Positions 1 to 37,416 of a DNA stretch of 37,416 nt are shown in pieces. This DNA is from Roseiflexus sp. (GTDB lineage Bacteria; Chloroflexota; Chloroflexia; Chloroflexales; Roseiflexaceae): positions 1 through 37,416 of the forward strand of contig JANXAL010000130.1 of NCBI GenBank assembly GCA_025062325.1. The letters are read 5' to 3'. The position numbers and the translations under genes are program-made. The first letter of the stretch is position 1, and each line of letters starts with the position of its first letter. The notes under the pieces were generated by a model. That model worked only from the letters and a program-made list of their open reading frames with translations, searched no databases and was not told the DNA's origin.

Positions 1-876
1 ACGCCGACGCCCGTGCCGCCGACGCCGACGCCCGTACCAACTCCCACGCCACGCCCGACGGCTACGCCGCTGCCGACGCCAACGCCCGTGCCGCCAACCC
101 AACCTCCGGCCTCGGCATCCACCGAGGTCATCCGCAGCGGATTGCTCGCCTCCACAAAAGCAGACACCTACCGTATCGAGTTCTCGTTCAAGACGAAGGG
201 TCCAACCACCGAAGGAGCGCCGATCACATCGCCGGATGGCACAATCGAACTCATCAGCATGAAAGGTGAAGTTGCTGGCACAAACTCGCGCGCGGAGATC
301 GGCGGCTTCCTTGCTGCGCTCCTGTCTGGCGATCCGAAGAAGAGCGTCCAGTTTCTGACAGTCGATGGCAAGTCGTACATTCGCGGTCCGGCGCCGCTGC
401 TTGGCGCGACCGAGGATGCCTGGTACGAACTGCCTGCCGAACAGATATCCTCGGCAGGAACGGTTTCTCCTGACCAGATCCGAGGATCGCTCCAGCGGAG
501 CAGCGCCTTCGATCTGGCTGGCTTCACGCCAGGCGGCTTCGAGACGCTCGACGGTCAGCGCTGCACGATTTTCATCGGCGACAAAGAGACCACCATCCGG
601 CTCCTGACCAGCGTCAACCAGGAGGGAACACTGCCGTCCACGCTCAGGGAGGAAGAGATCAAACAGGCGGAAACGCGCATTTCCATCTGCGACGATGGGC
701 GGATGCACAAGATGACGCTCGACCTGACCGGAATTACGGCAGGGCAGACGGAACCGACGTCGTTCAGCATGCTGATCCGTCTGTACGATTTCAACAGCAA
801 CATCCGGATTGTCGCGCCCGCAAACGCACGCCCGCTGGCGCCGCCGTCGTTTGGTCTGCCGACTCCGACGCCGTGA
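1..876 (+). CDS. Lipoprotein-like extracytoplasmic protein, 5' end missing
   Basis: The frame is open from base 1, so the true start lies to the left of the window. The visible part is about 291 residues. The first 37 or so residues are a low-complexity Thr-Pro linker of the type that joins a lipid anchor or membrane segment to an exported domain in Chloroflexota. The rest, from about residue 38, reads as a beta-rich domain: phrases such as 'TYRIEFSFKTKG' and 'QFLTVDGKSYIRGP' recall LppX/LprG-like lipoproteins, which bind lipids or act in export. I infer that likeness from pattern only. Two Cys (in 'GQRCTIF' and 'ISICDDG') might form a disulphide. It ends in another TPTP motif and TGA at 874-876. 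Function is unknown. Confidence 0.75.
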   Translation, partial: TPTPVPPTPTPVPTPTPRPTATPLPTPTPVPPTQPPASASTEVIRSGLLASTKADTYRIEFSFKTKGPTTEGAPITSPDGTIELISMKGEVAGTNSRAEIGGFLAALLSGDPKKSVQFLTVDGKSYIRGPAPLLGATEDAWYELPAEQISSAGTVSPDQIRGSLQRSSAFDLAGFTPGGFETLDGQRCTIFIGDKETTIRLLTSVNQEGTLPSTLREEEIKQAETRISICDDGRMHKMTLDLTGITAGQTEPTSFSMLIRLYDFNSNIRIVAPANARPLAPPSFGLPTPTP

Positions 877-1437
877 ACCGAGAACCAAGAACTGAGAGCA
901 AAGAGCCGGGAGCGAACAGAGCGATCAACGTCAATCTGGCACGACCGTTGTGCTCCTGTTTCGGCAAGGGCTTCGACAGGCTCAACCCTCGCCGCACTCA
1001 GATGAGCGCCCAGTCGAGTCGCTGGCGGGAAGATCAACGAACCAGGACATTTGCTGCGGGCTGAAGCTCTGGCTGAAGTTGTGAAAGCCCCTCCAGGGCT
1101 GCCATGTCCTGAGCAAGGGCTTATGAAAATAAATCTGGTCTAGCCTGCGCAGGCAGGCTTCGCAACCGTAGCCCGCGACTTTAGGCGCCGGGCGGGTTTT
1201 GGAGTTTGAGAAACTAACCCGGTACCGCCGGATCTAGCCCGCGCAGGCGGGCTTCGCAGCTCTAGCCCGCGACCTTAGGCGCCGGGCGGGTAGGCGGATA
1301 GCGGAATATGTATTCAAAGTCCATCAACCGCCGGGCGCAGCGCAGAGCGCACGCGGCGTGATGGCGCGGGTCTGCCGGATTTATGCGGCGCGCAGCGGCG
1401 GCGACGCAGCGTGTCATCCAAGCGAGCAATAGGCTCT
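877..1437. other. Gene-free gap with repeats upstream of aroB
   Basis: No convincing gene was found. The first part (877-1110) has a short purine-rich run after the upstream stop and no clear signal. From about 1125 to 1315 it holds two copies of a GC-rich repeat, described separately. No good promoter for aroB was seen; the AT-rich patch near 1300-1320 belongs to the repeat flank. Confidence 0.6.
1125..1315 (+). repeat. GC-rich repeat pair, locus A
   Basis: Two 56-bp copies lie at 1141-1196 and 1235-1290. Each begins TAGCC, contains a small palindrome (CTGCGCAGGCAG in copy 1) and ends GGCGCCGGGCGGG. The spacer contains GGAGTTTGAGAAA. After copy 2 comes GGATAGCGGAAT. The same order of copy, spacer, copy and flank occurs inverted at 16584-16807, so the unit that moves is longer than one copy. 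Likely a non-autonomous mobile or REP-like element. Confidence 0.75.
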
Positions 1438-2556
1438 ATGGACAGAAACCACAATCACCCTGCTGACGATCTGTACGTCACAACCCCCGGCGGCAGCTAC
1501 GAGGTCATTGTAGCGCACGGCGCCCTCGATCAACTGCCGGAACGCTTGCATCGCCTTGGTTTGCGCGGCGCGGCCTGGATCATCAGCGATGACCAGGTGT
1601 TCCCGCATTACGCTCCTGCGCTGATCGAGCGCCTGCGCGCCGTCGGGTGCAACGCGCGCGGGTTTGCCGTGCCAGCCGGTGAACCGAGCAAAGACCTGGC
1701 AATGGTTGCGCGGCTCTACGATTGGCTGATCGGCAATGGCGTCGAGCGGCGCGATGTCGTGCTAGCGCTCGGCGGCGGCGTCGTCGGCGACCTGGCGGGG
1801 TTCGTGGCGGCGACCGTGCTGCGCGGCATCGCCCTCGTGCACCTGCCGACCACCCTGCTGGCAATGGTCGACTCGGCGATCGGCGGCAAAACTGGAGTGA
1901 ACCATCCGCTCGGCAAAAACCTGATTGGCGCATTCCACCAACCGCGCCTGGTCCTCGCCGACACCGCGACGCTTACGACCCTGCCGCCGCGCGAACTGCG
2001 CGCCGGTTGGGCGGAAGTGATCAAGCACGCCGTCATCCGCGACGCTGCTCTGTTTACGCACCTCGAAGCCATCACTGATCCTGCATCACTCCGGGGCGAG
2101 TCGCTGGCTGCGGTCATCCGGCGCGCCGCCAGGGTCAAAATTGAGATTGTGAATATCGACGAACGCGAAACCGGTGAACGCATGCTCCTCAACTACGGGC
2201 ACACCCTGGGGCACGCTATCGAAGCCGCGTGCGGCTACGGCGACCTGCTCCACGGCGAAGCGGTCGCCATCGGGATGCACCTGGAGGCGCAGATCGCCGC
2301 ACGCATGGGAATGGTTGAACCAGCGTTCGTTGAGCGCCAGGAACGTCTGCTGCGCACGTATGGGCTGCCGACCGATCTTCCTCCTGGCACGACCGTTAGT
2401 GATCTGCTCGAACGCACATTGCGCGACAAGAAGGTGCGGGCCGGCAGAGTGCGCTGGGCGTTGCCGCAGGGGATCGGTGCGGCGACCGTGCGTGATGACG
2501 TACCCGAAACAGTGGTGCGCGGCGTGCTCGAAGGAGCGCAGAGGTGTTGCACCTGA
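1438..2556 (+). CDS. aroB: 3-dehydroquinate synthase
   Basis: Converts DAHP to 3-dehydroquinate, the second step of the shikimate pathway, using NAD and a divalent metal in the cytoplasm. The family signature is complete: the NAD-binding stretch 'GGGVVGDLAGFVAAT', then 'PTTLLAMVDSAIGGKTGVN' and 'GKNLIGAFHQP', then metal-ligand regions 'WAEVIKHAVI', 'NYGHTLGHAIEA' and 'LLHGEAVAIGM', which give the usual Glu-His-His set. At 372 residues it matches the family length. I take ATG 1438; an in-frame GTG at 1411 would add nine residues without a better ribosome site. The last 10 codons overlap the promoter of the next gene. No other aromatic-pathway gene is in the window. Confidence 0.95.
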   Translation: MDRNHNHPADDLYVTTPGGSYEVIVAHGALDQLPERLHRLGLRGAAWIISDDQVFPHYAPALIERLRAVGCNARGFAVPAGEPSKDLAMVARLYDWLIGNGVERRDVVLALGGGVVGDLAGFVAATVLRGIALVHLPTTLLAMVDSAIGGKTGVNHPLGKNLIGAFHQPRLVLADTATLTTLPPRELRAGWAEVIKHAVIRDAALFTHLEAITDPASLRGESLAAVIRRAARVKIEIVNIDERETGERMLLNYGHTLGHAIEAACGYGDLLHGEAVAIGMHLEAQIAARMGMVEPAFVERQERLLRTYGLPTDLPPGTTVSDLLERTLRDKKVRAGRVRWALPQGIGAATVRDDVPETVVRGVLEGAQRCCT

Positions 2557-2575
2557 TCTGCGAGCGTGGTATACT
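2547..2575 (+). promoter_or_regulatory. Promoter of the PP2C gene
   Basis: TTGCAC (2547-2552) and TATACT (2570-2575) are separated by 17 bp, with TGG directly before the -10 box. It overlaps the end of aroB and puts the transcript start about 30 nt ahead of the ATG at 2614. Confidence 0.65.
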
Positions 2576-2613
2576 TTCGCGTCACTGAAGGATGCCTCCC
2601 GTCGGAGGAGCCT

Positions 2614-3954
2614 ATGAAACTGCGCCACAGCGCTCGCACCGATGTCGGCAGAACGCGGGATCATAACGAAGACGATTTTGGCGTTGGCGAAGGCGCGGGT
2701 GTCGATCAGTACGGCGAGTTGCTGGTCGTCTGCGACGGAATGGGAGGGCATGCCGCCGGAGAGATTGCCAGTCGTCTCGGCGTCGAAACCATTCTCAGCG
2801 CCTACTACAGCGATCCTTCCCCTGATCGCGTCGAGGCGTTGCGCCGGTCGTTCGAGCGCGCCAATGAGCGCATCCACGCTGAAGGGCGCGGCGTGATGGG
2901 CACCACCGGCGTTGCGGCGCTGTTCTACAAGGGTATGCTGCACGTCGCCAACGTCGGCGACAGCCGCGCCTACCTGATCCGCAACGACGACATCTGCCAG
3001 ATTTCACGCGACCACTCGCTCGTCGGCGAGCAGGTGGCGGCTGGCGTCATTACCGCCGATCAGGCCAAATCCAGCTACTACCGCAATGTCATTACCCGCG
3101 CCCTGGGGTATCAGTCGGATGTGCAGGTGGATCTGTTCCACATTCCGTTGCAGGTCGGTGACACGATTGTGCTCTGCTCCGACGGATTGCACGGTCTGGT
3201 CAGTGATGAGGAGATTCGCATAATTGCCCGCTCGATGCCCCTCGCCGACGCTGTTGATCGGTTGATTGACCTGGCGAATGAGCGTGGCGGCACAGACAAT
3301 ATCACCACGATAATTGCGCATGTTGATGAACTTGACGCCGCTGCCGCCATCGTCGATCCATCGGACTCCGCCCGAACAACCATTGAATTCCCGGCGCCAA
3401 CGATAGCAGAGACCGTAGAATTCCCGGCGACCGTCAGCTTTGCGCCAGAGTCTACTGCACCGCATACTGCACACACTGCGCCACAGCATGTTGCGCCTCC
3501 GCCTGCTCCTCCGCCAGTCGCTACGCCTCCGCCGCGCGACGTTCCCGCCCCGCGACGGATGAATTGGGTGGGAGCGACACTTGCCTCTGTTCTGTTTTTG
3601 GGGCTGGTTTTTGTGACCCTGTTCATCGGCTATCCGACGGCGCTGGCGCCAGGGCAGGCAAGTCCGGCGCCAACCGAAACGCCGCCAACCCAGCCGCCGA
3701 CTATCACCCCGCTTCCTCCTACTCAACCGCCAACTCAGGTTCCTGCCATTATTCCCGCTGTAACGGAAACCGCTGTGCCGACCATACCGCCAACCGCGAC
3801 AGCCACGCCATCGCCGGTCGCCATCAGCACGCCGACACCCACCCTTGCGCCAGCCGTCACCGCTACACCAGGCGCGTCGCCGTCCACACCAATCGCAACG
3901 GCCACCCGCACTCCCATTCCGCTGACCCTGCCGCTACGCACGCCGACGCCGTAA
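2614..3954 (+). CDS. Membrane-anchored PP2C-type Ser/Thr phosphatase
   Basis: Removes phosphate from Ser/Thr of proteins, as PstP/PrpC do opposite PknB-type kinases. The catalytic domain (residues 1-240) shows the metal ligands in 'RDHNEDD' (16-21) and 'CDGMGGH' (40-46), then 'ANVGDSRAYL', 'CSDGLHGLVSDEE' and 'GGTDNITTII'. A Pro-rich linker follows, then one membrane helix at about 318-340 and a roughly 100-residue Thr/Pro tail that should lie outside the cell. So the phosphatase is inside and a disordered stalk is outside. ATG 2614 is chosen because GGAGG stands 5-9 nt ahead of it and the promoter -10 box lies downstream of the longer upstream start at 2566. The kinase-like protein at the right end of the window has a similar layout. 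Confidence 0.9.
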   Translation: MKLRHSARTDVGRTRDHNEDDFGVGEGAGVDQYGELLVVCDGMGGHAAGEIASRLGVETILSAYYSDPSPDRVEALRRSFERANERIHAEGRGVMGTTGVAALFYKGMLHVANVGDSRAYLIRNDDICQISRDHSLVGEQVAAGVITADQAKSSYYRNVITRALGYQSDVQVDLFHIPLQVGDTIVLCSDGLHGLVSDEEIRIIARSMPLADAVDRLIDLANERGGTDNITTIIAHVDELDAAAAIVDPSDSARTTIEFPAPTIAETVEFPATVSFAPESTAPHTAHTAPQHVAPPPAPPPVATPPPRDVPAPRRMNWVGATLASVLFLGLVFVTLFIGYPTALAPGQASPAPTETPPTQPPTITPLPPTQPPTQVPAIIPAVTETAVPTIPPTATATPSPVAISTPTPTLAPAVTATPGASPSTPIATATRTPIPLTLPLRTPTP

Positions 3955-3980
3955 TCGCTGCGCCATCGCTGGGCAAAGCA

Positions 3981-3989
3981 TGGTACAAT
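3981..3989 (+). promoter_or_regulatory. Extended -10 element ahead of mutL
   Basis: TGGTACAAT is an extended -10 box about 38 nt before the mutL ATG. There is no good -35 box, as is usual for extended -10 promoters. Confidence 0.5.
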
Positions 3990-4026
3990 ACTCGCATACC
4001 TGTTCGTATTGCGGAGTAGAGGCGCT

Positions 4027-5850
4027 ATGCCAATACGGGTGCTCGATGCAACAGTGGCTGCCCAGATCGCTGCTGGCGAGGTGATCGAACGTCCGGCCTC
4101 GGTCGTGCGTGAACTGGTTGAAAACGCGCTCGACGCCGGCGCACGCCGGATTGTAGTAGAAGCGCGTGGCGGCGGGTTGCGCGAAATCCGCGTGCAGGAC
4201 GACGGATGCGGCATTCCTGCTGATGAGGTCGAACTGGCGTTTGCGCGCCATGCGACCTCGAAATTGTCCACTGCTGACGATCTGTGGTCGATTACGACGC
4301 TCGGCTTCCGCGGCGAAGCGCTCCCGTCGATCGCGGCTGTGGCGCAGGTGATCTGCATCACCCGCGTTGCGAACGCTGATGTCGGCGTCGAATTACGGAT
4401 TGCTGGCGGCGAGGTGCAGGCGATCATGCCGCGCGGCTGCTCACCGGGCACGACGATCAGCGTGCGCAATCTGTTCTACAATACGCCGGTGCGGCGCGAA
4501 TTCCTCCGCTCCGACGCGACGGAGTCCGCTGCGATCGCTGCCGTTGTTACCCAGTATGCTCTCGCCTACCCCGAAGTGCGCTTCAGCCTCTCCATTGACG
4601 GGCGCACGACGCTCCAGACCAGCGGCAACGGCGATCTGCGCGCTGCTACGATCGAGATCTATGGGCTTGATGTCGCACGCCAGTTGCTAGCAGTCGATGC
4701 CGCTGCTGGCGAAGGCATCGATCACGTTCACGTGTCCGGGTTGGTGTCACCGCCTGGGCTGACCCGCAGTTCGCGCGCAGCAGTTCACCTGTTCGTCAAT
4801 CGCCGCGCCATTCAGCCGCGCGGGCAGATCGCCCTCGTGCTCGAAGAAGCGTATCACACCTTGCTGATGAAAGGCCGCCATCCGATGGCAATCCTGAACA
4901 TCAGCGTGCATCCTGCTGCGGTCGATGTCAATGTCCATCCAACCAAGAGCGAGGTGAAGTTCCGCAACACGATACAGGTGATGAGCGTGCTGGGGCGAGC
5001 GGTGCGCGCAGCGCTGCTGGAGAGCGGCGTGCGTCCCTGGGAAGAGCCAGGCATTCCCGCCTCGCTTGACACGGCGCAGCGCCGTTTTGAACTGCGCCGT
5101 CTCGGAACCTCTCACGAAAGCGCATGGGATACGCCGTCCTGGATGACTGCCGGCGACGAGCGGGGATCAGCGTCATTCCACGTGAGGAACTGGCGCAACG
5201 AAGGTCAGAGCGGCGCATGGCAGCGCGAGCCTGCAGCGGCATCCTCTCTTTCGCCAACGGTGCAAACCTCGAAGCTGCCGCCGTTGCGGATTGTCGGGCA
5301 GATCGCCCAATCGTACATTGTCGCTGAGTCGCCGGATGGGATGTATCTGATCGATCAGCACGCCGCACACGAGCGCATCACCTACGAGCGCCTGATGGCG
5401 CAGCGCGGCGCCGGGATGATCGAAAGTCAGGAGTTGCTCATCCCGCAGGTAGTCGATCTGCCGCCGACAGCGCAGGATGTGCTGCTGGCTGCCGCCGACC
5501 GACTGGCAGAGTGGGGGTTCGTCATCGAGCCGTTCGGGCGCAGTCTGCGCGTTCGCGCCATTCCGGCGGTGCTCTACCCTGGCGATCTGGCGACGGCGCT
5601 GCTCGAAATCGCTGATCACTTAAGCGAGCGGAGCGGAACGACGCCGCGTGACTGGCGCGAGGCGATGCTGATCACCCTGTCGTGCCATACGTCGGTGCGC
5701 GCCGGGCAGACGCTTTCGTTCGACGAGATGCGCGGGCTCGTGAGGCAACTGGAACAGTGCGCGTCGCCGCGCACTTGCCCCCATGGCCGTCCGACAATGA
5801 TTCTCCTGACAATAACCCAGATTGAGCGCCAGTTCGGAAGAGCAAAGTAG
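4027..5850 (+). CDS. mutL: DNA mismatch repair protein MutL
   Basis: Links mismatch recognition by MutS to strand removal. The N-terminal GHKL ATPase shows 'ELVENALDAGA', 'DDGCGIP' and 'TTLGFRGEALPS'. The C-terminal dimer domain carries the endonuclease motif DQHA(x)2E(x)4E, here D443-E454 ('DQHAAHERITYE'), and the zinc-site motif 'CPHGRP' at 584-589, with 'SCHTSVRAG' between them. This is therefore the nicking type of MutL found in bacteria without MutH, not the E. coli type. Length is 607 residues, normal for the family. ATG 4027 is preferred over the TTG at 4009 because a purine-rich site (GGAG/AGAGG) precedes it. No mutS is in the window. Confidence 0.96.
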   Translation: MPIRVLDATVAAQIAAGEVIERPASVVRELVENALDAGARRIVVEARGGGLREIRVQDDGCGIPADEVELAFARHATSKLSTADDLWSITTLGFRGEALPSIAAVAQVICITRVANADVGVELRIAGGEVQAIMPRGCSPGTTISVRNLFYNTPVRREFLRSDATESAAIAAVVTQYALAYPEVRFSLSIDGRTTLQTSGNGDLRAATIEIYGLDVARQLLAVDAAAGEGIDHVHVSGLVSPPGLTRSSRAAVHLFVNRRAIQPRGQIALVLEEAYHTLLMKGRHPMAILNISVHPAAVDVNVHPTKSEVKFRNTIQVMSVLGRAVRAALLESGVRPWEEPGIPASLDTAQRRFELRRLGTSHESAWDTPSWMTAGDERGSASFHVRNWRNEGQSGAWQREPAAASSLSPTVQTSKLPPLRIVGQIAQSYIVAESPDGMYLIDQHAAHERITYERLMAQRGAGMIESQELLIPQVVDLPPTAQDVLLAAADRLAEWGFVIEPFGRSLRVRAIPAVLYPGDLATALLEIADHLSERSGTTPRDWREAMLITLSCHTSVRAGQTLSFDEMRGLVRQLEQCASPRTCPHGRPTMILLTITQIERQFGRAK

Positions 5851-6035
5851 CCGCGCATCCAGGGCGTTTCTCAGGAAGGCTGACGCAGAGGCGCAAGGAT
5901 GCGATGCAAGCGGGTTCCGTCAGTTATCTTTGCGCATTTGCGTCTGGGCACCGACCTTCTGAAAATGCCGAAGCCGTTCCGTCATTCCGCAGCATCGTGC
6001 CAGCGCTTCGCGCCGGGGCGACACCCCTCAACCTG

Positions 6036-6746
6036 TCAGGTTGTCGTGACGTCGCCCCAGAGGTAGGCAGCAATCTGCGGTGAAAGAGTGATCTGCCGAT
6101 CGTTGCGCTGAAGAGTAACGCCGTAGACCGGCGAGTTGTCGATGATGGCAAACTGCTCGCCTGGCACCAGGTGGCTGTTCTGCAGGTAGCGGATCAGCGC
6201 ACTATCCTCTTCCGCCTCTTCCGAGACGCGTCGCAGCGTAAAAATGCTGCCCGGCGCCGCTTGATCGAGACGCACCGAGCCAGCGTAGACATCGCATCGA
6301 CCGGGGATCGGGTTACCATGCGGGCATGTGGTCGCGTCGCCGACGAGCTCTTCGATCCGCTCCTCCAGGCGCGGCGAGAGCGCATGCTCCAGTCGCACCG
6401 CTTCCTCGTGAATTTCGTGCCACTGCAACCCCATCACGTCTACCAGGAAGCGCTCCAGGATGCGGTGCCGCCGCACCATCGCCTCCGCTAGGCGAAATCC
6501 TTCATCGGTCAGCGAGATTTCCCCGCGCCCATCGCGCACAATATAACCGCGATCCTCCATGCGGCTCACCATATCGGCGACGGTCGGAGGGGTCACGTGC
6601 ATCCATTCCGCCAGCCGCGCGCTGATCACCGGTTCTCCCCGCGCCGCCAGGTAGTAGATGACCTCCAGATACTCACGCATCTTTTCTGTCGGTCCGGCGT
6701 CGCCAGGTTTGCGTCGCGCTCTGGCGTGTCGAGTTGTGTCAGCCAT
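6036..6746 (-). CDS. DtxR/MntR-family metal-dependent repressor
   Basis: A 236-residue regulator that should bind DNA when loaded with Fe(II) or Mn(II). Residues 20-85 hold the winged helix ('EYLEVIYYLAARGEPV...VTPPTVADMVSRME'). The dimerisation and metal domain follows ('RRHRILERFLVDVMG', 'IHEEAVRLEHALS', 'CPHGNPIPG'), and the C-terminal third is a FeoA/SH3-like domain. In the DtxR alignment I recall, the Cys ligand sits in 'DEACRWEH'; here that position is Val ('EEAVRLEH'), so the metal site differs from DtxR/IdeR. ATG 6746 has AAGGAAAC upstream; the ORF extends 21 codons further but without support. It lies 28 bp downstream of the DUF952 gene and may be co-transcribed. No metal transporter adjoins it. 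Confidence 0.9.
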   Translation of the reverse strand: MADTTRHARARRKPGDAGPTEKMREYLEVIYYLAARGEPVISARLAEWMHVTPPTVADMVSRMEDRGYIVRDGRGEISLTDEGFRLAEAMVRRHRILERFLVDVMGLQWHEIHEEAVRLEHALSPRLEERIEELVGDATTCPHGNPIPGRCDVYAGSVRLDQAAPGSIFTLRRVSEEAEEDSALIRYLQNSHLVPGEQFAIIDNSPVYGVTLQRNDRQITLSPQIAAYLWGDVTTT

Positions 6747-6774
6747 AACCGTTTCCTTGCCTGTGATGCGTTGA

Positions 6775-7122
6775 TTATAGCAGAAACGCGCCATTAGCGT
6801 CGCGCTCAATGCGCCGCACCTCGATGATCGCTTCTGGATTGATCGGTCCGTAGATGTGCGGGAAAAGCGGCGCCGCGTCCGCGCCGGAAGGACGCTCCCA
6901 GCGCACTGGCGCGGTTAGTTTGTCCACATCGATGACCAGCAGCACGAAATCGCCTGGCGTCTGACGGTAGAGCGCATTGGCGACGTGCGCCATCAGCTCT
7001 TCGCCTTCCGTGCAGTGCACGAAACCATCAACGGCAAACTCCGCCGGAACATACGGTTCGTGCACGGAGCGGGCGTTCCAGCGATCGGCTGGCGCCATAT
7101 GGAAGATAATCCTGCCTCTCAT
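6775..7122 (-). CDS. DUF952 family protein
   Basis: A compact 115-residue cytoplasmic protein. It begins 'RIIFHMAPADRW', contains 'GFVHCTEGEEL' and 'WERPSG', and ends with 'PLFPHIYGPINPEAI', the marks of the DUF952 family, which has a glutathione S-transferase-unrelated small fold of unknown role. Its ATG shares one base with the TAA of the sugar kinase (TAATG), so translation is probably coupled. Nothing in the sequence shows a substrate. Confidence 0.85.
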   Translation of the reverse strand: MRGRIIFHMAPADRWNARSVHEPYVPAEFAVDGFVHCTEGEELMAHVANALYRQTPGDFVLLVIDVDKLTAPVRWERPSGADAAPLFPHIYGPINPEAIIEVRRIERDANGAFLL

Positions 7123-8645
7123 TATCTCTCTAGCTCGTTCAGCGCGGCGTGCACCGGCGCCAGCGCTGGCGCCAGGCGCAAAAACGCTTCACGGTAGATG
7201 CGCTCGTACCGCGCGTGCAGCGCTTCATCTGGCGCAACCGTTCGCTCACGCACCTGCACAGCGCTCACCGCTTCATCTTCGCTGCTGTAGATGCCTGCAG
7301 CGATTCCGCCAAGCAAGGCGGCGCCCAATGCGACGCTTTCGTCCATATCCAGCACGCGGAGCGGACGTCCCAGCACGTGCGCTTTGATACCGAGCCAGAC
7401 CGGAAGGCGTGTTCCGCCGCCGATCGCCCGGATCGTCCTAGCGCGCACTCCCAGCATTTCCTCGATGTTGTCGAGCATGTGGCGCCACTCAAACGCCAGC
7501 CCCTCATAAACGGCGCGCGCCAGCGCCGCCCGCCCGCTGCTGACGGTCAATCCCACGAACGCCCCACGCTCGCCTGCGGTCAGGCGCGGCAGGAAGAGCA
7601 CTCCCAGACTGCCCGGCGGCGCCGACGCCGCCAGTGACTCGACTTCCGCTGCCGCCTCGTGGAGCGGGGCGCCCGGCGCTGCCAACTCGCGCATCCACTC
7701 GACCGCCGCGCCGCTGCTGAACAATCCGTCCATGACATAATAGCGGTCGCGCGCCACATGCGCCCCAAACGTCACATGCGTCCATGATGACACATTGGCA
7801 ATGAACAGGCGCTCATCGAGCAGAACATCGTCGAGCGGCAAAAATGCCGCCTCCGCCGTACCCATCGAGTCGAGGCAATCGCCAACGCGCCGCACATCGG
7901 CGGCGAGAGCGCCACAGACGTGATCATGCCCGCCGGCGCCCACAACTGTCCCTGGCGCCAGGCCGGTCTCCGCCGCTGCTTCGGCCGTCACCGTCCCGAT
8001 CCGCGTGCCGCTCGCCACTAGTTCGGGGAGCAGATCGCCCCGCAACCCGGCGCGGTCGATCAGCGCTTGCGACCAGCAGCGCGCGCGCAGGTCGAAGAGC
8101 ATGCTGCGCGATGCCAGCGAGTAGTCGGTTGCGCGCGCGCCGCACAAACGAAAGGCAATATAATCGGCGACGTGCAGCCACGTCGTCGCGGCGGCATACC
8201 CTTCCGGCTCATGATCGCGCAGCCACTGCAACTTGAAGATGCCGTAGATCGGCGCCGGGAGCATACCGGTCAGGCGAAACGTCTCCAGCACATCATCCTG
8301 AGCGCTCCAGCGCTGCGCATAGGGCGCCGTGCGCCGATCATACCAGGCGATAATAGACGTTACTGGTTCACCGAGCGCGTTGACCAGCACGCCCGCCTCG
8401 CCGACGCTGGCCACCGCCATCCCGCGTACCCGTCTGGGATCGTCGATAGGCGCCAGAGCGCGACGAATCACACCGACGACAGCCTGCCAGAGCAGCTGTG
8501 GGTCGTGTTCCGCCCATCCCGGCTGCGGTCGTTCGGTGGGAGTGGCGACGCTGGCAGCCGACAGACAGGCGCCGCTGGCATCAAACACCAGCGCCTTGAT
8601 GTTCGTTGTGCCGACATCAATGCCGAGCAGGAGATCGCCAGCCAT
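7122..8645 (-). CDS. FGGY-family carbohydrate kinase
   Basis: Phosphorylates a sugar or polyol with ATP in the cytoplasm. The actin-like fold is visible in both halves: 'LLGIDVGTTNIKALVFD' at the N-terminus (phosphate 1), 'GWAEHDPQLLW', 'IIAWYDRRT', then 'GAGGHDHVCGAL' with the likely catalytic Asp, 'DSMGTAEA' and 'AIGGGTRLPVWLGIKAHVLG' (adenosine site). Length is 507 residues, normal for FGGY. The substrate (xylulose, gluconate or another) cannot be set by eye. Start ATG 8645 has TAAGG about 8-10 nt upstream; the ORF could extend 28 codons but without a ribosome site. No sugar isomerase or transporter is next to it. Confidence 0.9.
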   Translation of the reverse strand: MAGDLLLGIDVGTTNIKALVFDASGACLSAASVATPTERPQPGWAEHDPQLLWQAVVGVIRRALAPIDDPRRVRGMAVASVGEAGVLVNALGEPVTSIIAWYDRRTAPYAQRWSAQDDVLETFRLTGMLPAPIYGIFKLQWLRDHEPEGYAAATTWLHVADYIAFRLCGARATDYSLASRSMLFDLRARCWSQALIDRAGLRGDLLPELVASGTRIGTVTAEAAAETGLAPGTVVGAGGHDHVCGALAADVRRVGDCLDSMGTAEAAFLPLDDVLLDERLFIANVSSWTHVTFGAHVARDRYYVMDGLFSSGAAVEWMRELAAPGAPLHEAAAEVESLAASAPPGSLGVLFLPRLTAGERGAFVGLTVSSGRAALARAVYEGLAFEWRHMLDNIEEMLGVRARTIRAIGGGTRLPVWLGIKAHVLGRPLRVLDMDESVALGAALLGGIAAGIYSSEDEAVSAVQVRERTVAPDEALHARYERIYREAFLRLAPALAPVHAALNELER

Positions 8646-8701
8646 ACAATGCCTTAATTGCTCACACAAACCAGTGCAACAATCATAGCACAAACTCGCC
8701 A

Positions 8702-8737
8702 GAAAAACAGCGACGCTGGATGTTTCCATCCAACGTC
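8702..8737 (-). terminator. Rho-independent terminator of the pha operon
   Basis: On the minus strand GACGTTGGATG and CATCCAGCGTC form a stem (one mismatch) closed by a GAAA loop, followed by GCTGTTTTT. It sits 41 bp after the phaB stop and before the sugar kinase start, so it separates the two units. Confidence 0.8.
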
Positions 8738-8777
8738 ACTGCCGGAATGGTGCAGAACGATTGGCAGAGCCGGAAAC

Positions 8778-9521
8778 CTACCAGATCAGCCCGCCGTCCA
8801 CCTGAATGACCGAGCCGGTGATAAAACTCGATTCATCTGATGCTAGGAAGACGTACACGGCGGCGACCTCTTCCGGCTTCCCGAGGCGGCGCAGCGGCGT
8901 GCGCTCCTGCACAGTATGGATCACCTTCTCCGGGATCGTAGTGATCATCTCAGTTGCAATAAAGCCCGGAGTCACAGCATTGACTCGTATGCCGGAAGGA
9001 CCAAGTTCACGCGCCCAGGTTTTGGTCATGGCAATCACGCCGCCCTTGGTAGCCGCGTAGTTCGACTGACCGAAGTTGCCGTACAGACCGACGATTGAGC
9101 TGACATTGATGATTGACCCGCTTCCCTGAGCAATCATATGCGGCGCCACGGCGCGTGTGCACAGCCAGACGCCTTTGAGGTTGACGTTGATCACCGCATC
9201 CCATTGTTGTTCGGTCATCTTTATCAGGCGCGCGTCGCGCGTAATGCCGGCGTTGTTGAGCAGCACATCAATTCGACCGCCCCATGCCAGCACTGTCTCA
9301 ACCATTGATTCCACCGATGCCGCCTGAGAGACATCAGTGTGAATAGCGATCGCGCGCCCGTCCTGTCTGGTAATCTCAGCCACCGTCGCTTCGGCGCCGG
9401 CCATATTAATATCAACGACGGCAACGCACGCCCCTTCGCGCGCGAAGGCAAGCGCAGTCGCCTTGCCGATGCCGTGGCCCGCACCGGTCACAATCGCCAC
9501 CTTATCTTTCAAACGCATCAT
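8778..9521 (-). CDS. phaB: SDR-family reductase, probable acetoacetyl-CoA reductase
   Basis: A 247-residue short-chain dehydrogenase/reductase. It has the Rossmann motif 'VTGAGHGIGKA', 'NNAG', and the catalytic Ser and Tyr-x-x-x-Lys in 'NVSSIVGLYG' and 'SNYAATKGG'. FabG and PhaB cannot be split by sequence alone. The position, 22 bp after phaC, favours reduction of acetoacetyl-CoA to (R)-3-hydroxybutyryl-CoA, the monomer for the polymer. GAGGAG stands 5 nt before ATG 9521 and 8 nt before a second in-frame ATG at 9518; either may be used. A terminator follows the gene. Confidence 0.88.
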   Translation of the reverse strand: MMRLKDKVAIVTGAGHGIGKATALAFAREGACVAVVDINMAGAEATVAEITRQDGRAIAIHTDVSQAASVESMVETVLAWGGRIDVLLNNAGITRDARLIKMTEQQWDAVINVNLKGVWLCTRAVAPHMIAQGSGSIINVSSIVGLYGNFGQSNYAATKGGVIAMTKTWARELGPSGIRVNAVTPGFIATEMITTIPEKVIHTVQERTPLRRLGKPEEVAAVYVFLASDESSFITGSVIQVDGGLIW

Positions 9522-9543
9522 CTTGTCTCCTCGTTCGTGATAC

Positions 9544-10662
9544 TTACATTGACCGATCGGCGAGCCAGGCATCGATCTGCGGCCACAGACCACGACGCGC
9601 CCCGCTGCCAGCCATGATGCCAATATGACCGCCCGGCATAATGATCTGATGTTTATCGGTGCTGCTCACGCGGTCCAGAATGGTTTCCGACTGACACGGC
9701 GGCACGATGTGGTCCTGCCGTGCAATGATGTTGAGCAGCGATGCCTTGATATCTCCCAGATTGACTGGGCGACCGCGCATGATCCAGGTGCCGTTCATCA
9801 ACCGGTTTTCGCGGTAGAGATCAACAACCAGTTGACGATAGGCAGCGCCAGCAAACGGCACGCCATCGTTCACCCAGGTATTCATCGCCTGCCACGACTC
9901 AACGATCTTCGGATCGTCGAGGTTATCGAGCAGTCGCAGGTAGTTGCCGATAAGATTCTCCACCGGTTTGAGCAACTTACTGCCAATATCGATCATCTCG
10001 CCGGGGTAGTTGCCCGTCTGCTCCAAAATGGCATCGAGGTTGAAATACTCTTCCCTCAACCATTTGGGGAAAGGACCCATGCCCTCCTTGTTGGAGAAAT
10101 CGATGGGCGCCGTCAACAGGATCAGATTGCGCAAACCGTCGTCCGGGCGCATTGCTGCATAGATCGCCGAGAGCGTGGCGCCGATGCACCAACCGAGCAT
10201 GCTGAAATCGTGCTGCCCGCTATGCATCTGCATGCGGCGCACTGCGCGCGGCAAGTATTCGAGCGCATAGTCCTCGAAAGTCAGGTGTGCATCTTCCGGA
10301 CCAGGCGCCCCCCAGTCGATCAGATAGACGTTGTACCCTTGCTGGACCATGTACTCGACAAAGCTATTGCCAGGGCGAAGATCGAAGATGTAGGGCTTAT
10401 TGATCAACGCAAAAACGAGCAGCAATGGCACACGTTTGCGTTTCTCTACCGGCGCCTGGGGATAGTAATGGTACAGCGTTGTTTTATTGAGCGTCCAGAT
10501 CGCCTCCTTTGGCGTCTGCGCCACTTTTGCTCGCTGTTTGCCCGTGGCGATCTTGACGCCCATCTGATAGGCTTTTCCTAAGCGCTCAACCTCGGCGTAC
10601 AGGTTCTTCGCCAGGGTCGCCGGATCTACGGGAAAAAGCGTCGTTTCAGGCGACGTCGTCAT
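9544..10662 (-). CDS. phaC: Class III PHA synthase catalytic subunit
   Basis: Polymerises (R)-3-hydroxyacyl-CoA into polyhydroxyalkanoate at the granule surface. It is an alpha/beta hydrolase with the Cys form of the lipase box, 'LGWCIGATLS' (nucleophile C159), the acidic residue in 'ARQDHIVPP' (D317) and the His in 'MPGGHIGIMAG' (H346). At 372 residues it has the short class III/IV length rather than the class I length of about 590, so it needs a partner; the gene 46 bp upstream supplies it. AAGGAG is 7 nt before ATG 10662. Confidence 0.95.
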   Translation of the reverse strand: MTTSPETTLFPVDPATLAKNLYAEVERLGKAYQMGVKIATGKQRAKVAQTPKEAIWTLNKTTLYHYYPQAPVEKRKRVPLLLVFALINKPYIFDLRPGNSFVEYMVQQGYNVYLIDWGAPGPEDAHLTFEDYALEYLPRAVRRMQMHSGQHDFSMLGWCIGATLSAIYAAMRPDDGLRNLILLTAPIDFSNKEGMGPFPKWLREEYFNLDAILEQTGNYPGEMIDIGSKLLKPVENLIGNYLRLLDNLDDPKIVESWQAMNTWVNDGVPFAGAAYRQLVVDLYRENRLMNGTWIMRGRPVNLGDIKASLLNIIARQDHIVPPCQSETILDRVSSTDKHQIIMPGGHIGIMAGSGARRGLWPQIDAWLADRSM

Positions 10663-10708
10663 CGACTTGCTCCTTGCTACTCAAACGCGGCTTACGCTAT
10701 ACAATCCC

Positions 10709-11314
10709 CTAAAACCCCTCAATAGCATGATCTTCTTTGATCTCCTCCGGCGTTGGCGGCTCAGGATCGGGCGCTTGAATCGGGCGCGGCGCTTTGCGAC
10801 GCCGCTGCGCCGCCTCCGCTTGTTCCAGCGCCGCCTGTTGCAGTTTCTCGATCAGTTGGAGCATCTGGTCGGCTTTGTGGTCAAGCGCCGCCAGGCGCTG
10901 CTCCATGCCGTTGAGCTCTGCTCCCTCCTGCTTATTCTGCTCGAGCTGCTCGGTGAGCATCTCGACAATCACCGGCGTTTGCGTGCGTAACGCATGCGCC
11001 AGTTGGTCAAGCTTGATCTCGATGTCGTCGAGGCGCATTTCGATATTCGTCACCCGGCGCGCCAGCGTCGTTAGTTCCTCGCGTGACGGGAGATTCAAGC
11101 GCGCCAGCGACGTCCTCATCGACGCGTTGATCAACTGCTGCAGCGGCGCCGACGCAATCAGGTATGAGTCGAGCGTTGCGCCGATCCAGCGCGCAAATGT
11201 TTCAGTGTTGACCAGGTCGATCATTGCCTTGGCCCACGCGTCGAGCGTCGCATCGCGGGCCTTGCGCAGATTGCCAATCGGATCATTCGGATCAAAGCCG
11301 TTTCTCTGGCCCAT
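10709..11314 (-). CDS. phaE: PHA synthase subunit PhaE
   Basis: The non-catalytic partner of class III PhaC. The recognisable core is at residues 66-95, 'MRTSLARLNLPSREE' followed by 'LARRVTNIEMRLDDIE', which is the PhaE signature. The remainder is helical with a long coiled coil and a charged Pro/Glu tail ('DPEPPTPEEIKED'). At 201 residues it is short for PhaE (often 300 or more); the N-terminal part is reduced. I place the start at ATG 11314, where AAGGAG is 7 nt upstream, rather than at ATG 11332, which has no ribosome site and would put that AAGGAG inside the gene. First gene of the phaE-phaC-phaB operon. Confidence 0.85.
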   Translation of the reverse strand: MGQRNGFDPNDPIGNLRKARDATLDAWAKAMIDLVNTETFARWIGATLDSYLIASAPLQQLINASMRTSLARLNLPSREELTTLARRVTNIEMRLDDIEIKLDQLAHALRTQTPVIVEMLTEQLEQNKQEGAELNGMEQRLAALDHKADQMLQLIEKLQQAALEQAEAAQRRRKAPRPIQAPDPEPPTPEEIKEDHAIEGF

Positions 11315-11536
11315 CGGCGTCTCCTTCGACATATGCGCCCGACAAGGGCGGGTTGGATTCTGGGGTCTGCTGCTGTATGTTCCACGGCGCTTCTAGGCGC
11401 GCGTTTGCGTAGGGGATAAAAAAGACGCGCCTTGCGCAACCGCTTCTGCCATAAGGGTAGTCGAAACAGTTACAGAGAGGATACACGTTTCTAACACGTA
11501 TGCGCTGTGCTCAGCGAACAAGATGTTGTCATAATC

Positions 11537-11635
11537 GGGCGCGGATTTCCGCGGATGCAACGGATTCGTGCGGATTTGTGAAAGATGATCGATAGTCATC
11601 CGTCTCAATCCGTGCGCATCCGTGCGCTCTTGCGC
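11537..11635. repeat. GGAT/ATCC foldback repeat, copy 1
   Basis: About 100 bp that aligns almost end to end with 18235-18337. The left arm has repeated GGATTyG-type words and the right arm has ATCCGTCTCAATCCGTGCG, so a single strand can fold on itself. A half copy is at 17210-17255. Confidence 0.8.
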
Positions 11636-11663
11636 ACCACGCAACTGCACGGCAACATGGGTC

Positions 11664-11692
11664 TTGACAGCCAGTGGTTTGTGAGATAATAT
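11664..11692 (+). promoter_or_regulatory. Strong sigma-70-like promoter of the RNA candidate
   Basis: TTGACA at 11664-11669 and TAATAT at 11687-11692 are 17 bp apart (GATAAT at 11685 is an alternative with 15 bp). Transcription would begin at about 11698-11700, exactly at the first stem of the RNA candidate. Confidence 0.65.
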
Positions 11693-11860
11693 ATCCACGG
11701 TTCTGAGAAGTTGCTCCCTGGTAGGCGCGGCTTCACACAAACACAGGTTACTGCTCCGGCCCGTCGAAAGACGCTCAGGGGCGCACAGCAGGCTCGGCTT
11801 AAGGGCTTTGCCAAAGTAACTGCGGTATTCCCGCTACGTTGTGTGATAGCTTAAGCTCAA

Positions 11861-11914
11861 CCGGAGGGGGAGCGTTCGAGAGAGCGTTCGTCCCCTCCGG
11901 CGTTACCGGAGGGG
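11861..11914 (+). promoter_or_regulatory. Two mutually exclusive hairpins
   Basis: CCGGAGGGG occurs at 11861-11869 and again at 11906-11914, and its exact complement CCCCTCCGG at 11892-11900. The complement can pair with the first copy (22-nt loop) or with the second (loop CGTTA), not both. The first copy also overlaps the 3' strand of the closing stem (11856-11863). This is the layout of an antiterminator/terminator switch; the tail TCTCTGTTT after the second copy is only weakly U-rich. Confidence 0.5.
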
Positions 11915-12042
11915 TCTCTGTTTGGGGCAAAGTATGGACGAAGGCGGTCATCGTAGTCAGCGGCGCAGCGCCGCAACAGCATTCCCGGACGCACTTCCTC
12001 TCGCCAGTGTCGCGTAGTGTTGTCTGCGCTTCCTCTGTGACA

Positions 12043-12077
12043 CCCTGGCGAGAATGCTGCGCCAGGGTTGTTTGTTG
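12043..12077 (+). terminator. Rho-independent terminator
   Basis: CCCTGGCG (12043-12050) and CGCCAGGG (12060-12067) form a perfect 8-bp stem with a 9-nt loop, followed by TTGTTTGTTG. It would end a transcript of about 375 nt from the promoter at 11664. Confidence 0.7.
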
Positions 12078-12345
12078 AGCGCACGCCCGATGTGCCTGAC
12101 GCACATCCGTCATCTCCGGCGTTGCGCTGCTGTCTTCCAGGTCTCATTCAACAATTCGTCGTCGCACCGTGCAGCCGTCTGTCCGTCAACGACAGACGAA
12201 TAGGCGGGATTTGCTCTGCACTGTGCCTGATGTCGGTCAGCGCCGATCGCCTGGTCGTGCGCATGGTTTGCTGTGCCCTGCAGCAGACCGGTCTCTCATT
12301 CTCATTTGTGAACCCTTGACCGGAGGGCGAAAGGAGGAACCCGCG

Positions 12346-12576
12346 ATGCTGACGATCCGCTGGACGATGAACAAAGACGGACGCCTGACGGCGACCTTCG
12401 TGCGCCCGCAGACGCTGCGCCCGCTCTCGCTGGCAACCAACACGCCGCCACCGCTGTCGGTCAACGCTCACCGGACGCAACCCGCTGCAACGCCGCAGCG
12501 CGCCGCGACAGGCGGGCGAACGCCGGAACCGGCGCCTGAGGCATCAGGTCAGTTGATCCCGGCGCTGAAGTCGTAG
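12346..12576 (+). CDS. Small Pro/Ala/Thr-rich hypothetical protein
   Basis: A 76-residue product that I do not recognise. The start is well supported: AAAGGAGG at 12330-12337 with 8 nt to ATG 12346. The first 20 residues ('MLTIRWTMNKDGRLTATFV') could form strands; the rest is rich in Pro, Ala and Thr and probably disordered. It has no signal peptide or membrane segment. It is the first gene of a likely operon with the ferritin-like protein 31 bp downstream and the ABC transporter after it. Being short and low-complexity, it might be a small accessory or unstable regulatory protein. Confidence 0.65.
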   Translation: MLTIRWTMNKDGRLTATFVRPQTLRPLSLATNTPPPLSVNAHRTQPAATPQRAATGGRTPEPAPEASGQLIPALKS

Positions 12577-12607
12577 TTATCGGCGAACTGAGCATGGAGG
12601 AAGGCGT

Positions 12608-12994
12608 ATGCTGACAACCCTGCTCTTCTCCCGCCGGGCGACGCTGCACTGGATGTTGATCGATGCCGTGCAGCGCGCCTGGCGCCGCCATCAGGTGATT
12701 GTGCCGCTCTACCGGCGCCTGGCGACCCTGGCGCCCGATGAGCAGCGCGAAATCGTGTTGCTGCAGATGGCTGAACGGGAGGTTCGCCACCAGCAGCAGT
12801 ATGAGCGAATGCTGGCGCGGCTGCACGCGCCGTTGCCTGAAGGTCTCGCCTTGTTGGATCGAACCTGGCTCTGGTTGTTGCCGCGCTGCGGTTCATCAAT
12901 CGCGCTGCGCTGGGCTGCGTGGATCGAGCAGCAGGATGCGCGGGCGATTCTGGAAGCGGCGCTGCTGCTGAAAAACCATGCTCGTGTCTCTTGA
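12608..12994 (+). CDS. Ferritin-like helical protein (VIT1/rubrerythrin-type, single domain)
   Basis: A 128-residue, all-helical protein with GGAGGAAGG just before ATG 12608. The stretch 'LYRRLATLAPDEQREI' followed by 'LLQMAEREVRHQQQYERML' resembles the N-terminal ferritin-like domain found before VIT1/CCC1-type transporters and in rubrerythrins, including one Glu-x-x-His pair ('EVRH', near residue 60). A second helix pair ends in 'WAAWIEQQDARAILEAALL'. Only one clear ligand pair is visible, so it may bind a single metal or none. There is no transporter domain fused to it; instead an ABC permease follows 146 bp downstream. A role in metal or oxidant sensing alongside that transporter is inference. 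Confidence 0.6.
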   Translation: MLTTLLFSRRATLHWMLIDAVQRAWRRHQVIVPLYRRLATLAPDEQREIVLLQMAEREVRHQQQYERMLARLHAPLPEGLALLDRTWLWLLPRCGSSIALRWAAWIEQQDARAILEAALLLKNHARVS

Positions 12995-13140
12995 ACTATG
13001 ACGTTGCCCGCTGTGCAGTGGCATTGGCTTTAACCGGCTCAGCCAACTGAGTGCGTCGCAGTGGGCGTTCCGGCAACGATGAAGTTGCCCTCAATCCAGC
13101 ACTGGAGATCGCCTTTCATTCGTATGTCAGGAGGCTGCCC

Positions 13141-15156
13141 ATGCGCGCGACCTTTCCCGATGCTGGCGTACTGCGCCCGCGACTCAAAGTTACACCGTGG
13201 GACGTTGTTGTTGTTCCGCTGATCATCGTCATCATTCTCTTGCTGACCATCGCCTTTCAGGGTGCGTCTCAGCCGTTCGACGTCGCTACAACGCCCGATC
13301 TGACGGTCAGCCTGGATCCGATCAATCTGCCTTACTACGGACTGCGGACGGTGTTCCGCATGTTTCTGGCGGTATTGTTGAGTCTGCTCTTCACATTCAC
13401 GGTTGCGACGCTTGCCGCCAAATCGCGGCGCGCTGAAGTGGTGATTATTCCGGCGCTGGATTTCCTCCAGTCGTTGCCGATCCTTGGCTTTCTGACAGTG
13501 ACGACGGCGATTTTTCTCGGCATGTTCCGCGGCAGCCTGCTTGGGCTTGAAGCAGCCAGCATCTTTGCAATCTTCACTTCGCAGGTCTGGAATATGGCGT
13601 TTAGTTTCTATCACTCGTTGATCACCGTGCCCAGAGAGCTGCAAGAGGCTGCTGCGGTGCTGCGCCTCTCGCCATGGAAGAAGTTCTGGAAGCTCGAAGT
13701 GCCGTTTGCGATGCCGAGCCTGATCTGGAACACGATGATGTCAGTGTCGGGCGGCTGGTTCTTCGTCGTCGCTTCGGAGGTCATCTCGGTGGTCGGGCGC
13801 GACAATGACCAGTACCTGCCCGGGGTCGGCTCGTACATCGCCCTGGCTATCGAACAGGCTGATGTGGCGGCGATGGTCTACGCCGGTCTGACGTTGTTGA
13901 TCATCATTCTGATCTATGACCAGTTGATCTTCCGTCCGATCGTCGCCTGGTCCGAAAAGTTCAAGTTCGAGCAATCCGAAGCGCAAGAAGTGGCGCAGTC
14001 GTGGATGTTGCGTCTGTTGCAGCGGTCGGGGTTTGCCAGCAGCCTGAGCGCTGTCGGCGCTGCGCTCCGGCGCAGCATCCCGACGTTCCCAGTCCGAGAA
14101 GCCCCCGGTCCACGGGTGGAGACGCAACCTGACCCCCGACCGATTGATCGGGTGATCGACCGGGTCTGGTATGGGCTGGTCATTGCCGGGACACTGTGGG
14201 CGGTCTGGTTTCTGGCGACCTACATGTTTGGTCCGGGACTGGGATTCGAGAATGGGCGCGTGCTGGCGGCCAACCCGAATGTGAACACCGATCTCGACCC
14301 AGAGATCGCCCGCCAGTTTGCCGCGTTCGGGGTGACGGTCAACCCGGATCAGACGGTCTGGCTGTCGGATGTCTGCGCAGCAACGGCTGGCGGGACGCAG
14401 GTGAGCGCAGGGCTGGCGGAGTTGTTGCGCAACGAGCGCGTTGGCGTACCGGACGACCTGGCGGCTGCCTGCGCCGTGCCGATGGCGCCTGCCGGCAAGG
14501 TGGCCTGGTCGGAAGTGCTGGAGTGCCTCTGGCTTGGGTTGCTCACGACCATGCGCGTGGTGATCTGGATCGGCATCTCCATGCTGGTATGGACGCCGAT
14601 CGGCGTCTGGATCGGGCTACGCCCGCGTGTCGCGCAATTTGTGCAGCCGCTGGCGCAGTTTGCGGCGGCGTTCCCGGCCAACCTGCTCTTCCCAGTGGCG
14701 GTGGTGCTGATTGCCACGTACTCGTTGCCGCAGAACCTGTTCCAAGCGCCGCTCATGATCCTGGGGGCGCAGTGGTACATCCTGTTCAACGTGATTGCTG
14801 GCACGGTCAGCATCCCGAATGACCTGAAAGAAGCGGCGCAAGTTTTGGGGCTGCGGGGTTGGGCATGGTGGCGCAAACTGATCATTCCGGCAATCTTCCC
14901 GGCGTTCGTCACCGGCGGCATCACGGCGTCGGGAGGCTCATGGAACGCCTCGATCGTCTCTGAAGTCGTGTCGTGGGGCGCGACGACCCTGACGCTGAGC
15001 GGTCTGGGCGCCTATATTTCCTACTGGAGCACCGGCGAGTTCAACCCGCACGTCGGGCTGGGCATGCTGGTGATGGGGCTGCTCGTGCTGGCGTTCAACC
15101 GGTTGTTCTGGCGACGGCTCTATGTTCTGGCTGAGACGCGCTTCCGCCTGGATTAG
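13141..15156 (+). CDS. Fused two-domain ABC transporter permease (NitT/TauT-like)
   Basis: A 671-residue inner-membrane protein made of two permease domains in one chain. Each has the EAA loop that docks the ATPase: 'EAAAVLRLSPWKKFWKLEVP' near residues 165-185, and 'EAAQVLGLRGWAWWRKL' near 564-580. Both halves resemble SsuC/NrtB-type permeases for nitrate, sulfonates or bicarbonate. Between them, about residues 360-455, lies an insert of some 95 residues with three Cys, predicted outside the membrane, in the place where most systems rely on a separate binding protein. AGGAGG is 7 nt before ATG 13141. The ATPase gene follows after 17 bp. No substrate-binding protein is nearby, so the substrate and even the direction of transport are open. 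Confidence 0.88.
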   Translation: MRATFPDAGVLRPRLKVTPWDVVVVPLIIVIILLLTIAFQGASQPFDVATTPDLTVSLDPINLPYYGLRTVFRMFLAVLLSLLFTFTVATLAAKSRRAEVVIIPALDFLQSLPILGFLTVTTAIFLGMFRGSLLGLEAASIFAIFTSQVWNMAFSFYHSLITVPRELQEAAAVLRLSPWKKFWKLEVPFAMPSLIWNTMMSVSGGWFFVVASEVISVVGRDNDQYLPGVGSYIALAIEQADVAAMVYAGLTLLIIILIYDQLIFRPIVAWSEKFKFEQSEAQEVAQSWMLRLLQRSGFASSLSAVGAALRRSIPTFPVREAPGPRVETQPDPRPIDRVIDRVWYGLVIAGTLWAVWFLATYMFGPGLGFENGRVLAANPNVNTDLDPEIARQFAAFGVTVNPDQTVWLSDVCAATAGGTQVSAGLAELLRNERVGVPDDLAAACAVPMAPAGKVAWSEVLECLWLGLLTTMRVVIWIGISMLVWTPIGVWIGLRPRVAQFVQPLAQFAAAFPANLLFPVAVVLIATYSLPQNLFQAPLMILGAQWYILFNVIAGTVSIPNDLKEAAQVLGLRGWAWWRKLIIPAIFPAFVTGGITASGGSWNASIVSEVVSWGATTLTLSGLGAYISYWSTGEFNPHVGLGMLVMGLLVLAFNRLFWRRLYVLAETRFRLD

Positions 15157-15173
15157 TCGAAAGGAGCACTGCA

Positions 15174-16511
15174 ATGGCAACCATTTTTGCCCCAAAGACA
15201 ACTGCAAGCGTTGGGAAAGTCATCCTGAGCGCCCGCAATCTGCATAAAATCTTCAAGACGCCGGAAGGCAACGATCTGCTGGTGCTCGACAACATCAATC
15301 TGGACCTGGCGGAGGGCGAGATTGTCGCCCTGCTGGGGCGCTCCGGCTCCGGCAAATCGACGTTGCTGCGCTGCCTGATCGGGCTGATCTCTCCGTCGAG
15401 CGGCGAGGTGCGCTACCGCAACCGGTTGGTGACTGGACCAATGCCGGGGATGGCGATGGTCTTCCAATCGTTTGCGCTCTTCCCCTGGCTGACGGTGCTG
15501 GAGAACGTCGAACTCGGCCTGGAGACGCAGGGCATCCCGGAAGGCGAACGGCGGCGGCGGGCGCTGGAGGCGATTGACCTGATCGGTCTCGATGGGTTCG
15601 AGAGCGCATATCCGAAGGAACTGTCCGGCGGCATGCGCCAGCGAGTCGGGTTTGCCCGCGCTCTGGTGACCAACCCCGATGTGCTGCTGATGGACGAGCC
15701 ATTCTCGGCGCTCGATGTGCTGACCGCCGAGAACCTGCGCACCGAACTGCTCGATCTGTGGGAGGAGCGGCGCATTCCGACGCGGGCGATTTTGATGGTG
15801 ACGCACAACATTGAAGAGGCGGTCCTAATGGCGGATCGGGTGCTCATTCTCAGTTCCAATCCGGGACGGATCATCAGCAGCCAGCGGATCGACCTGCCGC
15901 GTCCGCGGGATCGCAACGACCCGGCGTTTCTTGCTACTGTCGAGACGATCTACCGGGCGATGACGACGCCGGAAGCGGCGTTTGCCAGCGCCGCAGCGGT
16001 CGAGATCGATCATGCCAGCCTGGGCATGCGGCTTCCCGAAGCGGAAGTGGCGCAGATTATCGGCTTGATTGAACGGGTGGAGGCTGGGCCAGATCGCGGG
16101 CGCGACGATCTGCCGACGCTGGCGGCGGAGATGCAACTCGATGCGGACGATCTCTTCGTCATCACCGATGCGGCTGAGTTGCTGGGCTTCGCGCAGACCC
16201 GCGAAGGGGACATTACGCTGTTGCCGGAAGGCGTGAAACTGGCGCGGAGCGACATCCAGGAGCGCAAGGTCATTTTTGCCGAGCACCTGATGAACCGCGT
16301 GCCGCTGGTGGCGCATATCCGGCGCGTGCTCGCCACGCGACCCGACCATCGCGCGCCGCGTGAGCGGTTCCTTACGGAACTGGAAGATTTCATGGGCGCC
16401 GAAGAGGCGGCGCGCACGCTCGATACGGCGATTGACTGGGGGCGCTACGCCGAACTCTTCGAGTACGACGCGCGCGAGGGGCGGCTGCGCCTGCCGGAGA
16501 ACGGCGGGTGA
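15174..16511 (+). CDS. ABC transporter ATPase with C-terminal AAA-associated domain
   Basis: Powers the fused permease encoded just upstream. Residues 15-265 form a NitT/TauT-type ATPase: Walker A 'GRSGSGKST' (55-63), Q-loop 'MVFQSFALFPWLTV', signature 'LSGGMRQR', Walker B 'VLLMDEPFSALD' and the His in 'LMVTHNIEEAV'. From about residue 285 to 440 there is an added domain ('LPEAEVAQIIGLIERVE' ... 'DITLLPEGVKLARSDIQERK'), like the AAA-associated C-terminal domain (PF09821) known from this subfamily, perhaps a regulatory winged helix. Length is 445 residues against about 260 for SsuB. AAAGGAG stands before ATG 15174. A MITE-like repeat begins 72 bp after the stop. Confidence 0.92.
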   Translation: MATIFAPKTTASVGKVILSARNLHKIFKTPEGNDLLVLDNINLDLAEGEIVALLGRSGSGKSTLLRCLIGLISPSSGEVRYRNRLVTGPMPGMAMVFQSFALFPWLTVLENVELGLETQGIPEGERRRRALEAIDLIGLDGFESAYPKELSGGMRQRVGFARALVTNPDVLLMDEPFSALDVLTAENLRTELLDLWEERRIPTRAILMVTHNIEEAVLMADRVLILSSNPGRIISSQRIDLPRPRDRNDPAFLATVETIYRAMTTPEAAFASAAAVEIDHASLGMRLPEAEVAQIIGLIERVEAGPDRGRDDLPTLAAEMQLDADDLFVITDAAELLGFAQTREGDITLLPEGVKLARSDIQERKVIFAEHLMNRVPLVAHIRRVLATRPDHRAPRERFLTELEDFMGAEEAARTLDTAIDWGRYAELFEYDAREGRLRLPENGG

Positions 16512-16583
16512 GTCTTATCTGCGGGGTGATGAGTCCCCCGTCGAACCTGCGCGCCGGGACGCGCGCCCTCTGCGCTGCGGGCT

Positions 16584-16807
16584 ATGAACATTCACAAAAT
16601 AATCCGACGCTGCGCCGGCGATGGTTTTTGAAAAATTATTCCGCTATCCACCCGCTCGCCTGGCGCCTAAAGTCGCAGGCTACGGTTGCGCAGCCCGCCT
16701 TCGCGGACTGCACTGAGCGATATCGGATTATTTTCTCAAACTCCAAAAGCCGCAGGCTACGGTTGCGCAGCCTGCCTGCGCAGGCTTTACGGATTAATTA
16801 TGTTCAT
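16584..16807 (-). mobile_element. MITE-like element carrying the GC-rich repeat, locus B
   Basis: A 224-bp block bounded by imperfect inverted ends: ATGAACAT at 16584 and ATGTTCAT at 16800-16807, each followed inward by an AATCCG-type word. Inside, on the minus strand, are two copies of the GC-rich unit also seen at 1141-1290 (16651-16709, and a shorter one at 16750-16787), with the same GGAGTTTGAGAAA spacer and the same GGATAGCGGAAT flank. It codes for nothing. It lies between the ABC operon and a truncated Nudix gene. Confidence 0.6.
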
Positions 16808-16844
16808 CAGCCCGCAGCGTCCCAGCACATTCGAGGAGCTACCG

Positions 16845-17102
16845 ATGACACCGCACGATGCTCAGATCGACCCGCAGCGCCCGATCGCCGCGACAACGCG
16901 GTTCGCCGCGTGCGGCGTCGTGTATCGCTGGACGCGCGACATCGCTCTTGAGTTTCTCATCATAAAGAAACGCAATCACTGGACCCTGCCGAAGGGCCAC
17001 CTTCTGCAAGGTGGGTCGGCTGCTGAAGCGATATTACGAGAAGTCGCCGAGGAGACGGGCGTTCGGGGCATAGTGTGCAGCGAACTGCTGCAAACGTTGT
17101 AA
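16845..17102 (+). pseudogene. Truncated Nudix hydrolase
   Basis: An 85-residue product with GAGGAG before ATG 16845. It has the Nudix opening ('RFAACGVVYRW', 'EFLIIKKRNHWTLPKGH') and most of the Nudix box, but stops 13 residues after it, at 'SELLQTL', where a full protein needs about 50 more. The first Glu of the box (GX5E) is Gly57, while 'REVAEETGV' is kept. I see no continuation in the other two frames after 17102, and a half copy of the foldback repeat begins about 110 bp further on. Most likely a gene cut short by deletion or repeat insertion. Confidence 0.7.
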
Positions 17103-17209
17103 CCCCGTCGAGCCAGCGCAACATGTGACGTGAACACAGATACAGCGCCACTGTCTCGCAATCTTCGTTTATCATACGATATGTCTGGACTATTGCCCCG
17201 GCGATGATG

Positions 17210-17255
17210 GGAGAACACGAATTTGCACGGATTGGGACGGATGTACACGGATCGG
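17210..17255. repeat. Half copy of the GGAT/ATCC foldback repeat
   Basis: Read on the minus strand it gives GATCCGTGTACATCCGTC then CCAATCCGTGCAAATTCGTG, close to the right arm of the full copies at 11537 and 18235. Confidence 0.65.
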
Positions 17256-17367
17256 CAGCTTTCTGTCACAAACAGGCCCATGTGATTCCGTTGCCTCCAC
17301 GTCGTTCCCATGCTGCCACATGGCGCTCGGACCCGGAAGCGGAGAGGAGACGAACGGAGAAGCTGTC

Positions 17368-18213
17368 ATGCAAGATGTTGTCACTGAGCTGATGCGTTTG
17401 CTGGGACCGATCAATCTCGACGTGATCTTTCGACTGTTACTGACAATGGTACTGTGTGGGTTCATCGGTCTGGAACGCTCGAGTCACGAGCGGGCGAGCG
17501 GTTTTCGCCCGCACATTCTGGTAGGGTTGGGCGCCTGCCTGGTGACAATGGCGGGGGCGTATGGCTTTGCCGAGTTGACCGGCGAGCGCGATGCACTGCG
17601 GGTTGCCAGTTATGTGGTTTCGGGGATCGGATTTATGGGGGCTGGCGCGATCCTGCGCCACGGCACGACGGTGCGCGGTCTGACGACCGCTGCCACGCTG
17701 TGGGGCTGCGCTGGCATCGGCGTCACGGTGGCGACCGGTCTGGGATGGCTGGCGATTGCTGGCACTGTGCTGTTCCTATTCACACTAACAATTCTGGAGT
17801 GGTTCGAAGCGCGACTCAACTTCGGCAGTCCGGTGAGCCGGCTCCGCATCCACCTGTACGACGACAATCGCGCCGTCGGAAAGGCGCTCAACGCGCTTGC
17901 CCGGCTGGGGGCGCCAGTCAAACGCGCCACGGTGCTGCCCGGCGCTGGAACCTCGGCGCTGCTGGATGTCGAACTTGCGCGGGCGCTCACTGCTGATCAG
18001 GCGCCATTGCTGGCGAAGCAACTGCTGACGCTCAAAAAGTATGTCGCGCAGGTCGATACCACTGTTGCACCGCTGGATGAACCTGCGGACGAGGAGGAAG
18101 CGGCGGAAGCGCACGAGGAAGAGGTGGTGCCGCTCAATCTGAGCGACGACGACCTGCTGAAGGATCTCAACGAGCAAGACGAGAAAGAAAAAACGCCAGC
18201 GCCGCGCGCGTGA
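17368..18213 (+). CDS. MgtC/SapB-family membrane protein
   Basis: A 281-residue inner-membrane protein of the MgtC/SapB family, linked in other bacteria to low-magnesium growth and membrane energetics; its exact action is not settled. Family marks: 'RLLLTMVLCGFIGLERSSHER', 'GFRPHILVGLGACLVTMAG', 'RVASYVVSGIGFMGAGAIL' and 'VRGLTTAATLWGCAGIGV', making about five membrane helices in the first 150 residues. A soluble ACT-like region follows, then a very acidic tail ('DEEEAAEAHEEE', 'LSDDDLLKDLNEQDEKEK') that could bind cations; that is inference. ATG 17368 has GGAG 8 nt upstream; ATG 17320 in frame has none. Confidence 0.88.
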   Translation: MQDVVTELMRLLGPINLDVIFRLLLTMVLCGFIGLERSSHERASGFRPHILVGLGACLVTMAGAYGFAELTGERDALRVASYVVSGIGFMGAGAILRHGTTVRGLTTAATLWGCAGIGVTVATGLGWLAIAGTVLFLFTLTILEWFEARLNFGSPVSRLRIHLYDDNRAVGKALNALARLGAPVKRATVLPGAGTSALLDVELARALTADQAPLLAKQLLTLKKYVAQVDTTVAPLDEPADEEEAAEAHEEEVVPLNLSDDDLLKDLNEQDEKEKTPAPRA

Positions 18214-18234
18214 TGAGGCACGACCTGTCTTAAT

Positions 18235-18337
18235 GGGACGCGGATTTGCACGGATGCGACGGATTTGCACGGATTTATGAAGGTGAACGATCCCTGTTCA
18301 TCCGTCTCAATCCGTGCGGATCCGTGTGCTCCCCTGC
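18235..18337. repeat. GGAT/ATCC foldback repeat, copy 2
   Basis: About 100 bp nearly identical in plan to 11537-11635, sharing CATCCGTCTCAATCCGTGCG and the repeated GGATTTGCACGGAT words. The arms are imperfect inverted repeats around the centre near 18285. Confidence 0.85.
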
Positions 18338-18382
18338 ACTGACCAGAGTGTTCAAATACTGCGCACAGGCGCGGTTTTGCGT

Positions 18383-18410
18383 TTGCTCGCAGGGAAATCT
18401 CTGGTATAAT
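18383..18410 (+). promoter_or_regulatory. tRNA-Glu promoter
   Basis: A consensus TATAAT at 18405-18410 with TGG directly ahead (extended -10) and a weak -35 TTGCTC at 18383-18388, spacing 16 bp. It would start transcription about 5 nt before the tRNA. Confidence 0.7.
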
Positions 18411-18421
18411 GGCATTGGCGC

Positions 18422-18498
18422 GCCCCCGTCGTCTAGAGGCCAAGGACGCCACCCTTTCAAGGTGGAGATCACGGGTTCGAATCCCGTCGGGGGCGCCA
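18422..18498 (+). tRNA. tRNA-Glu (anticodon TTC)
   Basis: Complete cloverleaf: acceptor GCCCCCG (18422-18428) with CGGGGGC (18488-18494), anticodon stem CCACC/GGTGG around the loop CTTTCAA, which gives anticodon TTC, and T arm ACGGG-TTCGAAT-CCCGT. The discriminator G and CCA (18496-18498) are encoded. Confidence 0.97.
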
Positions 18499-18548
18499 GG
18501 GTTCCTCATCCACGAAGAACACGAAGGGGTCACGAAGATGATCTGGAA

Positions 18549-18575
18549 GAGAGCCGTTGCATCGCAACGGCTCTC
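18549..18575. terminator. Perfect 12-bp stem-loop between convergent units
   Basis: GAGAGCCGTTGC and GCAACGGCTCTC are separated by ATC. It lies between the tRNA (plus) and the end of the phosphatase gene (minus), so it can serve both. Neither side has a long T-run, so it may be a processing or stability element as well. Confidence 0.6.
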
Positions 18576-18613
18576 CTAATGTGCAATGGCTCTGCGCTCA
18601 TCCTCGCAACTCG

Positions 18614-19369
18614 TCAGTCATCAACGCCATTGAACGTGTCCTCATGGCGCTCGACAATTCGCTCAATCGGCACACTAACGGTCATGCGGCGTGCACGGTG
18701 TGCGCTTTCGCGTCCTATCACTGCGGCAACCACAATGCTGATGTCGTCTGCTGGCTCATTCCGGTCGAGTTCCATCGCGCGGTTGAGCAATGCTTCTGCG
18801 AGCGCCGTAGCGGGCTGATCCGCCTCCATACGCCAGCCTGCTAGGTAGTTGCCGAGCTCCATATCGACCCCATAGCGCTCGCCTGCCTTGAGCAATCCGT
18901 CGGTGAACATGACAACCTGCAACTCGGGGCGTAGCGCGATTTCGGTGATCACCGGCCTGGCGAGAGGATGTAAGCCGATTGGGGTCGATGGCTCATTGTG
19001 CAACTGCACCTCACCGTCGCTTAACACAAAGAATGGTGCAGGGTTGTTGCGCGAGACGCGCAGACTACCGCTGGCAAAGTCAATTGAGAGGATATTAAGC
19101 GTCGCCGAAGCCTGTCCCATGCGATAGGTGTAGAGATAGTCGTGGACAGCGCGCGCCACCACGCCGTCGCGCGCCCCATCTTTGAGTTGTGAAATTGCGC
19201 GCGTGGCGATCAGGTTGCTCAGCGTTTTGGCGCCACGTCCGCTCCCCTGCCCGTCCACCAGAACCACCGAAAGACCTCCGCCGGGTCGCTCGATCACTTC
19301 GACAGTGTCGCCGCTTTCGGAGGCTCCATGGCGCGGCACTTTGACAACAGCGATATCTATGTGCAACAT
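18614..19369 (-). CDS. SpoIIE-type PP2C phosphatase domain protein
   Basis: A 251-residue cytoplasmic protein made of one PP2C-like SpoIIE/RsbU domain. Metal-binding acidic residues are seen in 'VVLVDGQGSGRGAK', 'VVMFTDGLLKAGE' and 'NEPADDISIVVAAV'. Such domains remove phosphate from anti-anti-sigma proteins in partner-switching systems. No STAS or anti-sigma gene is in the window and there is no sensor domain on this protein, so it is a bare catalytic module. 'RNNPAPFFVL' fits the family core. The start at ATG 19369 has only a weak GAGAT ribosome site. Confidence 0.85.
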   Translation of the reverse strand: MLHIDIAVVKVPRHGASESGDTVEVIERPGGGLSVVLVDGQGSGRGAKTLSNLIATRAISQLKDGARDGVVARAVHDYLYTYRMGQASATLNILSIDFASGSLRVSRNNPAPFFVLSDGEVQLHNEPSTPIGLHPLARPVITEIALRPELQVVMFTDGLLKAGERYGVDMELGNYLAGWRMEADQPATALAEALLNRAMELDRNEPADDISIVVAAVIGRESAHRARRMTVSVPIERIVERHEDTFNGVDD

Positions 19370-19766
19370 GGTCGTATCTCAAATGTGTATCATTGCGAAT
19401 CAAGACTTTCTTCCTTTCATTGTAGAACGACGGAGAAGTCGTCGCAAGTGGGATGAGAGACGCGAGGCAAGGGGCAAGAAGGTTTGAAAGCAGGAAGGTG
19501 CGAAGGTTAGAGGGTTAAAGGTGGTTGTTGCACGGAGCAATGCAACCGTCTGTCGATATGTTTGCGCGAAAGCGGTTCTCTCTGTGGTCTCTGTGTCTCT
19601 ATGGTTCAGACGATCGAGCAGGAGGGAGGAGGCAAGAGGCCAGAGGGAGGAGGGAAGAGCTCACAAGGGGCAGGAGGCAAGAGGGGCTAGGGGGAGAGAA
19701 CCAGGTCTTCACTTCTCAGTTCCTGGTTCTCGCAACCCCTAACCCTTAACCCCTAATCCCTAATGC
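19370..19766. repeat. Polypurine and telomere-like G-rich tracts
   Basis: No gene. The region 19440-19520 and again 19615-19700 is nearly all purine on the plus strand, made of GAGG/AAGG words. A 10-bp inverted repeat, GAGAACCAGG/CCTGGTTCTC, is at 19696-19731. From 19733 to 19764 the plus strand reads as repeats of CCCTAA and CCCTTAA; on the minus strand, right after the stop of the binding-protein gene, this gives four G-runs of 3-4 with loops ATTA, TTAA and TTA, a canonical G-quadruplex pattern. The same motif follows the stop at 27414. Confidence 0.75.
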
Positions 19767-21161
19767 CTAGCCCTCAACAGTCTTCAGCAGCTCAATGGTC
19801 GGTTTGGCAGCCTCTTCGAGTTGCGCCTTAACGTCCATCCAGACTTTTGCCGGGTCCTCGCCATTGATCGTAATGCGCTCCAACCCCTTACCGATGATCT
19901 GGTCGCCGCCGCGGATATAGACGCGCGCTGCATCCTGCGGGCGAGTCTTCGGCAACTGCTCAACCGCTGTGCGGAAGTTCGGTCGCTCGGCAAAGTATTT
20001 CTGCATGCGCTCCGACTCGACGGCTGCCTTGCGCACCGGCATATACCCCGTGCGCTGCGCCCACTCAATTGTCCACTCCTCGCCGGTTGCGAAGGCGATC
20101 CACTTCATCGCCGCTCTCTGCTTTTCGGCGGGCAAACCGGCCAGGATCGCCATGCCTGCGCCGCCAGTGCAGCAGCCGAAGCCAGCCGGGCCCTCTGGCA
20201 GGAAGCCAGTGCCAACGGGGAACTGCGCATTCTTCTCGACACCTGCTAGCGCGGCGGTGCTCAACATCGCGCTAGCGGTCAGACCAGTGACGAAATCTTG
20301 AGTCACATCCTTGGGCGTGGTCGCCCACTTGTACGTCTGAGTCGTGTCGCGGTAGAAGTTGCCTGCTCTGACGCCGCCTTCCTCGTGGATGCGGATGGTG
20401 AAGTCGGGGTCGCTGTAGCGCCCGCCGAACTGCCAGATTACGCACTGGAAGAGCCAGGCGATATAACTGGCGGCGCTAGGGTGGGCAAATGCCGAGCGTC
20501 CCTCCTTGTTGAGCTTCGGCGCCCATTCGATGAACTCATCCCACGTCTTCGGCGCGCGATCTTCGAGACCGGCCTCCTGCCAGGCTTGCTTGTTGTAGTA
20601 GAATAGCGGGGTCGAGCGCGCGAACGGAATCCAGTACACGGTATTCTTGCGGATGCCTTCGTTGAGCAGCACATCCACATAGGCTTCGCGCTTGACGCCC
20701 TCGGCCGCCATCAGGTCGTCGAGCGGCTGCAGATGACCGTTGATGTAGAATGAGAACCACCAGACATCCGAGAGCAGACTAACGTCAGGAGTCTGACGCG
20801 CCTGAATGGCAGCGGTCAACTTCTGCGCCGTCTCTTCGTAATTGCCCTGGAATTGGTAGTTGACTTTGACATCCTTCTGTGAGTTGTTGAACGCCTCAAC
20901 CGTCGCCTTCTCGGCTTCGCCCAGAACGCCGCTGAACGATCCCCAGTAGGTAATCTCGACAGTTGAACCCATTGACCCTGGAGGCATAGTAGCTGGCGGC
21001 ACGGCGGTCGCCGGTGCGGTGGTGGGCGCCGCAGTCGCCGGTGCAGCGGTAGGCTCGGCAGTTGGCGATGTCGTGGCTGCGCCGCCGCAGGCTGCCAGCG
21101 TCAGCGCACCGGCGCCAGCAGCAACGCCGCGCAGGAATTGTCGTCGGGTGACCTTTGCCAT
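19767..21161 (-). CDS. UgpB-like sugar/glycerophosphate ABC binding protein (lipoprotein)
   Basis: Captures a solute outside the cell and hands it to the permeases encoded upstream. A 464-residue precursor with a twin-Arg-like start 'TRRQFLRG', a lipobox 'TLAACGG', and a linker of Thr/Pro/Ala repeats. The mature part reads as family 1 binding protein: 'ITYWGSFSG', 'QGNYEETAQKLTAAIQ', 'PFARSTPLFYYNKQAWQEAGL', 'PKTWDEFIEWAPKL' and 'RTGYMPVRKAAV'. These match UgpB (glycerol-3-phosphate) better than MalE, though a sugar ligand remains possible. AGAGGAAG precedes ATG 21161. Unusually the binding protein is last in the operon. No ATPase gene is present; a shared MsmK/UgpC-type ATPase elsewhere is expected. 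Confidence 0.9.
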   Translation of the reverse strand: MAKVTRRQFLRGVAAGAGALTLAACGGAATTSPTAEPTAAPATAAPTTAPATAVPPATMPPGSMGSTVEITYWGSFSGVLGEAEKATVEAFNNSQKDVKVNYQFQGNYEETAQKLTAAIQARQTPDVSLLSDVWWFSFYINGHLQPLDDLMAAEGVKREAYVDVLLNEGIRKNTVYWIPFARSTPLFYYNKQAWQEAGLEDRAPKTWDEFIEWAPKLNKEGRSAFAHPSAASYIAWLFQCVIWQFGGRYSDPDFTIRIHEEGGVRAGNFYRDTTQTYKWATTPKDVTQDFVTGLTASAMLSTAALAGVEKNAQFPVGTGFLPEGPAGFGCCTGGAGMAILAGLPAEKQRAAMKWIAFATGEEWTIEWAQRTGYMPVRKAAVESERMQKYFAERPNFRTAVEQLPKTRPQDAARVYIRGGDQIIGKGLERITINGEDPAKVWMDVKAQLEEAAKPTIELLKTVEG

Positions 21162-21410
21162 GGGTCTTCCTCTCCTCTCATCAGCATCTGTACCTGAGGT
21201 TGACGCCTGATACGACCGGTGCAATCCGTATGACTGCACCGGTCGTCTCAACCCTCAACCCCATGGGAACGAATGGGCCAGCGAATGAGACGCGAATAAA
21301 CGAATGCGAACGAACATGGCAACAATACGACATCCAATGTGTGACGCTTAACCCGCAACCTTCCGGCCTTCCTGCAACCCTTCTCACCCCTCGCCTCTTG
21401 CCCCTTGCCT
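21162..21410 (-). repeat. Intercistronic spacer with G/A-rich tract after the UgpE-like stop
   Basis: Apart from the hairpin, the part next to the permease stop (21340-21410) is polypyrimidine on the plus strand, so the minus-strand message is G/A-rich with runs of GGGG, GGGG and GGG within 35 nt. No gene seen. Confidence 0.55.
21212..21246. promoter_or_regulatory. Intercistronic 12-bp hairpin ahead of the binding-protein gene
   Basis: ACGACCGGTGCA (21212-21223) and TGCACCGGTCGT (21235-21246) pair perfectly with an 11-nt loop. There is no T-run on the minus strand, so it looks like an mRNA processing or stability hairpin that lets the binding protein be made in excess over the permeases. That role is inference. 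Confidence 0.6.
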
Positions 21411-22310
21411 TTATCCCTTCACCGCTCCGGCGGCAATGCCTTCGACGATGTAGCGCTGCGCCCAGACGAAGAGGACGATTACCGGCAGCACGACAAACAC
21501 GGTTCCCGCCATCACCACACCCCAGCGCGCCAGGCCTTCCTGGTCGAGCAGGCGCGCTACGCCGATGGGCAGGGTGCGCATGTCTTCCGTGCTCGTAATG
21601 ATCAGAGGCCAGAGAAATTCGTTCCACTCGTTGACAACCGCGAAGATACCGGTTGTCACCAGTGCGGGCATCGCCAGCGGTACGGCAATCGCCCACAAAC
21701 GGCGCATATGGCCTGCGCCGTCGATTTCGGCGGCCTCAAACACCTCACGCGGCAGCGTCATAAAGTACTGGCGCATGAGGAAGGTGCCGAACGCCGTCGC
21801 TGCGCCGGGCAGGATCAGCCCCCAGTATGTATTGACCAGCCCAAGATTACCCATCGTCAGAAAGTTCGGCACGATTGTGATCTGCGCTGGCACCATAAGC
21901 GCCGCCAGCACCGTCAGGAAGACGAGATTCTTGCCAGGGAAGCGCAGAAAGACTAGTGCATATGCCGTCAGCACCGCCAGAGTCATCTTAGAGAGCGTTG
22001 TTACTGCGGTCACAATGATGCTGTTGATGTAGTAGCGCGCAAACGGCGCCGCTTCCCAAGCGGCAGGATAGTTTTCCAGCGTGGGATTGAGCGGGATCCA
22101 GGTCGGCGGCACGGTGTAAATCTCACGGCTGGTTTTGAGCGATGCGATGAACATCCAGTAGATCGGCAGCCCGATCACCACGACAGAAATGGCGATCGCC
22201 GCATACCCTGCTATGCGCCAGAGCCACCCCCGCCTCACTGCGAGGACACGCTGGCGTCGCCTCTGTTGCATCGTTGCTGCACCCGATTGGAGACCCGCTC
22301 GCCGTTCCAT
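21411..22310 (-). CDS. UgpE/MalG-like ABC transporter permease
   Basis: One of two membrane subunits of the importer. About 299 residues from ATG 22310, with six expected membrane helices; the first is at 'IAGYAAIAISVVVIGLPIYW'. The EAA loop is 'EAAEIDGAGHMRRLWAIAVPLAMPA', and the C-terminus 'RYIVEGIAAGAVKG' is typical of MalG/UgpE permeases. The start is uncertain: ATG 22310 and ATG 22271 both lack a good ribosome site, and the longer frame to 22469 runs through a purine-rich repeat and is unlikely to be coding. It lies between its partner permease and the binding protein. Confidence 0.88.
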   Translation of the reverse strand: MERRAGLQSGAATMQQRRRQRVLAVRRGWLWRIAGYAAIAISVVVIGLPIYWMFIASLKTSREIYTVPPTWIPLNPTLENYPAAWEAAPFARYYINSIIVTAVTTLSKMTLAVLTAYALVFLRFPGKNLVFLTVLAALMVPAQITIVPNFLTMGNLGLVNTYWGLILPGAATAFGTFLMRQYFMTLPREVFEAAEIDGAGHMRRLWAIAVPLAMPALVTTGIFAVVNEWNEFLWPLIITSTEDMRTLPIGVARLLDQEGLARWGVVMAGTVFVVLPVIVLFVWAQRYIVEGIAAGAVKG

Positions 22311-22585
22311 AGATTTTAGAGGTAGGGGTTGAGGATTCAGAGGTTGCCTTCCGCCTTTCCCCCATGCAACCCTCACACTTCTCACCCCTCTGCTGTCAGC
22401 AAATGAGGAAGCGTACAAGCGAATAGGCACAAATATTTGAACGCGCACTGCCCGCTGCTTGCTCCTCACCCTTTACTTCTCGCCTCGCGCCTCTGGCCCC
22501 CTCTGGCCTCACGCCTCGCACCTCGCACCTTGATTCACCTTCCCGCGTTCACAGCACTCAATGCTCAATGACCGCCTTCCAACGC
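22311..22585 (-). repeat. Polypurine-type spacer between the two permease genes
   Basis: Low-complexity DNA, pyrimidine-rich on the plus strand at 22330-22380 and 22460-22545, with repeated CTCGCACCT and CTCACGCCT words. It interrupts an operon whose genes are usually adjacent, so it was probably inserted. No gene seen. Confidence 0.55.
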
Positions 22586-23497
22586 TCAACTGTAGTGTAC
22601 CCGCCGCTCGATAAACCGCAATTGCAGAATAGTTAGGATGAGCATCACCACGAACATCACCATCGCTACCACACCTGCCGGGCCAGCCTGCGACTGGATG
22701 AAGCCGCGCTCGTAGAGGTGGTACACCAGCATATTCGTGGCGTTCACCGGTCCGCCTTCAGTCATCACCTGGATGATGTCGAACGCCTGGAAGCACGCCA
22801 GCACGCTCGTCACCAGCAGGAAGAAACTGATTGGCGAGAGACCGGGAAGTGTCACGTGCCAGAATTGGCCCCATGGTCCAGCGCCGTCGATCCGGGCTGC
22901 TTCGTAGAGCGTCTGGTCAATGGTCTGCAATCCTGCCAGATAGATAACAACAGCGTAGCCCGCATTCTTCCAGATATAGACGATCAGCAGGGCAGTCATC
23001 GCCCAGTTCGGGTCGGCAAGCCAGTTTGGCGAACGAAAGCCGAACCAGCCGAGGATCTGCGCCAGCAACCCGAAACGCGGATCGAAGATGTAGATCCAGA
23101 CGATCGCAATTGCTGCACCTGACAGCATCGTAGGCGTGAAGAGCACTGCCCGCGCGCCATTGCGCCAGCGCAGCGGTTGGTTCAGCAGCAATGCTAGCCC
23201 TAGCCCCAGCACCATCGTCACAGTGACCGACACAACTGTGAACACCGCAGTGTTGATCAACACAATGCGGAAGATCTCACTGCTCAGGACGGTCTCATAA
23301 TTGCGCAAACCAACGAAGCGCTGGACTGGGCTGAGGAAGTTCCAACTGATTGTGCTCAGGTAGGCGTTGTAGATCATCGGCCAGAACGTAAATGCCGCCA
23401 GGAGCAGCACATTCGGGCTAATCAGCAGGAGAAACAATAATCTCTCGTGCCACTCACGTGCGCTCACGCGAGGGCGGGACCTAGAGAACGCGCTCAT
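22586..23497 (-). CDS. UgpA/MalF-like ABC transporter permease
   Basis: First subunit gene of the importer, 303 residues. Six membrane helices are expected: 'LLFLLLISPNVLLLAAFTFWP', 'TAVFTVVSVTVTMVLGLGLALLL' and others. 'NYETVLSS', 'FTPTMLSGAAIAIVWIYIFDP' and the EAA loop 'EAARIDGAGPWGQFWHVTLPGL' are standard for UgpA. ATG 23497 has no clear ribosome site of its own. It could be translated by coupling to the short frame that ends 12 bp before it and begins at a perfect Shine-Dalgarno (23615-23622). Confidence 0.92.
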   Translation of the reverse strand: MSAFSRSRPRVSAREWHERLLFLLLISPNVLLLAAFTFWPMIYNAYLSTISWNFLSPVQRFVGLRNYETVLSSEIFRIVLINTAVFTVVSVTVTMVLGLGLALLLNQPLRWRNGARAVLFTPTMLSGAAIAIVWIYIFDPRFGLLAQILGWFGFRSPNWLADPNWAMTALLIVYIWKNAGYAVVIYLAGLQTIDQTLYEAARIDGAGPWGQFWHVTLPGLSPISFFLLVTSVLACFQAFDIIQVMTEGGPVNATNMLVYHLYERGFIQSQAGPAGVVAMVMFVVMLILTILQLRFIERRVHYS

Positions 23498-23509
23498 AGC
23501 GTTTGCATA

Positions 23510-23608
23510 TCAACTGCAGCGGTGGCGCAGCTCAGTGCAGCGCTGTTCCTGATCGCCATCAGAAAACGCGCGGGTGCAACACCAGGTGCAGGTATTGGAT
23601 GGTTCCAA
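23510..23608 (-). CDS. Possible 32-residue Cys-rich leader peptide
   Basis: A perfect AAGGAGGT (23622-23615) stands 6 nt before a TTG, which opens 32 codons to TGA at 23512-23510, in the same frame as, and 12 bp before, the UgpA-like ATG. The product has five Cys ('NTCTWCCTRAF' ... 'QRCTELRHRCS'). It resembles no protein I know. It may be a leader that drives translation of the weakly initiated permease gene, or the Shine-Dalgarno match may be chance. Confidence 0.35.
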   Translation of the reverse strand: MEPSNTCTWCCTRAFSDGDQEQRCTELRHRCS

Positions 23609-23661
23609 GGCAACACCTCCTTATTAGTACCGCATCGGCGTTAAGGCGCCACAAACGGAAC

Positions 23662-23678
23662 ATTAAGTCGGACTTAAT
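23662..23678. promoter_or_regulatory. 17-bp palindromic operator candidate
   Basis: ATTAAGTC-G-GACTTAAT is a perfect palindrome about 55 bp ahead of the Shine-Dalgarno of the importer operon. Its AT-rich form and odd centre fit a dimeric repressor site (GntR- or LacI-like). No regulator gene adjoins it. It could also act on the plus-strand gene at 23824. Confidence 0.55.
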
Positions 23679-23823
23679 ACTCGATTAACCTCCGGTTTGC
23701 AGTCGCGTCTGATTGTACGCACACATATGCCAGCGACCCGGCCGCCACCAGTGGTATGCCGAACGCGATAGCGTAGTATCATTAGAGAGGGTTCGGATGC
23801 AGCCAGGTTCGGAAGGAGCTTCC

Positions 23824-24033
23824 ATGGTGCGCTGGATGGCTGATGAAGAGCTGACAGAGCTGCTACAGCGGTACTACAGCGGCGAAGGCAGTTTATGGCC
23901 CGCGATCCGTGAACACATCGCCGCCGAACTTCGGCGTCGCGGCATTGAGGGAGCGCGGCATATTCGCTTCCGCCGACGCGGTGACGGATACGAAGTCATC
24001 ATCGAAGACGCAAGCGGGTACGAATCCGAATAA
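23824..24033 (+). CDS. Small hypothetical protein, 69 residues
   Basis: AAGGAG stands 5-6 nt before ATG 23824. The product is helical at the start ('DEELTELLQRYYSGEGSLWPAIREHIAAELRRRGI'), then a short strand-like part ('HIRFRRRGDGYEVIIEDASG'). It has no Cys, signal peptide or membrane helix. I do not recognise a family. Its frame continues upstream to 23713 but nothing supports an earlier start. The gabT promoter begins 3 bp after its stop, so the two are separate units. Confidence 0.65.
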   Translation: MVRWMADEELTELLQRYYSGEGSLWPAIREHIAAELRRRGIEGARHIRFRRRGDGYEVIIEDASGYESE

Positions 24034-24035
24034 CC

Positions 24036-24064
24036 TTGCCAGCGCCCTGAACCTGTGCTATAGT
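24036..24064 (+). promoter_or_regulatory. gabT promoter
   Basis: TTGCCA (24036-24041) and TATAGT (24059-24064) are 17 bp apart, giving a transcript start near 24071 and a leader of roughly 97 nt. Confidence 0.7.
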
Positions 24065-24167
24065 CAAAACACTCTCCGCAGCGACGGTGACTGAACGCGG
24101 CATTGCTGGCAGTTGTCTGCTGCTTGTGTGTTCTTCCTTCTCCCTGCCGCCAGAGAAAGGATTCGCC

Positions 24168-25538
24168 ATGACCGCCACGCCAACGCGCAGCATTTCCCTC
24201 CGCACTACCATTCCGGGACCGCGCTCGCGCGAATTGCTGGCGCGACGCGCAGCGGCTGTGCCGGATGGTCTCTATAAAGCGCACCAGATCGCCATCGAAA
24301 GCGCATCAGGCGCGCTGGTGACCGATGTTGACGGCAACACCTTCATCGACTTCGTCGGCGGGATTGGCGTCCTGAACGCTGGCCACTGCCCGCCGACGGT
24401 GGTGGTTGCCATCCAGGAACAGGCGGCGAAACTGATCCACTTCTCGGCGCTCGTTGGGACGTATGAGCCGTACATCGCGCTGTGCGAACACCTCAACACG
24501 GTCGTGCCGATCAGCGGTCCCTGCAAGACGATTCTATCGAACAGCGGCGCTGAAGGGGTCGAGAACGCCATCAAGATCGCCCGCGCTGCGACTGGTCGCC
24601 AGGCGATTATCGCATTCGAGGGAGCGTACCATGGGCGCACACTGCTGACCCTTACCCTGACCAGCAAGTATTCGTTCAAAAAGACGTTTGGACCGTTCGC
24701 GCCTGAAGTGTATCGCGCGCCGTTCCCTGCCGCCTATCGGATGGGGGTGAGCGAGGAAGAGGCGGTTGAACGCTGCTGGGAAGCGTTCGAGCGCATGCTG
24801 GTAGCGCACGTGGGTCCGGAAGCGATTGCGGCGGTCATTATCGAGCCGGTCCAGGGCGAGGGCGGATTTATCCCGACGCCGCGCGAGTTCATGCGGCGTC
24901 TGCGCGATTTCTGCACCCGCAACGGGAGCGTCCTGATCGCCGATGAGGTGCAGTGCGGCTTCGGGCGCACCGGAACGCTGTTCGCCATGGAACAGATGGG
25001 GGTCGAGCCGGATATTCTGGTGAGCGCCAAGTCGATCGCCGCCGGTATGCCGCTCGCGGCGACGACTGGGCGCGCAACGATCATGGACAAAGCGCACGTT
25101 GGCGGCATTGGCGGCACCTATGGCGGTAACCCGCTGGCATGCGTTGCAGCGCTCGAAGTGTTAAAGATGTTCGAAAGCGGCGAATTGCTGCGTCGGGCGC
25201 ATCAGATCGGCGCCATCGTGCGCGAACGCGGCGCGATCTGGCTGCGCGACATCCCGCTGGTCGGCGATGTGCGCGGTCTGGGCGCAATGCTGGCGATTGA
25301 ACTGGTCAGAGATCGCGACACCCGCGAACCGGCGCCCGATGAAGTGCTGGAGGTGGTGCAGTATTGCGCCGAACACGGAGTGCTGACTATGCGCGCCGGT
25401 CTGTATGCCAACTGCATCCGTCTGCTCATGCCGCTGGTCATCACCGACGAGCAGTTGCACGAAGGCCTCGATGTGCTGGATGAAGCGCTGCGCGTGGTTG
25501 CACAGCGGAAAGAAAGGAGGACCGAATGGCCGAGGTGA
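24168..25538 (+). CDS. gabT: Class III aminotransferase, probable 4-aminobutyrate transaminase
   Basis: A 456-residue PLP enzyme that moves an omega-amino group to 2-oxoglutarate. Class III marks: 'DGNTFIDFVGGIGVLNAGH', 'LSNSGAEGVENAIKIAR', 'AFEGAYHGRTLLTL', 'EPVQGEGGFI', 'IADEVQCGFGRTG' and the PLP lysine in 'LVSAKSIAAGMPLAA'. 'GGTYGGNPLACVAALEVL' and the late 'DVRGLGAMLAIELV' fit GabT; ornithine or beta-alanine type activity is not ruled out. AAAGGA is 7 nt before ATG 24168. The end overlaps the next gene by 13 bp. Confidence 0.9.
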   Translation: MTATPTRSISLRTTIPGPRSRELLARRAAAVPDGLYKAHQIAIESASGALVTDVDGNTFIDFVGGIGVLNAGHCPPTVVVAIQEQAAKLIHFSALVGTYEPYIALCEHLNTVVPISGPCKTILSNSGAEGVENAIKIARAATGRQAIIAFEGAYHGRTLLTLTLTSKYSFKKTFGPFAPEVYRAPFPAAYRMGVSEEEAVERCWEAFERMLVAHVGPEAIAAVIIEPVQGEGGFIPTPREFMRRLRDFCTRNGSVLIADEVQCGFGRTGTLFAMEQMGVEPDILVSAKSIAAGMPLAATTGRATIMDKAHVGGIGGTYGGNPLACVAALEVLKMFESGELLRRAHQIGAIVRERGAIWLRDIPLVGDVRGLGAMLAIELVRDRDTREPAPDEVLEVVQYCAEHGVLTMRAGLYANCIRLLMPLVITDEQLHEGLDVLDEALRVVAQRKERRTEWPR

Positions 25539-26311
25539 TAAGTGCGCCGCCTGTCATTGAATATCCGGAAAGCGATGGCAAGCCCGTGGGTGAGACCGAT
25601 GTGCATCGCCGCGAAATCCTGCACATCATCGAAACGCTGGATCGGCATTTTCGTCATGTGCCGGATATCTATGTGAGCGGCAACCTGATGTTCTACTATG
25701 AAGAAGGCAACCCCTCGGCAGTTGTGTCACCAGACGTGTTCGTGGTTAAGGGGGTGCGCAAAGGGCTGCGCCGCACCTACAAACTGTGGGAAGAAGGCGT
25801 CGCTCCCTGCGTTGTCATCGAGATGACCTCTCGCTCGACCCGATTGGAAGATAAGGGCAACAAACGCGCACTGTACGCAATGCTCGGCGTGCGCGAGTAT
25901 TTCCTGTTCGATCCGCTGGGTGAGTACCTGAAACCGCCGCTTCAGGGGTTTACCCTGGTTGATGGCGAGTACGCAGCACTGCCGTTCGAGTCCGATGGCG
26001 GCATTGTCAGCCGTGAGTTGGGGCTGAAACTGTACCGCGACGATACCATGCTCCGCCTGATCGACCTGACAACAGGGCGGGAAGTCGTGCGCACCGAGCA
26101 CCTGAGCGATGCCTTACAGGACGCGCTTGCCAGAGCGCAACAGGCGCAGGAACAGGCGCGGCGCGCCGAAGCACAGGCGCGCCTTGCTGAAGAACAGGCG
26201 CGGCGCGCCGAAGCACAGGCGCAGCGTGAGGCGGAAGCGCGGCGCGCCGCTGAAGCGGAACTCGAACGGCTCCGCGCCGAATTGCAACAGTTACGCGGTG
26301 AGCATGTATGA
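25526..26311 (+). CDS. Uma2-family (DUF820) PD-(D/E)XK nuclease-like protein with coiled-coil tail
   Basis: A 261-residue protein. Residues 1-190 form the Uma2/DUF820 fold, common in cyanobacteria and Chloroflexota: 'SPDVFVVKGV', 'PCVVIEMTSRST', 'DKGNKRALYAMLGVREYFLFDP'. Asp and Glu of the presumed nuclease core are kept, though Lys of the E-x-K motif reads Thr here, so activity is uncertain. From residue 200 a Glu/Gln/Ala/Arg coiled coil follows, built on 14-residue repeats; its DNA has an exact 31-bp direct repeat (26150-26180 and 26192-26222). AAAGGAGG is inside the end of gabT. It overlaps gabT by 13 bp and the next gene by 4 (ATGA). Confidence 0.88.
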   Translation: MAEVISAPPVIEYPESDGKPVGETDVHRREILHIIETLDRHFRHVPDIYVSGNLMFYYEEGNPSAVVSPDVFVVKGVRKGLRRTYKLWEEGVAPCVVIEMTSRSTRLEDKGNKRALYAMLGVREYFLFDPLGEYLKPPLQGFTLVDGEYAALPFESDGGIVSRELGLKLYRDDTMLRLIDLTTGREVVRTEHLSDALQDALARAQQAQEQARRAEAQARLAEEQARRAEAQAQREAEARRAAEAELERLRAELQQLRGEHV

Positions 26312-26925
26312 GCAAGATAGTGATTGTCAACACGCGCCCTGAGCATATCGACCAGTTGGTGCAGCATCAGCGCATCTGTTTTCCGACGCTGGCCGACCAC
26401 GAACTCATGCGGCGCGAGCATTTCGAGTCGCAGTTGCGTATCTTTCCCGAAGGACAGCACGTCGCGCTCGATGGGGATCGAGTCGTTGGCCAGAGCAGCA
26501 CGTTTCGCATTAGCGGCGCCATAGCATTTGCGCCTCATACGTACCACTGGATCGTCGCTGGAAACTTTTTTACCAACCACGATCCAGAAGGAGAATGGCT
26601 CTACGGCGCCGATATGAGCGTGCATCCCGACTATCGGGGACGCGGCATTTCGCGCATGCTCTACAATGCGCGCAAAGACCTGGTGCGTCGCCTGGGGTTG
26701 CGCGGCATGGTCGGCGGTGGCATGATGCCGGGGTATGTGCGGTACCGCGACCGGATGAGTCCGCTGGAATACGCGCAGGCAGTCGCTGCTGGCATTCTGA
26801 CGGATCCGACGCTGACGCCGCAATTGCGGGCAGGCTTTGAACTGCGCGGCATTTTGCCCAACTACATTGAGGCAGGCGAACTTGGCAACGACTCGACGCT
26901 GATCGTCTGGGAAAATCGAGAGTGA
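26308..26925 (+). CDS. GNAT-family acetyltransferase
   Basis: A 205-residue acyl-CoA-dependent transferase. The acetyl-CoA motif is 'VHPDYRGRGISRMLYNARKDL' (R-x-x-G-x-G/S type). The following part, 'LGLRGMVGGGMMPGY', 'MSPLEYAQAVAAG' and 'DPTLTPQLRAGFELRGILPNY', is like the GNAT half of a bifunctional family where it is fused to a nitrilase-type carbon-nitrogen hydrolase. Here the hydrolase is absent, so it stands alone. ATGA overlap with the Uma2 gene implies coupled translation. Substrate unknown. Confidence 0.88.
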   Translation: MSKIVIVNTRPEHIDQLVQHQRICFPTLADHELMRREHFESQLRIFPEGQHVALDGDRVVGQSSTFRISGAIAFAPHTYHWIVAGNFFTNHDPEGEWLYGADMSVHPDYRGRGISRMLYNARKDLVRRLGLRGMVGGGMMPGYVRYRDRMSPLEYAQAVAAGILTDPTLTPQLRAGFELRGILPNYIEAGELGNDSTLIVWENRE

Positions 26926-27008
26926 TACAGGAAATTTTCCTCTGGCGCCGCGCCTGTCGGCGCGATACTCTTAAGGGTGCGGCGCAATGGCGCGTCGAGT
27001 AGAAAGGC

Positions 27009-27031
27009 GCGGAGGGCGACGCGCCCTCCGC
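27009..27031. terminator. GC-rich stem-loop after the GNAT gene
   Basis: GCGGAGGGCG (27009-27018) and CGCCCTCCGC (27022-27031) form a 10-bp stem with a 3-nt loop, 84 bp after the stop. No T-run follows on the plus strand, so it may only pause or protect the message. Confidence 0.5.
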
Positions 27032-27071
27032 AAACCAGAATTGGCAGAAGTGCGGTGATCAGGATTGCGGA

Positions 27072-27416
27072 ATGAAGCGAGTTTGGGTGTCGACAGCTGG
27101 ACCGTTGAAGATTGCACGCCGCATTGTGGGCTTGCTTTTGTTGCTCATTGGCCTCCTTGGTCTTTTGCTGCCGATCCTGCCAGGCTGGTCGCTGATTATC
27201 CCTGGCGTGGCGCTGCTTGGGCGGCGTAATCGGCTGGTGCGCCTGAGTCATCTGGCAGTACGGTACGCATTGCGCCGGATGCGGCGTAGTCGGCAACGGC
27301 ACGTGCGGGCGCTTGGATGGCGCCTGACGACGGAGTATGGGCGCACTCGGCGCGCTGTGCTTCCCGTTATCGTTGCAACCGAACGCGCTGTTGCCCGCAC
27401 GCTGGTGTGGAGTTAG
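27072..27416 (+). CDS. Small membrane protein, PGPGW/DUF454-like
   Basis: A 114-residue protein. One hydrophobic hairpin at residues 18-50 contains 'LLIGLLGLLLPILPGWSLIIPGVALLGRR', where 'LPxLPGW' followed by a second hydrophobic run matches small PGPGW-type transmembrane proteins. The rest is very basic (many Arg) and probably inside the cell, near lipids or nucleic acid. No function is established. ATG 27072 has AGGA 7 nt upstream. The stop TAG is itself part of the telomere-like repeat that follows. Confidence 0.7.
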   Translation: MKRVWVSTAGPLKIARRIVGLLLLLIGLLGLLLPILPGWSLIIPGVALLGRRNRLVRLSHLAVRYALRRMRRSRQRHVRALGWRLTTEYGRTRRAVLPVIVATERAVARTLVWS

Positions 27417-27817
27417 GGGTTAAGGGTTAGGGGTTACAGCGTTTCTCGAAAAGGTTGATGTGAAGACGCACATACCCCTTCGTCTTCTCGCTTTTGCGTT
27501 AGCCTTCCCACAAAACCCTCTGGCCTTCACCGGAAACTGCACGTTTTGCGTTCGTGCCTGCCCATCTCTCGCCTTTCCCATCTCTTTTCCGGTATCATAA
27601 TAGTGAAGCAGGGCGGACGTTCTTCCCGAAGATGCCCTCCCTTGCAGAGCAATCAGAACTCTGTCCGGCGCGGCGACTTGATTAAAAGCAACCGCTTCAC
27701 TCTCTACCCGCACAATGTCGTGCGCATAGAGAGATAGACAGGCGATGTATTTCCTAACCTTCATAATTGCTCGTCACTCATCACTCATCACTCGTCACCG
27801 GCACTCAAGGGGTCATC
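27417..27817. other. Gap with telomere-like repeat and short tandem repeats
   Basis: From 27414 to 27436 the plus strand has G-runs of 4, 3 and 4 with TTAA and TTA between, nearly the same as the tract after the binding-protein stop (minus strand, 19764-19733). Near 27770-27800 there are tandem TCACTCA-type 7-mers just before the sugar dehydrogenase. The rest shows no gene and no sure promoter. Confidence 0.6.
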
Positions 27818-29248
27818 ATGAGACTCATCCCGATCCTGTTCGTTCTCACTGCGCTTGTTGGTTGCAGCGGAAGCTTGGATAGATCCCTCGTCGGCGAAAG
27901 AGCGGTTGGGACGTTGATTCCGACATCGGCGATAACACCGGTTCCAACAGCGCCAGTTGCGAGCGCGGTTGAACCCTCTCCAGCAGCGCAGGTTATCCCA
28001 GAACACACTCCCGTCCAACCAAGCGCCACGCCGGAGCGCGCTTCCACCCAACCAAGCGCCACACCGGAGCGCGCTGCCGTCCCGCCGACTGCAACGTCGG
28101 AGCGCACGCTCAACCAGTCGACCAATGTCCCGACAGATATCCCTCTGCAACCGATCGCCACATCTGCCCGCTCAGACTCGCACACAGCGCCGTGGCCTCC
28201 GCGGATCGCGCTCCGGCAGATTGTTAGCGGCTTTGACCGTCCGCTGCACATCACGCACGCCGGGGACGGCAGCGGACGACTGTTTGTCGTCGAAAAAGTT
28301 GGGCGGATCAGAGTCGTGCGTGACGGACAGATACTGCCCGAGCCGTTCCTGGATATTACCGACCGGGTTGGATCGCGCGCCAATGAGCAAGGGTTGTTGA
28401 GCGTCGCGTTCCATCCCCGCTACCGCGACAACGGGCTGCTCTTCGTCAACTATACCGACAACAACGGCGATACCGTCATCTCACGGTTCAGCGCCGTTGG
28501 CGATCGCGCCGATGCCTCAAGTGAGCAGATAGTATTGACTATCGAACAACCATTTGCCAACCACAACGGCGGTCTGGTTCTCTTTGGACCGGACGGCATG
28601 CTCTATATCGGCATGGGGGACGGCGGCGGCGCTGGCGATCCGCTGGGCGCCGGGCAAGATCGCTGGACACTCTTGGGAAAGATATTGCGCATCAACGTCG
28701 AGACCCTTCCTTATACCATCCCGCCAGACAATCCGTGGGCGGATGGCAGCGGCGGACGGCAGGAGGTCTGGATATTCGGCGTGCGAAATCCGTGGCGTTT
28801 CTCATTTGATCGCGCCACCGGCGATCTGTTCATCGCCGATGTCGGGCAGAACCGCTTGGAGGAGGTGCATATGTTGCCCGCCGAGCGGAGCGCAGGCGCC
28901 AATCTGGGCTGGAATATCATGGAAGGGAACGAGTGCTTCCGCCGAAACGACTGTGATCGCAGCGCGTTTGACCTCCCGATTGATGTCTACCCACATAGCC
29001 TGGGATGTTCCGTAACCGGCGGACACGTGTACCGCGGCGCAGCATTCCCTACCCTACAGGGCGTCTACGTGTTTGGCGACTTTTGCAGCGGTCGCATTTG
29101 GGGACTTCGCTCATCCGTTGGTGGATGGGAGCGCGCCGAGTTGATGCAAACGAAGTTGCGGATCGCCACATTTGGCGAAGACGAGTCGGGCGAATTATAC
29201 GTCGCAGGGTATAATAATGGCGTCCTGTACCGGATCGTTGTAGAATAA
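27818..29248 (+). CDS. Secreted PQQ-dependent sugar dehydrogenase-like lipoprotein
   Basis: A 476-residue precursor. The signal is 'MRLIPILFVLTALVGCSGS', with a lipobox giving Cys16. A disordered linker to about residue 120 holds 10-12-residue Pro/Thr/Ser repeats ('QPSATPERA'). The beta-propeller follows: 'DGSGRLFVVEKVGRIRVV', 'EQGLLSVAFHPRY', 'NHNGGLVLFGPDGMLYIGMGDGG' with the catalytic His, 'LLGKILRINV', 'GVRNPWRFSFD' and 'LGWNIMEGNECF'. This is the soluble aldose/glucose-sorbosone dehydrogenase family, which oxidises sugars with PQQ; whether the host makes PQQ is not shown here. AAGGGG precedes ATG 27818; the frame extends 17 codons back into a tandem repeat. Confidence 0.88.
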   Translation: MRLIPILFVLTALVGCSGSLDRSLVGERAVGTLIPTSAITPVPTAPVASAVEPSPAAQVIPEHTPVQPSATPERASTQPSATPERAAVPPTATSERTLNQSTNVPTDIPLQPIATSARSDSHTAPWPPRIALRQIVSGFDRPLHITHAGDGSGRLFVVEKVGRIRVVRDGQILPEPFLDITDRVGSRANEQGLLSVAFHPRYRDNGLLFVNYTDNNGDTVISRFSAVGDRADASSEQIVLTIEQPFANHNGGLVLFGPDGMLYIGMGDGGGAGDPLGAGQDRWTLLGKILRINVETLPYTIPPDNPWADGSGGRQEVWIFGVRNPWRFSFDRATGDLFIADVGQNRLEEVHMLPAERSAGANLGWNIMEGNECFRRNDCDRSAFDLPIDVYPHSLGCSVTGGHVYRGAAFPTLQGVYVFGDFCSGRIWGLRSSVGGWERAELMQTKLRIATFGEDESGELYVAGYNNGVLYRIVVE

Positions 29249-29313
29249 ACCCAAAGACTTTAAAACAGTGATCATCTTCAAGGTCTGGCAAATGACGGGT
29301 TCGAGGTTGATCC

Positions 29314-30891
29314 ATGCCCCCTGTGACCGTCCGGGATGTCTTGCGTCTGGCGCTGCCCGAAGGCGTTGTGGTTGCTGCGGGCAGCGCTGGTCTCAGTCAC
29401 CAGGTAAGCTGGGTTGCGACGCCACGTGCAACGCCGCCAGCCTTCACCAACCTGCGCGGCGGCGAATTCGTCCTGGTGGCGACCAGTGCGTTGCGCGCGC
29501 TCGATGAGCGGTTGACGCTTGCTAATCTGGCAGAACGATTGGCGCAGGTGCCGATCGCCGCCATTGCAGTGCAGGGCGAGATACCCGATCAGGCGCGCGC
29601 TACCGCCGAAACCTTGCGCCTGCCGCTTCTCCACCTTCCCGATGCCAGCGACATTCGCGAAGTCGAACGGGAAGTGCAGCGCCTGATTAGCGATTACGAC
29701 GCGCAAATTGAGCGACGCGCCGCGCAACTTGGGCACGTGTTGACGCAACGATCACTGGAGGGCGCGGGCGTCAACGGGCTGCTGGAAACGCTTGCTGAGC
29801 GCACCGGTCGCAGCCTGGCATTCTACAGTCCAACTGGCGAAGTGCGTGCGCTACGGGCGCGTGGTCCGGCGCGCGTGGCATTACAGACGCTCCAACCACG
29901 CGGCACAGGCGCTGTGACTCATCTGGGGCAGCAGATCTGGGTGCAACAAATCGGGCAGATCGCATCGGGTGACGCTGCCGGGCGCAACTTCGGTTATCTG
30001 GCGCTCTGCGGCGATACGCTTGACGATTGGGATCGCCTGGCTGCGCAGCAGGGAGCATCAGCGCTGGCGCTGGAACTGGCGAAGGAGCAGGCGGTGCTGG
30101 CTGCCGAGGAGCGTCTGCGCGGCGATTTCGTGCAGGCAGTGCTGGTCGGCGCTGCGGCAGACGATAAAACGCTGGTGCAGCGCGGGCGCGAACTGGGGTA
30201 CGACCTGCGCCAGCCGCATGTTGCGCTGCTCTGTGGCGTCACCGATGGCGACGACCGCGTAATCGCCCGGCTCTCCGCCGCTCTCAGCGCCGCGCTCAAT
30301 GCGCTTGGCATTGCGGCGCCGATGATGCGCCGCATTGACGACGTGCTCTGTTACATCCCGTCGATGAGCCGCGGTCGACGTGCGCACGACATCGCAGAAC
30401 AACTGCGCGCGCGATTGTCAGACGATATTCCCGGCGTGCTGGTGGCGATCGGGCGAGAGGCGCCGACTCTCGCCCACTGGTCGCGCTCGCTCCGCGAAGC
30501 GGAACAGGCGCTGCTCATCGGGCGGGAATTGTTGGGGAACGGGCGCGTGCTCGACTTCGGCGATTTGGGGGTGTACCGGCTGCTCCTCCTTCTGCGCGAG
30601 TCGCCGGAACTATGGGAGTTTTACCGCAGCACCCTTGCGACTCTCGTCGATTATGACCGCGATCAGCACGGCGAGCTGCTGAAAACGCTCGAGGCCTTCT
30701 TCGAGCACAACGGCAATCTGGCGCGCACCGCCGAAGCGCTGCACATCCACCGCAACACGCTCCTCTACCGCCTGATGCGCATCAAAGAGATCAGCGGACG
30801 CGACCCCGACGTGGCGGAGGACCGGTTGGCGTTGTGGCTGGCGCTCAAGGCGCATCGGGTGCTCAAAACGATCAGTGAGCCAGTGACGTAG
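29314..30891 (+). CDS. PucR-family transcriptional regulator
   Basis: A 525-residue activator type. Residues 1-125 form the PucR N-terminal domain ('VRDVLRLALPEGVVVAAGSAGLSHQVSWV'), a small-molecule sensor in purine and amino-acid use. The middle has a GAF-like and a GGDEF-like (CdaR) region ('VALLCGVTDGDD', 'AIGREAPTLAHWSRSLREAEQAL'). The C-terminus is the helix-turn-helix 'FFEHNGNLARTAEALHIHRNTLLYRL'. GAGG stands 7 nt before ATG 29314. It ends 4 bp from the pcrA stop, tail to tail, with no room for a terminator. No purine-use gene adjoins it, so the target is unknown; the sugar dehydrogenase 65 bp upstream is a candidate partner. Confidence 0.92.
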   Translation: MPPVTVRDVLRLALPEGVVVAAGSAGLSHQVSWVATPRATPPAFTNLRGGEFVLVATSALRALDERLTLANLAERLAQVPIAAIAVQGEIPDQARATAETLRLPLLHLPDASDIREVEREVQRLISDYDAQIERRAAQLGHVLTQRSLEGAGVNGLLETLAERTGRSLAFYSPTGEVRALRARGPARVALQTLQPRGTGAVTHLGQQIWVQQIGQIASGDAAGRNFGYLALCGDTLDDWDRLAAQQGASALALELAKEQAVLAAEERLRGDFVQAVLVGAAADDKTLVQRGRELGYDLRQPHVALLCGVTDGDDRVIARLSAALSAALNALGIAAPMMRRIDDVLCYIPSMSRGRRAHDIAEQLRARLSDDIPGVLVAIGREAPTLAHWSRSLREAEQALLIGRELLGNGRVLDFGDLGVYRLLLLLRESPELWEFYRSTLATLVDYDRDQHGELLKTLEAFFEHNGNLARTAEALHIHRNTLLYRLMRIKEISGRDPDVAEDRLALWLALKAHRVLKTISEPVT

Positions 30892-30895
30892 GCGC

Positions 30896-33181
30896 TTACT
30901 CTTCGACGCGCTGGAGGTTGGCGAAACTCGCCAGAAGACGTTTGACTCCTTTGCCAGCAAAGGCGACAGTCACTTCTTCATCGCCTTCGACCAGTTTTGA
31001 ACTGACGACGATCCCTTCGCCGAAGTGCGCATGACGCACTCTCTGCCCGGCGAAGAAAGAGACGTCGCGCGGTCCGTCGGGTTCAGAGCGACGCATCGCT
31101 GCTGGAGGTGCATGATCGCGTCCCGGGTTGCGCAGCGCCGCGGCGCGTCTTGTGAAGAGCGACGACTGCTGCGCGGCGGCATACCCGCGTTTCGGCGCGT
31201 ACTGCAGCAGATCAGGCGGAATGTCGTGCAGAAAGCGCGACGGCGTAGCGATTTCGGCGCGCCCATACGCGGCGCGGCGGAAAGCGTGGAGCAGGTAGAG
31301 GCGCTCTTTGGCGCGAGTGGCGCCGACATAGAACAACCGCCGCTCCTCATCAAGCGCGTCGCGGTCGTCGGTCGAGCGTGCGTGCGGCAACAGTCCTTCT
31401 TCGAGACCAACCAGGAAGACAACGGGGAACTCCAGCCCTTTCGCCTGATGGAGCGTAATGCATGTGACAGCGTTGCGCTCTTCCTGAAGGGTGTCGGTAT
31501 CCGAGATCAGCGCAACCTCTTCGAGGAACGTCGGCAACTGGCTCTCGCGCGGCAGCGTGGCATAGTTTTCGGCGACGGTGCGCAGCTCCATAACATTATT
31601 CCAGCGATCATCGCCTTCCTCATCGCCGTACTCACGCCGCAACGCCTCGCGAAACCCCACCCGCTCGAACAGCCAGTCCATCAGCGCACCGAGAGGGAGA
31701 GTCCGCCGCTGGTCAATCGCTTCGTCGATCAGCGCCAGGAATCCGAGCAACGCATTGCGCGCGCGCGAAGACAGCTCATCAGCGTGCGCGCGCACGGAAG
31801 ACGCTGCCTGATCCCCGGCTTCGGCATCGGCAGCGAGCATCTGCAACATTACGTAGAGCGGCACAGAGGCCACGCTCGCGCGCCGCTCCAGGTCCTCCTG
31901 CGTGCGCTGCCCAATGCCGCGTGCGGGCCAGTTCAGCACCCGGCTCAGGCTGACGTCATCGAACGGGTTGAGCGACAAGCGCAAATAGGCGAGCGCGTCT
32001 TTGATCTCCTTCCGCTCGTAGAAGCGCGTGCCGCCGACAATGATGTACGGCATCTGCCGCGCAATCAGCGCTTCCTCGATCGCGCGGGATTGCGCATTCG
32101 TGCGGTACATGATGGCAATATCGCCGGGCTGATAGGCGCCGCTGGCGATCAACCGTACAATCTCGCCTGCAACCAGTTGCGCTTCTTCATCTTGGTCGTA
32201 TCCCTCGATGACCTGTACCTTCGCACCCTTGCCATTGCGCGTCCAGAGGCGTTTTTCGCGGCGGCGCTGCGCACTGCGGTTAATGACCGCCTGCGCCACA
32301 TCGAGGATCGCCTGTGTGCTACGATAGTTCTGTTCGAGCAGAATGACCTGCGCATCGGGGTAGTCGCGCTCGAACGACAGGATATTGCGAATGTCGGCGC
32401 CGCGAAACGCATAGATCGACTGGTCTTCGTCGCCGACGACGAAAATGTTGTGATGGCGGGATGCCAGTTGTTTCAGCAGCACATACTGCGCCCGATTCGT
32501 ATCCTGGTACTCGTCCGCTAGAATGAAGCGGTAGCGCTCCTGGTACCGCTCAAGCACTGTCGGATGCTGATCGAAGAGGCGCACCGTTTCAACCAGCAAA
32601 TCATCGAAGTCGAGCGCATGAGCGTCACGCAGCAGTTCCTGATAGCGTGCAAAACAGCGTGCAACGACTTCTTCAAAATAGGATTGCGCATGGCGGCTAT
32701 AGGCGGCGGGATCAATCAATTCATTCTTAGCGCGCGAGATCGCCGCATGGATGGCGCGCGGCGCGTGCTTTCTCTCGTCAAGGTTCAGGTCACGCAGGAC
32801 GCGCTTCATTACGCGCAGTTGATCGTCGGTATCGTAAATCGCAAAATCGCGCTCCCGACCGAGATGGACGATGTCGCGGCGCAGGAAGCGCGCACAGATG
32901 CTGTGAAAGGTGCCGACGGTCAACGCTGCCGCCTCGCCAGGACCGAGCAGCGCATCAAGGCGGTCGCGCATCTCGCGCGCAGCTTTATTCGTGAACGTAA
33001 CCGCGAGAATATGGTGCGGATCAACGCCGTGCACGCCGATGAGATACGCCACACGGCAGGTCAGCACACGCGTTTTCCCGCTGCCGGGACCGGCAAGCAC
33101 CAACACTGGACCCGGCGCTGCCGTCACGGCCCGCTGCTGCGCCGGGTTCAACCCATCGAGGATGGTCGAGGCGTCGGTCAT
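30896..33181 (-). CDS. pcrA: UvrD/PcrA-type 3'-5' DNA helicase
   Basis: A 761-residue superfamily 1A helicase that unwinds DNA in repair and replication restart. Motifs in order: Q-motif 'LNPAQQRAV', Walker A 'AGPGSGKT' (30-37), motif Ia 'AVTFTNKAAREM', Walker B 'ILADEYQDTNRAQY', motif III 'VGDEDQSIYAFRGAD', motif IV 'LEQNYRSTQAIL', motif V 'CITLHQAKGLEFPVVFL' and motif VI 'RLFYVGATRAKERL'. The C-terminal 'GQRVRHAHFGEGIVVSS' is the Tudor-like domain that binds RNA polymerase in PcrA. AGCAGG precedes ATG 33181. It is 12 bp after pncA, so it belongs to the nrtR-pncA-pcrA operon. Confidence 0.96.
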   Translation of the reverse strand: MTDASTILDGLNPAQQRAVTAAPGPVLVLAGPGSGKTRVLTCRVAYLIGVHGVDPHHILAVTFTNKAAREMRDRLDALLGPGEAAALTVGTFHSICARFLRRDIVHLGRERDFAIYDTDDQLRVMKRVLRDLNLDERKHAPRAIHAAISRAKNELIDPAAYSRHAQSYFEEVVARCFARYQELLRDAHALDFDDLLVETVRLFDQHPTVLERYQERYRFILADEYQDTNRAQYVLLKQLASRHHNIFVVGDEDQSIYAFRGADIRNILSFERDYPDAQVILLEQNYRSTQAILDVAQAVINRSAQRRREKRLWTRNGKGAKVQVIEGYDQDEEAQLVAGEIVRLIASGAYQPGDIAIMYRTNAQSRAIEEALIARQMPYIIVGGTRFYERKEIKDALAYLRLSLNPFDDVSLSRVLNWPARGIGQRTQEDLERRASVASVPLYVMLQMLAADAEAGDQAASSVRAHADELSSRARNALLGFLALIDEAIDQRRTLPLGALMDWLFERVGFREALRREYGDEEGDDRWNNVMELRTVAENYATLPRESQLPTFLEEVALISDTDTLQEERNAVTCITLHQAKGLEFPVVFLVGLEEGLLPHARSTDDRDALDEERRLFYVGATRAKERLYLLHAFRRAAYGRAEIATPSRFLHDIPPDLLQYAPKRGYAAAQQSSLFTRRAAALRNPGRDHAPPAAMRRSEPDGPRDVSFFAGQRVRHAHFGEGIVVSSKLVEGDEEVTVAFAGKGVKRLLASFANLQRVEE

Positions 33182-33193
33182 TACCTGCTCGCG

Positions 33194-33910
33194 TTACACT
33201 AGCGCACGCACGACTTCGATACCGTTGAGCGCCATATGGTGGAGGAACAGGACGTGGTGCAGGTCGCCATCGTGCGCTTTGATGCGCAGTTCACGCGCTG
33301 TTGATACCGGCGTATCGAACGTTTCGACCGCATTGGCGGGCACAATCACACGGCGCCGGATGCCGAAGGCGTTCGCTTCCAGGCGCAGGTGCATCGCGCC
33401 CTGATAGGTGCAGAGATCGGTGCAGTCGCCAACGACGATGAAGCGATCAACCTGCGGACGCGCGCTGATCCATTCGCCCAGACCGGTGCCGATCATCGAA
33501 CTGATCGAATTCTTCGGAAAGATAGCGATCTCATTAAAGAACGGCAGCGCTGTCAACTCCTCAACCGTTTCGCTCTCGGCGCTGCCGGCAACACAGTGGG
33601 GAGGATACGCCTCGAACTCCGGGGTGTGCGGATCGTGCGCATCCTGCGTCAGCGCAAAGTTGCGCACCCCCAGAGCATAGGCGCGCTCAAACAGATCGGC
33701 GACCGGGCGTGCAATTCGCCCGACGCGCTCACTCGCCAGCGGTCCGCTTTTGCAGAAGCCATTGATGACATCAATCGACAGCACCGCAACCCGTTCCGGC
33801 TCGCCAGCGACAATGTCCGCCAGCGGCACATCGTGCAATGAACCGAACCATTCATCGAGGTATGTCAGGAAGGGACGCGCGTGATCAGCAAGGTTCATGC
33901 GGGCAGGCAT
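33194..33910 (-). CDS. pncA: Isochorismatase-fold hydrolase, probable nicotinamidase
   Basis: A 238-residue cysteine hydrolase. The triad is D47 ('SIDVINGF'), K133 ('IFPKNS') and C167 ('GDCTDLCTYQGA'). Metal ligands typical of nicotinamidase are present: D90 and H92 in 'TQDAHDPH', and H105 in 'YPPHCVAGS'. The last motif separates nicotinamidases from isochorismatases proper. It would turn nicotinamide into nicotinate for NAD salvage. The gene order supports this: the NrtR-type regulator of NAD genes lies just upstream. AAAGGAGG stands before ATG 33910, a near-perfect site; the frame extends 22 codons further without support. Confidence 0.85.
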   Translation of the reverse strand: MPARMNLADHARPFLTYLDEWFGSLHDVPLADIVAGEPERVAVLSIDVINGFCKSGPLASERVGRIARPVADLFERAYALGVRNFALTQDAHDPHTPEFEAYPPHCVAGSAESETVEELTALPFFNEIAIFPKNSISSMIGTGLGEWISARPQVDRFIVVGDCTDLCTYQGAMHLRLEANAFGIRRRVIVPANAVETFDTPVSTARELRIKAHDGDLHHVLFLHHMALNGIEVVRALV

Positions 33911-33979
33911 TGCTTCCTCCTTTGGGCGATGCACCCTTTCCCGGCTGCGACGGCTCTCGCAGCGCAAACCATCCACAAT

Positions 33980-34735
33980 TCATGAAGAGAGATCGCGTTC
34001 CTGCGACTCACCGGAATCAATACGTGCTTCGCGCCAGCGAAAGACGAACTGCCCGTCGCCACGATCACGGCGAAAACGGTAGAGTCGGGTCGGGCGACCG
34101 CGCCCTTCGCGCAGCAGACCAGTCTCCTCCAGCACGCCAGCGTCCTTTATTTTACGATAGAAATTGCCTTTGTCCAGTTTCTCGCCAAAAATCTGTTCAT
34201 AGATATGTTTCAATTCCAAAATTGAGAAGACTTCTGGGAGCAGTTCGAAGGCCAGCGTCGTATACTCCAGTTTCGAGCGCAGACGCGCGAGCGCCATCGC
34301 CAGGATGCGGTCGTGGTCAAAGGCGAGCGGCGATGGCACGGCACGCACTGGAAACCAGCGCACATCGAGACTCTCGTCCGAAACGCGCAGGCGCTGCCGG
34401 TCGGCGCGGACCAGCGCAAAGTAAGCGACGCTGATCACGCGGGTGCGCGGATCGCGATCCGGGTCGCCAAAGGTGTACAACTGCTCGAGGTAAATGTCGC
34501 GCACGCCAGTTTCTTCTTCAAGCTCCCGTCGCGCCGCGTCTTCGAGCGACTCGTGCATCTGCACAAAGCCGCCGGGGATCGCCCAATACCCCTCAAAGGG
34601 CCAGCGCTTGCGGCGCACGAGCAGAACGTGGAGTTCGCGGTCGATCAGCGTGAAGATCACGACATCAACGGTGACGGAGGGGCGTTCGTAGCGTGATGGA
34701 TCGTAGGTCTCGGCGGTTTCTTCCGTGTCGGTCAT
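33980..34735 (-). CDS. nrtR: NrtR-type Nudix transcriptional regulator
   Basis: A 251-residue protein with a Nudix domain (residues 15-150) and a C-terminal winged helix ('FSILELKHIYEQIFGEKLDKGNFYRKIKDAGVLEETG'), the layout of NrtR, which represses NAD-biosynthesis genes and lets go on binding ADP-ribose-type ligands. The Nudix box is complete: 'GGFVQMHESLEDAARRELEE' and on to 'ETGV', matching GX5EX7REUXEEXGU, so it may also hydrolyse its ligand. GAGG is 7-8 nt before ATG 34735. It heads an operon with pncA (69 bp on) and pcrA, and probably represses its own promoter at 34812-34840. Confidence 0.9.
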   Translation of the reverse strand: MTDTEETAETYDPSRYERPSVTVDVVIFTLIDRELHVLLVRRKRWPFEGYWAIPGGFVQMHESLEDAARRELEEETGVRDIYLEQLYTFGDPDRDPRTRVISVAYFALVRADRQRLRVSDESLDVRWFPVRAVPSPLAFDHDRILAMALARLRSKLEYTTLAFELLPEVFSILELKHIYEQIFGEKLDKGNFYRKIKDAGVLEETGLLREGRGRPTRLYRFRRDRGDGQFVFRWREARIDSGESQERDLSS

Positions 34736-34811
34736 CGCCGCACCTCAATCACGGGGCTGCACGGTTTGCGTAAATTCCTGTGCGCTTTTGGTTAATTAGT
34801 GTCATAACAAC

Positions 34812-34840
34812 AATATACCGGAAGGCGACTCATTTGTCAA
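34812..34840 (-). promoter_or_regulatory. Promoter of the nrtR operon
   Basis: On the minus strand TTGACA (34840-34835) and TATATT (34817-34812) are exactly 17 bp apart. The start point would be near 34805, with a leader of about 70 nt. The AT-rich stretch just after it (34785-34805, with TAATTAACC) is a likely NrtR operator, by position only. Confidence 0.8.
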
Positions 34841-34898
34841 GCCAGGCAGTAGCGATTATGGCAGAAATATGCCCGTCTGCATCGGCGTATGCTCCATG

Positions 34899-34907
34899 TG
34901 GTAGAAT
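34899..34907 (+). promoter_or_regulatory. Extended -10 element, plus strand
   Basis: TGGTAGAAT, the same form as the -10 boxes before the PP2C gene, mutL and tRNA-Glu. It would start a transcript toward the small frame at 34973 and the kinase-like gene at 35207. Confidence 0.45.
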
Positions 34908-34972
34908 AAAAGCGCAGGTATCGTATGGTGCACCTTCAATGCCCGCTGCTCTTGTTGTAGGTCTGTCTCGTT

Positions 34973-35158
34973 ATGTTCCGTCTCGCCGGATTATATGGCA
35001 ATCACCCACTGGCCCAATCCGAAGAGGATCCGAGCGCAAGCGGCGTCCTGGCGGGACATCGTCGGGTGAACGCCCTAAGCACTCAAAACACAGCGAGCCA
35101 GACGGGAGCAACACAAGATAGCCGGCACAGCCCTAATCGTCTGTATTGCGCTCGCTGA
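34973..35158 (+). CDS. Doubtful small ORF, 61 residues
   Basis: The gap 34841-35206 holds only this frame and an overlapping basic one at 34938-35121. The 34973 product ('MFRLAGLYGNHPLAQSEEDP' ...) resembles no known protein and has no good ribosome site. It may be real because an extended -10 box lies 66 bp upstream, or the transcript may be a long leader of the kinase-like gene. The rest of the gap shows nothing definite. Confidence 0.2.
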   Translation: MFRLAGLYGNHPLAQSEEDPSASGVLAGHRRVNALSTQNTASQTGATQDSRHSPNRLYCAR

Positions 35159-35206
35159 AAGGGCAACCCTTAGCAGAGTCAGTGATACCATCCAGACGAG
35201 GTTCAT

Positions 35207-37416
35207 GTGCTGACACCCGGAACTACCCTGCAGGATCGCTACCTCATTGAGCGGCTCCTTGATCGCAGCCCTCTCGGCGATCTTTACCTAGCGCGCGATC
35301 AGCGCACCGAGCAGCCTGTCGATGTCAAAGCCATCACCCGTACGGAACCCGATATTGACGCCCTGTTCGCGCGTGAAGCCGCGGCGCTTGTCTCGCTGCG
35401 CCATCCGGCGCTTCCCGCGGTTGTCGATATGTTTGCCGCGCCGCTTGGTCGCTTCGTCGTCTTCGACCATATTCCGGGCTTAACCCTGGAAGACGTTCGT
35501 GTGCGATCCTCTGAGGGACGGCTTAGCGCCGAGGCTGCGATCCGGCTTGTGCAACCTGTGCTCGACGCCCTCGATCAGATGCACCGACATCCCGCGCGAC
35601 TCGCGCATCGCGACGTGCGCCTGGCAAACATTCGGGTGACGACCGCCGGGCAGGTCTATCTCATCAATCCCGGCGTCGCCGGGCAATCCGGCGCGCCTTT
35701 CACGGGGAATGATCCACACGCCGATCTGTACGGCATCGGCGCCGTGCTCTACACCCTCCTGACCGGCGTCACGCCGCCGCACCCCGCTGAACGACTCCAG
35801 CGCGATACGCTGCAGCCGGTGCGCCAGATCCGCGCTGACCTCCCGCCCGAACTGGCGCAGGCAATCCAACGGCTGCTGTCGCTCGATCCGGTGCAACAGT
35901 ACGCTTCTGCCGCCGACGCCCATCGCGCGCTGACGGAATCAGCGCCCAATGTGGTCTGCCCGCGTTGCTCAAAACAGAACCGCGCCAGCGCACGGTTCTG
36001 TCGTTCGTGCGGCGCGCCGCTGCCAGCCTCCGATCCACGCAGTGCGATTCGCGCATTTATCGAGCAACTTCCGTCACAACCAGTTACAGCGTCTCCCGCC
36101 GATACGACAGCGGCTGCTAGTCCCTTCGACTTTCCTCCTTCCACTGCGCCTACTGTCATCACCCCCCCTCATGTCGCCGCTGCTGCGTTGCAATCCGACG
36201 CACCCGCACCCCCGCCCGTCGATGCCCCAACCGTCACCACACCCCCAGCCGGGGTCTCCCCGCCACGCGGGACGCCTGCTCCTCCATCCAGAGTCGATCC
36301 AGGCGCTGCCCCGCTGCCAGGCGATGCCCCAACCGTCATCTCGCCTCCTGGCAAACCCCCTGTCGAAACGACAGCAAATGTATCCGCCGCTCCAGTTCCG
36401 GCGCCACCGACCGCCGGTGCGCCGCCGGTTGCGCCAGTCGGCAGCGCGCAGCAGCAGCGCGGATGGCTGATCGGCGGGATTATCGCTGCGATTGTCCTCC
36501 TGCTAGCTTGTGCGGGCGGCAGTTATTTCGCGCTAGGGGCGGTGGGGTTGCTGACGGGCGGAGCGACCGCCGTCTCCGGCGGATCGCCAGCCCCGCCAGA
36601 GACGCGCACGCCGGCGACCGGCGGGAGCGCTGCGACAGCCGAGGCACGGCAAAATGCGACAGCGACGGCTATTGCTGCAGCGCAACGGGCGACGGCTACA
36701 GCGCGCGCTGAAGGGCAGACCGCAACAGCGCAAGCGGGACAGGCCGCCGGAGCTCAGACAGAGACCGCCATTGCACGCCAGACGGTCGCAGCAGCGGCGC
36801 AGCAGACGGCAGCCGCTATTGCCGCCGCAACACAAACTGCTGCCGTACCGACCGCAACTCCTATGCCACAGGCGCTCATTCCGCAGCCTGGTACGCTCTC
36901 GTTAGCGGACTATCAGGCGCAGACGCGCGGACTGCGCCAACTCCTGTTCGAGACCTTTGACCGGGGAGAGCGCACCAAAGCAATCTGGCGCCAGGAAGAC
37001 AATGAGCGTCGTCGCGCGGCGCTCCGCGATAACCTCTATTACCTGACCGTCAAGACGCCAGATCTCATCACCTGGTATACCTGGGAGCGCAACCTGGGGA
37101 ATGCCTACAACATTGAACTGAGCGTCGCCTTTCAGACGGTTGGAGCGCCAGCCTCAGTCGGCATCGCCTTCGATGTGCAATCCGATTCGAACAGCGGGCT
37201 GTTTTTCGAGATCACGAATGATAAACGCTGGTCCTTCACCACCGTCGTCAATGGCGAAGTCGTTTCGGAACTCAGCACGGCCCTTATTCCCGAAGATGTA
37301 GTTGTCGACGGCGTTGGAACAAATACGCTGTGGGTCGTGCGCACTCCGAACGAGATTCAGCTCTGGATCAACAGCAAACACGTGGCGACAGTTCCACCGA
37401 GTCCCTTCCCTGGCGG
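35207..37416 (+). CDS. Membrane pseudokinase with zinc ribbon and exported domain, 3' end missing
   Basis: GTG 35207 follows GAGG by 5 nt; the frame is open to the right edge (736 codons seen). Residues 1-245 have a Ser/Thr-kinase fold: Lys41 ('VDVKAI'), likely Glu57, and 'HRDVRLANI' (HRD 134-136, Asn141). But the Gly-rich loop is degraded ('LDRSPLGDLYLA') and the DFG motif reads Asn154-Pro-Gly ('YLINPGVAG'), so the metal-binding Asp is lost and catalysis is doubtful. A zinc ribbon follows (C251, C254, C265, C268), then a long Pro-rich linker, a membrane helix at about 420-445, an Ala/Thr/Gln coiled coil (about 465-540), and an exported beta-rich domain from about 560 ('LLFETFDRGERTKAIWRQ' onward) like concanavalin-type sugar-binding domains. 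Confidence 0.85.
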   Translation, partial: MLTPGTTLQDRYLIERLLDRSPLGDLYLARDQRTEQPVDVKAITRTEPDIDALFAREAAALVSLRHPALPAVVDMFAAPLGRFVVFDHIPGLTLEDVRVRSSEGRLSAEAAIRLVQPVLDALDQMHRHPARLAHRDVRLANIRVTTAGQVYLINPGVAGQSGAPFTGNDPHADLYGIGAVLYTLLTGVTPPHPAERLQRDTLQPVRQIRADLPPELAQAIQRLLSLDPVQQYASAADAHRALTESAPNVVCPRCSKQNRASARFCRSCGAPLPASDPRSAIRAFIEQLPSQPVTASPADTTAAASPFDFPPSTAPTVITPPHVAAAALQSDAPAPPPVDAPTVTTPPAGVSPPRGTPAPPSRVDPGAAPLPGDAPTVISPPGKPPVETTANVSAAPVPAPPTAGAPPVAPVGSAQQQRGWLIGGIIAAIVLLLACAGGSYFALGAVGLLTGGATAVSGGSPAPPETRTPATGGSAATAEARQNATATAIAAAQRATATARAEGQTATAQAGQAAGAQTETAIARQTVAAAAQQTAAAIAAATQTAAVPTATPMPQALIPQPGTLSLADYQAQTRGLRQLLFETFDRGERTKAIWRQEDNERRRAALRDNLYYLTVKTPDLITWYTWERNLGNAYNIELSVAFQTVGAPASVGIAFDVQSDSNSGLFFEITNDKRWSFTTVVNGEVVSELSTALIPEDVVVDGVGTNTLWVVRTPNEIQLWINSKHVATVPPSPFPG

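Follow-up and report, generated by a model that had tools for sequence, protein, structure and literature searches.

What kind of RNA is encoded between positions 11,664 and 12,077 of a Roseiflexus sp. contig (GenBank JANXAL010000130.1), and which genes does it control? The window referred to throughout is the whole stretch of DNA that was analysed, 37,416 nucleotides in length. A first-pass annotation, made from the letters alone, had proposed an undescribed structured RNA gene or leader at this place, with its own promoter and terminator, a stem plan recalling 6S RNA and no reading frame served by a ribosome-binding site. The features described below are collected in Table 1.

Table 1. Leader elements and operon genes in the window, with the basis of each assignment
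Feature	Position	Strand	Basis or remark
Sigma-70-type promoter, TTGACA-17-TAATAT	11664–11692	+	Also at matching distance in many relatives
M-box (ykoK) Mg2+ riboswitch aptamer	11710–11876	+	RF00380, 120.4 bits; covariation
Antiterminator hairpin 1 (CCGGAGGGG...CCCCTCCGG)	11861–11900	+	Predicted fold, -31.8 kcal/mol; 5' arm overlaps P1 3' arm (11861–11872)
Intrinsic terminator 1, 9-bp stem and TCTCTGTTT	11892–11923	+	Equivalent in relatives
Leader-peptide ORF, 27 codons, MDEGGHRSQRRSAATAFPDALPLASVA	11934–12017	+	Conservation
Candidate antiterminator 2, TCTCGCCAG (11999–12007) with CTGGCGAGA (12045–12053)	11999–12053	+	Excludes terminator 2
Intrinsic terminator 2 (terminator of the first-pass annotation)	12042–12076	+	Conserved in relatives
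Small ORF, 76 aa, conserved N-terminus	12346–12576	+	No Pfam or NCBIfam match
128-aa ORF, conserved in these operons	12608–12994	+	No Pfam or NCBIfam match
Duplicated ABC permease, two BPD_transp_1 domains	13051–15156	+	Pfam, structure model
ABC ATPase, C-terminal AAA_assoc_C domain	15174–16511	+	Pfam
MgtC family protein	17320–18213	+	Pfam

An M-box riboswitch and its first terminator

As judged from its sequence, the RNA adds one more member to a class already known, the M-box (ykoK) Mg2+ riboswitch. The Rfam family RF00380 matches it over the full length of the model (positions 1–169) and scores 120.4 bits, the cut-off being 44 (E 1.3e-26), and 45 of the 46 aligned consensus pairs are standard pairs in the window aptamer. 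Covariation in homologues, the lack of which had been named beforehand as a refutation, is present: when 28 aptamers of the phylum Chloroflexota are aligned, 28 of the 43 predicted pairs show compensatory changes. Furthermore, members of this family lie upstream of Mg2+ transport genes, and here MgtC is found in the window operon and homologous M-boxes precede MgtE, CorA or Nramp. A single M-box is present in the window genome; the class, order and phylum have M-boxes in 24 of 150, 23 of 82 and 43 of 400 genomes, respectively. Known behaviour of the class suggests Mg2+ as the ligand and an OFF state at high Mg2+.

The promoter, stems and terminator from which an undescribed or 6S-like RNA gene had been deduced are real, but the full-length RF00380 match rules that idea out and leaves it a negligible probability; no other Rfam family scores above its own cut-off at the element, and no 6S RNA match appears in Rfam at the gathering cut-off or at E ≤ 1. 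As proposed, the element is a structured leader that carries a promoter and terminators of its own. The promoter is complete (TTGACA at 11664–11669, a 17-nt spacer, TAATAT at 11687–11692) and is the sole promoter-like site within 11350–13100, where 0.3 would be expected. Exact M-box pairs make up two of the stems (11730/11850, 11747/11820) and the hairpin with the GAAA cap (11762–11773); the supposed closing stem 11698/11863 falls outside the conserved structure, in which P1 is formed by 11714–11721 and 11861–11872. The Rho-independent terminator (hairpin 12042–12068, tail 12068–12076) is likewise conserved in relatives. Overlooked, in turn, were a nearer intrinsic terminator and a conserved reading frame; the denial of any frame with a ribosome site was mistaken.

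This nearer terminator consists of a stem at 11892–11914 and a U-rich tract at 11915–11923, and the terminators of relatives lie at the same place. Antiterminator 1 would use up its 5' arm, as the overlap of their pairs indicates, so that the two hairpins are mutually exclusive: a folded aptamer should lead to terminator 1 and an unfolded one to antiterminator 1. By analogy with its class, the expression platform is of the standard Mg2+-OFF type. With sufficient Mg2+, the aptamer would fold, P1 would keep 11861–11872, and the free CCCCTCCGG strand would form terminator 1, stopping transcription. At low Mg2+, 11861–11869 would pair with 11892–11900 as antiterminator 1 and the polymerase would read through. 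The class is assigned here by homology and its action is read from that of the class.

A conserved leader-peptide ORF and a second terminator

The leader ORF stands out most clearly when M-box leaders of the phylum are compared. An ORF preceded by a Shine-Dalgarno sequence (SD) and beginning ATGGAN, of 9–60 codons and within 40–180 nt of the aptamer, was found in 32 of 51 leaders against 0.59 expected from dinucleotide shuffles. Asp or Glu at codon 2 was required by this search, so acidity is partly a selection criterion and the test is the excess over shuffles held to the same criterion. The ORF was found in families f1, f2, f18, f19, f23, f49 and f52, and not in M-box families f10, f30, f31, f35 and f80. 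The SD is weak in the window genome (GGGG) and AGGAGG-like in relatives. The peptide begins MDEGGHRSQRR in the window, and MDEGGH, MDDGHPG, MDAIPGHS, MDDPHQHPG, MDAGPSSS, MDDDG and similar starts occur across the leaders. Differences within the MDAGPS group number 6, 10 and 42 at codon positions 1, 2 and 3, which argues that the peptide and not the RNA alone is conserved. Conservation covers the first 8–12 codons only; the length and the C-terminus vary. As the ORF is present with ABC, MgtE or Nramp targets alike, it belongs to the leader.

Acidic early codons in the leader ORFs of Mg2+ genes are known to provoke ribosome drop-off and so to alter downstream expression in MgtL and mgtQ (PMC11282234, PMC8092293). 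The ORF described here resembles the mgtL type in being short, in its early acidic or proline residues and in its place in a Mg2+-transport leader, and its conservation points to translation. Compared with the EPDP motif of MgtL, the window has MDEGG and relatives have MDDPHQHPG, MAHADPDG and MDDDQ; the acidic N-terminus of the window peptide (Asp2, Glu3) is weaker than EPDP. Chloroflexota M-box leaders appear to carry an mgtL-like acidic leader peptide, which looks new, being unreported as far as the literature was searched.

Terminator 2 begins 24 nt after the ORF stop. By a strict rule it is found in 17 of the 25 ORF-bearing f1/f2 leaders, with 0–3 of 200 shuffles equally good, and by eye in at least four more (L003, L006, L021 and L025); its spacing from the ORF stop is similar across f1/f2. 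The same rule did not find it in most families outside f1/f2, and the double-terminator region outside the aptamer has no Rfam entry. One relative (G088) has two M-boxes (L036 and L038), and in L036 the MgtE looks truncated and terminator 2 has been lost. The complementarity of antiterminator 2 exceeds that of shuffles with p 0.037 in the window and 0.007–0.13 in its nearest relatives; across all leaders it is not above shuffles and it is significant around the window clade only. The idea that such an antiterminator acts generally in these leaders, linking the ORF to terminator 2, was rejected, the window clade supporting it and other leaders not.

Terminator 2 is probably a second attenuator, and we infer by analogy that the leader ORF works through MgtL/mgtQ-like ribosome drop-off. 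Readthrough of terminator 1 would expose the ORF, whose N-terminus is acidic and continues with Gly, Pro or His. Full translation would place a ribosome over 11999–12017, antiterminator 2 would be blocked and terminator 2 would form. At low Mg2+, early drop-off, as in MgtL, would free the 11999–12007 strand and transcription would continue. The ORF and terminator 2 are supported by conservation in this second step, and the mechanism is drawn from likeness to MgtL.

Several known systems share parts of this arrangement. The M-box leaders of RF00380 have the same aptamer, pairing, Mg2+-transport gene context and P1-overlapping antiterminator/terminator platform; the present leader differs from them in its conserved ORF, its second intrinsic terminator (f1/f2) and its ABC target. 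In the mgtL leader of E. coli and Salmonella mgtA (PMC11282234), too, a Mg2+-transport gene is preceded by a short ORF with early acidic residues that lies ahead of a termination site, but the ORF in Chloroflexota follows an M-box, has a different sequence and precedes intrinsic, not Rho-dependent, termination, and ribosome drop-off is here a prediction. Similarly, the mycobacterial uORF2/Rv1805A is a conserved small ORF directly 3' of an M-box, with a conserved, proline-containing N-terminus; it has a translational platform with Rho-dependent termination and is described as restricted to mycobacteria (PMC12810186), whereas the terminators here are intrinsic and the phylum is another.

The operon and its ABC transporter

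The genes behind the leader encode a probable type I ABC importer, to judge by a permease with the BPD_transp_1 fold and an ABC ATPase. A Pfam scan of the operon proteins gave no family of substrate-binding proteins, and the ABC proteins have no sequence membership in the CorA, MgtE, MgtA/B or Nramp-related Mg2+ importers. The true start of the permease is probably ATG 13141, which is conserved as M31 and has AGGAGG just upstream. Cotranscription of MgtC with the ABC genes is uncertain, as about 0.8 kb separates them; the 147-aa frame in this gap (16508–16951) lacks conservation and might not be a real gene. Upstream of the riboswitch, a PhaC-like polyester synthase and a 207-aa protein that matches no Pfam family are encoded divergently on the minus strand (9544–11332), and a single CRISPR-DR28 repeat-like match lies on the same strand at 1235–1258 (38.2 bits, cut-off 35).

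The AlphaFold model of the permease is of good quality (pLDDT 85, pTM 0.84) and is closest to the Thermus thermophilus ferric ion importer FbpBC (9j4r), followed by CmpB and NrtB. The modelled fold is that of an importer and leaves several substrates possible. An insert at about 394–485 is found in the window subgroup, is missing from the paralogues of about 590 aa and is confidently folded in the model. The permease fold is shared with the CmpBCD bicarbonate and NrtBCD nitrate transporters and with FbpBC; the present system differs in its fused duplicated permease, its AAA_assoc_C ATPase, its M-box control and the lack of a binding protein found in the operon.

Relatives vary this operon, with MgtE added in L039, three CorA-like genes added in L040, and the CorA set present in L027, which has lost the permease and keeps a remnant of the ATPase. 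Comparison of L027 (G040) with L040 (G048) shows three tandem CorA-like genes and two small ORFs to have been inserted or exchanged in the M-box operon; these CorA-like genes have YGQNF/YSMNF instead of the usual GMN motif. The 128-aa ORF is retained even in L027.

Families f1, f2, f19, f23 and f35 have an M-box in front of the permease and ATPase genes, the loci outside f1/f2 being L201, L202 and L203 (f35), L206 (f19, with MgtE) and L212 and L220 (f23). On a tree of 101 permeases from a quick search, M-box linkage changed at least four times even when only well-supported branches are counted, the linked permeases occupying at least four separate branches. The other M-box operons of the phylum contain MgtE, Nramp-like, CorA or P-type ATPase genes (the fragmentary L046 left aside). 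Furthermore, a paralogous ABC pair without an M-box adjoins MgtE in L088 and L089. Transporters of this type, with AAA_assoc_C and a duplicated permease, are widespread in Pseudomonadota and Chloroflexota, and no riboswitches were found near the paralogous ABC loci or at nine loci of other phyla. An alphaproteobacterium has the order permease, ATPase, MgtC (L107, 6678–10254), its MgtC frame being cut by the contig end. Mg2+ gene neighbours (MgtC, MgtE, CorA, Nramp) lie within about 7 kb of 5 of 80 ABC loci outside Chloroflexota; as support such neighbourhoods were judged weak, with only L107 looking operonic.

An M-box-controlled ABC transporter was not found in the literature searched, and an ABC importer is not among the main transporters named in a 2026 review, so that the ABC target of the M-box looks new within that literature. 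That the transporter imports Mg2+ or a Mg2+ complex is a well-supported guess. MgtE and CorA are encoded in the window genome as well, so the ABC system is not its only candidate importer.

Competing readings and significance

Taken together, the locus is probably the leader of a Mg2+-starvation operon, with an M-box switch, a leader-peptide attenuator and an ABC transporter most likely importing Mg2+. The gene content is observed directly; the proposed product, an ABC transporter that lacks a binding protein, is probably accompanied by MgtC and most likely takes up Mg2+ or a complex of it, is a functional reading of it. A plain M-box leader, in which terminator 1 alone matters and the ORF and second hairpin are remnants or else an ordinary small gene together with its terminator, would be enough for Mg2+ control, and M-boxes of several families have no ORF; it is nevertheless rather unlikely, because families whose M-boxes have different targets share the position, start and N-terminus of the ORF, and because terminator 2, conserved in f1/f2 with similar spacing to the ORF stop, would silence the downstream genes unless overridden. 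Less likely again is a small protein acting in trans in place of a cis attenuator peptide: it would agree with the peptide-level conservation and with Rv1805A, an M-box-linked uORF whose N-terminus is likewise conserved and for which no role is known (PMC12810186), but the restriction of conservation to the first 8–12 codons and the terminator closely 3' of the ORF in f1/f2 speak against it.

The substrate is the more evenly balanced question. The ABC transporter might carry Mn2+ or some other metal, bicarbonate, or a chelate of Mg2+, for example with citrate, co-regulated as useful under Mg2+ starvation, which is a serious possibility short of an even chance. Kinship in sequence and fold to CmpB, NrtB and OpuA favours it, the likeness to the anion transporters CmpB and NrtB counting against the Mg2+ importer reading, and mycobacterial M-boxes lie upstream of manganese-type transporters (PMC12810186). 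Against this stand the best fold match, a metal-cation (ferric) importer; the four loci (L201, L203, L212 and L220) where no transporter genes other than the ABC pair follow the M-box; and G424, a 99% complete draft genome with an M-box-ABC locus, in which no other known Mg2+ importer was detected (no MgtE, CorA or Nramp match among the families searched, and a lone class-II P-type ATPase of Ca type, 536 bits versus 254 for the Mg model). The fuller proposal, that AAA_assoc_C/duplicated-permease transporters are ATP-driven Mg2+ importers controlled in Chloroflexota by an M-box and then by an acidic leader peptide reading ribosome stability, is offered tentatively and falls somewhat short of being probable.

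The M-box itself is textbook knowledge; the ABC target and the second regulatory layer are not. Bacterial Mg2+ importers named in the literature consulted comprise CorA, MgtE, MgtA/B and Nramp-related proteins, with the ABC class absent, and the present finding points to an ABC family in hundreds of species as a candidate. The latest earlier addition, the Nramp-related Mg2+ transporter (PMC4072509), was likewise tied to Mg2+ through its M-box; the present candidate differs in being of ABC type. If confirmed, the leader peptide would mean that riboswitch and ribosome-based Mg2+ sensing are stacked in one leader, which would make the physiological division between the two sensors testable.
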